Assembly (NCBI RefSeq): GCF_001610895.1
Contig: NZ_CP011273.1
Location: 248,001 to 312,000, forward strand
Direction of reading: 5' to 3'
DNA from: Planctomyces sp. SH-PL62
GTDB lineage: Bacteria > Planctomycetota > Planctomycetia > Isosphaerales > Isosphaeraceae
Length of the DNA stretch: 64,000 nt
The notes beneath the pieces are model-generated. The model was not told where the DNA came from, did no database searches, and saw only the letters and a list, made by a program, of their open reading frames with translations. The stretch's first letter is position 1. Every line of letters begins with the position of its first letter. Shown in pieces: positions 1-64,000 of this stretch. The position numbers and the translations under genes were made by a program.

Positions 1-1
1 G

Positions 2-3000
2 CTCGCGGCCCTGTCGCCGTCGTCGGGATACGCAGCCGCCGTCTGGGCGCTGGAACTCGCCGTCGGCCTGGCCTCCGTGGCCTGCGCCGTTCTGCTGGCG
101 GTCGAGCGGCTGCGCCTGACGAGCGTCTCGACCCGCCGGCTCTCCCCGGCGATCGTCTGGGGGCTGACCGCGTTCGCCGTCCTGACCGCCGCGACGGCGT
201 TCGTGCACGCGCTCGGCCTGGGCGATTCCGCGGGCCTTCGGCTGGTGCTGGATCTGGGTAGGGCCGTGGCGGCGGGCTCGGTCGCGCTGGGCCTGGCGGC
301 CCGCGCGCGACGCGCCGCGGCCCGTGCCGAGGACCCGGAGGCGCTCGCCGACGCCGAGGCCTTGCAGGAGGCCCTGGGCCGCGCCCATCGCGACGCGCGC
401 TGGCTCCAGCTTTTCGCCAGCCGGACCGAGGAGGGGATGATCGTCACCGACGCCCGGCGTCGGATCGAGTGGGTCAACGAGGGCTTCACCCGGATCACCG
501 GCTATGAGCCCGCGGAGGTCGTCGGCCGCACCCCCGGCTCGCTGCTCCAGGGCCCCGAGTCCGACCCGGCCGTTCGCGCCTACGTCGGCCAGCGGCTCCG
601 CGCCGAGAAGCCGGTGCGGGCGGAGATCCTCAACTACGCCAAGAGCGGCCGGAAATACTGGGCGACGATGGAGATCCAGCCCATCTTCGACGCCGACGGC
701 CGGCTGGTGAACTACCTCTCGGTCCAGACCGACGTCACCGAGCGGAAGCGCGACGAGCGGCGGCTGGAGGCCCAGTACGCCGTGATGCGGATCCTGGGGG
801 ACTGCATGCGGCTGGACGAGGCGATCCCGCATCTCCTGGCGACGATCGGCCGGACGCTGGATTTCGACGTCGCCGCGTTCTGGATCTGGGACCGGCAGGC
901 TCGCACCCCTCGGCTCGCCGGCCGTCCCTGGGCTTCGGGCCGGGTCGACGCCGGCTGGGCGGGCGACGCCTCCGCCCTGATCCCCAACGCCGCGCTCGCC
1001 GGGCCGATGGACCGAGTCTGGACGACCGGGGCCCCGGCCTGGGTCTCCGAGATCGCCGCCCCCCCCCCCGACGCGTCCGGGGCCCCGTCGCCGGAGGCCC
1101 GGAACGACCTCCGGGGAGCCGTCATCATCCCGGTGGCCGACGCCGAGAAGAGCCCGCTGGTCGGGGTGCTGACCCTGTTCAGCCGCGAGCCCCTGGTCCG
1201 CGACGAGCCCTTGCTCCAGGTCTTGACGACCATGGGCCGCCAGATCGGCCTGTTCGCCGAGCGCCGCAAGGCCGTCCGCGAGCAGGTGGAGATCAACGCC
1301 CGGCTCAACGCCATGCTGGACGCCTCGACCCACTCGTCGATCCTGGTGACCGATCCCAGCGGCCTGATCATGATCTTCAACACGGGGGCCGAGCGGATGC
1401 TCGGCTACGCCGCCGGCGAGATGGTCGGCCGGGCCACCCCCCTGATCCTCCACGACCCGGCCGAGGTCGACGCGCGGGCCGTCGAGCTCGCCGCCGAGCT
1501 GGACCGGCCGGTGCAGGGCTTCGAGGCGCTGGTCGCCCACGCCCGCCGCGACGGCCACGACGTCCGCGAGTGGACCTTCGTCCGCAAGGACGGGACCCGG
1601 ATCGCGGTCCTCCTGGCCGTCACCGCCGTCCGCGACCCCGAGGGGACCCTCCGGGGCTTCCTGGCGATCGCCACCGACCTCAGCCATCGCCAGGCCGCCG
1701 AGCGCCAGGTGCGGACCAGCGAGGCCCGGCTCCGCCGCCTGGTCGAGGCCAACATCTTCGGCGTGGCCTTCGGCGAGATGACCGGCGCCCTGACCGACGC
1801 CAACGACGCCTTCCTTGAGATGGTGGGCTATTCCCGAGACGACCTGATCGACGGCGGCGTCCACTGGCTGAACATCGTCGCCGACACGTCCGGCCGCTGG
1901 ATCCGCCGCTGCCGCGTCCAGCTCGCCCGTCGCGGGAGCTGCACCCCGTTCGAGATCCAGGTCCGCCGCAAGGACGGCCGCGTCCTGCCGATCCTCCTGG
2001 GCCTCGCCCGCCTCGACGAGACCCGGATCGACCCCCGCGCCCCGATCGTCGCCTTCTGCCTGGACCTCACCGAGCGCAAGCAACTGGAGGACGAGCTGAG
2101 GCGGAACGCCGCCGACCTCGCCGAGGCCGACCACCGCAAGAACCAGTTCATCGCCATGCTCGGCCACGAGCTGCGCAACCCCCTCGCCCCGATCCGCTAC
2201 GCCGTCCGGGTGATGAAGCGGCGCGGGGGCGTCGCCCCCGACCTTGCCTGGACCCTCGACGTCATCGACCGCCAGGTGGGCCAGCTCTCTCATCTGGTCG
2301 GCGACCTCCTGGAGCTGGCCCGCGTCAATCGGGGGAAGGTCCGCCTCCAGCGCGAGCCGGTCGACGTCGCCGCCGTCGTCTCGGCGGCCGTGGAGACCAG
2401 CCGGCCCGAGATCGACGCCCACCGCCATCGCCTCACGATCGCCACCCCCCCGGAGAAGGTCCTGGTCCTGGCCGACCCGCTCCGCATGGCCCAGGTCCTC
2501 TCCAACCTCCTGCTCAACGCCGCCAAGTACACCGAGGACGGCGGCTCGATCCGGATCTCGGCGGGCGTCGAGGACGGCCGCGTCGTCTTCCGCGTCCTCG
2601 ACGACGGGATCGGCATCCCCGCCCCCATGCTCGACCGCGTCTTCGACGTCTTCACCCAGGTCGATCGCACCCTGGACCGCTCCGAAGGGGGCCTGGGACT
2701 CGGCCTGTCGCTCGTCCGGAGCCTCGTCGAGATGCACGAGGGGACCGTCGAGGCTCGCAGCGAGGGCCTTGGAAGGGGCTCCGAGTTCGTCGTCCGCCTC
2801 CCCGTCTGGATCCCCGACCCGGCCGAAATCCCCTTCGCGACCGCACCCGAGCCGGAGCTCGAACCGGCCCCCCCCGAGCCCGAGGCCCCTCCCTCGATCA
2901 CGCCCCGGCGGATCCTGGTCGTGGACGACAACGTCACCTCCGCCCAGAGCCTGGCCATGCTCCTCCAGTTCGAGGGCCACGACGTCCAGGTCGTCCACGA

Positions 3001-3298
3001 CGGCCCGACCGCCCTCCAGGCCGTCTGCGCCCACGCCTTCGACGTGGTGTTCATGGACATCGGCCTCCCCGGCATGAACGGCTACGAGGTCGCCCGGAAG
3101 CTTCGCGCCCGACCCGAGCTGGCCGCCCTCCCCCTGGCCGCCGTCACCGGCTACGCCGACGACGAGGCCCGCCGCCTCTCCCACGAGGCTGGCTTCGACC
3201 ACCACCTCGTCAAACCCGCCGACCCCGAAGCCATCCTCGCCGTCGTCGCCTCCCTCGAATGGGCCGAGAACGCCCCCCCGGCCGCCGTCGAATGCTGA
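2..3298 (+). CDS. Multi-PAS/GAF hybrid sensor histidine kinase (5' end outside window)
   Basis: The reading frame is open to the left edge, so the N-terminus is missing; the first internal start is GTG at 77. Numbered from that GTG, two hydrophobic stretches lie in residues 1-75. A PAS domain follows at about 110-225, then a GAF-like domain at 230-400, a second PAS at 410-540 and a third at 550-670. The HisKA box has the phospho-acceptor His697 in the context LGHELRNPL. The HATPase domain shows N, G1 and G2 boxes (NLLLNAAKYT, DDGIGIP, GGLGLGLSL). A C-terminal receiver domain has Asp994 in VFMDIGLPG. The first PAS resembles a LOV domain but lacks the flavin cysteine in its GRxxxxLLQG segment. 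By family, the protein senses a signal, autophosphorylates and passes phosphate to its own receiver. The ligand cannot be read from sequence, and no partner regulator lies beside it. Confidence 0.93.
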   Translation, partial: LAALSPSSGYAAAVWALELAVGLASVACAVLLAVERLRLTSVSTRRLSPAIVWGLTAFAVLTAATAFVHALGLGDSAGLRLVLDLGRAVAAGSVALGLAARARRAAARAEDPEALADAEALQEALGRAHRDARWLQLFASRTEEGMIVTDARRRIEWVNEGFTRITGYEPAEVVGRTPGSLLQGPESDPAVRAYVGQRLRAEKPVRAEILNYAKSGRKYWATMEIQPIFDADGRLVNYLSVQTDVTERKRDERRLEAQYAVMRILGDCMRLDEAIPHLLATIGRTLDFDVAAFWIWDRQARTPRLAGRPWASGRVDAGWAGDASALIPNAALAGPMDRVWTTGAPAWVSEIAAPPPDASGAPSPEARNDLRGAVIIPVADAEKSPLVGVLTLFSREPLVRDEPLLQVLTTMGRQIGLFAERRKAVREQVEINARLNAMLDASTHSSILVTDPSGLIMIFNTGAERMLGYAAGEMVGRATPLILHDPAEVDARAVELAAELDRPVQGFEALVAHARRDGHDVREWTFVRKDGTRIAVLLAVTAVRDPEGTLRGFLAIATDLSHRQAAERQVRTSEARLRRLVEANIFGVAFGEMTGALTDANDAFLEMVGYSRDDLIDGGVHWLNIVADTSGRWIRRCRVQLARRGSCTPFEIQVRRKDGRVLPILLGLARLDETRIDPRAPIVAFCLDLTERKQLEDELRRNAADLAEADHRKNQFIAMLGHELRNPLAPIRYAVRVMKRRGGVAPDLAWTLDVIDRQVGQLSHLVGDLLELARVNRGKVRLQREPVDVAAVVSAAVETSRPEIDAHRHRLTIATPPEKVLVLADPLRMAQVLSNLLLNAAKYTEDGGSIRISAGVEDGRVVFRVLDDGIGIPAPMLDRVFDVFTQVDRTLDRSEGGLGLGLSLVRSLVEMHEGTVEARSEGLGRGSEFVVRLPVWIPDPAEIPFATAPEPELEPAPPEPEAPPSITPRRILVVDDNVTSAQSLAMLLQFEGHDVQVVHDGPTALQAVCAHAFDVVFMDIGLPGMNGYEVARKLRARPELAALPLAAVTGYADDEARRLSHEAGFDHHLVKPADPEAILAVVASLEWAENAPPAAVEC

Positions 3299-3306
3299 CG
3301 CCGGAA

Positions 3307-3408
3307 TTGGCTTCGTTCGCGACCGAAGCCGATTTCTAGATTGCGTTGTAAATCATTCGTGTTAATGGGTTTGATTCGATGGAATCGGGGGCCGGGATGG
3401 CTTCGTTC
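3307..3408. repeat. Degenerate repeat with GGCTTCGTTCG anchors
   Basis: Two anchors, TTGGCTTCGTTCG at 3307 and ATGGCTTCGTTCGG at 3397, have their GG dinucleotides exactly 90 bp apart (3309 and 3399). The same anchor and the same 90-bp spacing recur at 36016 and 36106. Between the anchors both loci share a GTTAAT...GGTTT stretch, so this looks like a decayed dispersed repeat rather than chance. Confidence 0.5.
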
Positions 3409-3589
3409 GGTCGAAACTCATCGTCCGTCCGACGCCTGTCTCGCCGCTTCGCACGCGAAACCGACAGGCTCGGCCGAGACCGCCCCATCAGAGACAATGC
3501 CGCGCCGTGCGGATTTGGGACGGCGATCTGGTCACTCACGCCTCGCGGACAGGAGTGCTGAAAGGGGGGCCGACGGATTGAACGACGTC

Positions 3590-3756
3590 CTTCCCCCCTC
3601 GCGGGGGAAGGTGGCCCGGAGGGCCGGATGAGGGGGTGACGAACGAGAAGGCCGTCGCCCTAACGTCGGGCCAGCTTGCGAAATCCGACGGCGTGCGTGC
3701 TCGTCTTCCCCTCATCCGACCCCTGCGGGGTCTGCCTTCCCCCGCGAGGAGGGAAG
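3590..3756. repeat. Inverted pair of G/C-rich repeat arms (element A)
   Basis: The left arm at about 3590-3636 reads TTCCCCCCTCGCGGGGGAAG, then a GGCCCGGAGGGCC palindrome, then GGATGAGGGGG. The right arm at 3706-3756 is the same series in reverse orientation (TTCCCCTCATCC ... CTTCCCCCGCGAGGAGGG). The arms are separated by about 70 bp. Each arm is itself palindromic, so a transcript would fold into a compound hairpin. Related arms occur at 5411-5575 and in decayed form near 56836-56880. Confidence 0.65.
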
Positions 3757-3868
3757 GCGTCGAATCGCCCCACTTTCCCACCTTATGGGACAATCTCTGA
3801 TGAGATAGCATGGAATCGAACGAGGCGACCGCCAATCCTCGGCGCGGCGAAGTGAGTTATCGGAGGGC

Positions 3869-4624
3869 ATGTCCATGTCGACCGGTTTCGACAAACACCT
3901 GAGGCCCGGCGCGAGGCGAGGGCTGACCTTCGTCGAGGTCCTCGTGATGCTGGCCGTCATCGCTCTGCTGATCGCACTGATCTTGCCGTTGAGTCGTAGC
4001 GGCGGGAGGGCCGCCGTGAGGCGAGCCCAGTGCAATAACAATCTCAAGCAGATTGCGCTGGCGCTCAGCAACTATCGACAGGAACACAAGGCCCTGCCGC
4101 CCGCCTACACGGTGGATGCGGAGGGGCGGCCGTTGCATAGCTGGCGCACGCTGATCCTGCCGTATCTCGAGATGGAGCCGCTCTACCGCAAGATCGACCT
4201 GTCGAAGCCCTGGGACGATCCGGCGAACGCCGAGGCGCGGGAGACGCCCCTCTCGGTCTTCCGGTGCCCCGAGTCGGCCGGTCCCCCGAATACGACGACC
4301 TACCTGGCGATCGTCGCGCCGGGCGGAGGTCTCCTCCCTGATAGGCCCCGCTCCCTGGAAGACGTCACGGACTCCCATGCGTCGACGCTCCTGGTGATCG
4401 AGGCCGGCGAGGAGGGCGCCGTCCCCTGGATGGCCCCGACGGATGCGGACGAGGCGCTGGTGATGGGGATCGGCCCGAAGACCCAGCTGCACCACAACGG
4501 AGGTTGGAACGCGGTCTTCGTCGACGGGCACGCCCGTTTCCTGAGTGCTACTATGCCGGCCGAGGAGCGCCGGGCGATGATCACGATCGCCGGGGACGAC
4601 GGCGAGGTCGTCAACGAACTGTGA
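3869..4624 (+). CDS. DUF1559 pseudopilin-like protein
   Basis: 251 residues. The N-terminus carries a type IV pilin-like prepilin site and helix (RRGLTFVEVLVMLAVIALLIALILPL, about residues 18-43). It is followed by the CNNNLKQIALAL segment typical of planctomycete DUF1559 proteins. The C-terminal H-X9-DG motif is present (HHNGGWNAVFVDGHARF). The start ATG at 3869 is preceded by GGAGGG at good spacing; a second ATG lies two codons on. This family is greatly expanded in Planctomycetota. Its members are thought to be exported and processed like pseudopilins, but their individual roles are unknown. The gene stands alone and overlaps the end of the convergent DUF2306 gene by 14 bp. Confidence 0.9.
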   Translation: MSMSTGFDKHLRPGARRGLTFVEVLVMLAVIALLIALILPLSRSGGRAAVRRAQCNNNLKQIALALSNYRQEHKALPPAYTVDAEGRPLHSWRTLILPYLEMEPLYRKIDLSKPWDDPANAEARETPLSVFRCPESAGPPNTTTYLAIVAPGGGLLPDRPRSLEDVTDSHASTLLVIEAGEEGAVPWMAPTDADEALVMGIGPKTQLHHNGGWNAVFVDGHARFLSATMPAEERRAMITIAGDDGEVVNEL

Positions 4625-5267
4625 TCGGCCCGGGGGCGCGTTGGATTCGCTCGGACAGCTCGAAGGCCGCCAACGGGAGGAGCCAGCAGAGCCAGGTCGC
4701 GAGCGGGTCGAACCAGGGGGCGACGCCCCCCGCGACGACGCCCAGCCCGCCGATCAGCCTGAGCACGACGGCCGAGGCGAGCAACAGATAGCTCCGCCAC
4801 ATCCAGCGGCGATGGTCCGCGAATCGTCGCCTCGCCGCCGCCCGCGCGCCCTGGAAGGTGCAGACGGCGGTGGCGATCGCCAGGGTCGCCAGCCCGACCG
4901 CCGCCACCGGCCCCGCCGCGGCGTGGCGCGCCATCACGAGCCCGCTGGGCGTCACCACCGCAAGGACGCACGCCACCTGCACCCATCCCAGGCGGCGATG
5001 CCACCCGCGGAGCCTCGTCCGCGACCATTCGCCGACCAGGAACAGGCCCAGGATCAGCGCGACGGGGCCGGACGCGATGTGGGCGTAGAAGGCCCACCGA
5101 TAGGCCCCCCGGAAATGGCCCTCACGCCCGTGCAGGAAGTCGGAGCGGAAATCGGGCGGCAGGTAGTCGCCGTAATTCGAGACGACGCCCGCGACGGCCC
5201 GCAGCACCACCAGCCCGGCCAGCAAGGCCAGGATGCGGCCGGACGACGTGGGACGGCGTGAAGGCAT
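4611..5267 (-). CDS. DUF2306-type integral membrane protein
   Basis: 218 residues with about six hydrophobic segments (near residues 10-27, 56-78, 92-110, 118-138, 158-178 and 188-205). Conserved histidines sit at membrane edges (AFYAHIASGPVAL, HRRLGWVQV, DHRRWMWRSYLL). This layout matches the DUF2306/YozB-like family of predicted membrane proteins, whose biochemical role is not established; the paired histidines could bind haem or metal, which is inference only. It converges on the DUF1559 gene with a 14-bp overlap at the 3' ends. The start at 5267 begins MPSRRPTSS. Confidence 0.75.
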   Translation of the reverse strand: MPSRRPTSSGRILALLAGLVVLRAVAGVVSNYGDYLPPDFRSDFLHGREGHFRGAYRWAFYAHIASGPVALILGLFLVGEWSRTRLRGWHRRLGWVQVACVLAVVTPSGLVMARHAAAGPVAAVGLATLAIATAVCTFQGARAAARRRFADHRRWMWRSYLLLASAVVLRLIGGLGVVAGGVAPWFDPLATWLCWLLPLAAFELSERIQRAPGPITVR

Positions 5268-5355
5268 GGCGAGGCCGGTTCTCCCGGCGCAGGGCGATCG
5301 CGCCCCCGCGCCGGGTTCGGGTTGGAATCTGTCCCATCATGGCGAACGGCAGCCG

Positions 5356-5517
5356 TCGGTACTCGAAGTCCGGCCGACCGAAACGCCGACCGATTCCGTG
5401 CGATGAAAGTCTTCCCCCCTCGCGGGGGAAGACAGACCCCGGAGGGGTCAGATGAGGGGGAAGACGAGCACGGCCATTCGTCGGAATTTGCAGTCCGGCC
5501 GACCGAGACGCCGACGG
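5356..5517. repeat. Imperfect 37-bp direct repeat
   Basis: Two copies begin at 5356 and 5481, 125 bp apart. Both contain the core AGTCCGGCCGACCGA and end in CGCCGAC. The second copy lies inside the inverted pair 5411-5575. A related stretch in inverse orientation (GCGAAATCCGACGGCG, about 3678) lies inside element A at 3590-3756, which links the two loci. Confidence 0.5.
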
Positions 5518-5575
5518 CCGCGGTGCTCGTCCCCCCCCCCATCCGGCCCTTCGGGCCGCCTTCCCCCGCGAGGGG
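5411..5575. repeat. Inverted pair of G/C-rich repeat arms (element B)
   Basis: The left arm at 5411-5463 reads CTTCCCCCCTCGCGGGGGAAG, then CCCCGGAGGGG, then GATGAGGGGG. The right arm at about 5529-5575 is the reverse form (ATCCGGCCCTTCGGGCCG, then CTTCCCCCGCGAGGGG). Immediately inside the arms lie GACGAGCAC at 5464 and its complement GTGCTCGTC at about 5522, so the inversion extends past the palindromes. Same family as 3590-3756. Confidence 0.65.
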
Positions 5576-5830
5576 CTTACAAGGGGAGGTATTTTCGCAA
5601 CTACTGGTTTTGAGAGAGGTTGCTGATCGTGATTTCGGGGCTTCGGATCGACGCCCGAGTCCACCGTTCGTGGAGAACCCCGTGATTTACGGGGCCAGAT
5701 CACGGCGGCGTTCTGGCACATGATTGATCGACTTCCGTAACGGCCGCGATTCCGTGCGATTTGTCCACGCAACCTGTTTCAGCCCAGAATCTTGCAGAAT
5801 ACCTCCCCCTACAAGCCCGCGAGGGGGGAA
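5561..5830. repeat. MITE-like element bounded by about 50-bp imperfect inverted repeats
   Basis: The left end from about 5561 reads CCCGCGAGGGGCTTACAAGG, then GGAGGTATTTTCGCAA and CTGGTTTTGAGAGAGG. The right end (5780-5830), read on the other strand, gives CCTCGCGGGCTTGTAGGGGG, then AGGTATTCTGCAA, CTGG and TGAAACAGG. The matched ends run for about 50 bp with scattered mismatches and enclose about 170 bp with no coding capacity. It resembles a non-autonomous element. No target-site duplication was established by eye. Confidence 0.5.
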
Positions 5831-5870
5831 GGGCGTCGATCGGACCACGGCGCACTTCCGGAACGGACTC

Positions 5871-7196
5871 TTACTTCTTCAGATGTTCGTCGGCGAACTT
5901 CAGGAACGCCTCCCAGTCGGACGGGAGGACGTCGTGCTTGCCGGGGCGGTAGCGGTAGGCGATGGTCCCCTTGCTGAGCGAGTCCTCGGCGGGGGCGGGC
6001 CATTCGGCGAGCTGGAAGCCGTCGGTCCCCAGCAGCCGGTAGACCGGGTCGGCGGCCTGGGCGGCGAGGAATTCGCCGCGAGGGTCGGCCCACGTGTCGT
6101 CCTCGGCGCTGCTGATCAGGACCGGGCGGGGGGCGATCAGGGCGATCAGCTCGTGCTGGTCGACCGGGAGCTTGTCCTCGTGGCCGGAGTACTGCTTGAA
6201 GTTGCCGCAGAACCAGTGGGGGAAGCTCTTGTTGAGATTCGCCGTCGTCTCGCCGAAGTTCCGGCGGGCGAGCGACGCCCCCCCTTCCCCGGAGTTGTTC
6301 GAGATCACCAGGGCGAACCGGGGGTCGTGCGCCCCGGCCCAGAGCGCCGTCTTGCCCAGCCGCGAGTGGCCCAGCACGGCGACCTTCGCGGCGTCGACCT
6401 CGGGGACGGTCGCGAGATAGTCGAGCGCCCGGCTCAGGCCCCAGGCCCACGCGCCGATGGAGCCCCACTGGTCGGGGTCGGGCTTCGTCTGGCCGGGTCG
6501 GTAGAAGAGCGGGTGGACGCCGTTCTGGAAGCCGTCGTCGAAGTCGGGGTCGATGTCGCCGTAGTACGCCGTCGCCAGCGCGTAGCCGCGTTCGACGACC
6601 CGCTCGGCGCACCAGCGGTCGGCGACGCGGCCCCGCCCGGCCTCGGTCGCCCTGTTGTCGACGACCCCTTTCTCCTGGCCGGGCCGCATCCAGGCCGTTG
6701 AGATCCGCACGCCCGGGTCGTTCGTGACGGCGTGGTTCCCCTCGAAGTTCAGCCCCAGGAACGCCGGGACGGGTCGGCCCCCGGTGGGCTGCTTCGGCAG
6801 GAAGATCAGCAGCTCCATGCGGGGGGCGTCGGCCCCTTCGCCGAACTTGATCGTCACCTCGCGACGGATCGCCTTGCCGCCGAGCGCCTCGGGCTCCTCC
6901 GAGACGACCTCGTGGGAGATCGGGATGGGCTGAGAGGGCGTGGGGGTCTTGCCGTAGACCTGCGATTCGAACAGCTTGAGCAGCTCCGGCCGCCGGGCCT
7001 TCGCCCAGAGGTCGGGCGAGGTGACGCTCCGCCCCTCGGCCGTGCGGAGGGGGTCCGGCAGCGTGTAAGGCCGGACCGCCGCCTCGTCGTAGTTCGTCTG
7101 CGCGGCGATTTCCGCGTCCGGCGTCCCCATGAGAATTGCCCCCGGGGCGACGAGCCCCCGAATCATCCATATCCGGAAACGTGAAGATCTGGTCAT
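5871..7196 (-). CDS. CE15-type glucuronoyl esterase-like secreted hydrolase
   Basis: 441 residues from the ATG at 7196; the frame stays open further upstream, but that part has no signal peptide and poor composition. The N-terminus (MTRSSRFRIWMIRG ... AEIAAQ) looks like an export signal. The alpha/beta-hydrolase core has the nucleophile Ser278 in GHSRLGK, followed by NNSGEGGASLARR, FPHWFCGNF, LPVDQHELIALIAPRPVL, EDDTWADP and a late His in GKHDVLPSDW. This series fits bacterial carbohydrate esterase family 15, which cleaves ester bonds between glucuronoyl groups of xylan and lignin alcohols. The substrate here is inferred. The gene is divergent from the isomerase at 7399 across about 200 bp. 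Confidence 0.8.
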   Translation of the reverse strand: MTRSSRFRIWMIRGLVAPGAILMGTPDAEIAAQTNYDEAAVRPYTLPDPLRTAEGRSVTSPDLWAKARRPELLKLFESQVYGKTPTPSQPIPISHEVVSEEPEALGGKAIRREVTIKFGEGADAPRMELLIFLPKQPTGGRPVPAFLGLNFEGNHAVTNDPGVRISTAWMRPGQEKGVVDNRATEAGRGRVADRWCAERVVERGYALATAYYGDIDPDFDDGFQNGVHPLFYRPGQTKPDPDQWGSIGAWAWGLSRALDYLATVPEVDAAKVAVLGHSRLGKTALWAGAHDPRFALVISNNSGEGGASLARRNFGETTANLNKSFPHWFCGNFKQYSGHEDKLPVDQHELIALIAPRPVLISSAEDDTWADPRGEFLAAQAADPVYRLLGTDGFQLAEWPAPAEDSLSKGTIAYRYRPGKHDVLPSDWEAFLKFADEHLKK

Positions 7197-7398
7197 CGTC
7201 TGGATTCTCCCGGCGGCGACCGGCCCGCGCGGCGACGCCTCGATGATGATGCCCCACCCCGGCGCGCGGTGCAACCGCCCGCCGACGATCGAGCTTGCGG
7301 CCGACGGCCGGACCGCCCCCTTGTGCGGGCCGTGCGGGGCGTCACAATCGTTCGAGAGCCGACCGCCCTGCATCCCCCGACGATCGAGGCCAGACGCC

Positions 7399-8172
7399 AT
7401 GCTCCAACTCGGGATCGTGACCTACAACATCGCCAAGGATTGGGACCTCCCCACCCTCTTGCAGAAGCTCGAAGGGCTGGGCTACGCCGGCGTGGAGCTG
7501 CGGACGACGCACCGCCACGGCGTCGAGGTCGGGCTTTCGGCCGACGAGCGCCGCGAGGTCCGCAAGCGGTTCGAGGACTCGCCCGTCGAGCTCGTCGGGT
7601 TGGGGAGCGCGTTCGAATACCAGAGCCCGGACCCGGCGGTCGTCCGCAAGCAGATCGCGGACACCAAGGAGTACGTCCGGCTGGCGCACGACGTCGGCGC
7701 GCCTGGCGTGAAGGTCCGGCCCAACGGGCTCCCGAAAGGGGAAGATCCCGAGACCGTCTTCCGTCGCATCGGCGCGGCCTTGCACGAGGTCGGCGAGGAC
7801 GCCCAGGGCCAGGGGATCGAGATCCGGGTCGAGGTCCACGGCGCGGGGACCTCGGAATGGCCCGGATTCGCCCGGATCATCGAGCACGCCGATCACCCCA
7901 ACGTCGGCGTCTGCTGGAACTCCAACCCCCAGGACGTGCCCGCCGGAGGCGGCTCGATCGCCGCCAACTTCCGGCTGGTCGCCGACAAGATCCGGACCGT
8001 CCACCTCCGCGACCTGACCGACGAGAAATACCCCTGGCGCGAACTGTTCAGCCTCCTCGACGCGAGCGGCTACGACGGCTACACCCTCGCCGAGATCCCC
8101 GAGAGCACCGACCCCGATCGCGTCCTCCGCTACTTCCGAGCCCTCTGGCTGGCCTACCAACCCTCCCGCTGA
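7399..8172 (+). CDS. Sugar phosphate isomerase/epimerase-type TIM-barrel protein
   Basis: 257 residues starting at the ATG at 7399 (MLQLGIVTYNIAKDWDLPTL). The frame is open upstream, but that part overlaps the divergent esterase. Barrel strands carry typical acidic and histidine metal ligands of the xylose isomerase-like/AP endonuclease 2 superfamily: GVELRTTH near residue 35, RVEVHGAG near 145, VGVCWNSNPQD near 170, VHLRDL near 200 and LAEIPES near 235. Members isomerise or epimerise sugars or act on inositols; the substrate cannot be read here. Its position opposite a plant-wall esterase is compatible with carbohydrate use. The next gene follows after 29 bp on the same strand. Confidence 0.8.
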   Translation: MLQLGIVTYNIAKDWDLPTLLQKLEGLGYAGVELRTTHRHGVEVGLSADERREVRKRFEDSPVELVGLGSAFEYQSPDPAVVRKQIADTKEYVRLAHDVGAPGVKVRPNGLPKGEDPETVFRRIGAALHEVGEDAQGQGIEIRVEVHGAGTSEWPGFARIIEHADHPNVGVCWNSNPQDVPAGGGSIAANFRLVADKIRTVHLRDLTDEKYPWRELFSLLDASGYDGYTLAEIPESTDPDRVLRYFRALWLAYQPSR

Positions 8173-8201
8173 CGAACCTCCCCGGACCTGGGACGCCCCT
8201 C

Positions 8202-8927
8202 ATGACCCGACGCCCCCCGATCGCCGCGCCGGCGATCCTCGCGCTGCTGCTCGCCCTCGCTCCGGCCGCGTCGGCGCAGGAGCCGACCGACCGCTACGAG
8301 ACCCGGGACGTGGAGGGATGGACCGTCCGCGTGCATCGCGACCTTCCGCGCGACGAGCCCGAACTGGCGTCGCGGGCGATGTCGCTCCTGGCCGACCAGC
8401 TTCGGGCCATCGTCCGCGTCGTGCCGCCCGAGGCCGTCGCGAAGCTGCGGATGATCCCGATCTGGGTGGAACGGGCCGAGCCGCACCATCCCTGCATGGC
8501 GTACCACCCCGACGCAGGCTGGCTGCGCGAGCACGACATGAACCCGGACAAGGCCCGTTGCGTCGAGATCGCCAACGCCCGCAACTTCCTCGACTGGTGT
8601 CGCGACCAGCCCTGGATGGTGCTCCACGAGCTGGCCCACGGCTATCACCACCAGTTCGTCGAGGGGAGCTTCGCGAACTCCGAGATCGCCTCGGCGCTGG
8701 AGCGGGCGCGCGAGGCGAAGACGTATGAAAAGGTGCTCCACATCAACGGACGCGAGCAGCGACACTACGCGCTGACGAACCCGATGGAGTACTTCGCCGA
8801 GGCCTCCGAATCCCTCTTCGGCGTGAACGACTTCTACCCCTTCGTCCGCGCCGAGCTGGCAAGGCACGACGCCGAGGTCCACGCCCTGCTGCGGCGTCTC
8901 TGGCTCGTCGAGCCCTCGGATCGCTGA
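8202..8927 (+). CDS. Secreted HExxH-type putative metallopeptidase
   Basis: 241 residues. A signal peptide is evident (MTRRPPIAAPAILALLLALAPAASAQ). A zinc-binding motif HELAHGYHH occupies residues 142-150. A downstream ENxxE-like acidic stretch (NPMEYFAEASESLFG, about 195) could supply the third zinc ligand. This arrangement is like planctomycete proteins annotated only as hypothetical or metallopeptidase-like. No function beyond probable extracytoplasmic zinc hydrolase is claimed. It lies 29 bp after the isomerase gene and may be co-transcribed. The ATG at 8202 was chosen because the signal peptide begins there. Confidence 0.7.
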   Translation: MTRRPPIAAPAILALLLALAPAASAQEPTDRYETRDVEGWTVRVHRDLPRDEPELASRAMSLLADQLRAIVRVVPPEAVAKLRMIPIWVERAEPHHPCMAYHPDAGWLREHDMNPDKARCVEIANARNFLDWCRDQPWMVLHELAHGYHHQFVEGSFANSEIASALERAREAKTYEKVLHINGREQRHYALTNPMEYFAEASESLFGVNDFYPFVRAELARHDAEVHALLRRLWLVEPSDR

Positions 8928-8999
8928 GGCGGGATTCGTCGGAGGACATGAGGCCTCCTCGATCACCCTTCCCCAACCAGGGGGGAACGTATGAACGCG

Positions 9000-9037
9000 C
9001 CGACGCCCCTTCACTCACGAGTGGGAAGAGGCGTCGG
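9000..9037. terminator. Hairpin between convergent genes
   Basis: CCGACGCC at 9000-9007 pairs with GGCGTCGG at 9030-9037, and CACTC/AGTG pair in the loop. It lies between the 3' ends of the metallopeptidase gene and the rbfA-like gene. There is no T-run, so a terminator role is only likely by position. Confidence 0.4.
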
Positions 9038-9070
9038 CGACGGCTTCGGGGCGATGGCGGCCTGTTGGGC

Positions 9071-9496
9071 TCAGCCGAGGGCGCCGGCCGGGGCCAGGTG
9101 ATAGATCAGCACCGGCGTGCGCTTGCGGGTGATGGCCTGGGCGACCTCGCCGCGGATGTGGCCCGAGGCCTTGGCCAGGTGGTCTTCGATGCGTTCCAGG
9201 GTCCGGCCGTCGTCGCAGGCCAGGGCGACGGAGAGCCGCGAGGCGTCCGGCGCCGGCTCGACGCCGACGACCTGGAGGCCCTGGAGCAGCGGGTCGCCGC
9301 AATCGGCCAGGACCTCGCTCAGCGTCACGGCCACCTGATGGCAGAGCTGCATCGCCTTGCGGTCCTTCGGCTCCGTGGGCCCGCCGCCGCGACTGCCTCG
9401 ACGGCGCCGCGCGCTCGGGAGCCGCGATCCCTCGCGATCGCTCGCCTCGCCCGGGTTCCAATCCTCACTCCGGCGCAGGGGGAAATGACGTCCCAT
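9071..9496 (-). CDS. rbfA: Ribosome-binding factor A-like protein
   Basis: 141 residues from the ATG at 9496, which is preceded by AGGAACGAGGA. The C-terminal 90 residues fit RbfA: a first helix (MQLCHQVAVTLSEVLADC), the LLQGLQVVGVEPAPDASRLSVAL strand pair, and a final helix and strand (KASGHIRGEVAQAITRKRTPVLIYHL). RbfA is a KH-fold protein that helps mature the 30S subunit and 16S rRNA. The first 50 or so residues are an arginine-rich, low-order extension (RRRRGSRGGG) not found in the classical protein. The gene stands alone, not next to infB or truB as in many bacteria, so ribosome maturation is inferred from the fold alone. Confidence 0.7.
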   Translation of the reverse strand: MGRHFPLRRSEDWNPGEASDREGSRLPSARRRRGSRGGGPTEPKDRKAMQLCHQVAVTLSEVLADCGDPLLQGLQVVGVEPAPDASRLSVALACDDGRTLERIEDHLAKASGHIRGEVAQAITRKRTPVLIYHLAPAGALG

Positions 9497-9702
9497 GATC
9501 GTCCTCGTTCCTGATTGACGGCTATCCGTGAGGCTTCCTCGACGCATCCCGGCAGGGCGCGGGGCGTCACCGACCGCCGGCTCCGATCGACGGGCGCGGC
9601 GGCACGAAGGGGGGAAGGGCCCGATCTCGCAATGGACCTCCGCGACGGGCGCGGAGAGGGGCGAGAAGGTCTCGCGGGTTCGGACGTGCGATCCGCTCTC
9701 GC

Positions 9703-9777
9703 TTAGAAGCGATTCGCAGAGGCGGCGAACTGGCGAATCAGGCCCGACGATTCAATAGGGCGGGAGAGTGAAAACAT
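9703..9777 (-). CDS. Possible 24-residue small protein
   Basis: A short frame, MFSLSRPIESSGLIRQFAAS followed by ANRF, begins at the ATG at 9777 and ends at TAA 9703. A good Shine-Dalgarno (GAAGGAG) lies 8 nt before the ATG. The start codon is inside the inverted repeat 9742-9785, so folding could hide it. There is no homology basis; coding is uncertain and rests on the ribosome site alone. Confidence 0.25.
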   Translation of the reverse strand: MFSLSRPIESSGLIRQFAASANRF

Positions 9778-9785
9778 CGTCGGGC
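9742..9785. repeat. Inverted repeat GCCCGACGAT/ATCGTCGGGC
   Basis: Perfect 10-bp arms at 9742-9751 and 9776-9785 are separated by 24 bp. On the minus strand the upstream arm contains the start codon of the possible small protein. It could be a regulatory RNA hairpin or a protein-binding palindrome; no terminator T-run follows. Confidence 0.4.
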
Positions 9786-9999
9786 TCCTTCGCGGTGAGA
9801 AAAGGAGAGGTGGCATCGTGTTTGATGCGCGGGTAAGCACGATCGAAGCGTGCTTCTTGATTCTAGCCCACCTATCGGCGGCGAGCAACACGATCCTCCA
9901 GACTCCCCGCGCCCGATTCCGGTTCGCGGCCGGAGTGGTTTCGTCCGAAGTGCTTGTGTCTTGAGATCCTGCGTCGCCGCGTCGGCCAGGCCGTCGGCT

Positions 10000-10593
10000 T
10001 CAGCACGGGACGCCGAGAAGGCCTCGGATCGTCCGGTCGAGCTCGGCCGCGAGTTCGGAGACGGGCCGCTCGGCCTCGATCCAGGTCGTCCGCCGCGCGC
10101 CGAGGATCTGGCAGGCGCCGGAGATCAGCAGGCTGAAGGCGACGTCCGCGTCGAACCCCAATTCCGGGCCGGGCTCGCCGAACGCCTTGCGAATCTCGTC
10201 GACGCCCCGGGCTCGGCCCTCGCGGAGGGCCGCCAAAATCGCCTCGTCGAACGTCGACAGTCGGAGGAGGACCTGGACCGTCGCCGGCCGCCTCGCCAGC
10301 GCGGCCACGGTCGCCGTGACGCAGGCCGCGAACCGCTCCCGCGCCGAGGCCTCGCCCGAGACGCCGCCAAGGTCCAGCAACTCGGCGGCCGACGGCATGA
10401 ACGTCTCATCCCCCGCATACGCGGCGATCAACCCGGGCAGCCCGCCGAAATAGCGGTACACCAGCGCCTTGTTCGCCCCCGCCCGCCCCGCGACCCCCTC
10501 CACTGTGGGTGCCCGGCCCGACGCCAGCTCTTCCGCCAGCGCCTCCACGAACGCCCGCTTCGTCGCCTCCCGCTGCTTGTCTTTCTGGTTCAC
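10000..10593 (-). CDS. TetR/AcrR-family transcriptional regulator
   Basis: 197 residues from the GTG at 10593. The N-terminal helix-turn-helix is clear (EGVAGRAGANKALVYRYFGGLPGLIAAY, about residues 32-60), matching the TetR DNA-binding domain. The C-terminal ligand domain is not diagnostic. An 18-bp perfect palindrome begins 8 bp upstream of the start, in the 63-bp gap shared with the divergent NAD(P)-binding gene. By analogy with the family the protein probably represses itself and that neighbour until a small effector binds. The effector cannot be inferred. Confidence 0.88.
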   Translation of the reverse strand: MNQKDKQREATKRAFVEALAEELASGRAPTVEGVAGRAGANKALVYRYFGGLPGLIAAYAGDETFMPSAAELLDLGGVSGEASARERFAACVTATVAALARRPATVQVLLRLSTFDEAILAALREGRARGVDEIRKAFGEPGPELGFDADVAFSLLISGACQILGARRTTWIEAERPVSELAAELDRTIRGLLGVPC

Positions 10594-10601
10594 GGCGATA
10601 A

Positions 10602-10619
10602 AGTAACGCAGGCGTTACT
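10602..10619. promoter_or_regulatory. Likely TetR-family operator
   Basis: AGTAACGCAGGCGTTACT is an 8+2+8 palindrome with perfect arms. It lies in the 63-bp gap between the divergent regulator (GTG at 10593) and the NAD(P)-binding gene (ATG at 10657). Its size and place fit a single TetR dimer site that could block both promoters. Confidence 0.75.
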
Positions 10620-10656
10620 GTCCTGGTGAGGGTGGGGGCGACACGGGGAGGATGGC

Positions 10657-11529
10657 ATGGCCGGTTCGTATCTGATCCTGGGAGCGACGGGCGAGGTGGG
10701 CCGTCGGGTGTTCGCAACGATGCGGTCGCGGGGGCTGTCGGTCAAGGGGGCGTCGCGACGGCCCGATGGGGCGGGCCTGGTGGAATTCGACCTGCTGGAC
10801 TCGCGAACGCACGGCCCGGCGTTCGAGGGCGTGGAAGCGGTCATGCTGATTTCGAGGCCGGGGGACGAGGAGGCCGACGTCCACGCCGGGCCGGTGGTCG
10901 AGGCGATGCGTGCGCGGGGCGTGCGCCGGGTTGTCGTCCTGTCGGCGCTGGGAGCGGAGCGTCGCGAGGACTTTTCGCTGCGGAAGGTCGAGCGGCTGGT
11001 GGAGGGGTCGGGCCTGGCCTGGACGCACGTCCGGCCGAACTTCTTCATGCAGATGCTGGCCCGGCCGCCGTTGAGCGGGGAGATCGCCGAGCTTGGCATG
11101 CTGAGCCTCCCGCTCGCCGACGCTCGCATCGCCTACGTCGACGCCGAGGACGTGGCGGCGGTCGTCGTCCGCGCCCTCGACGGCCCCGAGCGTTCCGGTC
11201 GGGCGATCGAGGTCAACGGCCCCGAGGCGCTCGATCACCACGAGATCGCCGCCGAGATCGCCGGAGCGACGGGCCGAGGCGTCCGCTACGTCCCCCTTGA
11301 CGACGACCAGGCGCGACGACTGCTGGAGCTTCGCGGGCTGCCGCCGGCGCACGTCGAACGCGTCCTTCGCTTCTACGCGCTGGCTCGGTCGGGTTGGTGC
11401 GCCTCGGTCGACGCAGAGGTCTCTCGATTGATCGGTCGGCCTCTCGGCCGCTTCGCGACGTTCGCTCGCCGTCAGGCTTCGGCCTGGCGGGTGCTCGGCC
11501 GAGCGGGCGACGGTCCGAATCCCGATTGA
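10657..11529 (+). CDS. NmrA-like NAD(P)-binding oxidoreductase
   Basis: 290 residues. The start ATG at 10657 follows a GGGGAGG ribosome site. The N-terminal Rossmann motif YLILGATGEVGRRV (about residues 5-18) is the atypical SDR form (GxxGxxG). Later landmarks are VVVLSALGAE (about 90), a HVRPNFFMQ segment (about 127) and YVDAEDVAAVVVRAL (about 160), all as in NmrA/HSCARG-like and NAD(P)H:quinone-type SDRs. Such proteins either reduce quinones or sense NADP redox state. It is divergent from the TetR gene and very probably its target. The substrate is unknown. Confidence 0.85.
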   Translation: MAGSYLILGATGEVGRRVFATMRSRGLSVKGASRRPDGAGLVEFDLLDSRTHGPAFEGVEAVMLISRPGDEEADVHAGPVVEAMRARGVRRVVVLSALGAERREDFSLRKVERLVEGSGLAWTHVRPNFFMQMLARPPLSGEIAELGMLSLPLADARIAYVDAEDVAAVVVRALDGPERSGRAIEVNGPEALDHHEIAAEIAGATGRGVRYVPLDDDQARRLLELRGLPPAHVERVLRFYALARSGWCASVDAEVSRLIGRPLGRFATFARRQASAWRVLGRAGDGPNPD

Positions 11530-11595
11530 CGCGGTCGGGGAGATCGTCTAAGACCCGCCCGCTCCACGTCTCGTTCCACCAGCTCGTAGGAGGCG

Positions 11596-12072
11596 ATGAT
11601 GCGACCTGGGATTCTCGGCCTGTCGCTGGCGGCCTGCGCGATCCTGGCGGGGGCCGCCTGGTCCGGCGACGACCAGGAAGACGCGGGAGGGGCGATCGCG
11701 AGCGTCCCGGTCGCGGAGCCGCCGAAGGTGGGATCGCGGTGTCGAATCGAGCTGAACCCGGTGTCCACGGGCCGCGACGTGACGGAGACGCTCCATGAGG
11801 GCGTGGTCGCCAGGTCGAGCGCGGAGGGCGTCGGCCTGACCGTCACGGAGACGCGGCTGACCGTCGTCCGACGGACGCCGCTCGCCCGGATGCGGTTCCT
11901 GAATCGGTTCTTTCGGAACGTCGGGATCAGCCGCCCCGCCCCGGGGGCGGCGAAGGAAGTCTGGCTGCCGACCGCGACGATCCGATCGCTGACGCCGATC
12001 CCCGCCGGGGCGGCGAGCCCGGCCGACCCCCGAGCGCTGACGCCCAAATTCCCGACGTCGATCGAGGGCTGA
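11596..12072 (+). CDS. Hypothetical exported protein
   Basis: 158 residues. A signal peptide is visible (MMRPGILGLSLAACAILAGAAWSG). The start at 11596 follows TAGGAGG; the adjacent ATG at 11599 is equally possible. The rest is a beta-rich region (VGSRCRIELNPVSTGRD, EGVGLTVTETRLTVVRRTP) ending in a proline/alanine tail. No family was recognised. It ends 4 bp before the 3' end of the convergent AlkP-superfamily gene. Third-position GC and the ribosome site support real coding. Confidence 0.65.
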   Translation: MMRPGILGLSLAACAILAGAAWSGDDQEDAGGAIASVPVAEPPKVGSRCRIELNPVSTGRDVTETLHEGVVARSSAEGVGLTVTETRLTVVRRTPLARMRFLNRFFRNVGISRPAPGAAKEVWLPTATIRSLTPIPAGAASPADPRALTPKFPTSIEG

Positions 12073-12076
12073 CCGC

Positions 12077-13753
12077 TCAGAGATAGCCCAGGTCGGCGAG
12101 GCGGCTCTGGATGGCGGCTTCGTCGTCGGCGGTGTAGGACGAGTCCACTTCGGCGCCCTCGTCGTCGTCGCGGTCGGCGCGGCGGTCGGCGGTGGCGGCG
12201 AGTTCGGGGGTGAGAAGTTCGCCCAGGACGCGGCCGTCCATGTCGGCGGGGACGGGGACGCCCAGCAGGTGGAGGACGGTCGGCGCGATGTCCAGGAGGT
12301 TCGCCCCCTGCGGGCCGGTCCGGGGCTGGATGCCGGGGCCGCCCGCGACGAGCACCCCTTCCATGCGGTGATCGCCGGTCGGGCCGAAGGCGGGCGAGAC
12401 GATCTTGTGGGTCGTGAAGTCGTGCAGCCCGATCGTGCGGTACTTCCAGTCCTTGAGGACGACGGTCAGGTCGGGCGCCTTGTCGGCGTGGGGGCCGTGG
12501 TACAGCTCGGCGGCCTCGTGGACGCGCTCGACGAGCGCCTCGCCGGTCGCGGGGTCGACGATCGTCATGAGGCCCGCCTTGATCTCGTCGAGCAAGGCGC
12601 GGGCCTCCCCGGGGTCGACGCACCCCTGGGGCTGGCGGCCCTTGAGGTTCAGGAAGATCTGGCCGAAGTTCCCCTGGGCGTAGGCCCGGGTGCGCGACCA
12701 GTCGATGTGCTCGCGCGAGAGGAACGTCTTCTCGCCCAGGCGGTCGATCCAGCTCTCCTGCTTGCCCCGGAAGCGGGTGACGCGGTGGTTCGCCATCCCC
12801 CACTTGCTCATCAGCCCGTAGAACCACTCCGGGGTCACGCCGCGACGGTAGAACCAGTGCTTCTGCTTGACGTAGAAGCCGTCCTTGAGCGCGATGTAGC
12901 CCTGCTCCAGCAGCCAGACGTTGAAGTTGACGTAATGCTCGATCGGCCCGAAGCCGTGGTCGCTCATCAGCAGGAACGTGGTGTCGGCGTCGGCCTTGTC
13001 GAAGATCGCCCCCAACCCTCGGTCGAGCGTCTTCCAGAACTCCAGGAGCTTGGGCCGGAGCGCTTGCAGCTTGCTCTCGCGTCCCTTGGCGGCGGCGTGG
13101 GTGGTGTCCCAGGCGTGCCACAACTCATGGCCGAAGCGGTCGGTGGCCATGAGGTCGAACATGAGCAGGTCCCACTCGCACCGTCCCATCAGGAATTCGA
13201 TGGTCTTGAGGTGCTGGTCGAGGAACGCGGTCAGGTCGTCGGTCACCGCCTCCTCGTTGTCGCCGTCGTGGATCGACGTCGACCAGGCGCGATAGGGGCC
13301 GACGGCCTTTTCCAGCTCGGCGAAGAGCGCGGGGTCGCTGGAGAAGTCGGGGGCGTTCTCGGGGCTGAGGAAGTCGCCCAGGTAGAAGCCGGGGAAGTCC
13401 TTCGCCGGGCGCGGGGGGTAGCTCATCGGCACGCCGCCGGCGATCGTCTTCTTGCCGTGGCGGGCGGCGACCTCCCAGATCAGGTCGGACCGGATCGCCC
13501 GCGACGAGTTGACCCGGCCCTTCATCGGGTCGTGGTCGTGCTCCAGGAACTCGAAGACGCCGTGCTTGCCCGAGTTCTTGCCGGTCATGACGCCGGTCCA
13601 GGCCACAGGGCTGAGGGGCGGGAAGACCGACCGCAGCTCGCCCGAGGCCCCGCCCTTGCGGAGTCGCTCGAAGTTCGGCAGCAGCCCCTCGGCGGCGAGA
13701 GGCCCCAGGATGTCCCAGGTGGCCCCGTCCAGGCCCAGCACCATGACCTTCAT
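12077..13753 (-). CDS. AlkP-superfamily phosphodiesterase/nucleotide pyrophosphatase-like protein
   Basis: 558 residues from the ATG at 13753, preceded by GGAAAGGA. The N-terminus MKVMVLGLDGATWDILGPL carries the first metal-binding Asp. Further landmarks are the SPVAWTGVMTGKNSGKHGVFEF nucleophile region (about residues 45-66), the TTFLLMSDHGFGP metal-binding motif (about 265) and a late GDHRMEGVLVAGGPGI with the final His. This is the type I phosphodiesterase/nucleotide pyrophosphatase (Pfam Phosphodiest) fold, which hydrolyses phosphate or sulfate esters with two metals. It has no signal peptide, so it is probably cytoplasmic. The substrate is unknown; a glycan or lipid role is possible but not shown. 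Confidence 0.82.
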   Translation of the reverse strand: MKVMVLGLDGATWDILGPLAAEGLLPNFERLRKGGASGELRSVFPPLSPVAWTGVMTGKNSGKHGVFEFLEHDHDPMKGRVNSSRAIRSDLIWEVAARHGKKTIAGGVPMSYPPRPAKDFPGFYLGDFLSPENAPDFSSDPALFAELEKAVGPYRAWSTSIHDGDNEEAVTDDLTAFLDQHLKTIEFLMGRCEWDLLMFDLMATDRFGHELWHAWDTTHAAAKGRESKLQALRPKLLEFWKTLDRGLGAIFDKADADTTFLLMSDHGFGPIEHYVNFNVWLLEQGYIALKDGFYVKQKHWFYRRGVTPEWFYGLMSKWGMANHRVTRFRGKQESWIDRLGEKTFLSREHIDWSRTRAYAQGNFGQIFLNLKGRQPQGCVDPGEARALLDEIKAGLMTIVDPATGEALVERVHEAAELYHGPHADKAPDLTVVLKDWKYRTIGLHDFTTHKIVSPAFGPTGDHRMEGVLVAGGPGIQPRTGPQGANLLDIAPTVLHLLGVPVPADMDGRVLGELLTPELAATADRRADRDDDEGAEVDSSYTADDEAAIQSRLADLGYL

Positions 13754-14043
13754 CGCCGCACGATCCTTTCCTTGACGCCGCTTGACGTTCGTTCCGACCC
13801 GCCGTTCCCCCGAAAATTCGGCTCCATCCCTCCCAGCTTGCGGAATTCCGGCCGATCTCGTCAACCGAGCTTCGGCCTGACCCCGTCAAGGCTTCCGGCG
13901 GCCTCGCACCCAACCTTCCCCTTCCCGAGCCGAAAGGTCGAGTCGCGCGGGAGCCGCAGGCCGCACCGGCCGGGCTGCCTCGTTCCACTATATCACCTGC
14001 CTGGATTCTAGGCGGCGGCGGCCGATTCTCTGGGCGATCACCG

Positions 14044-14364
14044 GACTCCTGGGGGCGTCGAGCTCTGCCGAATGGCCCGCTGGGAGTCGTGCCTGGAAAA
14101 ATGTTTAAGTCTCAAGTGCCCTCAATTCCTGGATTTGCGCGAAACCAAGACGATAAATCGCGAAGCATATCCGCCTTTGGCGCGGCTCATGCTCTAGGAC
14201 TCCACATCGCAAGCGACGGGGCCGAAAGCTCACCGGGCTCCGAGTCGCTTCCCCAAGCCAAACCGACAGTTCCGTCGATCGACCGGAACTCCGGCAGCCG
14301 TCACGAGCAAGCGTCGTTCTCCCTGGCTGTGCCCGGCTCCCTCGTTGGGAGCCGGGCTTTTTTT
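14044..14364 (+). ncRNA. Candidate non-coding RNA or rpsU leader
   Basis: A lower-GC stretch with no plausible protein, a 5' hairpin (14044-14088) and a strong 3' intrinsic terminator. No match to RNase P, SRP RNA or tmRNA hallmarks was seen, and the 5' end is a guess. The evidence is the terminator plus base composition only. Confidence 0.3.
14331..14364 (+). terminator. Perfect rho-independent terminator
   Basis: GCCCGGCTCCC (14331-14341), loop TCGTT, GGGAGCCGGGC (14347-14357), then seven T (14358-14364). The stem is an 11-bp perfect match and the T-run gives plus-strand direction. No recognisable plus-strand protein gene ends just upstream. Confidence 0.9.
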
Positions 14365-14484
14365 GCGCCGAGGTTTCGGCCGGCTGGACCCGGCGAGGCT
14401 GTCGGGCTAGGCTGAAACCGGTTGGAGTCCGTGGAACGGATCTCCCTTTCATCGGCGTCGCGTCAGCCGTGAAGACGCGGAAAC

Positions 14485-14889
14485 ATGGGCGTCCGAGTCG
14501 AAGTGGCCGAGTACGAGTCTTTTGAAGTCGCGATCAGGCGATTCAAACACCTCGTGCGGCAAGATTACGCCGTGCGAGATCCCAGATGGCACAAGCGGGA
14601 TCGGCATCGGTACGAGAAGCCGAGCGTCCTCCGCCGTCGCCGTCGCTGGGTCGACACCGCGGAGCGGCTTCACCCGTACGCTCCCGACCCTTCGGGCCTC
14701 CTCGACTGGTACTTCCGGTTCGAGGTCCGGCCGCGCAGGCTTTGGCGAAACCCACGCCCTTCGAATTGGCGCTTCCTCACAGCTCGCCGTCGAGGCCGAG
14801 CTTGTGGAAGTAGTGTTCGACCTTGTCCTGATTCTCCAGGAGCCAGTCGATCGAGGGGGCGTTGTGGAGGGCCTTGCGAATGGCCTTGA
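14485..14889 (+). CDS. rpsU: bS21-like ribosomal protein with unusual C-terminus
   Basis: 134 residues. The first 55 match bS21: VEVAEYESFEVAIRRFKHLV is the first helix, followed by HRYEKPSVLRRRRRW. bS21 helps the 30S subunit bind mRNA starts. A usual bS21 is 60-75 residues. Here the frame continues through a tryptophan/arginine-rich stretch and its last 35-40 residues overlap, antisense, the 3' end of the fae-like gene by 113 bp, so the natural stop may have been lost. The start is the ATG at 14485 with only a weak ribosome site (GAAGACGCGGAAAC). A perfect terminator lies 120 bp upstream. A second, canonical rpsU elsewhere in the genome is likely. Confidence 0.65.
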   Translation: MGVRVEVAEYESFEVAIRRFKHLVRQDYAVRDPRWHKRDRHRYEKPSVLRRRRRWVDTAERLHPYAPDPSGLLDWYFRFEVRPRRLWRNPRPSNWRFLTARRRGRACGSSVRPCPDSPGASRSRGRCGGPCEWP

Positions 14890-15325
14890 GGGTGGCCTCG
14901 CGGTGGACGTCGAAGAGGGCCTTGTGGTCGACCTTCTCGACCTCGGTCACGGACGGGTCGAGCCAGACGGAGTAGATGATGCCCAGGTCGTAGACCTTGT
15001 CCCTGGGGATGACGCCCTCGCGGACGGCGTCGAGGACGCCGTTGGCGATCGCGGCCTGGACGGTCCCCATCAGGATGTTCGTGTACCTGGCGCTCTTGAC
15101 GGTGACCTTGCTGACCATGAGGGTCGCCGGGCGGACCTGGACGTCGCTGTTGAGGATCGCGAAGACCCGCGTGTGGCCCTTCACCTGGTCTCCCATCAGG
15201 GTCGCCAGGGCGGTGCCGACCGGCCCGTCCAGCTCGCCGATGACGATCTCCGGCTCGGCGCAGAGGTAGTCCTCGGAGCCTTCCACCAACGCCTCGCCCG
15301 TCCGCAGCAGGATGCGTCCGCTCAT
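14777..15325 (-). CDS. Formaldehyde-activating enzyme homologue lacking the catalytic His
   Basis: 182 residues. The Fae fold is clear: GEALV at 10-14, DGPVGTALATLM, KGHTRVFAILNSDVQVRPAT, LMVSKVTVKSA, GTVQAAIANGVLDAVREGVIPRD, and a final helix with EATLKAIRKALHNAPSIDWLL. Fae joins formaldehyde to tetrahydromethanopterin, and planctomycetes carry this C1 pathway. In canonical Fae a His sits before the IDLIIG strand. Here the equivalent position is Glu24 (AEPEIVIG), with a two-residue insertion before it. It is thus either a divergent Fae paralogue (as in Fae2/Fae3-type homologues) or has a different role. Its 3' end overlaps the bS21-like gene. No other C1 genes flank it. Confidence 0.75.
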   Translation of the reverse strand: MSGRILLRTGEALVEGSEDYLCAEPEIVIGELDGPVGTALATLMGDQVKGHTRVFAILNSDVQVRPATLMVSKVTVKSARYTNILMGTVQAAIANGVLDAVREGVIPRDKVYDLGIIYSVWLDPSVTEVEKVDHKALFDVHREATLKAIRKALHNAPSIDWLLENQDKVEHYFHKLGLDGEL

Positions 15326-15444
15326 CGTTCCGCCCCCTTCGGGATTCGCCTCGCCTGGTCCGCGTGATCGCGGGTTCCAAGGATAGCGGATCGGCGGGCG
15401 TCGGGGAATCGGATCGGGCGGACGGTGGTCCGGTTCGGGCCTCG

Positions 15445-16566
15445 TCAGGACTTGGGCGGGTCGAGGGGCGGGATGTCGTCCAGGTTCAGGCCGGGCTCGT
15501 CCTTGGGACTGGGCGTCGACTCGACCTTGGCCCTGGGCTTCGATTCGACCTTCACCTTGGGGAGCGGCTCGTTGTCGGGCCGGGCCGGGCGGGGGTCGGG
15601 GATGGCGGAGGGGAGATCCTCGTCGTTCGCGGGGATCGACCGGGGCTCGGGCCTGGCGCTGGGGAGCGGGTCCAGGTCTTCATCCTCCTCGAGGATTTCG
15701 GGGCGGACGACCCGGGGCCGGGGGCGGGGCCGAGGCTCGGGGGAGGTGCGGACGGAGGACGAGGTCCGGGGGGCCGCACCCTGGATCACCGGCTCGTCCG
15801 ATTCGAGGATGATGGTCTCGCCCTCGACGACCTGGCCGGGCTGGCCGACCACGACGCCGCCGGGGAGCGCGGTCTTCTCGGCGAGCATCTCCTGCAAGGT
15901 CACGGCCTGGATGGGGACGGGGAGCTTGCTGTTGACGGCGACGATCTCGCCGACGGAGACGGGGCGGCCGTAGTAGAGCATGTTGGCCCGCCAGTCGATC
16001 TGGAGCGTCCCCCCCTCGGCCGAGACCCCGGCGAAGACGCCTCGGCTGTTGGAGTAGGAGAGGATCTCGGATTTCAGGGCGACGTCGGTCCCGGCTTCGA
16101 ACCGCCTGCCCGCGGGCCCGGCCGCCACGCCGGCGTCCACGCCCAGGGTCAACTTGTCGCGCCCCTTGATGAAGCGGTCGAGCCCGCGTTGGGTCTGGAA
16201 GACCAGGATCAGGTCGGTCTTCTGGGCGCCGGCCTGGAAGCCGAAGCTGCCGCCGACGAGGTGGATGAAGACCGGGTTGCTCCACATCCCGTCGGGCTGG
16301 CGGACGAGCAGCACCCCCCGGCCGAAACGCGCGCCGATGACGAAACCGGCCTTGAACATGTTGGGGATGATGGCGATCCCCTGGGCGTTGCGCATGACCA
16401 GCCGGGGCATGCCCGTCCTGGGATTGCGGGTGACCTCGCTCATCGCCTGGATCGCCTGGCCGACGACGACGTCCGGGGGCTTCTGCGCCCGCGCCGGGGC
16501 GGCCGTCGAGAGGAGCGTCGGGAGGAAGCACAGGGCGGCGAGCCGCAGCCGAGTTGGGGTCCGCAT
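15445..16566 (-). CDS. Exported SYLF (YSC84-type) domain protein
   Basis: 373 residues. A signal peptide (LRLAALCFLPTLLSTAAPARAQ) is followed by a SYLF domain at about 30-225: RNAQGIAIIPNMFKAGFVIGARFGRGVLLVR, GGSFGFQAGAQKTDLILVF, GVDAGVAAGPAGR, ALKSEILSYSNSRGVFAGVSAEGG and RANMLYYGRPV. The SYLF domain binds phosphoinositides in eukaryotes; bacterial exported forms have an unclear role, possibly at the outer membrane. The last 130 residues are low-complexity, rich in Pro, Arg, Glu and Asp (PRPRPRPRVV, DEDLDPLPSARPEPR). The gene is not clearly in an operon. Confidence 0.85.
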   Translation of the reverse strand: MRTPTRLRLAALCFLPTLLSTAAPARAQKPPDVVVGQAIQAMSEVTRNPRTGMPRLVMRNAQGIAIIPNMFKAGFVIGARFGRGVLLVRQPDGMWSNPVFIHLVGGSFGFQAGAQKTDLILVFQTQRGLDRFIKGRDKLTLGVDAGVAAGPAGRRFEAGTDVALKSEILSYSNSRGVFAGVSAEGGTLQIDWRANMLYYGRPVSVGEIVAVNSKLPVPIQAVTLQEMLAEKTALPGGVVVGQPGQVVEGETIILESDEPVIQGAAPRTSSSVRTSPEPRPRPRPRVVRPEILEEDEDLDPLPSARPEPRSIPANDEDLPSAIPDPRPARPDNEPLPKVKVESKPRAKVESTPSPKDEPGLNLDDIPPLDPPKS

Positions 16567-16753
16567 CGAGGATCTCGCTTTCTGGGGGGCCGCAACGGGA
16601 CGCTCGCCCCGGGTGCGGACGGCGTGGATTCCGGTGGCTTTTACAGTCGCCGGGGTTTTTCGTCAAGGCGAGCAGGCCGCGTGCCGAGGAGCTGGAGTTT
16701 CGTCGCGGCGACGAGCGTCGCGGTTTGGATTGTGCGGGCGGCGCTTTCGGCTC

Positions 16754-16885
16754 TTATCGGATCAGGCGGAGGTCCAGCGGCTTGTCGTCGCGGGCGACGT
16801 CGGCCTTGACGCGGGGGTCGGCGGCGGCCTCGTCGAATTTCAAGGGCGTGGGGCCGTCGGGGCGGGCGGCGCGGGGGTCGGCGGG
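16754..16885 (-). other. Frame-shifted coding tail of the lipoprotein hydrolase
   Basis: In the -1 frame relative to the gene at 16840-18663, an open stretch of about 40 codons with the strong G/C third positions of a real gene runs through the annotated stop. It reads DPRAARPDGPTPLKFDEAAA, then DPRVKADVARDDKPLDLRLI and R, ending at TAA 16754-16756. It looks like the original C-terminus. Confidence 0.55.
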
Positions 16886-18663
16886 GCGCCGGCGGCGATC
16901 GCCATGCGGTCGGCGGCGTACTCGTTGGAGTGGAGGGTCAGGAGCCGGTGCATCTCCTCGACGGCGGCCTCGGTCTCCTGCGCGGTGTGGCCGCTGGAGA
17001 CGATCAGCTCGGACATCGCGCCGTCGACGTGGGCGCTGAGATAGGGGACGACGCCGTCGCCGCCGGTGGGGAGCGGCTCCTTGCCGTCGTAGCCGATGAT
17101 CGAGTGGAAGGGGACGCTGGGCTCGATGGGGAGGGCGTCGATGGCCTGGAGCACCGGGTTGGTCAGGCCGAGCTGGGCGACGCTGGTGGCGTAGCGGCGG
17201 TCCTTGAAGTCCCAGCCCACGTCGTCGCCGCCGTTGAGCTTCGCCAGCGCGCCCTGGATGTCCACGACCTGCTGGGGCACGCGGATCAGCCGCGAGGCGA
17301 CCCGGCCGATCCAGGCGTCCCCCATCGGGCTGCCGTGGTGCGGCGTGGCCACGAAGACGGCTCGGCGGATCGTCGGCACCGGGGCGAAAAACATGGAGTC
17401 CAGCAGCATCCGCTTGGGTTCGTCGGCCAACACGACGTCGTCGGGCGACTTGGCGGTCGCGGCCCGCCAGAGGGCGTCGCCGCTGTCGCTGATCATCAGC
17501 CGAGTGAGCACGCCCCCCATGCTGTGGCCGATCAGGACCATCTGGTCCATCGCCGGGTCCTTGGCCAGCGGGTCCAGCTCGTCCCGGATCGAGACCAGGG
17601 ACGAACGCAGCCGCGCGGCCGAGGTCAGGATCGGATTGCCCGTCGAATAGAAGAACATCCAGAACTGATAGCGCTTGCGCAGCTCGGGATCGCCGCGAAG
17701 CTCATTGATGGCGTTGGTCCAGGCGGCGGGGCTGGACATCAGGCCGTGGACGAAGACGACCGGGATCTTGCCGGGCTGGTACGGGTCCATCATGAAGATG
17801 CCCGTCCGGCCGTCGTACTCCGAGGGGTACAGGACGCCGAGCCGACCGATGAGGTCGAGGTTGCCCTCGTGGAACTGGCGGGCGACGGGGATGGTCATGT
17901 CGTAGGCCAGCGGCAGCGGCGGGCCGCCGGCGGGGCTCCAGGTCATGTCGGGCTCGCGCACCGGGTCGTGGAATTCGAGGATCGCCGGGGGCTCGCCAGG
18001 CCCGCCGGGGCGGATCACGGCCGAGGCCCCCTGGAAGACCTGCGCGGGGAAGTGCCGCTCGGACGGGTCGCTCACGTCCAGGGCACCTTCCACGATCCGC
18101 TCGTTGTTCTCCAGGGTTCGGGCCATGCGGATGACCACCGGCGCACCCACGCCCCCCCGCCCTGCCGTGCGTCGGAATCCCTTGACCTCGAACTCTCGCG
18201 TCGGCAAGACCTCGCGCCAGAGCGGCGGGTCGTAGAGGGCGACCCTCCCGGAGACGCCGATCCCCGACTGCGCCAGGGCCTCCGTCCAGGCGATCTTCTC
18301 CGACTTCACCCGGCGGTCGGCCGTGACCAGCAGGTACTCGATCGCCCGCCGATATGCGCCCCGGCCGTCGACCGCCTCGGGCGACTCCCCCCCCCACGCG
18401 ACGGCCGGCAGCGCCTGGAGGGCCGCGTCGCGGAAGTAGGTGACGGCCCAGTCGGGATGCTTGCGGTCCAGCTCCAGCCCGGACCGGATGAGGGCGTGCG
18501 CCCGCCGCGTCCCCGCCGGCGCGATCGTCGCCGTCTCGACGACCTCGCGCGACTCCCGGCTCAGGATCGGCCGCTGGTGCACCACGATCTGCGCGCAGCC
18601 GCCCGCCGTCGCCAGGACGACCGCCAGGACCGAGAGCACCGCCGCACGCCGTGGCTGCATCAT
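16840..18663 (-). CDS. Lipoprotein alpha/beta-hydrolase (lipase/esterase-like)
   Basis: 607 residues. The N-terminus has a lipoprotein signal with lipobox-like AGGCAQ (Cys near residue 24), so it is probably membrane-anchored outside the cytoplasm. After a 300-residue N-terminal region, the hydrolase domain has PVVFVHGLMSSPAAW (oxyanion loop), nucleophile Ser381 in LIGHSMGGVLTR, and FVATPHHGSP. The likely catalytic His is in SSGHTAQETEAAVEEMHRLL. The substrate is unknown. The ending is odd: the last dozen residues are only Pro, Ala, Thr and Arg and stop at 16840, whereas the adjacent frame continues with strong coding bias to 16754. A single-base indel near 16880-16892, real or a sequencing error, would explain this. 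ATG codons at 18663 and 18660 are both possible starts. Confidence 0.8.
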   Translation of the reverse strand: MMQPRRAAVLSVLAVVLATAGGCAQIVVHQRPILSRESREVVETATIAPAGTRRAHALIRSGLELDRKHPDWAVTYFRDAALQALPAVAWGGESPEAVDGRGAYRRAIEYLLVTADRRVKSEKIAWTEALAQSGIGVSGRVALYDPPLWREVLPTREFEVKGFRRTAGRGGVGAPVVIRMARTLENNERIVEGALDVSDPSERHFPAQVFQGASAVIRPGGPGEPPAILEFHDPVREPDMTWSPAGGPPLPLAYDMTIPVARQFHEGNLDLIGRLGVLYPSEYDGRTGIFMMDPYQPGKIPVVFVHGLMSSPAAWTNAINELRGDPELRKRYQFWMFFYSTGNPILTSAARLRSSLVSIRDELDPLAKDPAMDQMVLIGHSMGGVLTRLMISDSGDALWRAATAKSPDDVVLADEPKRMLLDSMFFAPVPTIRRAVFVATPHHGSPMGDAWIGRVASRLIRVPQQVVDIQGALAKLNGGDDVGWDFKDRRYATSVAQLGLTNPVLQAIDALPIEPSVPFHSIIGYDGKEPLPTGGDGVVPYLSAHVDGAMSELIVSSGHTAQETEAAVEEMHRLLTLHSNEYAADRMAIAAGAPPTPAPPAPTAPRP

Positions 18664-18814
18664 CCGCCGCCCGCCCCCGAGACCCGGCCGAAGCCGTGGA
18701 AGTAGAGAGGATCTCGGCGGGGATCTTAGCGACTTCGGCGATCCTGTCTGCGCCGGTTCGAGGCCGGGACGCCATCGGGTGCCCGGACCCCGGCGAGCGA
18801 GCGGTCGGGACCGC

Positions 18815-19432
18815 TCAGCTCCGCCACTTCATCCAGCCCGCCAGGCCGACCGCGGCCAGGCCGAGCAGGACGACCGACGAGGGCTCCGGCACGACGGCCC
18901 CCCACGTTCCGGAGATCTGGTAGGAATATCGCTCGCCGCCGGGAATGAAGAAGGCCGAGAACTCCAGGCCCTTCGACTCGATTCCGCCGATTCCGAACCC
19001 GTTCTCGTCGTACAAACGGAAATTCGTGTCGACGAGCTCTCCATCCAGCAGCGTGATGGTCAGGGGCTCCCCGGTATGGTAGCGGGGAGACGCCTCGGCC
19101 CGGAAACCGACGAGATTCGTGCCGATCTCGAGAATGTTGGAGTTCGTCGCCGAGAAGGAGATCACCCCGAGGCCGACCCCGTCGTACTGGCTGTCGTCGT
19201 AAGCGACGTACATGCCGAGAGTCTGGCGGATCGAGACCCATTCGTTCGACTCGGGGAAGGCCGAGGTGACCAGGCCGACGAACAACGCCTCCACTCTCTC
19301 CGCTCGGGCTCCCGGCGCCGCCTGGGCGAAGAGGGCGGACGCGCAGGCGACGATCAGGGCGGCCCGCCTCCCGCGAGCGGCGACGAGACCGGCGGCGGAC
19401 TTCAATGCATCCGAAAATCCTTGGGTGTTCAT
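18815..19432 (-). CDS. PEP-CTERM sorting-domain protein
   Basis: 205 residues from the ATG at 19432 (ribosome site GAGGAGCC). An N-terminal signal (RRAALIVACASALFAQAAPGARA) precedes a beta-rich region of about 140 residues without a recognised domain. The C-terminus is a standard PEP-CTERM tail: VPEPSSVVLLGLAAVGLAGW followed by the basic end MKWRS. Such proteins are exported, cut by an exosortase and placed at the cell surface or in the matrix. The exosortase gene is not in this window. The gene stands alone; its upstream gap to the HtrA gene has no recognisable element. Confidence 0.85.
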   Translation of the reverse strand: MNTQGFSDALKSAAGLVAARGRRAALIVACASALFAQAAPGARAERVEALFVGLVTSAFPESNEWVSIRQTLGMYVAYDDSQYDGVGLGVISFSATNSNILEIGTNLVGFRAEASPRYHTGEPLTITLLDGELVDTNFRLYDENGFGIGGIESKGLEFSAFFIPGGERYSYQISGTWGAVVPEPSSVVLLGLAAVGLAGWMKWRS

Positions 19433-19624
19433 GAGAAGGCTCCTCGATCCACATGCGCCACGCACCATCACGGGCGCGGGGATGAGCACGTAGGGTATCG
19501 GAGCCGGAGCGTCGAAGCGAACGAAAAGCCACGGAGGTTGATCGCGTGATGTTCGGACGAAACGTTTCAGGAAGGATTAAGCTGGATTCGGTCGTCCTGC
19601 GTCTTTAGGTCTCGTCTTCCCCGG

Positions 19625-21187
19625 TCAGGGCCCCTCGGTGGCCGACGGGGGACCGAGGCCTTCGGCGGCCTGGCCCGGCGGCTGGTCCTGGACGGCCTTG
19701 GGGCCGAGGATGACCAGTCCTGCGCCGCGTCCGTCGGGGGTGACGACGAAGAGGGGGAGGCGGTGTTCGAGGTCGTAGTTGCGGATCAGGGCGAGGAACT
19801 GGAGGACCGAGTGGACCTGGGTCTGGTCGACGGCGGCGATCCACATGCCGGGGCGGAGGCCGGCGTTGAAGGCGGGGCCGGCGGAGACGACGCGGTCCAC
19901 CTCCACGATGGTCCGGGGCTTGCCGTCGGGGGTGGGGGCGTCCACCTCCTTGACGCGGAAGCCCAGGGGGGCGATCTCGGGGTTCGTGGGGCTCTCGGCC
20001 AGGGTCACGGTCACCTTCTGTTCGGCGCCCTCGCGGTAGAAGACGACCGGCACGTCGATCCCCGCCCCCAGGTCGGCCGTGACGTACCGCAGGCCGGTCG
20101 GGTCGTGTACGGGTCGGCCGTCGAGCGAGACGATGACGTCGCCGGGCCGGAGGTCGGCGCGGGCGGCGGGGCCGTCCGGGATCACCCCGCCGACCACCAC
20201 GCCGTCGGGCTTTCCCGGGAACTTCAGGAGCTTGGCGGTCTCGTCGTCGAGCGGCTGCATCGCCACCCCGAGGAAGCCGCGGGTCACCCGGCCGTCCTTG
20301 ATGAGCGCCTCGACCACCCGCCGGGCGAGCGACGTGGGGATGGCCAGGCCGATCCCCTCATACCCGCCGGACTGGGTGATGATGGCCGTGTTGATGCCCA
20401 CGATCCGCCCCGAGAGGTCGATCAGCGGCCCCCCGGAGTTGCCCGGGTTGATCGCGGCGTCGGTCTGGATGAACGACTCGTACTCGGCGATCCGCAGGTC
20501 GTTGCGCTCGGTGGCCGAGACGATGCCGGCGGTCACGGAGTGGTCGAAGCCCAGGGGGCTGCCGATCGCCAGCACCCAGTCGCCGATGTCCAGCTTGTCC
20601 GAGTCTCCCCATTCGGCGGCCGTCTTCAGCTCGGTCCTCACCTGGAGCACCGCCAGGTCGGTCTTGGGGTCGGCCCCCACCAGCCGCGCCGGCACGTCGT
20701 CGCGGGGGCCGAGGCGGACGATGATCTCCTCGGCGTCCTGGATGACGTGGTTGTTGGTCACGATGTAGCCGTTGACCTTGTCGATCACCACGCCCGAGCC
20801 CAGTTCGCTGCGGAGCCCTTCGCGGTCGCTGGGGGGGCCGCCGATCGGCAGGCCGTGGCGGCCGATCCCCGAACTCCCGCGGAACGACCGGACGTTCACC
20901 ACCGCCGGCGAGACGGCCGTCGTCGCCAGCCGGAACAGCCGCGAGGCCTGGCTCACCGCCCCCTGCTCGTCCAGCTTGGAGAGCGCCGCCGAGGCCGCCT
21001 GCGCCCTCCCCGCCTCCCACGCCCGCCCCGCCCGCTCGGCGATGAACGGCACGCCGTAGACCGCCAGGACCGCCAGGCTTAAGAGCGCCAGGATCATCAC
21101 GAACCCCCGCCTCACCGGCGGCGTCGTCGGCCTCGGCGGCGGCGCGTCGTACCCGTACCCATCGTCCGTCACGTTGTACGACGCCAT
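19625..21187 (-). CDS. HtrA/DegP-type serine protease with two PDZ domains
   Basis: 520 residues from the ATG at 21187. The N-terminal tyrosine/proline-rich stretch (about 28 residues) is cytoplasmic, followed by one membrane helix (VMILALLSLAVLAVYGVPF). The trypsin-like domain has His147 (NNHVIQD), Asp177 (KTDLAVLQ) and Ser251 (PGNSGGPL). PDZ1 spans about 320-405 (GFLGVAMQPL, RADLRPGDVIVSLDGRPV) and PDZ2 about 425-500 (GPAFNAGLRPGMWIAAVDQ). It is a membrane-anchored periplasmic quality-control protease by family. The C-terminal 25 residues are a disordered tail. It is divergent from the LRR gene across 240 bp. Confidence 0.92.
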   Translation of the reverse strand: MASYNVTDDGYGYDAPPPRPTTPPVRRGFVMILALLSLAVLAVYGVPFIAERAGRAWEAGRAQAASAALSKLDEQGAVSQASRLFRLATTAVSPAVVNVRSFRGSSGIGRHGLPIGGPPSDREGLRSELGSGVVIDKVNGYIVTNNHVIQDAEEIIVRLGPRDDVPARLVGADPKTDLAVLQVRTELKTAAEWGDSDKLDIGDWVLAIGSPLGFDHSVTAGIVSATERNDLRIAEYESFIQTDAAINPGNSGGPLIDLSGRIVGINTAIITQSGGYEGIGLAIPTSLARRVVEALIKDGRVTRGFLGVAMQPLDDETAKLLKFPGKPDGVVVGGVIPDGPAARADLRPGDVIVSLDGRPVHDPTGLRYVTADLGAGIDVPVVFYREGAEQKVTVTLAESPTNPEIAPLGFRVKEVDAPTPDGKPRTIVEVDRVVSAGPAFNAGLRPGMWIAAVDQTQVHSVLQFLALIRNYDLEHRLPLFVVTPDGRGAGLVILGPKAVQDQPPGQAAEGLGPPSATEGP

Positions 21188-21426
21188 GTGCGATGCGGCC
21201 CTCGATCGGCGGAACGCCCGGTGCAAGTCCACGAATGGTAAGCCATTGTGCGGGCCGTCCCCGGCGAAATCAACCGGCGGGGACGCCGACGCGCCCCGAC
21301 CGATGCGGCCGGCGGGGGCCGTCGCCGGCTCGTTGTGGGAGGATCGGCGGCGGGCTAGACTTTTGAATGCCTGCGTGGCGCCCCGCGGTCGATGCGGTGG
21401 GCTCAAATCCCGGTCGGGAGCTCGTG

Positions 21427-23598
21427 ATGCGCAAGTCGACTCGAATCTCGGTGGTGGGTCTCGTCCTGGCGGCGTCGGCCGCCGTCTCGGCGTCGGGCGA
21501 GGCCGTCCTCGCGCGGACGCTCCAGAAGCCGGCCTCGGGAGCCGGGGCGTCCGCGTCGTCGGCCGCTGCGGGGCCGCGATCGGCGGTGGCGTTCGGCTTC
21601 GGCGGCAAGGTCAAGGCCGGCGAGGAGGGGTTCGTCCCCGGCTTCGAGTCGTACAAGCTCCGGTTCGGCCCGGGAGACTGGGCCGGGGCCCGGATCATCA
21701 TCACGTCCGCCTGGGGCGACCGGAAGCCGGAACGGCTCTGGAACTGGCCCGACGGCCTCGCCGTCAAGGCCACCGACGCCCTCTCCGACAAGGACGGTTT
21801 CTACTTCATCTATTCGCTGGAGACGGCCGACCTGGCCGACTGGGTCGGCGCGGTCTTCCATTACACCCTTCGCGACGGTCGGAGGGGGGTCGCCACCGCT
21901 CTGTTCCCCTACGGCGGCGACCCCGGGATTCCCAAGGAGACCGTCGCGGCCCTCGGCCTCGACGGCAGGCTGGGCCCGAACGACGAGGGCTACCTCCCCG
22001 ACTTCGATTCGTACCGGCTCCGGTTCGGGCCCGGCGACTGGGCGGGGACGCGGATCGACGTCGGCATGACCTGGGGCGAGGGGACGGACGGCAAGGACCA
22101 CTGGGGATGGCCGGACAAGGCCGAGACCCGCACGTCGGAAGTCCGCCGCGATTCCCGGGGGTCTTACTTCATCTACTCGCTGAGCAAGGCCGGGCACTCG
22201 CGGTGGGTCGCCTCCCTCTTCCGATTCATCAAGAAGGACGGCCGCAACGGCGTCGCGGAGGCGGTCTTCTCGTACTCGGGGGCCCTCCCCCCGCCGAGGC
22301 CGACCGGTCAGCCGCGCGACTATCCGACCGCCCCCGCCGCGACGGCCCGGAAAACGGCGAAGGCGACGCCCCGGATGCTGGCGGCAGCCCGCCCGACGAA
22401 CGCCGACCTGAAGTATCTCGGAGGGATCGTCGACGCGCTCCGGGGGATGGACCTTGAGGACCTCGCCGAGATGGACGCCCTGGACCTGAACGACAGGCCG
22501 ATCGACGACGCCGGGATGGTCCACCTGAGGGGCCTGAAGGGGCTGCGGAAGCTCTCGCTGCGGGGGACGCAGGTCGGCGACGCCGGCCTGGAGAACCTCG
22601 CGGGGCTCGCGGGCCTCCGGGAACTCGACCTGATCGGCACGCGGACGACCGACGCCGGGCTCGCGACCATCGGCCGCCTCGCCGGGCTGACCCACCTCAA
22701 CATCGACCAGACGCTGGTGACCGATGCTGGGTTTCGGTCGCTGCGGGGCCTGAAGAACCTGGAAGTGCTCACGTTCGCGACGACCGACGTCGGCGACGCC
22801 GGGCTCGCGGTCCTGGAGGCGCTGCCGAGGCTCCGCGTCCTCAACCTGGGCAAGGACCCCGCCTTCGCGAGCGAGAAGATCACCGCGGCCGGGCTGGCGC
22901 ATCTCAGGAAGCTGCCGAAGCTCGACAATGTGGTCCTGTCGTACGTCCCGCTGGGGGACGAGGGGCTCGCGGCGCTGGCAGGGGCGCCCAGCCTCGCCCT
23001 GCTGGACATCTCGTCGACCAACGTGACGGACGCCGGGATGGCCCACCTGGCGAAGATGCCCGAACTCGCCCAGCTCCACCTCGACAACACGCCCGTGACC
23101 GCCGCCGGGCTCGCCCATCTGAAGGAGATCCCCAAGCTCAAGTATCTCTTCCTCGGCTACACCGACCTCGGCGACGCGGCGATGGCCCAGCTCGTCCCGC
23201 TCAAGAACCTGGAGGTCCTCTCGGTCGTCAAGGGGAACGTCACCGACGCCGGCCTCGCCCATCTGCGGGGGCTGACGCGGCTGGACCGCCTCTCCCTCCC
23301 GGACAACCAGATCACGGGGGCCGGCGTGGCGAACCTCCGGGGCCTGACCCGGCTGTATCAGCTCAACCTCTACTACAACAAGCTGGACGACGCCTCGCTC
23401 GCCGTCTTCAAGTCGCTCCCGGAACTCCAGCAGCTCTACATCTCCGGCGAGAAGATCACCGACGCCGGCCTCGTCCACCTCAAGGCCTTGCCCAAGCTCC
23501 GATACCTCAGCATCTCCTGGACCAAGGCCACCCAGGCCGGCATCGACGACCTCCGTAAGAGCCTCCCGGAAGTCCGGATCGACCACGGTGACTTCTGA
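21427..23598 (+). CDS. Exported leucine-rich-repeat protein with duplicated N-terminal module
   Basis: 723 residues from the ATG at 21427. A signal peptide is present (TRISVVGLVLAASAAVSASG). Residues of about 55-170 and 175-295 are two copies of one module. Each has EGF(V/L)P or EGYLP, then F(E/D)SY(K/R)LRFGPGDWAG, a WGD/WGE turn, and (F/Y)FIYSL. A linker is followed by about 12-13 LRRs of 24 residues in residues 350-720, with the consensus TDAGLAHLxxLxxLxxLxLxxTxV typical of bacterial cysteine-free or GALA-like repeats. It is probably secreted or surface-bound, for protein or glycan binding. The module is not one I recognise. Confidence 0.85.
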   Translation: MRKSTRISVVGLVLAASAAVSASGEAVLARTLQKPASGAGASASSAAAGPRSAVAFGFGGKVKAGEEGFVPGFESYKLRFGPGDWAGARIIITSAWGDRKPERLWNWPDGLAVKATDALSDKDGFYFIYSLETADLADWVGAVFHYTLRDGRRGVATALFPYGGDPGIPKETVAALGLDGRLGPNDEGYLPDFDSYRLRFGPGDWAGTRIDVGMTWGEGTDGKDHWGWPDKAETRTSEVRRDSRGSYFIYSLSKAGHSRWVASLFRFIKKDGRNGVAEAVFSYSGALPPPRPTGQPRDYPTAPAATARKTAKATPRMLAAARPTNADLKYLGGIVDALRGMDLEDLAEMDALDLNDRPIDDAGMVHLRGLKGLRKLSLRGTQVGDAGLENLAGLAGLRELDLIGTRTTDAGLATIGRLAGLTHLNIDQTLVTDAGFRSLRGLKNLEVLTFATTDVGDAGLAVLEALPRLRVLNLGKDPAFASEKITAAGLAHLRKLPKLDNVVLSYVPLGDEGLAALAGAPSLALLDISSTNVTDAGMAHLAKMPELAQLHLDNTPVTAAGLAHLKEIPKLKYLFLGYTDLGDAAMAQLVPLKNLEVLSVVKGNVTDAGLAHLRGLTRLDRLSLPDNQITGAGVANLRGLTRLYQLNLYYNKLDDASLAVFKSLPELQQLYISGEKITDAGLVHLKALPKLRYLSISWTKATQAGIDDLRKSLPEVRIDHGDF

Positions 23599-23618
23599 GT
23601 CCCCCGGCTGGCTGCAAC

Positions 23619-24329
23619 TCAGCGCCCGAGGAACGGCCGCACGCGTTCGGCGAGGAGCTTGTAGCCTTCCGGGGAGAAGTGGAGTTTGTCCTCGACGAAC
23701 AGCTCGGGGCGGGCGCGACCGTCGTCGTCGACGGTGAACTCGTCCGCGTCGACGAAGCCGACGCGGGGCATGCCGAGGGCCGCCTCGCGGATCAGCCGGT
23801 TCATCTCGCGGCCCTTGTCCACCTCGCCCCAGCGGGCGGGCGCCGGGCTGAGGCCGATGTAGAGGATCTCGGTCTCGGGGAGCCGGGCGTGAATCACGCG
23901 GACGAACTCCACGAAGTCGGCCGCGACCTCGCCCGGGAGCCTCCCGGCGTGGATGTCGTTGCCCCCGGCCCGCAGCAGGATCTGCTTGGGCTCGTGGGGG
24001 AAGATCAGGCGGTCCGCGAAGTAGGTGGAATCGACGATCTCGGAGCCGCCGAACCCCCGGTTGACGACCTTGTGGTCCGGGAAGTCCTCGGCCAGCGTCT
24101 TCCAGAGCCGGATGGTCGAGGAGCCGACGAACAGGACGCCCCCCTTCTCGGGCGGGGCCTGGCGATCGGCGGCCTCGATCGCGGCGATCTCCTTCTCCCA
24201 CCGGGCGTAGTCGTGCCGGGCGGCGGGCGCTCCCCCCACCGGCTCCTGGCCGCGAAGGCCGGACGGCGGGAAGCTCGCCAGCAGGAGGCAGGCGAAGATC
24301 GAGGCGATCGACGATTTCGGCGTTCTCAC
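23619..24329 (-). CDS. Exported SGNH/GDSL-type hydrolase
   Basis: 236 residues. A signal peptide is visible (SIASIFACLLLASFPPSGLRGQ). SGNH blocks are in order: block I VLFVGSSTIRLW with the nucleophile Ser, block II NRGFGGSEIVD with the oxyanion Gly, block III LRAGGNDIHAG with the oxyanion Asn, and block V DKLHFSPEGY with the catalytic Asp-x-x-His. Family members deacylate or de-esterify carbohydrates or lipids; the substrate is not known here. It converges on the LRR gene, with 20 bp between stops. Confidence 0.88.
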   Translation of the reverse strand: MRTPKSSIASIFACLLLASFPPSGLRGQEPVGGAPAARHDYARWEKEIAAIEAADRQAPPEKGGVLFVGSSTIRLWKTLAEDFPDHKVVNRGFGGSEIVDSTYFADRLIFPHEPKQILLRAGGNDIHAGRLPGEVAADFVEFVRVIHARLPETEILYIGLSPAPARWGEVDKGREMNRLIREAALGMPRVGFVDADEFTVDDDGRARPELFVEDKLHFSPEGYKLLAERVRPFLGR

Positions 24330-24598
24330 GGTCCGGTCCTCGGTCGGGCCAGGTCCCCCGCGGCTTCCAGGCGCCGGCGCGCCTCAGGAGGCGGAGTGGG
24401 TCCATCCTACAAGGCTCGGTTCCGGTCGCAAGGGGCCCGATGATCCAGGCCGGGCCGGCCGGGCGAGACGACCGCCGTTTTCGAGGACGCCACGGTTCAG
24501 GGGTTCCTGCGCCCGCGGGCTTCCGGCATCATGAATCCCCAGGGGGCTCCCACCACGTCGAGTCGGGAGCCGGGGACGGGCGCGATCGGGAGGTCGTC

Positions 24599-24907
24599 AT
24601 GGTGAGCGGCGGTGAGAACGAGCATCTGACCGGGGACCTGAAATCCAGCGCGGGGGACGTCGTCGCCCCGGGGCTGGCGGTCGAGATCGACAAGCTGGGG
24701 GGGATCCACGTCGCCGTGTTCCGGCTGGCGAAGGGGGCCGTCGGCGAGAACGAGGGGCTGTTCCTCAGCGTCCCGGGCGGTCGCGAGATCGAACTCTACA
24801 TCCTCCCCGGCGGGGTCCAGTACGACGGGACCGTGCGCGCGGCCGTCGTCCAGGACAGCGGCCAGCCCGCCTACGGGCTGGGGTTGGAACCCTCCTCGTT
24901 CGACTGA
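24599..24907 (+). CDS. Small hypothetical protein
   Basis: 102 residues from the ATG at 24599, which follows a GGGAGG ribosome site at ideal spacing. The frame is open further upstream, but that part is low quality. The sequence is acidic and beta-like (GLAVEIDKLGGIHVAVFRLA, GREIELYILPGGVQYDGTV), with no signal peptide, membrane segment or recognised domain. It stands alone, 210 bp before the P-type ATPase gene on the same strand. Confidence 0.6.
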   Translation: MVSGGENEHLTGDLKSSAGDVVAPGLAVEIDKLGGIHVAVFRLAKGAVGENEGLFLSVPGGREIELYILPGGVQYDGTVRAAVVQDSGQPAYGLGLEPSSFD

Positions 24908-25117
24908 TCCCCGCGACGTATCCGGGGCCAGGGCGAGGCGTGGCCTGGGCGGCGGCGTTATAGTGGTGAGGAGTCGGCCGCGCCCGGGGAGTCCGGGCCG
25001 CGAACGCCATCGATTGGGGCGATTCGCGGTGCGCCGGCGAATCGCGATAGAAGGCCAGCCGCAAAGGACGCCGGGCGGAACTCCGCGAGTCCCCGCGGCC
25101 GTGAAGGATGAAGATTG

Positions 25118-27958
25118 ATGAATGTCCCAATAGACGAGCCCGACCCTTCAGGATCGTACCAGCAGTCGGTGGACGCCGTCGTCGCCGCGCTCCGAACCGA
25201 CCTGCGACGCGGGCTCGACCGCCAGGAGGCGGAGGCGCGACTGGAGCGTTACGGCCGCAACGAGCTGACGGCCGAGGACCCCGAGCCGGGCTGGAAGCGG
25301 TTCCTGGCCCAGTTCTCCGACGTCCTGGTGATCCTGCTGCTGATCGCCACGGCGATCTCGGCGGCGCTCTGGCTCTATGAGCGGGACACGGCGCTCCCCT
25401 ACGAGGCGCTGGCCATCTTCGGCGTGGTGCTGCTCAACGCCGTCATGGGCTACGTGCAGGAGTCGCGGGCCGAGGCGGCGGTGGCGGCGCTCCGGGCGAT
25501 GTCGGCGGTCGAGGCGACGGCGATCCGCGACGGCCGCCAGCGGCGGATCTCGGCCGAGGAGCTGGTCCCCGGCGATCTGATCGTCATCGAGGAAGGGGAC
25601 ACGATCCCGGCCGACGGCCGCCTCACCCGGTCCACCTCCCTGCACATGGCCGAGGCGGCCCTCACGGGCGAGAGCGTGCCCGTCTCCAAGGAGACCGAGG
25701 CCCTTTCCGAAGAGGCCGAGCTGGGCGACCGCCGCAACATGGTCTACAGCGGCACGGCGGCGGCCTACGGCCGGGGCGCGGCGGTGGTCACGGCGACCGG
25801 CATGCGGACCGAGATGGGCCGCATCGCCGAGATGCTCAAGGCCGAACCCCAGGAGATGACGCCCCTCCAGGTGGAGCTGAACGGCGTCGGCAAGCTGCTG
25901 GGGGTGATCGTCGTCGCCATCGCGGTGATCATGATCGGGACGATCTTCGTGGTCGAGGAGGTGCAGGGCGTCTCCGCCTTCTTCGACGTCCTGATCCTGG
26001 GCGTGGCGCTGGCCGTCGCGGCGGTCCCCGAGGGCCTGCCGGCCGTGGTGACGGCCGTCCTGGCGCTGGGGGTGCAGCGGATGGCCACGCGCAAGGCCAT
26101 CGTCCGCCGGCTGGCGGCCGTCGAGACCCTGGGATCGGCGACCGTCGTCGCCTCCGACAAGACCGGCACCCTGACCCGCAACGAGATGACCGCCCGCGTG
26201 GTCGCCACCGCGGCCGGCCGGGTGGACTTCGGCGGCACCGGCTACGAGCCCGCCGGCGCCCTCGACTTCAGCGCCGCCGGGAGCCAGGGCGACGGGGCGC
26301 TCCGCGAGGAGTTCCGCCGCGTGGTCTCCGCCGCCTCCCGGGCCAGCAACGCCGTGGTGCAGGAGCGGGAAGGGCGCTGGACGGTCCAGGGCGACCCGAC
26401 CGAGGCGGCCCTGATCGTCGCCGCTCGCAAGGCGGGCCTGGATGACGAGTCGCTCGACGCCCGGTTCCCCCGGGTCGGCGAGGTGCCGTTCTCGTCCGAG
26501 CGCAAGCTGATGTCGACGGTCCACACCGACTCCGAGCAGCCCGAGCGCCTCGTCGTCTTCACCAAGGGGGCGCCCGACATCCTCCTGTCGCGCTGCACCC
26601 GCGAGCTGACGGCCGAAGGGGTCCGGCCGCTGACGCCCGAGCGTCGCGCCGAGCTTCTGAAGGTCAACGAGGGCCTCGCCCGCAAGGCCCTGCGCGTGCT
26701 GGGGATCGCCCTCCGCGAGCTTCCCACCGACGCGCCCGAGCGGCACTCGGTGGACGAGAAGGTGGAGCGCGACCTCGACTTCCTGGGCCTGATCGGCATC
26801 ATCGACCCCCCCCGCCAGGAGGCGAGGCAGGCCGTGGAGCGGGCCCGAGGCGCGGGCATCCGGCCGATCATGATCACCGGCGACCACCCGATCACCGCGT
26901 CGGTCATCGCGACCGAGCTGGGCATCGCCGCCGACGACCGCGTCGTGACCGGCTCCGACCTGCAAGAGCTTTCCGACGAGGCCCTGGCCCGGACCGTCCG
27001 CGAGGTCTCGGTCTACGCCCGCGTCAACCCGGAGCACAAGCTCCGCATCGTCAAGGCCCTCCAGGCCAACGGCGGGACCGTGGCGATGACCGGCGACGGC
27101 GTCAACGACGCCCCGGCGCTGAAGGCCGCCGACATCGGCGTGGCGATGGGGATCTCCGGCACCGACGTCTCCAAGGAGGCCGCCGACGTCGTCCTCACCG
27201 ACGACAACTTCGCCACCATCGTCTCGGCGGTCGAGGAAGGCCGGGCCATCTTCGAGAACATCCGCAAGTTCCTCCGCTACCTGATCTCGTCGAACATCGG
27301 CGAGGTCCTGACCATGTTCTTCGGCGTGCTCCTGTCCAAGCCGATCGGGCTGCACGCCGAGGAAGGGTCCGCCGTGGTGCTGCCGCTGCTGGCCACCCAG
27401 CTCCTCTGGATCAACCTGGTCACCGACGGCGCCCCCGCCCTGGCGCTGGGGGTGGACCCCGCCGATCCGGGCGTGATGGACCGCCCCCCCCGGCCCCGGA
27501 ACCAGGGCGTCATCACCCGTCGCATGTGGGTGGGCATCGGCCTGGTCGGCTCCGTGATGGCGGTCGGCACCCTGCTGGTCATCGACGCCTGCCTCCCCGG
27601 CGGCCTGATCGAAGGCACCGGCGACATGCACTACGCCCAGACCATGGCCTTCACGACCCTGATGATGTACCAGCTCTTCAACGTGTTCAACGCCCGCTCC
27701 GACGACGAGTCCGCCTTCCACGGCCTCTTCCGGAACCCCTGGCTCTGGGGCGCGGTCGGCCTCTCGCTGCTCCTCCAGGTGGCCGTGGTCTACGTCCCGT
27801 TCCTCCAGGTCGCGTTCTCGACCACCGCGCTGAGCCTGAACGACTGGCTCGTCTGCACGGCGGTCGCCAGCTCCGTCCTCTGGCTCTGCGAACTCGGCAA
27901 GGCCGCCCTCCGCGCCTGGCGGCGACGCGCCGCCGCCACGCCCGCGCCGGCCCCCTGA
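25118..27958 (+). CDS. P-type Ca2+-transporting ATPase (type IIA-like)
   Basis: 946 residues from the ATG at 25118, preceded by GAAGGATGAAG. The cation-ATPase N-terminal domain covers about 1-80 and the actuator TGES is near residue 190 ([12 protein letters not shown]). M4 reads [21 protein letters not shown], and phosphorylated Asp347 lies in [11 protein letters not shown]. The nucleotide domain has [10 protein letters not shown], and the hinge has [22 protein letters not shown]5-M6 include [16 protein letters not shown], followed by a C-terminal four-helix domain. The PEGLP in M4 and the M6 N-x-x-T-D fit Ca2+ (SERCA/PMCA-like) pumps rather than heavy-metal ones. It pumps cations across the cytoplasmic membrane using ATP. 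It is followed 33 bp later by the serine hydrolase gene. Confidence 0.9.
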
Positions 27959-27991
27959 TCGGATCATCGACCCTCGCCCCCTTGGGACGCC

Positions 27992-29182
27992 ATGAGCTTG
28001 ATGCCGAACCTCTTGAACCCTCGCCGTCTCCCGCCCCTTTCGGCCCTTGCGATCGGGGCCGCCTGGCTCTCGGTCGCGCTCGCCTCGGCCTCGCGAGGCG
28101 AGGACGCGCCGAAGGTCGCGCCGCAACTCCGGCCGTTCGTCGACTCCGGCGCGCTCGCCGGCGCCGTGACGCTCGTGGCGTCCCCCGAGCGGGTCCTCTC
28201 CCTGGAGGCGGTCGGCTGGTCCGACGTGGCGGCGCGGACGCCGATGGCGACCGACGCCGTCTTCTGGATCGCCTCCCAGTCCAAGCCGATGACCGCCGCG
28301 GCGCTGATGATCCTCGTCGACGAGGGGAAGGTGGACGTCGACGCCCCGGTGGCGACGTACCTGCCGGAGTTCGGGGACGCGTGGGTCGCCGTCGAGCGCG
28401 ACGATCGGCATGTGCTGTTGAAGCGGCCCGGACGCCCCGTCCTGGTCCGCGACGTCCTCTCCCACACGAGCGGCCTGCCGTTCCGCTCGCCGATCGAGAC
28501 GCCGACGCTCGACGTCCTCCCGCTGGCGTCGCGAGTCCGAAGCTACGCGACGCTCCCCCTGCTCTTCGAGCCGGGGTCGAAGTCGCTGTACTCGAACGCG
28601 GGGATCAACGTCGCCGGGCGGATCATCGAGGTCGTGAGCGGCTCGCCCTACGAGACGTTCCTCCGGGAGCGGCTCTTCCAGCCCCTAGGGATGGTCGACG
28701 CGACGTTCCGCCCCGAGGGCTCGCGGCTCGCCCGCGTGCCGAAGGCGTACAAGCCGGGCGGGAAGGGCCTCGAAGCCACCCCCATCGACCAGCTGAAATA
28801 CCCGCTCGACGCCCCCGACCGCGAGCCGATGCCCGCCGGCGGCCTCTTCGCGACGGCCGACGACGTCTCGCGGTTCTACCGGATGCTGGCGAACGATGGC
28901 GTCTTCGAAGGCCGGCGCATCCTCTCCGAACCGGCCGTGCGGATGATGACCTCGGACCAGTCCGGCGACGCCCGCTCCTCTTACGGCTTCGGCCTGGCCG
29001 TGGACGGCGCGGGCTTCGGCCACGGCGGGGCTTACGGCACCCACTCGTCGTACGACCGCGAACGCCGGCTGATCACCGTCTTCCTCGTCCAGCACGCCGC
29101 CTGGGGCCCGGGGGGCGATCGCATCCTGCCCACCTTCCAGCAGGCCGCCCGCGACCTCTTCGGCTCCCGGCCGCAGCCCTGA
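27992..29182 (+). CDS. Exported serine hydrolase of the beta-lactamase (class C) fold
   Basis: 396 residues. The signal peptide is about residues 12-36 (LPPLSALAIGAAWLSVALASASRG). Class C/EstB motifs are present: SxxK as SQSK (in WIASQSKPMTAAAL), YxN as YSNAG, and the third motif as HGG (FGHGGAYGTHSSY) in place of KTG. Members include esterases, D-aminopeptidases and penicillin-binding-like enzymes; HGG in the third box points to an esterase or peptidase rather than an antibiotic-inactivating enzyme. It is probably periplasmic and may be read with the ATPase upstream (33-bp gap), although the two functions are not obviously linked. Confidence 0.85.
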   Translation: MSLMPNLLNPRRLPPLSALAIGAAWLSVALASASRGEDAPKVAPQLRPFVDSGALAGAVTLVASPERVLSLEAVGWSDVAARTPMATDAVFWIASQSKPMTAAALMILVDEGKVDVDAPVATYLPEFGDAWVAVERDDRHVLLKRPGRPVLVRDVLSHTSGLPFRSPIETPTLDVLPLASRVRSYATLPLLFEPGSKSLYSNAGINVAGRIIEVVSGSPYETFLRERLFQPLGMVDATFRPEGSRLARVPKAYKPGGKGLEATPIDQLKYPLDAPDREPMPAGGLFATADDVSRFYRMLANDGVFEGRRILSEPAVRMMTSDQSGDARSSYGFGLAVDGAGFGHGGAYGTHSSYDRERRLITVFLVQHAAWGPGGDRILPTFQQAARDLFGSRPQP

Positions 29183-29285
29183 ACGCGGCGGCCGTTTGTT
29201 GAATTTTAGTTGCACGGGTCGGCCGTCGCGCGTATCGTTCAGGGGCCTCGACGGGCTACCTCATCGACCTTCGGCGCGATCGACC

Positions 29286-31598
29286 ATGGGACAATGGGCT
29301 GGACATCTCGGAGCGGCCTGGTTGCTGGCCGCGACGGCCTGGGCCGGCGTCGGCCTGGCGGACGAGCCGGCGCCGCGGGAGGAGGCCGAGGCGTTCTTCG
29401 AACGCTCGGTCCGGCCCCTCCTCGTCGAGCGCTGCCTCTCCTGCCACGGCGGGCCGGCGAAGTCGGGCGACGGCAAGGTCAAGGTCCGGGGCGGGCTCGA
29501 CCTCACCTCGCGAGCGAAGATCCTCGAGGGCGGGGACAGCGGGCCGGCGATCGAGCCGGGGAACGTCGAGGACAGCCTGCTCGTCCGCGCGATCCGCTAT
29601 CACGACGAGCCCCGGATGCCCCCCGACCGCCGGCTCGACGACGGCGAGATCCGCGCCCTGAGCCGCTGGATCGAGCAAGGCGCGGCCTGGCCCGGGGCGG
29701 CCGACGACGAGAACGAGGTCCCCACGCCCGCCGCCGCGTCCCCCGGGATCGACCTGGAGTCCGGCCGGTCGCACTGGGCGTTCCGGCCCCTGGCCGACCC
29801 GCCGGTCCCGGAGGTGCGCGACCGCGCCTGGCCGGCCTCGCCGATCGACCGCTTCGTGCTGGAGAAGCTGGAAGCCCAGGGGCGGTCGCCCGCGCCCGCG
29901 GCGAGCCGTCGGGCCTTCATCCGCCGCGCCTCGTTCGACCTCGTCGGCCTCCCCCCGACCCCGGAGGAGGTGGACGCCTTCGAGGCCGACCCCGCGGGCG
30001 ACGCCGACGCCGTCGCCCGGCTGGTCGACCGGCTCCTCGCCTCCCCCCGATACGGCGAGCGCTGGGGGCGCGTCTGGCTCGACCTGGTGCGCTACGCCGA
30101 CACCGCCGGGGAGACGGCCGACTATCCCGTGCCCGAGGCGTATCGCTACCGCGATTACGTCATCGACGCCTTCAACGCCGACCTCCCCTACGACCGCTTT
30201 TTGGCCGAGCAGATCGCCGGCGACCTGCTGGCCCCGGCCGGGCCCCCCGAACGGGCCCGCGCGGCGGTGATCGCGACCGGGTTCCTCGCCGTCTCCCGAC
30301 GGTTCGGATTCGACCCCCAGAACTACCACCACCTGACGATCGAGGACACGATCGACGCCCTGGGCAAGTCGGTCCTCGGCCTGACGATCGCCTGCGCCCG
30401 CTGCCACGACCACAAGTTCGACCCGATCGCCCAGGCCGACTATTACGCCCTCTACGGCGTCTTCGAGAGCACCCGCTATCCCTTCCCCGGCGGCGAGGAG
30501 ACGAAGCGGCCCCGCGATTTCGTCTCGGTCCCCGTCGCGGATGGCTCGGCCTCCGAGGCCGTCGAGCTGGCCTACGCCGTCGCCGAGTCCCCCACGCCGG
30601 CCGACTCCCGCATCCAGCGCCGGGGCGACCCGAAGAACCTGGGGCCGGCCGTCCCTCGCGGCTTCCCGGAAGTCCTCGTCGGTCGCGACGCCCCCCCCAT
30701 CGGCTCGGGGAGCGGCCGGCGCGAGCTGGCGGCCTGGCTGACCGACCGCTCCAACCCGCTGACCTACCGGGTGCTGGTCAACCGTGTCTGGCAGCACCAC
30801 TTCGGCCGGGGGATCGTCGCCTCGGCCAGCAACTTCGGCGTGAAGGGGAGCCCCCCCTCGCACCCCGAGCTGCTCGACTGGCTGGCCTCCCGGTTCATCG
30901 AGGACGGCTTCTCCATCAAGGCCCTCCATCGCCGCATCCTCCTCTCGGCCGCCTACCGGACCGCCTCGACGGCCGGACCGGCGAGCGCCTCGGAAGCGGA
31001 GGCCGACCCCGAGAACGTCCGGCTGGGCCGCTTCAATCGCCGACGGCTTGACGCCGAGGAGATCCGCGACGCCCTCCTGTTCGTCTCGGGCGGGCTCGAC
31101 TCCGGCCGAGGGGGGCCGCATCCGTTCCCGCCCGTCGAGCAGTGGGGGTTCACGCAGCATTCGCCTTTCCTGGCGGTCTATCCCAGCGACCGCCGGAGCG
31201 TCTACCTGATGACCCAGCGCCTCCGGCGGCACCCGTTCCTGGCCCTCTTCGACGGGGCCGACCCCAACTCCAGCACCGAGGCCCGGAACGCGACGACGGT
31301 CCCCACCCAGTCCCTCTTCTTCCTGAACGACCCGCTCGTGCACCAGGCCGCCGAAGGGCTCGCCGACCGCCTGCTCGCCGCGAGCGACGACCCCTCGGCG
31401 CGGATCGACCGGGCCTTCCGCCTCGTCCTGGGCCGCCCCGCCTCGGCCGTCGAGATCGACCGGATGCGAGCCCACCTCGACGAGTGCCGCGAAGACCTGG
31501 CCGCCGTCGGCGAGCCGCCCGATACGCTCGAACGCCGCACCTGGGCGAGCCTGGCGCGCATCCTCTTCGGGACCAACGAATTCCTCTACGTCGATTGA
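29286..31598 (+). CDS. PSD1-type cytochrome c with DUF1549 and DUF1553
   Basis: 770 residues from the ATG at 29286, where the signal peptide begins (LGAAWLLAATAWAGVGLA). The planctomycete cytochrome c domain (PSD1) has the haem-binding CLSCHG at residues 50-55. DUF1549 spans about 180-385 (FVLEKLEAQG, RRASFDLVGLPPTPEEV, DKFDP-type haem-like CARCHDHKFDPI). DUF1553 spans about 480-740 (RVLVNRVWQHHFGRGIV, SHPELLDWLASRF, RRLDAEEIRDALL). The family is highly expanded in Planctomycetota and always partnered with DUF1501. It is suspected to serve extracellular polymer or sulfated polysaccharide breakdown, which is not proven. The DUF1501 gene follows after 20 bp. Confidence 0.93.
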   Translation: MGQWAGHLGAAWLLAATAWAGVGLADEPAPREEAEAFFERSVRPLLVERCLSCHGGPAKSGDGKVKVRGGLDLTSRAKILEGGDSGPAIEPGNVEDSLLVRAIRYHDEPRMPPDRRLDDGEIRALSRWIEQGAAWPGAADDENEVPTPAAASPGIDLESGRSHWAFRPLADPPVPEVRDRAWPASPIDRFVLEKLEAQGRSPAPAASRRAFIRRASFDLVGLPPTPEEVDAFEADPAGDADAVARLVDRLLASPRYGERWGRVWLDLVRYADTAGETADYPVPEAYRYRDYVIDAFNADLPYDRFLAEQIAGDLLAPAGPPERARAAVIATGFLAVSRRFGFDPQNYHHLTIEDTIDALGKSVLGLTIACARCHDHKFDPIAQADYYALYGVFESTRYPFPGGEETKRPRDFVSVPVADGSASEAVELAYAVAESPTPADSRIQRRGDPKNLGPAVPRGFPEVLVGRDAPPIGSGSGRRELAAWLTDRSNPLTYRVLVNRVWQHHFGRGIVASASNFGVKGSPPSHPELLDWLASRFIEDGFSIKALHRRILLSAAYRTASTAGPASASEAEADPENVRLGRFNRRRLDAEEIRDALLFVSGGLDSGRGGPHPFPPVEQWGFTQHSPFLAVYPSDRRSVYLMTQRLRRHPFLALFDGADPNSSTEARNATTVPTQSLFFLNDPLVHQAAEGLADRLLAASDDPSARIDRAFRLVLGRPASAVEIDRMRAHLDECREDLAAVGEPPDTLERRTWASLARILFGTNEFLYVD

Positions 31599-31618
31599 AT
31601 CGAGGGCGAGCCCGGACC

Positions 31619-33049
31619 ATGAGCGACCGACCGACCGGCGTCTCCCGGCGCGACCTGATCCGCTCCACGGCCGGGCTGGGCTGCGGCTCGCTCTGGCTCT
31701 CCGGAATCCTCGCCGACCTCTCGGCCGCCGAGGCCGGGACGGCGAAGGGGACCGCCCCCGACGACCCCCTGGCGGCTCGCGCCCCCCACTTCCCCGCCCG
31801 GGCGAAGCGGGTGATCATGCTTTACATGACCGGAGGTGTCTCCCACGTCGACTCGTTCGACCCCAAGCCCCGGCTCTTCGCCGACCACGGCAAGAGCATC
31901 GAGATCGACGAGTGGCAGGGGAAGCGCGGGAAGTACGCTCGCTTCCTGAAGCGGCCGGACTGGACGTTCGCGAAGCACGGCGAGAGCGGCATCGAGGTCA
32001 GCTCGCTGTTCCCGGAGATGGCCGGCTGCGTGGACGACCTCTGCGTGATCCGGTCGATGAAGTCGGACCACACGAACCACTACGAGGCGACGTTGCAGGC
32101 CCACACCGGGTCGATCACCTTCGCCCGGCCGAGCGTCGGCGCGTGGGTGAGTTACGGCCTGGGGACGTTCAACCGCAACCTGCCGTCGTTCGTGGTGATC
32201 GCCCCCCATTCGCCCTACGCCGGCGAGCAGGCCTGGGGGGCGGACTTCCTCCCCGGCTGCCACCAGGGGACGCGGGTCGTCCCCGGCCCCGAGCCGATCG
32301 CCGACCTCCATCGCCGGCTCCGCTCCGCCTCGCTCCAGGAACGCGAGATCGCCCGGATCCAGGGGCTGAACCGCGACCACCTGGCGGCCCGGGGCGACGA
32401 CCCCGGCCTGGCCGCGCGGATCCGGTCGTTCGAGACCGCGTTCGGGATGCAGCACGAGGCCCCCGAGGCCTTCGACGTCTCGCGGGAGTCCGACGCCACC
32501 CTCCGGCTGTACGGCCTGGAGCGGGGATCGACCGAGGGGTTCGCCTGGCAATGCCTGGTCGCCCGCCGGCTCTGCGAGCGGGGCGTCCGGTTCATCGAGC
32601 TGGTCGACACCGGGGCCTCGAACAACTGGGACGCCCACGGCGACATGCAGACCCACGCCCCGCTCGCCCGCAACGTCGACCGCCCCATCGCCGGCCTGAT
32701 CCGCGACCTCAAGGGGCGCGGGCTGCTGGAGGACACCCTGGTCGTCTGGACCACCGAGTTCGGCCGCACCCCCTATCATGAGTCGGCCGACGCGAAGGGG
32801 CGGGAGCACCACCACTGGGCCTTCTCCACCTGGCTGGCCGGCGGCGGCGTGAAGGCGGGCCACGTCCACGGCGCGACCGACGACCACGGCATCCACGTCG
32901 CCGAGGACGGCGTGCACGTCCACGACCTCCACGCCACGATCCTCCACCTCCTCGGCCTCGACCACACCCGCCTCACCTTCCGCCACGCCGGCCGCGACTT
33001 CCGCCTCACCGACGTCAAGGGGAACGTCGTCAAGCCGCTCCTGGCCTGA
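31619..33049 (+). CDS. DUF1501 protein with Tat-type signal
   Basis: 476 residues from the ATG at 31619. The N-terminus SRRDLIRSTAGLGCGSLWLSG is a Tat-like export signal. The rest is the DUF1501 (AlkP/sulfatase-like fold) domain: MLYMTGGVSHVDSFDPKP, DLCVIRSMKSDHTNHYEA, NLPSFVVIAP, VDTGASNNWDAHGDM with putative metal ligands, VVWTTEFGRTP, HHHWAFSTWLAGGGVKAG and ILHLLGLDHTRLTFRHAGRD. The fold suggests hydrolysis of sulfate or phosphate esters, but activity is untested for most members. It forms a two-gene operon with the PSD1 gene (20-bp gap), the standard planctomycete arrangement. Confidence 0.92.
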   Translation: MSDRPTGVSRRDLIRSTAGLGCGSLWLSGILADLSAAEAGTAKGTAPDDPLAARAPHFPARAKRVIMLYMTGGVSHVDSFDPKPRLFADHGKSIEIDEWQGKRGKYARFLKRPDWTFAKHGESGIEVSSLFPEMAGCVDDLCVIRSMKSDHTNHYEATLQAHTGSITFARPSVGAWVSYGLGTFNRNLPSFVVIAPHSPYAGEQAWGADFLPGCHQGTRVVPGPEPIADLHRRLRSASLQEREIARIQGLNRDHLAARGDDPGLAARIRSFETAFGMQHEAPEAFDVSRESDATLRLYGLERGSTEGFAWQCLVARRLCERGVRFIELVDTGASNNWDAHGDMQTHAPLARNVDRPIAGLIRDLKGRGLLEDTLVVWTTEFGRTPYHESADAKGREHHHWAFSTWLAGGGVKAGHVHGATDDHGIHVAEDGVHVHDLHATILHLLGLDHTRLTFRHAGRDFRLTDVKGNVVKPLLA

Positions 33050-33197
33050 GCGCGCCGGGGGGCGGGCGTGGCGATCGGCCCTCGCCCGACCCGTTCGTCC
33101 CTCCGACCGGCTGCGCCTTCCCCGACGCCGAACGATTGCGGTACGCTGAACCGGCGACGAGGGGGATCGAAACCAGGGCGGAAAGGGCGGCGGCGCG

Positions 33198-35078
33198 ATG
33201 TGTGGGATCGCCGGATTCGTGAACGGCGGAGATCGGGCGGCGGATCGCTCGGTGGTCGAGGCCATGACCGCCGTCCTCGCCCATCGCGGGCCCGACGGCG
33301 ACGGCGTGCATGTCGCGGGGCCCGTCGCCCTGGGGCACCGGCGGCTGTCCATCATCGACGTCGAAGGGGGCGCCCAGCCGCTCGCCAACGAGGACGGCTC
33401 GGTCTGGATCGTCTACAACGGCGAGCTTTACAACGAGCCCGAGCTGCGACCGGGCCTGGAAGCGAAGGGCCACCGCTACCGGACCCATTGCGACACCGAG
33501 ACCTACGTCCATCTGTATGAGGAGGACGGCGAGGCCTTCGTCGAGCGGCTCAACGGCATGTTCGCCCTGGCGATCTGGGACGGTCCCCGCCGTCGGTTGA
33601 TCCTGGCCCGCGACCGCATGGGCCAGAAGCCGCTGTACTACGCCGAGCTTCCCGGCGGCGGACTGGCGTTCGGCTCCGAGCCCAAGGCCCTGCTGAAACA
33701 CCCCGAGGTCCCCCGCGCGCTCGACCCCGACGGCCTGGCCCGCTACCTCTTCTACGAGTACGTCCCGGCCCCGTACTCGATCTGGCAGGGCGTCCGCAAG
33801 CTGCCGCGCGGGCATGTGTTGATCTGGGAGGGAGGCCGCGTCCGGGTCTCCCGGTTCTTCCCCAAAGGCCACCCGCGCGACCCGAGCCCGCCGCCGTTCG
33901 AGGAGGCGGCCGAGCGGTTCTGGGGCTCGTTCCGCGACTCCGTGGCCCGCCACCGCCGCTCCGACGTGCCGCTGGGCGTCTTCCTCTCCGGGGGCGTCGA
34001 CTCGTCCAGCGTCGCCGCGGCGCTCTGCGAGGTCGAGCCCGCCGCGACCGTCCACACCTTCTCCATCGGCTTCGAGGACCCCAGCTTCGACGAGAGCGCC
34101 CACGCCCGGGCCGTCGCCGAATTCCTGGGGACCGACCACCACGAGCGGACCTTCTCCGTCGACCAGGTCCTCGAACTGCTGCCCCAGGTCGCCGCCTGGC
34201 TCGACGAGCCGTTCGGCGACGCCTCGGTCCTCCCCACGCACCTCCTCAGCCGGTTCGCCCGCGAGCACGTCGCCGTGGCCCTCGGCGGCGACGGGGCCGA
34301 CGAGCTGATCGCCGGCTACCCCACCTTCGAAGCCGAACGCGCCGCCAGGATCTATCGCGGCCTCCCCCGCCCCGCCCGCGCCCTGGCCGAGGCCGCCGTC
34401 GGCCGCTTGCCCGTCGACCATCGCAACTTCAGCTTCGACTTCAAGCTCAAGCAGTTCCTCCGGGGCGCCGCCGAAGCCCCCCCCCTGGCCCACCAGCGCT
34501 GGCTGGGCTCGTTCTCCGGCCCCGAGCTGGCCCGGCTGCTCGTCGCCGACGGTCTCGACGTCGAGGCCGAGCACGCCTCGCTCGCCGCCCGGATCGCCGC
34601 CGAGGACCCCGGCGACCCGCTCGACCGCTCGCTGGAGCTCTACCAGGAGACCTACCTCCCCGAAGACATCCTGACCAAGGTCGACCGCGCGAGCATGGCC
34701 TGCGGCCTGGAAGTCCGCGCCCCGTTCCTGGACGCCCGCCTGGTCGACGAGGTCCGGTCCCTGCCTTCGTCCTACAAGTACGGCAAGGGGACCACCAAGC
34801 GGCTCCTCAAGCGGGCCGCCGCGTCCCGACTCCCCGAAGCGATCCTCAAACGCCCCAAGAAAGGCTTCGGCATCCCCGTCGCCCGATGGCTCCGGGGCCC
34901 GCTCGCCCCCCTGCTCCACCGACTCCTCGCCCCCGACCGCCTGCGGGCCCAGGGCCTCTTCCGCCCCGAGGAAGTCGCCCGCCGCGTCGCCGAGCACCAG
35001 GCCGGCGCCCGAGACCACCGCAAACCCCTCTGGACGCTCCTGATGTTCCAGTTGTGGCATGAACAATGGCTTGAGTGA
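33198..35078 (+). CDS. asnB: Asparagine synthetase, glutamine-hydrolysing
   Basis: 626 residues. Cys2 after the initiator Met (MCGIAGFVN) is the N-terminal nucleophile of the class II glutamine amidotransferase domain (about 1-200: HRRLSIIDV, YNGELYN, HCDTETYVH). The synthetase domain has the ATP pyrophosphatase loop SGGVDSS at 264-270, then GGDGADELIAGYP and TYLPEDILTKVDRASMACGLEVRAPFLD. It makes asparagine from aspartate, glutamine and ATP. Related enzymes amidate sugars or peptides in polymer clusters, but the length and motifs fit the plain enzyme. The metallophosphoesterase gene begins 12 bp later. Confidence 0.95.
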   Translation: MCGIAGFVNGGDRAADRSVVEAMTAVLAHRGPDGDGVHVAGPVALGHRRLSIIDVEGGAQPLANEDGSVWIVYNGELYNEPELRPGLEAKGHRYRTHCDTETYVHLYEEDGEAFVERLNGMFALAIWDGPRRRLILARDRMGQKPLYYAELPGGGLAFGSEPKALLKHPEVPRALDPDGLARYLFYEYVPAPYSIWQGVRKLPRGHVLIWEGGRVRVSRFFPKGHPRDPSPPPFEEAAERFWGSFRDSVARHRRSDVPLGVFLSGGVDSSSVAAALCEVEPAATVHTFSIGFEDPSFDESAHARAVAEFLGTDHHERTFSVDQVLELLPQVAAWLDEPFGDASVLPTHLLSRFAREHVAVALGGDGADELIAGYPTFEAERAARIYRGLPRPARALAEAAVGRLPVDHRNFSFDFKLKQFLRGAAEAPPLAHQRWLGSFSGPELARLLVADGLDVEAEHASLAARIAAEDPGDPLDRSLELYQETYLPEDILTKVDRASMACGLEVRAPFLDARLVDEVRSLPSSYKYGKGTTKRLLKRAAASRLPEAILKRPKKGFGIPVARWLRGPLAPLLHRLLAPDRLRAQGLFRPEEVARRVAEHQAGARDHRKPLWTLLMFQLWHEQWLE

Positions 35079-35090
35079 ACAGGAATTAGG

Positions 35091-35810
35091 ATGAGGATCC
35101 TCGTCGTCTCCGACCTCCACGCCAACCGCGCGGCGCTCGCCGCGATCGACGAACCCCACGACGTCTGCTTCTGTCTGGGGGACCTCGTCGATTACGGCCC
35201 CGAGCCGTCGGCCTGCGTGCGCTGGGCCATGACCCACGCCGACCACGCCGTCCGGGGCAACCACGACCACGGCGTGGCCCAGGGCGTCCCGGTCACCGGC
35301 GACCTCGGCTTCCGCTACCTGACCCGCGTCACCCGGCCCGACATGTGGGAGGCCCTGGCCCCCGACGAACGCAAATACCTCCTCCAACTCCCCGTCACCT
35401 GCCGCGTCACCCTGGACGACGTCCGCTACCTCCTCGTCCACGCCACCCCCCGCGACCCCCTCGACGAATACCTCCTCCGCGACGAGGCCGGCTGGGCCCG
35501 CCGCCTCGAAAACGTCGACGCCGACGTCGTCTGCGTGGGCCACTCCCACATGCAGTTCAAGCTCAAGGTCGGCGATAAGCTCGTCGTCAACCCCGGCAGC
35601 GTCGGCATCTCCCGCGACGGCGACCCCCGCGCCGCCTACGCCGTCATCGAGGACGGCCGGGTCGAACTCAAGCGCGTTCCCTACCCCATCGAGGAAGTCG
35701 TCGCCGCCACCCAATCCACCCCCTGGCCCGACCGCGCCAAGGCCATGCTCACCCACGTGTTCCGCAACGGACGCCTCCCCCCCCCGCCGAGCGACCCCAC
35801 GCACCTATAG
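35091..35810 (+). CDS. Calcineurin-like metallophosphoesterase (YfcE/MJ0936-like)
   Basis: 239 residues. The ATG at 35091 lies 12 bp after the asnB stop. Metal motifs are in order: ILVVSDLHANRAAL (D-x-H), FCLGDLVDYGPEP (GD-x-x-D), VRGNHDHG (GNHD), LLVHATP and VCVGHSHMQF (GHSH). This is the class III/YfcE-type phosphodiesterase family, two-metal enzymes with broad phosphodiester activity. There is no signal peptide, so it is cytoplasmic. Its tight linkage with asnB suggests co-transcription; no metabolic link is evident. Confidence 0.88.
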   Translation: MRILVVSDLHANRAALAAIDEPHDVCFCLGDLVDYGPEPSACVRWAMTHADHAVRGNHDHGVAQGVPVTGDLGFRYLTRVTRPDMWEALAPDERKYLLQLPVTCRVTLDDVRYLLVHATPRDPLDEYLLRDEAGWARRLENVDADVVCVGHSHMQFKLKVGDKLVVNPGSVGISRDGDPRAAYAVIEDGRVELKRVPYPIEEVVAATQSTPWPDRAKAMLTHVFRNGRLPPPPSDPTHL

Positions 35811-35883
35811 CCGCTGACCCACGAGAAGCCGTACCACCCCGGCCGGTTTCAGAGAGCCTGGCCAGCGAACCCGCGACCCAAAA

Positions 35884-36116
35884 TTGGCTTCGTTTGACAC
35901 CGGACATGAGACCGTAAGACGTCGTAATTCCTGTGGATTCGGAATGTTATGTCGATCTCAATTGGCTCCGTTCGGCCGATATGGCGTTAACGACCTGCGC
36001 CCAGAGCGTAAGATAGGCTTCGTTCGAGCCAGCCTCGAATCAAAGAAATTCGACGCAAGGTTAATCGCAGTGTCGGTTTACATCGAAAAGGCGTGGCAGG
36101 AAATTGGGTTCGTTCG
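35884..36116. repeat. Degenerate repeat array with GGCTTCGTTCG anchors
   Basis: Anchors begin at 35884 (TTGGCTTCGTTTG), 35962 (TTGGCTCCGTTCGG), 36014 (TAGGCTTCGTTCG) and 36104 (TTGGGTTCGTTCGG). Spacings are 78, 52 and 90 bp. The last pair has the same 90-bp spacing as the two anchors at 3307-3408, and shares GTTAAT and GGTTT in the interval. The frames do not stay in phase, so this is a DNA repeat rather than a protein repeat. Confidence 0.5.
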
Positions 36117-36849
36117 GCCGCATTGCATGAAGTCGAGGGAGAAGAGGAGAGACCTCGCTGCGAAAATCCAAGGAAAAAAATGAGCCGTCCGCGAGGGAGC
36201 GGGGACCCGCTCTCCAACGTGGGTTCAGGAGTGGCTGCTGGACTTTCCGGCGCGATCGGCGCAAGCGGAAATTCCGGCGCAAGCTGTTTTTGGAGAGTTG
36301 GTTACAACGTCGACAGATAAGCCGACCGGCCTTGCGCCGGGCCGAGATCCCGGCTCCCGTCGCGACGCCGAGAGCCCCGAAGGACGGGCCCCGACGCGGG
36401 GATCGGGCGTCGGAAAGCAAGCAGGCCCCTGGAGTTCGGAGCGGGATTCGATTATCATCTCGCCAGCGGACCTTCCGCGTTCGATTCCGATCGAATCGCC
36501 AGAGAGCTTCGAGGCGCAGCGCCCCCTAAGTGGGACATTGCACCGCGATCGCCCATTGCGGCGAAACCGGCTCGAGGATTCGTCGCTTGCGACGACGCCG
36601 TCCAATCCGGATCATCCCTCGCCGCCGAGGACGACCGACCCGTGAAGGGTGCAGTCGGCTCGACGTCGCGGCCGATACCGGGAGGGCGACGACGACGTCG
36701 CGAGAAATCGGGTCGGTCGACCAGCGTTGAATCGCGGATTCAAGGCGGCTGCGCCGTCGTCAAGACCGCGTGGATCGAAGCGAGGGGCCGAAGGCCGTCG
36801 CCGTTCGGGTCGCGCGGAAGATTCCGTGAAAAAACGGCATGGGGAATGG

Positions 36850-36878
36850 TTGACGGGTCCTGAGGGTGGCGATACACT
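36850..36878 (+). promoter_or_regulatory. Sigma-70-type promoter of the S10 operon
   Basis: TTGACG at 36850-36855, a 17-bp spacer and TACACT at 36873-36878. Transcription would start near 36885, about 70 bp before the rpsJ start codon. The near-consensus -35 box, ideal spacer and position before a long ribosomal operon support the call. Confidence 0.7.
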
Positions 36879-36905
36879 CTTACTTTCCTACGTGATAGGC
36901 CAGTT

Positions 36906-36924
36906 AGGTGAGACCGGCTCACCT
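36906..36924 (+). promoter_or_regulatory. Leader hairpin before rpsJ
   Basis: AGGTGAG, loop ACCGG, CTCACCT forms a 7-bp perfect stem 30 bp before the GTG of rpsJ and inside the predicted 5' leader. No T-run follows, so it is not a terminator. It could be a binding site for autogenous control, as known for S10 operons (by L4 in E. coli), but this is not shown. Confidence 0.35.
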
Positions 36925-36953
36925 CGGATCGGCTGGGTTTCGGGCGGAAGGAC

Positions 36954-37295
36954 GTGACTGCGGTGGCGGGTATCAGCAACGAGCGGATTCGGATCCGGAT
37001 GGAAGCCTACGATCACACCATCCTGGATCAGTCGGCCAAGGACATCGTCGACACGGCCAAGCGGACCGAAGCCATCGTGCACGGGCCGATCCCCCTGCCG
37101 ACCCGGATCGAACGGTACACCGTGCTCCGCAGCCCGCACATCGATAAGAAGTCGCGGGAGCAGTTCGAGATCCGGACCCACAAGCGGCTGATCGATATCG
37201 TCCAGCCCACCAATAAGACGATCGACGCCCTGAACAAACTGAGCCTGCCCGCGGGCGTGGACATCAAGATCAAGGCTTCGCCCTCGGGCGCCTGA
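36954..37295 (+). CDS. rpsJ: 30S ribosomal protein uS10
   Basis: 113 residues from the GTG at 36954 (ribosome site GGAAGGA). Typical uS10 blocks are present: [66 protein letters not shown] and the C-terminal [10 protein letters not shown]. An extra seven or so residues precede the conserved start. It is a 30S head protein and, by family, also the NusE partner in antitermination. It is the first gene of the operon, just after the promoter at 36850. Confidence 0.96.
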
Positions 37296-37610
37296 TCGCC
37301 GGATAACAGCTATCGCCTTGAAGACGCCCGACGCCGACCTCCCCCGGTCGTCGCAACGGGCCGAAGACTTCCTGGACCGCGTACGACTGGTACGTGCACG
37401 TCCGGATGCGTCGGACGCCTCAATCGGCCCAGGCCGAGAGACAGCCCCGACGCCGGGATCGCCGAAAAGCCTGGCCGCGATCCTCCGTCGAAGTCCGCCA
37501 CCCACCCAGGTTGATTGGAACACGCCTCGCCGCGAGGCCCGCCGGGCGTCCCGGCCCCCCGGGGCTCGGCCGGCGGAAGCGCCGCCACCGGTTGTACACG
37601 GAGTTCGACG
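37296..37610. other. Gap between rpsJ and rplC
   Basis: 315 bases inside the operon without a recognisable gene, promoter consensus or terminator. Frames through it show no ribosome site or conserved protein. Confidence 0.5.
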
Positions 37611-38243
37611 ATGCGAGTGGGACTGCTGGGACGGAAGATCGGAATGACCCAGATCTTCCAGGAGGACGGCACCGCCGTCCCGATCACGGTTCTGGAGTGC
37701 GGGCCCTGCACCGTGCTGCAGGTCCGCACCGACGAAGTCGACGGCTACCACGCGGTCCAGCTCGGTTTCGACGACAAGAAGCGGAAGAACGCCACCCAGG
37801 CGGAGCGAGGCCACGCCAAGAAGGTGGAGGCCGAGCCCAAGCGTTACGTCAAGGAGATCCGCCAGGCCGAGGCGGTCGACGTGGCGGCCGGGACCACCCT
37901 GACGGTCGAGGTCTTCGGCGACGTGAAGAACGTCGACGTGACCGGCGTCAGCAAGGGTCGCGGCTTCTCCGGCGTCATGAAGCGTCACGGCTTCCGCGGC
38001 CTCCGGGCCACGCACGGCGTCAAGCGGATGCACCGCCATCCCGGCTCCTCCGGTCCCAGCGCCGACCCGTCGCGGACCCGCAAGGGCATCCGCAAGCCGG
38101 GCCAGTTCGGCAACGCCCAGGTGACCGTGCGGAACCTGGAAATCGTCCGGGTGGACCCGACCAACAACCTCTTGCTGCTCCGCGGCGCCGTCCCCGGCCC
38201 CAACGGCGGCTACCTGACCGTCCGTCAGACCAACAAGGGCTGA
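37611..38243 (+). CDS. rplC: 50S ribosomal protein uL3
   Basis: 210 residues from the ATG at 37611, where the conserved uL3 start MRVGLLGRKIGMTQIF lies; the frame is open upstream but not conserved. Other uL3 marks are the glycine-rich loop (GVSKGRGFSGVMKRHGFRG), the GSSGPSADPSRTRKGIRKPGQFGN segment and the C-terminal LLLLRGAVPGPNGGYLTVR. It is an early 50S assembly protein near the peptidyl transferase centre. It sits 315 bp after rpsJ, an unusually large gap for this pair. Confidence 0.96.
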   Translation: MRVGLLGRKIGMTQIFQEDGTAVPITVLECGPCTVLQVRTDEVDGYHAVQLGFDDKKRKNATQAERGHAKKVEAEPKRYVKEIRQAEAVDVAAGTTLTVEVFGDVKNVDVTGVSKGRGFSGVMKRHGFRGLRATHGVKRMHRHPGSSGPSADPSRTRKGIRKPGQFGNAQVTVRNLEIVRVDPTNNLLLLRGAVPGPNGGYLTVRQTNKG

Positions 38244-38281
38244 GCCGGGTTCGCGGACCCTCGGAGATGGATACGACCGCC

Positions 38282-39010
38282 ATGCTGACGATCCCTGTTT
38301 ACAACCCCGACGGCGCCAAGGTGGGTGAGGAGTCGATCGACCCCGCCGACTTCGGCGGGGCCGTCAACAAGCAGCTCCTTCACGACGTGGTCCTGATGCA
38401 CCTGGCCGCCCGCCGGGTCGGGACCGTGAACACCCGAGGCCGGTCGGACGTCGCCGGCTCGAAGAAGAAGCTGTTCCGCCAGAAGGGGACGGGCAACGCC
38501 CGGGCCGGTTCCAAGCGGACCAACAAGCGGAAGGGCGGCGGCGTCGCCTTCGCCCGCCGCAACCGCGACTACCGCTACAGCATCCCCAAGAAGGCCGTCC
38601 GCACGGCCATCCGGATGGCCCTGCTGTCCAAGTTCCAGGACAACCAGGTCCTGGTGCTCGACGGCCTGAGCCTCGACAAGCCCCAGACCCGGACGGTCGC
38701 CAAGGCCCTCAAGGCGATCCGCCGGCCCGACATCACCGAGGCCGAGGCCGCCGAGGTCGTGGGCGAGACCAAGGCCCAGGCCGTGCGTCGGACCCTCGAC
38801 GGCCGGTCGATCCTGCTGGGCCTGCCGGCCGCCGACCCGGTCCTCTACCGCAGCGCCCGCAACATCGAGGGCGTGACGGTGGCCCCGGTCGCCGAATTCA
38901 ACACCTACGACGTGCTCAAGCAGCGATACCTGGTCCTGACGCGCGAGGCGCTCACGACCCTGATCGAGCGCGTGAAGTCCCAGCCGGCGCGTCGCGCCGT
39001 GGAGGCCTGA
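38282..39010 (+). CDS. rplD: 50S ribosomal protein uL4
   Basis: About 242 residues if started at the ATG at 38282 (MLTIPVYNPDGAKVGEE). An in-frame ATG at 38267 would add five residues, and GGAG lies directly before it, so the start is uncertain. The uL4 core is clear: NKQLLHDVVLMHLAARRVGTVNTRGRSDVAGSKKKLFRQKGTGNARAGSKRTNKRKGGGVAF, which includes the extended loop reaching the exit tunnel. It continues with KAVRTAIRMALLSKF and KQRYLVLTREALTTL. In enterobacteria L4 represses its own operon. It is 38 bp after rplC. Confidence 0.95.
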   Translation: MLTIPVYNPDGAKVGEESIDPADFGGAVNKQLLHDVVLMHLAARRVGTVNTRGRSDVAGSKKKLFRQKGTGNARAGSKRTNKRKGGGVAFARRNRDYRYSIPKKAVRTAIRMALLSKFQDNQVLVLDGLSLDKPQTRTVAKALKAIRRPDITEAEAAEVVGETKAQAVRRTLDGRSILLGLPAADPVLYRSARNIEGVTVAPVAEFNTYDVLKQRYLVLTREALTTLIERVKSQPARRAVEA

Positions 39011-39014
39011 TTCC

Positions 39015-39341
39015 ATGGTCACGCTCCGCCGAGCCCCCGCATACTCCCGCAAGGGACCGGCCCTCGACCCCCACCAGGTGGTCGTCCGGCCGCTGATCAC
39101 CGAGAAGGCGACCCACCTTTCGGAGCGGCACAACGCCTACACGTTCGAGGTCAACCCCCTGGTGGGCAAGACCGAGATCAAGGCGGCCGTCGAGGTCCTC
39201 TTCAACGTGAAGGTCCGCGACGTCCGCATCCAGAACCGCAAGGGCAAGCTCCGCCGGGTCAAGCTCCAGCAGGGCCGCACCCGGAGCTGGAAGAAGGCGA
39301 TCGTCGCCCTCCACGACGACTATCGGATCGACTTCTATTGA
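39015..39341 (+). CDS. rplW: 50S ribosomal protein uL23
   Basis: 108 residues. The ATG at 39015 lies 4 bp after the rplD stop, so translation is probably coupled. uL23 features are VVVRPLITEKATHLSERHNAYTFEVNPLVGKTEIKAAVEVLFNVKV and NRKGKLRR. The protein sits at the tunnel exit and docks SRP and trigger factor. An N-terminal extension of about 20 residues (VTLRRAPAYSRKGPALDPHQ) precedes the conserved domain. Confidence 0.95.
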   Translation: MVTLRRAPAYSRKGPALDPHQVVVRPLITEKATHLSERHNAYTFEVNPLVGKTEIKAAVEVLFNVKVRDVRIQNRKGKLRRVKLQQGRTRSWKKAIVALHDDYRIDFY

Positions 39342-39450
39342 TCGTATGAGGATGGGTCGCGGCGGGCCCCGCGCCCGCCCCCCGGGACCGAACACCGAGA
39401 CGTGAAGGGACGGGCGCAGCCGGCCGGGCCGCCCGCAGAGGAATCCAGCG

Positions 39451-40308
39451 ATGGGCATCCGCTACTACAAGCCGACCAGTCCGGGCCGCCGCAACGCGTC
39501 GGTCAGCGACTTCTCGGAGCTGACGGATAAGAACAAGAAGCCGGAGAAGTCACTCACCGAGCCGCTCAAGAAGACCGGCGGGCGGAACAACCAGGGCTTC
39601 ATCACGGCCCGGCACCGCGGCGGCGGCCACAAGCGGATGTACCGGATCATCGACTTCCGGCGCAACGACCGCGACGGCCAGGTCGCCCAGGTGACCCACA
39701 TCGAATACGACCCCAACCGGTCGGCCCGGATCGCCCTCATCGTCTATCCCGACGGTGCCAAGCGGTACATCGTGGCCCCCGAGGGGTTGAAGGCGGGGAT
39801 GGCCGTCAACTCCGGGCCCGACGCCGAGCCCAAGGTGGGCAACTGCCTGCCGCTGAGCAAGATCCCCACCGGGCACTCGATCCACAACATCGAGATGCAG
39901 CCCGGCGGCGGGGCCAAGCTCTGCCGCTCGGCCGGGGTGTCGGCGACGCTGACCGCCCGCGAGGGGACCTGGGCCCAGATCACGCTGCCGTCGGGCGAGG
40001 TCCGCCGGATCCCGGCCACCTGCCGGGCGACGATCGGCGTGGTCGGCAACTCCGACCACATGAACATCCGCCTGGGCAAGGCGGGTCGCAAGCGGTGGCT
40101 GGGGCGTCGTCCCCACGTCCGCGGCATGGCGATGAACCCGGTCGACCACCCGATGGGCGGCGGCGAGGGGCGGTCGAAGGGCCACACCCCGCAGTCGCCG
40201 ACCGGCGTTCTGGCGAAGGGGGGCAAGACCCGTCGCCGCCGCAAGCCGTCGAACAAGGCGATCATCCGCCGCCGTACGAGCGTCCGCTACGGTCAGCTCA
40301 AGGTCTGA
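39451..40308 (+). CDS. rplB: 50S ribosomal protein uL2
   Basis: 285 residues, normal for the family. The start [21 protein letters not shown] and the core ([47 protein letters not shown]) are present. So is the C-terminal [28 protein letters not shown] loop, which includes the conserved His near the peptidyl transferase centre. It is a primary 23S rRNA-binding protein needed for subunit joining. It begins 110 bp after rplW in the operon. Confidence 0.97.
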
Positions 40309-40401
40309 ATCCCGAACTGAGCCGAGCGCCGTCGCGGAGCCGGCCCGACCCCGCGACGGCTCCTCCGTCCTGGTCATCGAATATCAAGGGAAGCTTCATT
40401 C

Positions 40402-40683
40402 ATGGGACGTTCGCTCAAGAAAGGCCCGTACGTCGTCGAGCGGCTGCTGGAGAAGGCCGCCAAGGCCGACGCCATGGGCGCCCGCGAGCCGATCAAGACC
40501 TGGGCCCGGGCCTGCACCATCGTGCCCGAATTCATCGGCAAGAACTTCGCGATCCACAACGGCAAGAACTTCATCAAGCTGTACGTGACCGAGGACATGG
40601 TCGGTCACAAGTTCGGCGAGTTCGCGCCGACGCGGACGTTCCGGAGCCACGGCGGCAAGTCCGCGAAGGGCGCGAGGAAGTAA
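40402..40683 (+). CDS. rpsS: 30S ribosomal protein uS19
   Basis: 93 residues, standard length. [73 protein letters not shown] and the basic C-terminus are typical of uS19. It forms a complex with uS13 in the 30S head. It lies 93 bp after rplB and 142 bp before rplV. Confidence 0.96.
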
Positions 40684-40825
40684 GTCGACGCAAGGGAAGC
40701 GGGCGGCGGCCGCCGCCGCGAGATCAACCGAAACGAGACGCCCGGGGACGAGCGGCCCGTCGCGACGGCCCGAGGCGACGGGGCCCGGCCCCGGCCCCCC
40801 GCGGACATAACACGAGACTCCGGTC

Positions 40826-41188
40826 ATGAGCACCATCGCCGAATACACGGCCAGCCACCGATTCGCCCGCATCTCGGTGCGGAAGGTCCGGCCCCTGCTG
40901 GACCTGATCCGCGGCAAGTACGCCGACGACGCGCTCGACATCCTGAAGTACATGCCCCACCGGGGCGCCCGGCTGGTCGAGCGGGTGCTCAGGAGCGCCA
41001 TGGCCAACGCCGAGGACCGCGGGGTCCGCAACGTCGGCGACCTGGTGGTCACGGACGCCCGGGGCGACGGCGGCCCGATGTTCAAGCGGCTGATGCCCCG
41101 GGCTCGGGGCATGGCCTACCTGATCCGCCGCCGCAGCAGCCACATCGCGATCGGGCTGGAGGATTTCAGCCGGACCGACGAGGCCTGA
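40826..41188 (+). CDS. rplV: 50S ribosomal protein uL22
   Basis: 120 residues. The family core runs from ASHRFARISVRKVRPLLDLIRGKYADDALDILKYMPHRGARLVERVLRSAMANAE to DARGDGGPMFKRLMPRARGMAYLIRRRSSHIAIGL. The latter includes the beta-hairpin that lines the exit tunnel. It is preceded by a 142-bp gap. An S10-cluster position between rpsS and rpsC is standard. Confidence 0.95.
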   Translation: MSTIAEYTASHRFARISVRKVRPLLDLIRGKYADDALDILKYMPHRGARLVERVLRSAMANAEDRGVRNVGDLVVTDARGDGGPMFKRLMPRARGMAYLIRRRSSHIAIGLEDFSRTDEA

Positions 41189-41279
41189 CGCACCCCCCGG
41201 CCGGGCGCTTCGCCCGCCGAGGACGAGAGGACGAGAGGACGAAGAGATGCGCTATCCACAAGCCGGGGGACGCTGAGCG

Positions 41280-41981
41280 ATGGGCCAGAAGGTTCGACCG
41301 ACCGGGTTCCGCGTGGGCGTGATGGAGGACTGGCGGAGCCGCTGGTACGCCTCCAAGCACGAGTTCGCCGACCTCTTGGTCGAGGATTTCAAGATCCGGA
41401 AGTTCATCAAGAACAAGTACGGATTCGCCGGCATCCCCAAGATCGAGATCGAGCGGACGCGAGACGCCGTGACGGTGCTCCTGTCGACCGCCCGCCCGGG
41501 CGTGGTGATCGGCCGCAAGGGGGCCGAGGTCGAGAAGCTCCAGGAGGAGCTGCAGAACCTCACCGGCCGCCGGATCGAGATCAAGATCGTCGAGGTCCCC
41601 CGACCCGAGATCGACGCCCAGCTGATCAGCGAGGACATCGCCGAGCAGCTCCAGAAGCGTTCGAGCTTCCGGCGGACGATCAAGCGGGCGCTTGAGCAGA
41701 CGATGGACGGCGGCGCCAGGGGCGTCAAGGTCCAGCTCTCCGGGCGGCTGGGCGGGGCCGAGATGTCGCGGACCGAGGCGGCGGCCAAGGGGTCCGTCCC
41801 CCTGAGCACCCTCCGGGCCAAGATCGACTACGGTTTCGCCGAGGCCAAGACCGCGCAGGGCCACATCGGCGTCAAGGTATGGGTCAACCAGGGCGACTAT
41901 TTGAAGATGGAGGCTGGCGATGGCGCTGATGCCCAAGCGGGTCAAGTATCGAAAAAGCCAAAAAGGCCGCGTAAAAGGTAA
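41280..41981 (+). CDS. rpsC: 30S ribosomal protein uS3
   Basis: 233 residues. [24 protein letters not shown], the KH domain [18 protein letters not shown] (about residues 75-92) and the C-terminal domain ([58 protein letters not shown]) are all present. uS3 lies at the mRNA entry channel. The last 21 residues (a basic tail ending KKPKRPRKR) are encoded in the same 62 bp that encode the start of rplP in another frame. Confidence 0.96.
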
Positions 41982-42339
41982 CGCCACCCGCGGCAACTAC
42001 GTCGCGTTCGGCGAGTACGGGCTGCAGACCCTCGAGCCCGGGCGGATCAGCGCCCAGACCATCGAGGCCGGCCGCGTGGTCGCCAGCCAGGCGGTCAAGG
42101 GGGGCGGCAAGCTCTACATCCGGATCTTCCCGCACAAGAGCGTGACCGCGATCCCGGCCGAGACCCGAATGGGCAAGGGCAAGGGCGAAGTCGAGTTCTG
42201 GGCCGCGGTGGTGAAGCCGGGGACGATCCTCTACGAGATCGGCGGGCTGTCCGAGGACGCCGCCCGGGCCGCGTTCAACCGCGTGTCCCACAAGTTGCCC
42301 GTCGCCTGCCGCTTCGTGACCCGCCGGCCGACGGTCTGA
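41920..42339 (+). CDS. rplP: 50S ribosomal protein uL16
   Basis: 139 residues from the ATG at 41920. An ATG at 41929 would give the classical [17 protein letters not shown] start. A GGAGG ribosome site lies at about 41909, inside rpsC. The uL16 core is intact: [72 protein letters not shown] and [10 protein letters not shown]. It organises the A-site region of 23S rRNA. It overlaps the 3' end of rpsC by 62 bp in a different frame. Confidence 0.95.
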
Positions 42340-42429
42340 CCGGGTCGAAGGCGGGGCGAGACCAGCGAGACGACGAGACGACCGGAGGCCCGCGAGCGGG
42401 CCGAGACGACCGGAAGGACGAAAGGACCC

Positions 42430-42651
42430 ATGAGCAAGGCCTCCGAACTCCGCGACCACTCCGACGAGCAGCTCGAGCTGCAGCTGAAGGACGTGCAGAA
42501 GAACCTGTTCCGCCTCCGGCTCCAGAGCGAGACCGAGCGGCTCGAGGCCCCCAGCGAGATCATCAAGGCCAAGCGCGAGATCGCCCGGATCAAGACGATC
42601 CTCCGCCAGCGCCAGATCGAGCGCGAGAAGGCCGCCGGAGTCGCCTCCTGA
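42430..42651 (+). CDS. rpmC: 50S ribosomal protein uL29
   Basis: 73 residues. It is the two-helix uL29 fold: MSKASELRDHSDEQLELQLKDVQKNLFRLRLQSETERLEAPSEIIKAKREIARIKTILRQRQIE. It sits near the tunnel exit next to uL23. It lies between rplP and rpsQ, as is usual. Confidence 0.94.
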   Translation: MSKASELRDHSDEQLELQLKDVQKNLFRLRLQSETERLEAPSEIIKAKREIARIKTILRQRQIEREKAAGVAS

Positions 42652-42727
42652 CCTCCCCCTCCCCGGGGGGCGTCGGGTCGCGACGCGACATCCACCAAAG
42701 CCTCAACCCGAAACCGAAGCACGCACG

Positions 42728-43075
42728 ATGAGCCAACCCAGCCTCGCGAATGCGAATTCGACGGCCGCCCGCAAGCCCCGCAAGACGGAGGTCGGCGTGG
42801 TGGCGTCGGACAAGATGAACAAGACCCGCCGGGTCGTGGTCGAGCGGCTCGTGCCCCACGACAAGTACGGCAAGCTGATGAAGCGCCGGACCGTCTGCCA
42901 CACCCACGACGAGCTCAACGAGTCCCACGTGGGGGATCTGGTCGAGATCATGGAGACCCGGCCGGTGTCGAAGCTCAAGCGGTGGAGGCTGGTCCGGATC
43001 GTCCGCAAGGGCGCCCAGCAGGCCCTCGCCGGCGAGGGCGAGGCCGCGGCCCCGACCCCGAAGCCGGCCGACTGA
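42728..43075 (+). CDS. rpsQ: 30S ribosomal protein uS17
   Basis: 115 residues, longer than the usual 80-90. The OB-fold core has [70 protein letters not shown]. The extra length lies in an N-terminal segment of about 18 residues ([18 protein letters not shown]) and an Ala/Pro-rich tail. It binds the 16S rRNA 5' domain early in assembly. Confidence 0.94.
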
Positions 43076-43112
43076 CGGCCTCCGAACCCGACCAGCGAAA
43101 GGTCACCGACCC

Positions 43113-43493
43113 ATGATCCAGATGCAGACCCGGCTCGACGTGGCCGACAACAGCGGCGCCAAGGAAGTGATGTGCATCAAGGTGCTCGGCGGCAGCGCGT
43201 CCCGCTACAAGCGGCGCACCGCCGGCATCGGCGACACGATCATCGCCAGCGTCAAGAAGGCCTCGCCCGGCAGCGACGTCAAGGCGGGAGACGTGGTCCG
43301 CTGCGTCATCGTCCGGACCCGCAACCAGGCCCGCCGCACCGACGGCAGCTACGTCAAGTTCGACCGCAACGCGGTCGTCCTGATCGACAACGAGAAGAAC
43401 CCCCGCGGCACGCGCATCTTCGGGGCCATCGCCCGCGAGCTCCGCGACCGCCAGTTCATGAAGATCATCAGCCTGGCCTCCGAGGTCGTCTGA
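43113..43493 (+). CDS. rplN: 50S ribosomal protein uL14
   Basis: 126 residues, standard. [58 protein letters not shown] and [41 protein letters not shown] are strongly conserved. It forms a bridge to the 30S subunit. It lies 37 bp after rpsQ. Confidence 0.97.
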
Positions 43494-43557
43494 CCACGGA
43501 GCGGGCCCGGCCGACCCCCGACCCCCGCGACGCGTTTCGCAAGCGAGCGAGTGAACC

Positions 43558-43935
43558 ATGCATATCCGGAAAGACGACCAGGTCGAAGTGATCGCCGGCG
43601 ACGACAAGGGGACCCCGTCGAGCCGACGCATCGCCAAGGTGCTCCGGGCGATCCCCTCGAAGAACAAAGTCGTCGTCGAGGGGGTCAACCGGGTCTACAA
43701 GCACATGAAGCCGAGCCAGAAGAACCCCCAGGGGGGGCGGCTCTCCAAGGAAATGCCCGTCGCTGTCTCGAACGTCCTCCTCTTCTGCCCGAAGTGCAAC
43801 CGCGGCGTCCGTCAGGGCGCCCGGTTCACCGCCGAGGGCGTGAAGGAGCGCTTCTGCCGCAAGTGCGGCCAGGGGCTGGGGACGCTCGGGCCCAAGAAGA
43901 AGGCGCACGCCGAGGCCGCCCAGGCCGACCGCTGA
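43558..43935 (+). CDS. rplX: 50S ribosomal protein uL24 with C-terminal zinc ribbon
   Basis: 125 residues. The KOW domain is at the N-terminus (IRKDDQVEVIAGDDKG, VEGVNRVYKHMKPSQKNPQGGRLSKEMPVAVSNVLLFCPKC). Many uL24 proteins keep only the first CPKC pair; here a second pair follows, giving Cys77, Cys80, Cys100 and Cys103 in a complete C4 zinc ribbon (CPKC...CRKC). uL24 is an assembly initiator at the 23S 5' domain. It sits 64 bp after rplN. Confidence 0.93.
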   Translation: MHIRKDDQVEVIAGDDKGTPSSRRIAKVLRAIPSKNKVVVEGVNRVYKHMKPSQKNPQGGRLSKEMPVAVSNVLLFCPKCNRGVRQGARFTAEGVKERFCRKCGQGLGTLGPKKKAHAEAAQADR

Positions 43936-44010
43936 CGACCGCCGCCCCCCCGAGGCCGGGCCCCGGGGCGGAGACCGCAAGCCCGCCGCCGATAACGAAG
44001 GAAACCGGGA

Positions 44011-44580
44011 ATGGCTCGCCTCCAAGAACTGTACAAGACCGAGATCAAGCAGGCGGTCGCCGCCAAGTTCAACCTCGACAACCCGATGGCGATCCCCAAG
44101 CTCTCCAAGATCGTCGTCAACATGGGCGTCGGCCGGGCCACCCAGGACAAGACCATCCTGGACTCCGCCGCCGAGAGCCTCGGCCGGATCACCGGCCAGC
44201 GTCCGGCCCTCACCAAGGCCAAGACGTCGGTGTCGGGCTTCCGCCTCCGCGAGGGGAACGACATCGGCTGCAAGGTGACCCTGCGGGGGGCGAGGATGTA
44301 CGAATTCCTCGACCGCCTGGTGTCGATCGCCCTGCCTCGTATCCGCGACTTCCGCGGCGTCAACCCCAACAGCTTCGACGGCCACGGCAACTACAGCCTG
44401 GGCCTCGCCGAGCAGGTCGTCTTCCCCGAGATCGACGCCGACCGGATCCAGCACACCCACGGCATGGACGTGACCATCGTCACCACCGCCCAGAACGACG
44501 ACCAGGCCCGGGAACTCCTCCGCCTGTTCGGCGTCCCGTTCCGCCAGCCCGGCTCGGCCGGCGGCCGCTACGGCAAGTGA
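44011..44580 (+). CDS. rplE: 50S ribosomal protein uL5
   Basis: 189 residues. Conserved uL5 blocks are PMAIPKLSKIVVNMGVGRA, DSAAESLGRITGQRPALTKAKTSVSGFRLREGNDIGCKVTLRGARMYEFLDRLVSIALPRIRDFRG and NYSLGLAEQVVFPEI. It binds 5S rRNA and contacts the P-site tRNA. The gap to rpsN is 132 bp. Confidence 0.96.
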   Translation: MARLQELYKTEIKQAVAAKFNLDNPMAIPKLSKIVVNMGVGRATQDKTILDSAAESLGRITGQRPALTKAKTSVSGFRLREGNDIGCKVTLRGARMYEFLDRLVSIALPRIRDFRGVNPNSFDGHGNYSLGLAEQVVFPEIDADRIQHTHGMDVTIVTTAQNDDQARELLRLFGVPFRQPGSAGGRYGK

Positions 44581-44712
44581 GCCGGGCCGACCCCGGCCGA
44601 CCCCGATCCCGATCCGACGTACGCCCGACCCCAACCGGGTCGAAGTAACACCCCGACGCGAAATTGACCGGCCGCCGCGAGGCGTCCACCGCACGGTCCT
44701 GGAAGGTTGAGC

Positions 44713-44898
44713 ATGTCGACCAAGGCCCAGAAGATCAAGTCCGAGACGCCCCGCAAGTTCGCCGTCCAGCACCGCAATCGGTGCCGGCTTTGCGGTCGTC
44801 CCCGAGCCTACTATCGCAAGTTCGGCATCTGCCGGATCTGCTTCCGGAATCTGGCCAGCCGCGGCCTGATCCCGGGCGTCAAGAAGGCGAGCTGGTAG
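44713..44898 (+). CDS. rpsN: 30S ribosomal protein uS14, zinc-binding type
   Basis: 61 residues from the ATG at 44713. A TTG two codons earlier is possible, but GGAAGG is best spaced for the ATG. The short zinc form of uS14 is shown by Cys24, Cys27, Cys40 and Cys43 ([20 protein letters not shown]) and the end [10 protein letters not shown]. It belongs to the 30S head. A 240-bp gap separates it from rpsH. Confidence 0.95.
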
Positions 44899-45138
44899 CG
44901 CGACGCCGGGCCGGGCCCGCTGCCCTCCCCCGCGCCGCCCGCGGCCCTCGCCCAGGCGCGTCCGCCGCGAACCCGCCGGCTCTTCGGCCGTGCGGAGCCG
45001 ACTCCCCCCACACTCCGAACAGAATAGTCGCGTCCGTCCGAGTCGCCCCGCCGCGCCGACGCACCCCGAGAGAGGAGCCGCCCCGAGAGGGCGCCCCCGG
45101 GGACGTTACCCGCGACGGTTCAGGAAGGCTTCCCCGCC

Positions 45139-45534
45139 ATGATGACCGACCCGATCGCAGATATGCTGACCCGGATCCGCAACGCCGTGCGGATCGAGCG
45201 CACGTCCCTCGACATGCCCGCTTCCAACATGCGGCGGGGGATCGCCCAGGTCCTTAAGGACGAAGGCTACATCTGGGATTTCGAAGAGATCGAGACCGTC
45301 CCGGCCCGCACCCTTCGGCTCCACATGAAGTACGGCCCCAACGGCGAGCGGCTGATCACCAAGATCGACCGCATCAGCAAGCCGGGCCGCCGGGTCTACC
45401 GGGGCTACAAGGACCTCAGGCCGGTCCTCGGCGGCATGGGGATCCAGATCCTCAGCACCCCTCGGGGGATCGTCAGCGACCGCCGCGCCCGCGACCAGAA
45501 GGTCGGCGGCGAAGTCCTGGCCATGATCTACTAA
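45139..45534 (+). CDS. rpsH: 30S ribosomal protein uS8
   Basis: 131 residues, standard. MMTDPIADMLTRIRNAVRIER, KPGRRVYRGYKDLRPVLGGMGIQILSTPRGIVSDRRARDQKVGGEVLAMIY is the typical C-terminal rRNA-binding part. It is a central-domain 16S-binding protein and the spc operon regulator in E. coli. The 240-bp upstream gap contains no recognised promoter or gene. Confidence 0.96.
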   Translation: MMTDPIADMLTRIRNAVRIERTSLDMPASNMRRGIAQVLKDEGYIWDFEEIETVPARTLRLHMKYGPNGERLITKIDRISKPGRRVYRGYKDLRPVLGGMGIQILSTPRGIVSDRRARDQKVGGEVLAMIY

Positions 45535-45603
45535 GCCGGGCCTCCGCCTCCCCGGGTACCGAACCACCTTCATCGCCAGAACAAGAACGAGGAAGACGGA
45601 GCC

Positions 45604-46155
45604 ATGTCCCGTATCGGTCGAAAGCCGGTCGTCGTCCCGGCCAACGTGAAAGTCGCGATCGCCGACTCGACGATCCAGGTCGAGGGGCCCAAGGGCAAGC
45701 TCAGCTACGGCCACCGTCCCGAGGTCTCCGTGACCTTCGACGAGGCCAAGAACGAGATCGCCGTCGCCCGTCGCAACGACGAGCGGATGAGCCGGGCGCT
45801 CCACGGCCTGACCCGGAGCCTCGTGGCCAACATGGTCGAGGGCGTGGCGACCGGCTACACCCGGAAGCTTGAGATCGTCGGCGTCGGCTACCAGGCCCAG
45901 CTCAAGAAGGCGAACACCATCGCCTTGCAGGTCGGGTACGCCAACCAGATCGTCCTGGAGGCGCCCGCCGGGGTGACGGTGGCCGTCCCGGACGCCACGC
46001 ACGTCGTCGTCACCGGCGCCGACAAGCAGGCCGTCGGCCAGTTCGCCGCCGAGGTCCGCGCGGTGCGGCCGCCCGAACCCTACAAGGGCAAGGGGATCCG
46101 CTACGAGGGCGAGGCCGTCCGTCGCAAGGCGGGCAAGGCGTTCGGCTCGAAGTGA
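45604..46155 (+). CDS. rplF: 50S ribosomal protein uL6
   Basis: 183 residues with the two-fold repeated uL6 domain. MSRIGRKPVVVPANVKVAI is the start, LHGLTRSLVANMVEGVATGYTRKLEIVGVGYQAQLKKANTIALQVGYANQI the middle, and GADKQAVGQFAAEVRAVRPPEPYKGKGIRYEGE with the basic end the C-terminus. It sits at the factor-binding site near the sarcin-ricin loop. Confidence 0.96.
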   Translation: MSRIGRKPVVVPANVKVAIADSTIQVEGPKGKLSYGHRPEVSVTFDEAKNEIAVARRNDERMSRALHGLTRSLVANMVEGVATGYTRKLEIVGVGYQAQLKKANTIALQVGYANQIVLEAPAGVTVAVPDATHVVVTGADKQAVGQFAAEVRAVRPPEPYKGKGIRYEGEAVRRKAGKAFGSK

Positions 46156-46268
46156 CCCCGCGTTCCGCCTGAGAACCAAGAGACCCGCAAGACCCCGTCC
46201 GAGACGGCGCCGGCCCCGTCCCACCGACGCGAGCCCCGCCGGCCGCCGACAGCGAGAGGATCGTTCCC

Positions 46269-46646
46269 GTGGACACCGCCAACCACCACCTGCTGGTCCA
46301 GACGCGCCGCCTGCGCCGCCAGCGCCGGATTCGCAAGCGGCTCGCCGGGACGCCCGAGCGTCCCCGCCTGGCCGTCTTCCGCAGCTCGAAGCACATTTAC
46401 GCCCAGGTGATCGACGACCGGGCCGGCAAGACCCTGGTCCAGGCGAGCACCGTGGATCCCGAGGTCAAGGCCGAGGTCGCCTACGGCGGCAACAAGGCGG
46501 CCGCCGCGGTCGTCGGCCGGGTCGTCGCGGCGCGAGCCAAGGCGGCCGGTCTGGGCAAGATCTGCTTCGACCGCCGCAGCTACAAGTATCACGGCCGCGT
46601 CGAGGCCCTGGCCGCCGCCGCTCGCGAGGCCGGCCTCGATTTCTGA
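46269..46646 (+). CDS. rplR: 50S ribosomal protein uL18
   Basis: 125 residues from the GTG at 46269 ([17 protein letters not shown]). uL18 features are [87 protein letters not shown]. It binds 5S rRNA together with uL5. An AGCGAGAGGATC stretch forms the ribosome site. Confidence 0.95.
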
Positions 46647-46736
46647 CCTCGATCCGAAAGATCCGTCGCGTCGCCCGAACTCGGTCGACATGCAGCTCAC
46701 ACCGAATCATACTGGCAGAGAGAAGGAGTATCCCAC

Positions 46737-47234
46737 GTGTCGACCGACACACGAGATCGCGACCGCGACCGCGGCGAATGGGTTGAGAGCGTCGTCGCGA
46801 TCCGCCGTTGCGCGGCGGTGGTGAAGGGGGGCCGTCGGTTCAGCTTCAACGCGCTCGTCGTGGTCGGCAACGGCCGCGGGCAGGTGAGCTGGGGCTACGG
46901 CAAGGCCAACGAGGTCCCGCCGGCCGTCGAGAAGGGCGTCAAGGACGCCCACAAGCAGATGAAGCGGGTCCAGCTCCGGGGCACCACCATTCCCCACACG
47001 GTCGTCGGCCGCTTCGGCGCCGCGAGCGTCCTGATGATGCCCGCCGCACCGGGCACCGGCGTCATCGCCGGCGGCGCGGTCCGCGCCGTGGTCGAGGCCG
47101 CGGGGATCCGCGACGTCCTCACCAAGAGCTTCGGCTCGCCCAACAAGCTCAACCTCGTCAAGGCCGCCATCCAGGGCCTCACCCAGCTCCGCACGAAGGA
47201 AGAGATCGCCCGCCTCCGGGGAGTCCAGATCTAA
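46737..47234 (+). CDS. rpsE: 30S ribosomal protein uS5
   Basis: 165 residues from the GTG at 46737, preceded by AGAAGGAG. The dsRBD-like half has [47 protein letters not shown]. The C-terminal half has [53 protein letters not shown]. It acts in decoding fidelity. rpmD (uL30), normally next, is missing: the rplO start overlaps the rpsE stop. Confidence 0.96.
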
Positions 47235-47728
47235 TGCAATTGCACGACGTCCACGAAGGTATCCAGCGCCGTAAGAAGCGCAAGCGCGTCGGCCGGGGCG
47301 TCGGCTCCGGTCACGGCAAGACCTCCAGCAAGGGCCACAAGGGCCACAGCTCGCGCCAGGGCTTCAAGATCGGCGCCCTGTTCGAGGGCGGCCAGATCAC
47401 CCTGGCCCGCCGGGTCCCCAAGCGGGGCTTCTTCAACGGCGCCTTCAAGAAGCACTTCGTCCTGGTCAACCTCGGCGAACTCGACAGCTTCTTCCCCGAG
47501 CCGGGGGTCGTCGACGAGGCCGCCCTCCGCGCCACGGGGCTGGTCAAGGGCTACGCCCACGACGGCATCAAGATCCTCGCCGACGGCGAGGTGACCAAGG
47601 CCTTCGAGATCCACGCCACCAAGTTCAGCGAGGCGGCCGTCGCCAAGATCGAGGCCGCCGGCGGCAAAGCCGTCGTCGCCCCCTACATCGGCAAGGTCGC
47701 CAAGCCGGACGAGACCTGCGGGTCCTGA
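47234..47728 (+). CDS. rplO: 50S ribosomal protein uL15
   Basis: 164 residues. The ATG at 47234 overlaps the rpsE stop (TAATG), suggesting coupled translation. The N-terminal glycine/arginine-rich part is typical: KRKRVGRGVGSGHGKTSSKGHKGHSSRQG, EGGQITLARRVPKRGFFN. The C-terminal domain has LVKGYAHDGIKILADGEVTKAFEI and IEAAGGKAVV. It is a late 50S assembly protein. Confidence 0.95.
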   Translation: MQLHDVHEGIQRRKKRKRVGRGVGSGHGKTSSKGHKGHSSRQGFKIGALFEGGQITLARRVPKRGFFNGAFKKHFVLVNLGELDSFFPEPGVVDEAALRATGLVKGYAHDGIKILADGEVTKAFEIHATKFSEAAVAKIEAAGGKAVVAPYIGKVAKPDETCGS

Positions 47729-47920
47729 CCCGCCCCCGCTTTCATTCCGCCGCGGCGCGTCGATCGGCGATCGGCGCGTCGGCGGCGGTCCTATTTTGAT
47801 CGAGACCCGGCGACGCCCCGCCGCGACGGCCCCGGACGGGCCCTCCCCCGGGGCTTCGCGACCCAATCGGCCCATACCGGCCCGAACGATGAACCACGGC
47901 CCCAGCGGAGGCGATCGCGC

Positions 47921-49294
47921 GTGGACAAGCTGATCACCATCTTCAAGATCCCCGAACTCCGGCGGAAGATCCTGTTCACCGCCCTGCTCCTGGCCATCTA
48001 CCGGATCGGGTTCTACGTCCCGCTGCCGATCGTCAACCAGGCCCAGCTCCGAAACTGGGAAGAGCAGCTCAGCACCAACGCCGCCGGCAAGATCTTCGGC
48101 ACCGTCGCGATGTTCGGCGGCACCTCGATCGGCATGAGCACGATCTTCGGCCTGGGCATCATGCCCTACATCTCCGCTTCAATCATCTTCCAGCTCCTGG
48201 GCAGCGTCGTCCCGTCGCTCGAGGCGATGATGAAGGAAGGAGAGAGCGGCCGCAAGCGGATCAATGAGTATACGCGATACGCCACGGTCGTCTTATGCGC
48301 CGTGCAGAGCGCGTTCTGGGTGCAATATATGATGAGCCCCCAGATGAACGTGGTCTTGCCGGAGTATCGCGACATCTGGCATGGCATGGTCTCCGTCTCG
48401 ATCATGACGGCGGGGACGGTCTTCCTGATGTGGGTCGGCGAGCAGATCGACGAGTACGGCATCGGCAACGGCATCAGTCTGCTCATCATGGCGGGCATCC
48501 TCTCGCGCCTTCCCGTCGCCCTCCAGGGGCTTTGGCAGAACGCGACCACCCGACTCACCCCCGAGCCCGGCAAGTACGGCATCATCACGATCGCCCTGCT
48601 GCTGATCCTGTTCGTCGCGGTCGTCGTCGGCGTCGTGGCGATCACCGAGAGCCAGAGACGGATCCCGACCCAGTCGGCCAAGCACGTCAGGGGCCGTCGA
48701 GTCTTCGGCGGGACGCGACAGTACCTTCCGCTGAAGGTGAACCAGGCCGGCGTCATGCCGATCATCTTCGCCTCCAGCTTGCTCATCTTCCCGTCCCTGA
48801 TCCTCAGCGCCCTGGCTCGCTCCACCGCCAGCCTTCGGTCGGACACCTGGTCGATCGGCTCGTTCTTCGCGACCACGCTCCAGGACCTCGCCGACGCCTT
48901 CCAGCGCCAGGGGTATCTGTACACGCTCTCCAACATCGTGATGATCTACTTCTTCTGCTACTTCTGGACGGCCATCACCTTCAACCCGAAGGACATGTCC
49001 GAGAACCTGAAGGACTACGGCAGCTTCATCCCGGGCTACCGCCCCGGGCGTCGCACGGCCGAGTACCTGGAGAAGGTCATGCTGCGGATCACTTACGTGG
49101 GGGCGGCCTTCCTGTCGCTCGTCGCGGTGATCCCGACGCTGGTCCAGAACGGCCTGAACGTCGACTTCACGGTGGCCCAGTTTCTGGGCGGCACCGGCCT
49201 GCTGATCGTCGTGAGCGTCTGCCTCGACCTGGTCCAGAAAATCGACAGCCACCTCGTGATGCGGAACTATTCGGGACTTGTGAATCGCAAGTGA
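47921..49294 (+). CDS. secY: Protein translocase channel subunit SecY
   Basis: 457 residues from the GTG at 47921 (GCGGAGG upstream). Ten membrane helices are expected and visible. Signatures include LGIMPYISASIIFQLL (helix 2 region), GNGISLLIMAGILSRLP, the cytoplasmic loop VNQAGVMPIIFASSLLIFPSL and YFFCYFWTAITFNPKDMSENLKDYGSFIPGYRPGRRTAEYL. It is the Sec channel of the cytoplasmic membrane. In many bacteria adk follows secY; here map follows directly. Confidence 0.96.
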   Translation: MDKLITIFKIPELRRKILFTALLLAIYRIGFYVPLPIVNQAQLRNWEEQLSTNAAGKIFGTVAMFGGTSIGMSTIFGLGIMPYISASIIFQLLGSVVPSLEAMMKEGESGRKRINEYTRYATVVLCAVQSAFWVQYMMSPQMNVVLPEYRDIWHGMVSVSIMTAGTVFLMWVGEQIDEYGIGNGISLLIMAGILSRLPVALQGLWQNATTRLTPEPGKYGIITIALLLILFVAVVVGVVAITESQRRIPTQSAKHVRGRRVFGGTRQYLPLKVNQAGVMPIIFASSLLIFPSLILSALARSTASLRSDTWSIGSFFATTLQDLADAFQRQGYLYTLSNIVMIYFFCYFWTAITFNPKDMSENLKDYGSFIPGYRPGRRTAEYLEKVMLRITYVGAAFLSLVAVIPTLVQNGLNVDFTVAQFLGGTGLLIVVSVCLDLVQKIDSHLVMRNYSGLVNRK

Positions 49295-49442
49295 CCCCAG
49301 GAGTCGCCGCATCGTGTCATCGCAACACGGATCGGGCCGCCGTCCCACGCTTCCCCCCCTCCCCTCCGGAGCCCTTCGGCGTCCGGAGGGCATGGGCGGG
49401 CCGAAACCGGGATCGGGTCCGCCGCCGTCCCGGAGGACCCCC

Positions 49443-50219
49443 GTGATCCAGCTCAAAAGCCCCCGCGAGATCGCCCTGATGCGGGAAGCCGGGCGACTCG
49501 TCGCTCGGGCGCTCGGCGAGGCTCGCAAGCTGGCCGTGCCGGGGGCGACTACCGCCGATCTCGACGAGGCCGTGGCCTCGGTCTTCCGCGAGGCCGGTGC
49601 CACCCCCCTGTTCCTGGGCTATCCGTCCTCGATGCGGGGCAAGCCGCCGTTCCCGGCCGTCATCTGCTCCAGCGTCAACGAACACGTCGTCCACGGCATC
49701 CCCAACCGTCGCCCGTTGCGCGAAGGGGACGTCGTCGCGGTCGACACCGGCTGCCGCCTTAACGGCTGGTGCGGCGACTCCGCCGTCACCCTCCCCATCG
49801 GCCAGGTGGCGCCCGACGTCCAGAAGCTCCTGGATTGCACCTCCGAGACCCTGGACCTCGCCGTCCGCGCCATGGGGCGTTGCCGCTACTGGTCGGAAGT
49901 GGCCTCGTTGATGGAGCAGTACGTCAAAAGCCAGGGCTTCTACGTCATCGAAAAGTTCGTCGGCCACGGCATCGGCAAGGAGATGCACGAGGAACCGCAA
50001 GTTCCCAACTTCTTCAGCAAGGCGCTCCGCAAGCACGACATCCTGCTCGAGCCGGGCCTGGTGCTGGCGGTCGAGCCCATGGTGTCGATGGGGACGAAGG
50101 ACGTGCGGACCCTGGACGACGGCTGGACCGTCGAGACCCGCGACCGCCGCCCCAGCGCCCACTTCGAACACACCATCGCGATGACGCCCGAAGGTCCCGA
50201 GATCCTCACGCTTCCCTGA
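49443..50219 (+). CDS. map: Methionine aminopeptidase, type I
   Basis: 258 residues from the GTG at 49443 (MIQLKSPREIALMREAGRLVARAL). The pita-bread fold motifs are present: FPAVICSSVNEHVVHGIPN with the first His, VVAVDTGCRLNGWCGDSAVT with the metal Asp residues, GHGIGKEMHEEPQVPNF with the metal His, GLVLAVEPMVSMG, and the last Glu in HFEHTIAMT. The first Asp metal position is in VDTG and the second in GDSAVT. It removes initiator Met from new proteins. It follows secY by 148 bp, with no adk between. Confidence 0.93.
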   Translation: MIQLKSPREIALMREAGRLVARALGEARKLAVPGATTADLDEAVASVFREAGATPLFLGYPSSMRGKPPFPAVICSSVNEHVVHGIPNRRPLREGDVVAVDTGCRLNGWCGDSAVTLPIGQVAPDVQKLLDCTSETLDLAVRAMGRCRYWSEVASLMEQYVKSQGFYVIEKFVGHGIGKEMHEEPQVPNFFSKALRKHDILLEPGLVLAVEPMVSMGTKDVRTLDDGWTVETRDRRPSAHFEHTIAMTPEGPEILTLP

Positions 50220-50703
50220 GCGGACGGAGGAGGCCGGATGCGACGGGAACTCACGACCTCCAGTAGGAAATCGCGACGAAATTATCTTGACGAAAGTGGA
50301 AGCAGAGACCCTTGCGGAAGAGAAGGAAGATCGTTAGGATGGTCGAATTCCCCGGTGGGCCCGCCATGCCTCAGTGCGCCTGGGCTTCCTGACGCCCAGC
50401 GACCGTCGGGTCGATCGGCGAGCGCGATCATCGAGATTTCGGACGGCTGACGCGGGAATCGCGGCCGCTACGAATGCCGCGTCGCCCCCGGCTCGTTCCG
50501 GCCGCCGGCCGCACCGCCGGTGCCAGGTCTTCCCTCGAGGACGGACCTGGCGACCGATCGGCCGGGCGACCAATCGCCGGTGGACGATGGACGCCGCCGG
50601 GGCGGGCGAACCGGCGTCCCGACGGCGCATCCGCCGAGGGGCGGCGTCTCGGCCACGCAAGTCGGCGTTCCCACGGACAATACACAGGAAAGCAGCGACG
50701 GCC
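50220..50703. other. Gap between map and rpmJ; no infA
   Basis: 484 bases. infA usually lies here, but no IF1-like OB-fold sequence is seen in any frame. Positions 50260-50345 are noticeably A-rich (AAATTATCTTGACGAAAG), unlike the flanks, and contain a TTGACG but no matching -10 box. The rest is G/C-rich and unremarkable. Confidence 0.55.
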
Positions 50704-50817
50704 ATGAAAGTGCGATCGAGCGTCAAGAGGATCTGCGAGAACTGCAAGATCGTGAGGCGGGCGGGCAAGGTCCTGGTGATCTGCTCGAACCCCCGACACA
50801 AGCAACGACAGGGCTGA
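50704..50817 (+). CDS. rpmJ: 50S ribosomal protein bL36, zinc type
   Basis: 37 residues: [20 protein letters not shown], then [17 protein letters not shown]. The zinc ligands of the C+ form are Cys11, Cys14, Cys27 and His32. It is a late 50S protein. AGGAAAGCAGCGACGGCC before the ATG supplies the ribosome site. It lies before rpsM, as in the classical alpha operon. Confidence 0.96.
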
Positions 50818-50910
50818 CGTCCGCGGCGCCCCCGGCCCAGCCGGTGTGCGTCGGGAGGGCGCGGCCGATCCCAACTTTAGTACAGCCGTGGATCGACGGA
50901 GACTGATGGA

Positions 50911-51294
50911 ATGCCTCGTATTCTGGGCGTGGACATACCCAACGACAAGCGGACGGTGATCTCGCTGCGCTACATCTACGGGATCGGGCCGACCCTCGCA
51001 GCGCAACTCTGCGAGCGGGCCGGGATCGACCCGGAGAAGCGGGCCCGCGACCTGAGCGAGGATGATCTGGCGAAGCTGGCGGGCCTGCTCGACAACGAGT
51101 ACACGGTCGAAGGCCAGCTCCGTCGTCAGGTCCAGCAGAACATCGGCCGGCTCCGCGAGATCGGTTGCTATCGGGGACTTCGGCACCGCAAGGGCCTCCC
51201 CGTCCGCGGCCAGCGGACCCGCACCAACGCCCGGACCCGCAAGGGGCCGAGGAAGACGGTGGCCGGCAAGAAGGGCGTCAAGGAGATGCGCTGA
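50911..51294 (+). CDS. rpsM: 30S ribosomal protein uS13
   Basis: 127 residues. [82 protein letters not shown] is typical, with the basic tail reaching the P-site tRNA. It is a 30S head protein bridging to the 50S subunit. A 210-bp gap precedes rpsK. Confidence 0.96.
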
Positions 51295-51504
51295 GGCCGC
51301 GACGGCCCGACCAGGGCTGTCGGCTCGCGCGTCGCATCGCGTCGCGGGTTCGCCCCGAGGCGAGGCGGCCGGGCCGGGACGCGGCGGGGGACGCGGATCG
51401 AGCATCGAGAATGGGCGGGCGCGAGGCGGCCGCTGGACGGTTGCGGGTCGTTCGATCCGCGGACGACACAAGCACGAATCAGTTAGACGAGGAGCGCAGG
51501 ACCC

Positions 51505-51885
51505 GTGGCCAAGGCCAAGAAGCGGAAGACGCGACGCAACGTAAGCCGTGCGGTGGTGCATATCAAGGCGACGTTCAACAACACCACCGTGACCATCACC
51601 GATCCCAACGGCGACGCCCTTTGCTGGGCCTCGTCGGGGACCGTCGGCTTCAAGGGGAGCCGCAAGAGCACGCCGTTCGCCGCCCAGCGCGCCGCCGAGA
51701 CGGCCGCCGCCTCGGCGACGAAGTACGGCGTCAAGGAGGTCGAGGTCAAGGTGAAGGGCCCCGGCTCCGGCCGCGAAAGCGCGATCACCGCGATCCAGGC
51801 CTCGGGCCTGTCGATCAAGGCGATCGAGGACGTCACCCCGCTGCCGCACAACGGCTGCCGCCCCCCCAAGAAGCGCCGCGTCTGA
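51505..51885 (+). CDS. rpsK: 30S ribosomal protein uS11
   Basis: 126 residues from the GTG at 51505 (GAGGAGCGCAGGACCC upstream). Core: [96 protein letters not shown]. It forms the 30S platform. In the alpha cluster it lies between rpsM and rpsD. Confidence 0.97.
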
Positions 51886-52046
51886 CCGCCGGTCGCGCCG
51901 CGACGCCCGGGCCGGCGGAGCCCCCCCGCCCCGCCCGACGACATCCCCGCGTCGCGAACGCGACACCCCCCGGGGCCCGCAAGACGGGCCCCCCCCGCCG
52001 CACACGTACGAGTCAAACCAAACGTTCGAGGTTCGTTGGATCTACC

Positions 52047-52676
52047 ATGGGACGATATACAGGACCGGTCTGCCGGCTTTGCCGCCGCGAGGGCGTCAAC
52101 CTCTACCTCAAGGGGGCGAGGTGCTACAGCAACAAGTGCGCGATCGTGCGCCGGGACGGCGTCCCGGGCATGCACCAGTTCCGCCGCGGCAAGGCCAGCG
52201 AATACGCCATTCGGCTTCGTGAGAAGCAGAAGGTCAAGCGGTATTACGGCATCTTCGAGCGGCAGTTCCGCAAGTACTACGCCGAAGCCGCCCGCAAGAG
52301 CGGCAACACCGGCGACGCCCTGATGTCGCTGCTGGAGCGTCGGCTGGACAACGTGGTGGCGCGGCTCCAGTTCGCCGCCAGCCGCCCGCAGTCGCGACAG
52401 TTCATCCGTCACGGCCACATCCTGGTCAACGGCAAGAAGGTCGACATCCCGAGCTACCTCGTCCGCCCCGGCGACCAGGTCTCGGTCAAGAACCGCGAGC
52501 AGTCGCGGAATCTCGCCCTGGAGAACCAGGCGGCCGACTTCCTGGCCCCGGTCCCCGACTGGCTCGACCGGATCAGCACCGATCCCCCCGAAGGCCGCAT
52601 CAGCCGCCTGCCGACCGTCCAGGACGTGGCTCTGCCGGTGACGCCGCAGTTGATCGTTGAGTTGTTGAGCCGCTGA
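52047..52676 (+). CDS. rpsD: 30S ribosomal protein uS4, zinc type
   Basis: 209 residues from the ATG at 52047; the frame is open upstream but not conserved. The N-terminal zinc motif is Cys9, Cys12, Cys26 and Cys31 ([14 protein letters not shown]). The S4 RNA-binding domain is at about 95-160 ([51 protein letters not shown]). It is a primary 16S-binding protein. Gaps to both neighbours lack recognised signals. Confidence 0.96.
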
Positions 52677-52710
52677 CCGCGTCCGGCCGAGAGCACCATC
52701 AGGGGGATTC

Positions 52711-53709
52711 ATGATGCGTATCCGTTGGCGCGGCCTCGAACTGCCCAGCCGTGTCGTCTGCAACCGCGACAACCTCTCCGACACCTTCGGCGAGTTCCAC
52801 GTCGAGCCGTTCGAGCGCGGCTTCGGCCACACCGTGGGCAACAGCCTGCGTCGCATCCTCCTCTCCAGCCTGGAGGGGAGCGCGATCACCAAGATCAAGA
52901 TCCAGGGGGTCCAGCACGAGTTCTCGTCGATCCCCGGCATGGTGGACGACATCACGGATCTGGTGCTCAACATCAAGCTCCTGGTGGTGAAGAACCACTC
53001 GGAGCATCCCCGGACGATCCGGATCGATCGCGACCGTCGGGGCGTCGTCACCGCCGCGGACATCCTCCACGACGAGTCGATCGAGATCATCAATCCCGAC
53101 CACATCCTCTGCACCCTGACCGACGACGTCCCCTTCCACCTGGAGATGACCGTCGAGAACGGGCGGGGCTACAAGACCGCCGCCGAGGGGCACACCGACG
53201 ACCTGGAGATCGGCGTCATCCCGATCGACTCCAGCTTCAGCCCGGTCCACCGGGTCGAATACCACGTCGAGAACACCCGCGTCGGCCAGCGCACCAACTA
53301 CGACAAGCTCATCGTCCGGATCTGGACCACCGGCGTCCTGAACCCCGAGATGGCCCTCGTCGAGGCCGCGAAGATCCTTCGCAAGCACCTCAACCCGTTC
53401 GTCCAGTACAACGAGCCGGGCCCCGGCCTCTCGATCGAGTCCGGCCCCTACGACGGCGGGAACTACGCCCCGCTCGACGCCGAACTCGAGCGTAAGCTCG
53501 ACATGAGCCTGGCCGAGCTGGAGCTGTCCGTGCGGGCGACGAACTGCCTCGAAAGCGAGGGGATCACCACCGTCCGCCACCTGGTGAGCCGCTCCGAGGA
53601 CCAGCTCCTCAACGTCCGCAACTTCGGCGAGACCACCCTCAAGGAGGTCCGGGCCAAGCTCCACGAGATCGGCCTCGACCTGGGCATGAACGTCCCCCCC
53701 AAGAGCTGA
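52711..53709 (+). CDS. rpoA: RNA polymerase alpha subunit
   Basis: 332 residues. The start is the ATG at 52711 or 52714 (AGGGGG upstream). The N-terminal domain has [39 protein letters not shown] and [21 protein letters not shown] (assembly with beta and beta'). The C-terminal domain has [53 protein letters not shown] (UP-element and activator contacts). It has normal length and domain order. Confidence 0.97.
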
Positions 53710-53812
53710 CCGGTTTTCGCGACGTCCGCCCGGACCGCCGCCCCGCCCCCCGACGGCGCGACGGCCCCGGGCCGAACCGACGAAGCCCTTACGATCAGAT
53801 AAGAAATTCGCC

Positions 53813-54235
53813 ATGCGTCACAAGAAAGCCGGCCGCAAGTTCAAGCGTTCCCCCGAACACCGCCGCATGCTCCTGCGCAATCTGGCCACGGCGCTCCTGG
53901 AGCACGGCAAGATCACGACCACCGTCCCCAAGGCGAAGGAACTCCAGCCTTACGTCGAGAAGCTGATCACCTCCGCCAAGGAGGGCTTCAAGCTCGACCC
54001 CTTCCGCCGCAGCCTGGCCGTCCTCAATAACAAAGAGGTCGCCTACAAGCTGTTCCACGAGATCGGCCCCCGGTTCGCCAGCCGCCCCGGCGGCTACACC
54101 CGGATCTACAAGCTCGCCAAGGTCCGTCAGGGCGACGCCGCCGAGATGGCCGTCATCCAGCTCCTCGGCGAGAACGAGACGATCAAGACCCCCAGCCGCC
54201 CCGCCGTCGTCGCGGCCGAGGCTCCCACGGCCTGA
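53813..54235 (+). CDS. rplQ: 50S ribosomal protein bL17
   Basis: 140 residues. MRHKKAGRKFKRSPEHRRMLLRNLATALLEHGKITTTVPKAKELQPYVEKLITSAKEG is typical, followed by GPRFASRPGGYTRIYKLAKVRQGDAAEMAVIQLLG. It lies near the tunnel exit. It closes the ribosomal super-operon; a strong hairpin follows at 54276-54311. Confidence 0.96.
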   Translation: MRHKKAGRKFKRSPEHRRMLLRNLATALLEHGKITTTVPKAKELQPYVEKLITSAKEGFKLDPFRRSLAVLNNKEVAYKLFHEIGPRFASRPGGYTRIYKLAKVRQGDAAEMAVIQLLGENETIKTPSRPAVVAAEAPTA

Positions 54236-54275
54236 GCGATCGCTTGATCGATCGAGCAGACGTCTCGCATGATGC

Positions 54276-54311
54276 GGGGCGGATCGGCCGCGAATCGGCC
54301 CGACCCGCCCC
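54276..54311 (+). terminator. Hairpin after rplQ
   Basis: GGGGCGG (54276-54282) pairs with CCGCCCC (54305-54311), and GGCCG (54286-54290) with CGGCC (54296-54300), around the loop CGAAT. It lies 40 bp after the rplQ stop and 80 bp before the HIT gene. No T-run follows, so it may only slow or partly end transcription. Confidence 0.4.
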
Positions 54312-54389
54312 GCTCCCCGCCTTGCCAGCCTCGACCGCCTCCCCCCGCCCGCCTCCGGCCCCGGCCTTCGCATCCAGGAGCGCCGCACC

Positions 54390-54827
54390 ATGAGCCGAGA
54401 CCCCCGCTGCCTCTTCTGCAAGATCGTCCACGGCGAGATCCCGTCGGCCCGCGTCCTGGAAACGGACCAGGCGGTGGCGATCCTGGACATCAACCCGGTT
54501 TCTCACGGCCACGTCCTGATCATTCCTCGGTCGCACCACGCCGAGCTGGCGGAGTTGCCCGACGACCTTTCCGGTCACGTCGGCTCGCTCCTCCCTCGCC
54601 TGACCCGCGCCGTCGTCGCCGCGACCGGGGCGGACGGCTCGAACACGGTCATCAACAGCGGAAGCGTCGCCGGGCAGACCATCTTCCACTGCCACTGGCA
54701 CGTCATCCCTCGGTTCTTCGACGACCCTGTGAGATGGCCCTGGCCTCATCATCCGTATGCTGGCGAGGAGATGGGCCGGATGGCCTCGAAGATCGCTCGC
54801 GAACTCGGCGCCCGCGCCGACGATTGA
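54390..54827 (+). CDS. HIT-family nucleotide hydrolase/transferase (HinT-like)
   Basis: 145 residues. The histidine triad HCHWHVIPR is near residue 98. The HinT-like start CLFCKIVHGEIPSARVLETDQAVAILDINPVSHGHVLIIPRSHHAEL has the zinc CxxC. The C-terminal VRWPWPHHPY replaces the usual end. HIT proteins hydrolyse adenosine phosphoramidates and related nucleotides in the cytoplasm. It follows the ribosomal operon by 150 bp on the same strand but is separated by the hairpin at 54276. Confidence 0.9.
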   Translation: MSRDPRCLFCKIVHGEIPSARVLETDQAVAILDINPVSHGHVLIIPRSHHAELAELPDDLSGHVGSLLPRLTRAVVAATGADGSNTVINSGSVAGQTIFHCHWHVIPRFFDDPVRWPWPHHPYAGEEMGRMASKIARELGARADD

Positions 54828-54930
54828 GGCGGCCGACGCCTCGTCCCGAACCCGCCCCCGGGTGGTCTTCCCCGTTTCCCGCGAAATCGGAACCGCCCTC
54901 GCGGCGTCCTTCTTTCCGGGAGTCCTCTCC

Positions 54931-56613
54931 ATGACGTTCCGCACCCGAAGGATCGCGCCTCCCTCCCTCGTCCTGGCGCTCGGCGTTTTGCTGGCCTCGT
55001 CCTTTCCCCCCTGCCCGACTTCGGCCGCCGCCGACGCCCCCGCCCGGCTCGCCACGACCGGCCGATTCGATCTCAAAGGGGACGTGCCGCTGGACGACGG
55101 CCGCGTCGTCGCCGGCGACGGCTCGATCGGTCGCATGAACTGGGTCCCCGCGGATCGCGTCGGCGAGGGCTACACGATCAATTTCGCCATCAACCGGCTG
55201 GGCTGGCGTCGTCTGGCCGTCTCTTTCAGGCCGTCCCGGTCGGGGACGGTGACGTTGACCTTGATGGGACCCTGGGAGCAGTCGTCGGCGGGCGGCGTGC
55301 TCCGTCAGGAAGTGCTCTGGGACGACCTCCGCGTCGAGGGTGCGGAACTCGCCGCCGACCCTGGGTTCGAGTCGAAGAGGGGCTGGGAAGGGGCGGGAGT
55401 CGTCGAGCCTCCGCCCGCTGCGTCGGGTTCCCGAGTCGGCCGGACGTGGCACGACGAGACCCTCTCGACCAGGCTCGCCGTGAAGGCGGGGGTCCCGGTC
55501 GTGATCCATGTCCAGGCCCTCGCGCGGACGCCCGAAGGCTATAAGGACATGAAGCCTATCGTCGGCCGCGATACTCCCGCGCACCGACTGGCGAAGCAGT
55601 TCCTCCGCGGCGCCAACCTGGGGAACGGCCTGGAAGTCCCGCCGGGGCAGGACTGGGCCGTGAAGTACACCGGGGACGACGTGAAGCGCATCAAGGCGGA
55701 AGGGTTCGACCACATCCGCATACCCGTCGGCTGGCACCACTACGTCGGCCCCGCGCCCGATTACAAGCTCTCGCCCGACATCTTCAAGAAGGTGGATGAC
55801 TTCCTCGACGCCGCCGCGCGCGAGGGCCTCGGGGCGATGATCAACATCCACCACTTCGACGATTTCACGGCCGACCCGGAGGGCCGGAAGGCCGAGTTCC
55901 TGGCGATCTGGCGGCAAGTCGCCGAGCATAACGCCGGGCGTCCCGCGAACGTCGCCTTCGAACTGCTGAACGAGCCCAAGGACGCCGCCACCACCGAGGT
56001 CGTCAATCGGATCTTCGCCGAGACCGTGAAGGTCATCCGCGAGTCGAACCCCGATCGGCTGATCGTCGCCGGCCCCGGGCGGTGGAATTCGATCTCCGAA
56101 CTCCCCGCGTTCCGGCTGCCCGACGACGACGGCATCCTCGTCACCGTCCACTCGTACGACCCGTTCTTCTTCACCCATCAGGGGGCGTCCTGGACGAATC
56201 GCGGCGACGACGGCAGGCAGAAGGGGATCCGATTCCCCGGGCCGCCGGCTTCGCCGCTGTCGGCCGATCCCGCGCTTCGGCTCACGCCCGGCTTCCTGGC
56301 CTGGATCCACGAGTACAACACCGCCCCGGCCGCATCGAACCCGTCGAGCCCCGCCGTCATGGACAAGGCGGTCGAGGCGATCCGGGAGTGGTCCGAACAC
56401 TACGGCCGTCCGGTCTACCTCGGGGAGTTCGGCGCGATCATGGCGGCCGACCCGGAGTCGCGGGCCAATTACTATCGCGAGTTCCGCAAGCGTCTGGAGA
56501 AGGCGGGCGTAGGCTGGGCGATCTGGGACTGGCACGCCGGCTTCAACTACTGGGACGTCGACGAAGACCGCCCGCTCCCCGGCCTCCGCGAGGCTCTTTT
56601 CGGCCGCCCGTGA
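54931..56613 (+). CDS. Exported GH5-family glycoside hydrolase (cellulase-like)
   Basis: 560 residues from the ATG at 54931. The signal peptide is about residues 8-34 (IAPPSLVLALGVLLASSF). A beta-sandwich carbohydrate-binding-like N-terminal domain covers about 35-200. The GH5 (alpha/beta)8 barrel runs from about 205 (LAKQFLRGANLGNGLEVP) through IRIPVGWHHYVG, MINIHHFDDF and FELLNEPKD with acid/base Glu348 to YLGEFGAI with nucleophile Glu499. The ends WAIWDWHAGFNYWDVD also fit. It probably cuts beta-1,4-glucan or mannan outside the cytoplasm; the exact sugar is not determined. Confidence 0.9.
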   Translation: MTFRTRRIAPPSLVLALGVLLASSFPPCPTSAAADAPARLATTGRFDLKGDVPLDDGRVVAGDGSIGRMNWVPADRVGEGYTINFAINRLGWRRLAVSFRPSRSGTVTLTLMGPWEQSSAGGVLRQEVLWDDLRVEGAELAADPGFESKRGWEGAGVVEPPPAASGSRVGRTWHDETLSTRLAVKAGVPVVIHVQALARTPEGYKDMKPIVGRDTPAHRLAKQFLRGANLGNGLEVPPGQDWAVKYTGDDVKRIKAEGFDHIRIPVGWHHYVGPAPDYKLSPDIFKKVDDFLDAAAREGLGAMINIHHFDDFTADPEGRKAEFLAIWRQVAEHNAGRPANVAFELLNEPKDAATTEVVNRIFAETVKVIRESNPDRLIVAGPGRWNSISELPAFRLPDDDGILVTVHSYDPFFFTHQGASWTNRGDDGRQKGIRFPGPPASPLSADPALRLTPGFLAWIHEYNTAPAASNPSSPAVMDKAVEAIREWSEHYGRPVYLGEFGAIMAADPESRANYYREFRKRLEKAGVGWAIWDWHAGFNYWDVDEDRPLPGLREALFGRP

Positions 56614-56835
56614 ACGCACGGAGAGGTCCCTCGGGCGCTGCATACGACATCCGGGCCGCGATGAGAACTCGTCGCCGGAAGTCGGATGTCAAGAGGAACC
56701 TCCCCGCAAGCCGATGGAGATCTTGCTCGCCCTCATCGGGTTCGACGCCCTTCCCTTCCAGCGAAGGGGGAGCGTCGTCCCGGCGTGGCTCGGCCGGCCC
56801 GGCCCGCCCGGTCCGTCGACGAAGCCGTCGCTCGC

Positions 56836-56880
56836 TCCCCCGTCAGGTCTTCGGGCCGCTTTCCTCGCCGAGAGGGAGGT
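56836..56880 (-). repeat. Decayed copy of the G/C-rich repeat arm
   Basis: CTCCCCCGTCAGGTCTTCGG, then GCCGCTTTCCTCGCCGAGAGG matches, with several changes, the right arm of element B at 5529-5575 (ATCCGGCCCTTCGGGCCGCC then TTCCCCCGCGAGGGG). It shows the repeat family is spread more widely than the two clusters near the left end. Confidence 0.4.
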
Positions 56881-57225
56881 CGAGACGCGAGGGGCGAGGC
56901 TGATCCACGCGGACCGGGGGAGAGAGCGAAAACGCGATCAGAGCTTCCACGGCCCTCGGCCCGATCCGCCGAGGATCGAGCGACCCGCCGTGAACGGAGC
57001 CGCCCCAGGCCGGGAGCCGAAACGAGCCGCCGGGGCCGATCTGGCGGAGGGGGCCGTCGCGGCTCACCTCACCAAACCCGGGGGCTTGACTTGGACACCT
57101 GGTTTGAAGGACATTTCGTGAGGGGCTTTGGACGTCCCGATTCGAGTTTTGAGGGGACGATTCGGGCTGCGACGAGGTGAGGGGATGGAGACGGGGGGTT
57201 TTCTGGTGGACGCATGGATAGATTA

Positions 57226-57276
57226 GGGGTGGCCGAGCGGTGTTTGACCTAACTGCTAAAACCATGCCCGGTTAGA
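57226..57276 (+). other. tRNA-Ser-like fragment (D-arm and anticodon-loop resemblance)
   Basis: GGGGTGGCCGAGCGGT resembles the 5' half and D-arm of bacterial serine tRNAs, and CTGCTAA about 15 bp on matches the GCU anticodon loop. There is no acceptor complement, anticodon stem or T-arm, so it is not a functional tRNA. A remnant left by a recombination event or chance are both possible. Confidence 0.25.
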
Positions 57277-57312
57277 GAAAACGGCGTGAAGTCGGCGGGA
57301 CGCCTCGAAAAC

Positions 57313-57340
57313 TTGACGGTTTTTCGAGGGGGCCTATAAT
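57313..57340 (+). promoter_or_regulatory. Near-consensus sigma-70 promoter for dnaG-rpoD
   Basis: TTGACG at 57313-57318, a 16-bp spacer and a perfect TATAAT at 57335-57340. Transcription would begin near 57347, about 130 bp before the dnaG GTG, in an A/T-rich patch that stands out from the surroundings. Confidence 0.85.
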
Positions 57341-57474
57341 TTTTCTGAATCCACCGACCGACGAGAGTTGGGCACGTAAAGAACAAGGCGCGAGCGCGCC
57401 GGCGATCTCTGATGGGATCGACGACGGCGTGAACCACGGAACCGGACTCGCGCCGGAATGGTCAGGAGAATCCC

Positions 57475-59433
57475 GTGCCCAGGCAATCCGACGCGACGAA
57501 AGCCGCCATAAAACACGCGGTCGACATCGTGGGGTTGGTGGGTGAATACCTACCTCTGCATCGGGCCGGATCGCGCTACAAGGCGCTCTGCCCGTTTCAC
57601 GACGACCATAATCCGTCGTTGGAAGTGAATCCCGAGCGACAGACTTTCAAGTGCTGGGTCTGCGGCGCGGGGGGGGACGTCCTGGAGTTCGTGCTGAAGA
57701 TCGAGCGGATCGAGTTCCCCGAGGCGTTGCGGATGCTGGCGGAGCGGGCGGGGATCACGCTGGAGAGCGGCCCGGCGTCGACCGTGCGGCCCGAGGGCCC
57801 GTCGAAGACGGAGCTGACGGGGGTGCTGGCGTGGGCGGAGGGGGCGTTCGAGGAGGCGTTGGGGCGGCATGAACCGGCTCGGGGGTACATCGAGGGGCGG
57901 GGGCTGACGGCGGAGACGGCGGCGCGGTTCCGTCTGGGGTACGCCCCGGACGATCCGGCCTGGCTGTTCGAGTCGGCCCGACGGCGAGGGGTGTCGACCG
58001 ATCTGCTGGAGAAGGCGGGGTTGGCGGTTCGTCCCGAAGAGGGGCCTGGTAAGGTTCACGCGCGGTTTCGGGGTCGGCTGATCTTTCCGATTCATGACGA
58101 GCGGGGCCGTCCGGTGGGATTCGGGGGACGGATTCTGCCGGAAGCGGAGAGGGCGGCTTCGTCTCGGGGGTTTCGTGTCGCAAAATATGTTAACAGCCCT
58201 GAGACGGCCCTCTTCCAGAAGCGTCGGATCCTGTACGCGGCGGATCTTGCGAGGACGGCCTGTCGCGAGGCGGGCTGGGTCGCGGTGATGGAAGGGTACA
58301 CGGACGTGATGGCGGCGCATCAGGTGGGGCTGGCGAACGTCGTGGCGACCCTGGGGACGGCGTTCGGCGACGACCACGTCCCCATGCTGCGACGGCTGGC
58401 CGACCGGGCGTGCCTGATCTACGACGGCGACGAGGCGGGGCAGTCCGCCGCCGAGCGGGCCCTCGAGATCTTCCTGGGACATGAGCTGGACGTGCGGGTG
58501 CTGTCGCTCCCCTCGGGCCTGGATCCTTGCGACTTCCTCTTGAGCGAAGGAGCCGACGCATTCCGCAAGCTGGCCGCCGAGGCGCTCGATCCGCTGACCT
58601 TCGTGCTCAACCGGGCCCGGTCGCGGTTCGACCTGGATTCGATCGAGGGTGCCCGTCGAGGGGCCGAGTGGGTGCTCGGCATCCTCTGCCGGGTCCCTTC
58701 CCGGCCGGGCACGGTGCAGGACCTGGCGCTGAACAAGGCGCTCGACTCGCTGGCCCACGCACTCCGGCTGCCGATCGGTCCCCTGGCGAGGCGGCTCAAG
58801 GAGCTGCGGGGGGCCTCGCGGCGAAGGGGGGCGGAGCGGGCCGGCCTCTCCCCCCCCTCGGGAGCGAACCCGGTCGAGGCGGCGACGGCACCCCCCCCTC
58901 CCCCCCCGGCCGACCTGCTGAGGGCGATGGACCCGGTGGAACGCGAACTGGTGGCGATCGTCGTGGCCCAGCCCGAGACGGTCGCCCGGCTGGTCGCCCG
59001 GGTCCCCCTGGCGGCGATCCGTGACGACTCCGCCCGCGCGATCCTGGACGCGGCCTATGATCTCTACGGTCAGGGCGAGACGCCGACCTTCGAGGCCATC
59101 AAAGACAATCTGGACGACCCCCGACCCCGGTCGGTCGTCGCCTACCTGAGCGACCTGCAAGACGGACTGGACCGCCCCGAACTGCAACCCCTGGACGCCG
59201 TCCAGTTCCCCCCGGGGACCTGGGGCGAGCGGCTCGACCCGGTGCTCGGCCGGCTCGCCGAACGCGAGCGGCTGACGCGGCTCGCCGACTTGCGGCAGGC
59301 CCTTGATGAGACCGACCGGGCGACCGAACCCGACGCTTACCGCGCCTTGCAACTGGAATATCGTCGACTACTGACTCAGCGGGTCGGGACTCCCGAGAAG
59401 AAGACGCGTCCCGATCCGACGTTTCGTGCGTGA
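57475..59433 (+). CDS. dnaG: DNA primase
   Basis: 652 residues from the GTG at 57475. The CHC2 zinc finger has Cys39 and His42 ([15 protein letters not shown]) with CWVCG. The primase core/TOPRIM follows: [67 protein letters not shown] and [22 protein letters not shown] (EGYxD and DxDxxG-type acidic residues). A proline-rich linker near 465-490 and a C-terminal DnaB-binding-type helical domain follow. It makes replication primers. It runs directly into rpoD, the classic macromolecular synthesis arrangement. Confidence 0.96.
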
Positions 59434-59443
59434 GGGAGGAATG

Positions 59444-61117
<1,674 letters not shown>

Positions 61118-61127
61118 TGCGGTCTTC

Positions 61128-61161
61128 AACCGCCGGTCGTTTCGACCGGCGGTTTTTTTTT
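61128..61161 (+). terminator. Rho-independent terminator of dnaG-rpoD
   Basis: AACCGCCGGTCG (61128-61139), loop TTT, CGACCGGCGGTT (61143-61154), continuing into a T-run to 61161. The 12-bp stem is perfect and begins 11 bp after the rpoD stop. Confidence 0.93.
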
Positions 61162-61216
61162 GGTCCCGAACGGACGCATCGCGACCCCCCCCTCCCCCAG
61201 ACGGAGAAAACGAACC

Positions 61217-61981
61217 ATGACCGCGACCGCCGACGCCCTCCGCGAACTCCACACGCTGCACCAGCGCGCCAAGGCGATCCGCGACCGCCTCCTGTCCGCC
61301 CCCAAGACCCTCGCCGCCCGCCAGACGGCGCTCGCCGCCCGCCAGGCCGACGTGGAGAAGGCCCGCAAGACGCTCCAGGACTCCAAGCTCGGCCTCAAGA
61401 AGAACGAGCACGCCCTGCAGGCCTCGCAGGCCAAGATCGACGACCTCAAGGTCAAGCTGAACCTCGTCAAGAAGAACGAGGAGTACAAGGCGCTCCAGAA
61501 CCAGATCGCCCACGACACCTCCGCGATGGGCAAGTATGAGGACCAGGTCCTCCACGCCTACGAGACCATCGAGGCCGAAGGCGTCGAGTTCTCCCGCTTC
61601 GAGGCCGAGGTCCAGGGGGTCGCCGACGAGGTCGAGAAGCTCAGGAAGACCATCGAGGACCAGGCCGTCGCCCAGAAGGCCCAGCTCGTCGAGCTGGAGG
61701 CCGCGATCGTCGCCGCCGAGGACTCGATCCCGGCCGACCAGCGCGAGCAGTACCGCCGGGTCGTCCGCCAGCTCGCCGCCGACGCCCTGGCCCCGGTCGA
61801 GGCGGGCGCCTGCACCGGCTGCTACACCTCCGTGACCTCCCAGATGGTCAACGAGCTGATCAACCGCGACACCCTCACCTTCTGCAAGAGCTGCGGCCGG
61901 CTCCTCTACCTGGCCGACAGCGAGGCCGAGTCGTCCCGCAACCCCGAGAAGCCCAAGCCCCGCTCCCGCGCCAAGAGCTGA
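61217..61981 (+). CDS. Coiled-coil protein with C4 zinc ribbon
   Basis: 254 residues from the ATG at 61217. Residues of about 5-185 form a long antiparallel coiled coil (AKAIRDRLLSAPKTLAARQTA, KKNEEYKALQNQIAHDTSAMGKYEDQVLHAYE). Two CxxC pairs near residues 201-204 and 226-229 (CTGCYTSV, FCKSCGRLLY) make a C4 zinc ribbon. This is the bacterial zinc-ribbon/CT398-like family (zf-RING_7), often found next to dnaG/rpoD or nif3-like genes and implicated in flagellar or secretion contacts in Chlamydia. Its role here is unknown. Confidence 0.82.
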   Translation: MTATADALRELHTLHQRAKAIRDRLLSAPKTLAARQTALAARQADVEKARKTLQDSKLGLKKNEHALQASQAKIDDLKVKLNLVKKNEEYKALQNQIAHDTSAMGKYEDQVLHAYETIEAEGVEFSRFEAEVQGVADEVEKLRKTIEDQAVAQKAQLVELEAAIVAAEDSIPADQREQYRRVVRQLAADALAPVEAGACTGCYTSVTSQMVNELINRDTLTFCKSCGRLLYLADSEAESSRNPEKPKPRSRAKS

Positions 61982-62098
61982 GCCGGACCGGACCGGGCCG
62001 CGCCGGCCGTCCGGCCCGTCCCCCGCAATATCGCCGCGAGTTCGGCGAATGGATTCGCGACGAGAAGATTGCGTCCCATCCCTCTCGCGGAGGTCTCG

Positions 62099-62581
62099 AT
62101 GAAGCCGCCGATCCCCGCCCGCGACATCTCGCCCGAGCGCCAGGCCATGTACTACGCCGGGATGGCCGCCGGCGTCGTGGGCGCCCTGCTGTTCGTGTCG
62201 ACGTTCTTCAGCTTCGCGATGAACTTCGGGAACTTCGACGACTTCGAGGGCCGGGCCCGGAGCATCTTTCTCCGGGCGGTCGGCGGCATGTGCCTGATGG
62301 TCGTCGGTCCGGCCGTGATGGGCGTGGCGGCTCGCGGCCTGGCGGGGTCGGGCGTGAAGCTCGATCCCGAACAGGCCCGGCGCGACCTGGAGCCCTGGTC
62401 GCGGATGCGGGGGGGCGTGATCGGCGACGTGCTCGACGAGATCCCCGCCGTGCAGCAGGTGATCGACCGCCTGGGCTCGGCAGACCAGACCGTCGAGGTC
62501 GTCCGCGTCCGCTGCAACGCCTGCCGGGCGCTCAACGACGAGCACGACAAATTCTGCGGCCAGTGCGGGGAACGACTCTGA
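62099..62581 (+). CDS. Small membrane protein with C-terminal zinc ribbon
   Basis: 160 residues from the ATG at 62099, preceded by CGGAGG. Two membrane helices are visible at about 18-45 (YYAGMAAGVVGALLFVSTFFSFAM) and 66-84 (AVGGMCLMVVGPAVMGVAA). A C-terminal zinc ribbon has CNAC and CGQCG. It has no recognised name; proteins like this are common in planctomycetes. It follows the zinc-ribbon coiled-coil gene by 117 bp, and the shared ribbon type is notable but not proof of a joint role. Confidence 0.75.
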   Translation: MKPPIPARDISPERQAMYYAGMAAGVVGALLFVSTFFSFAMNFGNFDDFEGRARSIFLRAVGGMCLMVVGPAVMGVAARGLAGSGVKLDPEQARRDLEPWSRMRGGVIGDVLDEIPAVQQVIDRLGSADQTVEVVRVRCNACRALNDEHDKFCGQCGERL

Positions 62582-62609
62582 TACCAAATTGACTCGATCT
62601 CCGACTATT

Positions 62610-62645
62610 GGGTGGCGCGGGTTCGTCCCCGAACCCGGGCCACCC
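62610..62645. terminator. Strong hairpin between convergent genes
   Basis: GGGTGGC (62610-62616) pairs with GCCACCC (62639-62645), and CGGGTTCG (62618-62625) with CGAACCCG (62630-62637), around a TCCC loop. It lies in the gap between the converging gene pair 62581/62743. There is no T-run in either direction. It may serve as a two-way terminator or be a dispersed palindromic repeat. Confidence 0.5.
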
Positions 62646-62742
62646 GAGGCCGCTCGGCCAAGGCGACTCATCAAAGCGATTACGTATGAGATCCCCTCCC
62701 GCCCCGCGGAATCCGGAGACGCTCCTGGCCGGGCGTGGCGGG

Positions 62743-63963
62743 TCACCGCGACGGTTTGAGTTCCACCTTCACCCAGCCCGCCTTCCGCTTGTCGAACGCC
62801 TTGTAGGCGGAGAGGGCGTCGGTCAGGGGCTCGACCTCGGTCAGCACCTTCAGCGGGTCGACCTTGCCGGCCGTCACGGCCTCGATCAGCCGCGGGATGT
62901 ACCGCCGGTGGGGGCAGTTGCCCATCTGCAAGGTGAGATTCTTCATCATCGCGGCGCCGATCGGGAACCGGGTCATGGTCTCCGGGTAGACCCCGATGAT
63001 CGACAGCGTGCCCGCCTTGGCCAGCGCCTGCACCGCCCAGGTCAGCACCTGCGACGGGGAGTCGCCCGGCACCCACTGGCCGCCCCAGGTCGCGCCCGAG
63101 CCTTCAACCTGGGTCTCCTTCTGTTCCTCCTTGAACTGCGACTTCATCGCCCGCGACTCGGCGTAGGCGGGGCCGCTCTCGGGCCGATAGGCGTCCACGC
63201 CCACGGCGTCGATGGCCCGCAGAATGCCGACGCCGTCGGTCAGCTCCTTCATCTTCGCGACGGGGTGCTCGGCGTTGAAATCGATCGTCTCCGCCCCCAG
63301 CTCGCGGGCCTTCGCCAGGCGGTCGGGGAGCGTGTCGACGGCGAACACCCGGCCGGCGCCCATCAGCCTGGCGCTCACCACGGCGAAGAGGCCGACCGGC
63401 CCGCAGCCGAAGACGCAGACCGTGTCGCCCGGCTTGATCTCGGCCGCGTCGGCTCCGAAGTAGCCGGTCGGGAAGATGTCGGACAGCAGGATCGCCTGGT
63501 CGTCGGTCATCTCGGCCGGGAGCTTGACGAGCGTCGGGTCGGCGAGGGGTACCCGCGCGAACTCGGCCTGGAGGCCGTTCAGGGGGCCCGTCGTCTTCGG
63601 CCCGCCGAAGAACGCGGTGCCGGCCTGCTTGCCGTTCGGGTTGGCGTTGTCGCATTGCGACTGGTAGCCGCTCCTGCAATATGAGCAAGAGCCGCAGCAG
63701 ACGGTGGAAGGGACGACGACGCGATCGCCGACCTTGAAGCCGACGACGGCGGAGCCCACCTCCTCGATCACGCCGACCCCCTCGTGGCCCAGGATCGTCC
63801 CGGCCGCCATGCCGGGCATGGTCCCCCGGATCATGTGCAGGTCGGTGCCGCAGATGGCGCTGGCGGTGAGGCGGACGATCGCGTCCGTGGGTTGCTCGAT
63901 CTTCGGCTCGGGGACGTCGTCGAGACGGATGTCCCCCAGCCCGTGGAATACGACGGCCTTCAT
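62743..63963 (-). CDS. Zinc-dependent alcohol/formaldehyde dehydrogenase-like protein
   Basis: 406 residues of the medium-chain dehydrogenase family. Catalytic zinc ligands are in ICGTDLHMIRG and GHEGVGVIEEVG, and the structural zinc cysteines in CCGSCSYCRSGYQSQCDN. The NAD(P) Rossmann loop is VCVFGCGPVGLFAVVSARLMGAGRVFAVD. An insertion of about 45 residues (PAYAESRAMKSQFKEEQKET region) after DAVGVDA is typical of glutathione-independent formaldehyde dehydrogenase-like (PFDH) members. It probably oxidises formaldehyde or other alcohols/aldehydes with NAD. The start MKAVVFHGLGD at 63963 fits the family. Confidence 0.87.
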   Translation of the reverse strand: MKAVVFHGLGDIRLDDVPEPKIEQPTDAIVRLTASAICGTDLHMIRGTMPGMAAGTILGHEGVGVIEEVGSAVVGFKVGDRVVVPSTVCCGSCSYCRSGYQSQCDNANPNGKQAGTAFFGGPKTTGPLNGLQAEFARVPLADPTLVKLPAEMTDDQAILLSDIFPTGYFGADAAEIKPGDTVCVFGCGPVGLFAVVSARLMGAGRVFAVDTLPDRLAKARELGAETIDFNAEHPVAKMKELTDGVGILRAIDAVGVDAYRPESGPAYAESRAMKSQFKEEQKETQVEGSGATWGGQWVPGDSPSQVLTWAVQALAKAGTLSIIGVYPETMTRFPIGAAMMKNLTLQMGNCPHRRYIPRLIEAVTAGKVDPLKVLTEVEPLTDALSAYKAFDKRKAGWVKVELKPSR

Positions 63964-64000
63964 GAGTCCCTCCCGCGTGCGTGTCAGATGAGCGGCCTGC

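Follow-up and report, generated by a model that had tools for sequence, protein, structure and literature searches.

In the window, a 64,000-nucleotide stretch of the Planctomyces sp. SH-PL62 genome, we find a gene for a Fae3-type paralogue of the formaldehyde-activating enzyme (Fae), in which glutamates stand at the positions of the catalytic His and of the conserved Asp and the residues of the pterin pocket are kept. The gene shares its genome with a canonical Fae and with mch of the tetrahydromethanopterin (H4MPT) pathway, and we consider it probable that the protein binds an H4MPT-type pterin without carrying out the normal condensation. The Fae3 family is already known; what is added here is a residue pattern that holds across the family, and the tie of the family to the H4MPT pathway. 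The identity of the protein, its residue pattern, its clade and its company of Fae and mch are all established.

The protein belongs to the Pfam family Fae (PF08714) by score as well as by fold: it reaches 197.0 bits, above the curated cut-off of 27, over residues 9-173 of 182, and a predicted monomer made with AlphaFold from 46 sequences (mean pLDDT 90.5, pTM 0.88) matches the Fae structure 1y60_A with a Z score of 23.5 and an rmsd of 1.6 A over 166 aligned residues, the next structural matches being far lower at Z 9.5. The claim of the earlier note that the Fae fold is kept from start to end is thereby borne out. At an E value of 0.001, the sequence relatives among solved structures were M. 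extorquens Fae entries, and entries whose chain includes that Fae sequence, only. Canonical Fae (group 1) of M. extorquens (1y5y/1y60) and the window protein have this fold in common throughout, at 27-29% identity, and the latter also exceeds the cut-off of the NCBIfam equivalog for Fae, TIGR03126 (131.9 bits against 118.05). An ORF on the plus strand (14485-14889), with a weak match to ribosomal protein S21 (26.3 bits against a cut-off of 27), is convergent with the Fae3-type gene and overlaps the 3' end of the latter by 113 bases. The coordinates of the gene and of the codons discussed below are collected in Table 1.

Table 1. Position in the window of the Fae3-type gene and of its site and pocket codons.
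Feature	Coordinates	Strand	Description
Fae3-type gene	14777-15325	minus	ATG start, 182 aa, Fae fold, AEPE motif
Glu24 codon	15254-15256	minus	position of catalytic His in canonical Fae
Glu26 codon	15248-15250	minus	position of conserved Asp in canonical Fae
Lys73 codon	15107-15109	minus	pterin-pocket residue, kept
Thr75 codon	15101-15103	minus	pterin-pocket residue, kept
Gln90 codon	15056-15058	minus	pterin-pocket residue, kept

A HMMER alignment with the M. extorquens Fae chain 1y5y sets AEPEIVIG opposite AHIDLIIG, such that the His of the AHID motif is replaced by Glu24 and the Asp two residues further on by Glu26; we take these positions, following database annotation, to be among the acid and substrate contacts of Fae. 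The exchange of the catalytic His for Glu24 had been claimed in the earlier note, together with two extra residues before the motif, and both claims hold, as eight residues separate GEALV from the motif Ala in the window protein and six do so in canonical Fae. A replacement His was sought in the alignment and none was clearly found, with His51 and His171 of the window protein being mostly His in canonical Fae as well (76% and 98%, respectively). Lys73, Thr75 and Gln90 are all present; their roles in the pocket are presumed, again from database annotation, and it is their conservation alone that was examined here. After the Lys/Thr pair, canonical Fae reads QAVQMFGPAQ whereas the Fae3 type reads YTNILMGTVQ, from which we conclude that the Fae3 pocket has been reshaped beyond the acid pair. 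About 15 more positions are nearly fixed to different residues in the two types in a comparison of 139 sequences, and with so many other positions differing, pterin binding itself may be altered.

The constancy of these residues was examined in a check free of the motif, in which 61 copies were sorted by profile score: 13 planctomycete second copies from a PF08714 scan, 20 proteobacterial copies retrieved with the A1 profile (from 20 of 23 genomes that have the type), and 28 canonical loci, each the best PF08714 match of its genome. Position 24 is Glu in 13/13 planctomycete and 20/20 proteobacterial copies and His in 28/28 canonical ones, and position 26 is likewise Glu in 13/13 and 20/20 and Asp in 28/28, so that alignment with its homologues upholds the absence of an active-site His that had been read from the window protein by itself. 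Lys73, Thr75 and Gln90 are kept in all 61 copies, Fae3-type and canonical. Pocket position 55, which is Leu in all 28 canonical copies, is Phe in every one of the 13 planctomycete Fae3-type copies and in 8 of the 20 proteobacterial copies, the other 12 having Leu.

Of the 139 distinct sequences, 88 have Glu at position 24 (87 AEPE, 1 GEPE), 45 have His and 6 have Met, classes that are defined by the position-24 residue itself and are circular as regards its constancy. The scan for relatives likewise leans towards the motif, since AEPE is part of one of the two peptide patterns that seeded it. Because both the residue classes and the scan seeds involve the motif, we argue for constancy of the Glu solely from the score-sorted copies. 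The Glu is encoded by GAA in 62 and by GAG in 46 of 108 distinct DNA segments, a count that shows synonymous variation only, as the search pattern required Glu. Named genomes scanned with the alignment of the 13 second copies as query gave at least 518 relatives; the best 80 of these are 70-91% identical to the window protein over nearly the whole length, and those listed come from Planctomycetota and Proteobacteria (e.g. Methyloversatilis, Pseudaminobacter, Methylococcales). Judged from these alignments, the Glu24 state is the usual one in a large family and no quirk of a single gene. Two unusual arrangements were seen along the way. In a Fimbriiglobus MAG (L100), a second Fae3-like copy, which has GEPE, lies at 7897 (-) head to head with the normal copy at 8001 (+) and may be an assembly artefact. 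In G1065, two AEPE copies of equal score (C21:3345-3887 and 17896-18438) are 14.5 kb apart on one contig, which may be a duplication or an assembly artefact.

In a tree rooted at the midpoint only, built from 95 of the 139 distinct sequences with 44 of the 88 Glu-type sequences entered (half of the Glu class and the odd copy of L100 being left out), the AEPE type forms one clade with support 98/97, which includes the copy of M. universalis EHg5 and is apart from His-bearing Fae. Its sister clade, with support 100/95, is an AMPE type, and a branch of length 2.7 (100/100) separates the pair from His-bearing Fae. The six AMPE-type sequences (L145, L156, L157, L160, L162, L163) all come from proteobacterial genomes, with planctomycete genomes of in-between score (e.g. 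G359 and G459) outside the set in which this type was read; they have Met at the His position where the AEPE type has Glu, and the Pro-Glu after the site is common to both, at 45-49% identity. The AMPE type is the third copy in M. universalis and, by elimination, may correspond to what is named fae2 there. The 121 genomes of the G308 family, counted by score and by eye, have the AEPE type in 68 cases, the AMPE type in 66 and both in 28, with neither in 13 of the 119 that have any match. Proteobacterial AEPE sequences cluster with some of the planctomycete ones (80/100, with an open fork), within the planctomycete spread, and this nesting suggests that the gene was transferred between phyla. 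Over 15 genomes, the 36 planctomycete-proteobacterium pairs have a mean identity of 73.2% for the Fae3 type and 59.5% for canonical Fae, and all 105 pairs have 72.8% and 70.4%, respectively; within the same genome, the Fae3 type and canonical Fae average 33.8% identity.

A canonical fae elsewhere in the genome, for which the earlier note had proposed a search, is indeed present at C1:5091462-5091935, giving the window genome (6.78 Mb) two Fae genes, and mch of the H4MPT pathway is found there as well. This company is typical. A Fae match was obtained in 29 of the 294 phylum genomes examined: a lower-scoring second copy is present in 13, the high-scoring copy alone in 15, and two odd Fae copies in G051. 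When mch was sought in 37 genomes of the phylum, it was found in 28 of the 29 that bear Fae, including 13/13 with the Fae3 type, and in 0/8 without Fae. A further count, made by eye from the scores, covered 397 planctomycete-class genomes, with a best E below 1e-60 taken as the Fae3 type and at most 10 contigs as finished. All 43 finished genomes with the Fae3 type have at least one further Fae match, 21 have a canonical-type match only, and none has the Fae3 type alone, with G459, of in-between score, set aside from this count; the 14 draft genomes in which the Fae3 type stands alone are each in at least 140 contigs. In the G294 class (369 genomes), 49 genomes have a Fae match and 23 the Fae3 type, accompanied by a canonical-type match in 21 of the 23 (by score) and by mch in 22; the exceptions are G693, with neither canonical Fae nor mch detected, and G816, with mch and no detected canonical Fae. 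Five genomes of this class, of 1.0-1.1 Mb, retain both Fae types and mch. In the genome of the Zavarzinella formosa locus L093 (G302), extra Fae-like fragments lie at contig ends (L168, L169), in addition to one copy each of the canonical and AEPE types. We also looked for a link to methanol oxidation with the profile TIGR03075, whose cut-off was exceeded in none of 64 genomes; matches below the cut-off (E < 1e-50) were found, by our own count, in 8 of the 43 genomes with the Fae3 type and in 3 of the 21 with the canonical type only, and no association was seen.

In the window, the gene is preceded by a Ysc84-domain gene on the same strand and followed by a phosphodiesterase gene, and no H4MPT genes were found there by tblastn at 1e-4 with proteobacterial queries, a search that distant planctomycete versions could escape. 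We sought a conserved partner in 93 loci (82 planctomycete, 11 proteobacterial) and found none beyond close relatives, nor was there one in the 27 of 32 proteobacterial loci that were placed (L104, L105, L112, L159 and L191 were not placeable). Genes of the H4MPT pathway do lie near the Fae3-type gene, as fhc or mch, in 3 of 123 loci, all three proteobacterial, in a set in which one locus is repeated and some loci are of the AMPE type. One of the three is L181 (G1019), where fhcB-fhcA-fhcD-fhcC is followed on the same strand by the Fae3-type gene, 33 bases after fhcC, and mch and a canonical-type fae lie within the same 20 kb. There, the FTR profiles identify fhcD and the MCH profile identifies mch. 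The assignment of fhcA (amidohydrolase profile) and of fhcC (GXGXG profile) draws on profile, size and order together, and that of fhcB, which has no Pfam match, on order and on similarity to its counterpart in L164. At L164, the Fae3-type gene and fhcC meet tail to tail, and L113 has an fhc run at a distance of about 4 kb; these last two loci may be of common ancestry.

Published discussion of Fae3 goes back at least to 2013 (PMC3728764), and in 2024 the protein still lacked an assigned function according to passages of PMC11748545, whose five-group phylogeny of Fae homologues gives groups 2 to 4 no function as yet. The part of PMC5023235 that concerns M. universalis FAM5 lists fae1, fae2 and fae3, with fae3 as METUNv1_700516, fdhD as METUNv1_700257 and 4027 predicted genes in all. 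From fdhD to fae3 there are 259 gene numbers, or about 263 kb when scaled by these 4027 genes and the genome of strain EHg5 (about 4.1 Mb), in which the AEPE and AMPE copies lie 281 kb and 618 kb, respectively, from fdsD. Because the AEPE-fdsD distance in EHg5 fits the fae3-fdhD distance in FAM5, the AEPE copy of EHg5 is most likely the published FAM5 fae3, a match by gene position rather than by the FAM5 sequence, which assumes the two strains to be collinear. The EHg5 copy (L109, L147) is in the same AEPE clade as the window protein, at 71% identity, and M. universalis, though of a different phylum, has a canonical fae and mch accompanying Fae3 as the window genome does. For its fae3, expression and genetic data have been published.

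Those data, as given in passages of PMC5023235, are that fae3 is up 11.74-fold on methylamine; that growth matches that of the wild type when fae2, fae3 or both are lost; that a delta-fae1 mutant, which keeps fae3, is without growth on methanol or methylamine unless reverted; that revertants on methylamine arise from a fae1 mutant but not from a fae1 fae3 mutant; and that growth continues when fae3 is deleted in a fae1 revertant. The lack of a growth defect upon loss of fae3 indicates that its function is dispensable in M. universalis under the conditions tested. In a complementation reported in a passage of PMC11748545, fae3 of Methylotuvimicrobium alcaliphilum neither relieved the methanol sensitivity of M. 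extorquens delta-fae1 nor rescued its growth; we set this result aside because the gene used may belong to either the AEPE or the AMPE type, both of which occur in the G308 family. The change from His to Glu in Fae homologues is not described in the open-access titles, abstract starts and passages that we searched, which is weak evidence of absence.

What, then, might the protein do? The kept pocket, the invariant swap of the acid pair and the near-constant company of the H4MPT pathway together lead us to favour a pterin binder with other work. The Fae3 type would retain the binding of a reduced H4MPT-type pterin in the Fae pocket, and, deprived of the His acid, would not run the condensation of formaldehyde and H4MPT at a useful rate; such a loss of condensation fits the residue pattern. 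Pterin binding and condensation loss, like every role considered for the Fae3 type here, are inferred. It is a serious possibility, if one that we stop short of endorsing, that Fae3 uses the Glu pair for a different C1-pterin reaction, e.g. the release or transfer of a C1 unit, and candidate reactions would be the removal of C1 from a methylene-pterin as formaldehyde or its movement between folate and H4MPT. More tentatively, Fae3 might be a distinct C1-pterin enzyme, with the Glu pair in place of His and Asp and another reaction in the same pocket. A role as a sensor, carrier or regulator, binding methylene-H4MPT or formaldehyde to signal or buffer the C1 pool without catalysis, is likewise a tentative proposal: it would suit a protein whose catalytic His is gone and whose pocket is kept, and regulatory or sensing roles have been proposed for Fae homologues, as has folate-linked C1 transfer (in parts of PMC11748545 and PMC3728764), and the fae3 single knockout of M. 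universalis has no growth phenotype in the passages of PMC5023235, but Glu24 and Glu26 are as invariant as catalytic residues, where a mere binder might vary, and no gene family recurs as a conserved neighbour across the examined loci.

One might also suppose that the Fae3 type is simply a second working Fae, in which the Glu pair would serve as acid catalysts and methylene-H4MPT would still be made, perhaps at another pH or formaldehyde level. Glu could act as an acid, the pocket Lys, Thr and Gln are kept, the window protein is above the NCBI equivalog cut-off for Fae, the type occurs with the H4MPT pathway, and the induction of fae3 on methylamine in M. universalis (a passage of PMC5023235) would agree with such a role; we nonetheless consider it unlikely, since the His and Asp found in 28/28 canonical copies are absent from 33/33 Fae3-type copies, and since the M. 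universalis delta-fae1 mutant keeps fae3 and still fails to grow on methanol or methylamine unless reverted (same source, in part). Neither do we give much credence to the Fae3 type as a subunit of mixed pentamers that would alter the rate or specificity of canonical Fae. Canonical Fae is a homopentamer whose active site lies between subunits, it is nearly always present alongside the Fae3 type, and the two have a common fold, but their mean identity within the same genome is only 33.8% (15 genomes). That the change is merely a decayed copy confined to the window genome, or an error of sequencing, is hardly conceivable, as an isolated mutation or error is ruled out by the Glu of all 13 planctomycete and all 20 proteobacterial relatives, and both the synonymous variation of the Glu codon and the high, nearly full-length identity to the best 80 of the at least 518 relatives speak against decay. 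A protein that binds pterin without the normal condensation is the reading that we prefer.

A related lead comes from G051, a genome of the same phylum. There, two tandem genes (L045:5724-7145 and 7145-8623) combine a PF00701 domain, which is an aldolase domain of the dihydrodipicolinate-synthase type, with a C-terminal PF08714 domain in which the His is kept. These fusions resemble the archaeal Fae-Hps fusion but have another aldolase. No mch was found in G051 (84% complete), the Fae domain of the first gene had no match as query in 5 other genomes of the G051 class, and a PF00701-PF08714 fusion was not named in the titles or abstract starts of our literature search. We speculate that the aldolase perhaps releases formaldehyde and would in this way be tied to a domain that captures it.

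One consequence concerns annotation. Since the Fae3-type protein exceeds the NCBI equivalog threshold without having the catalytic His, automatic naming is unsafe for this family, and Fae3 alone could lead to formaldehyde activation being ascribed to a genome. The change of His to Glu and of Asp to Glu, with the pocket otherwise kept, also makes the function of Fae3 a question that single-residue mutants can answer. If Fae3 does prove to be a distinct C1-pterin enzyme, a whole branch of bacterial C1 metabolism that is annotated as Fae would be something else.
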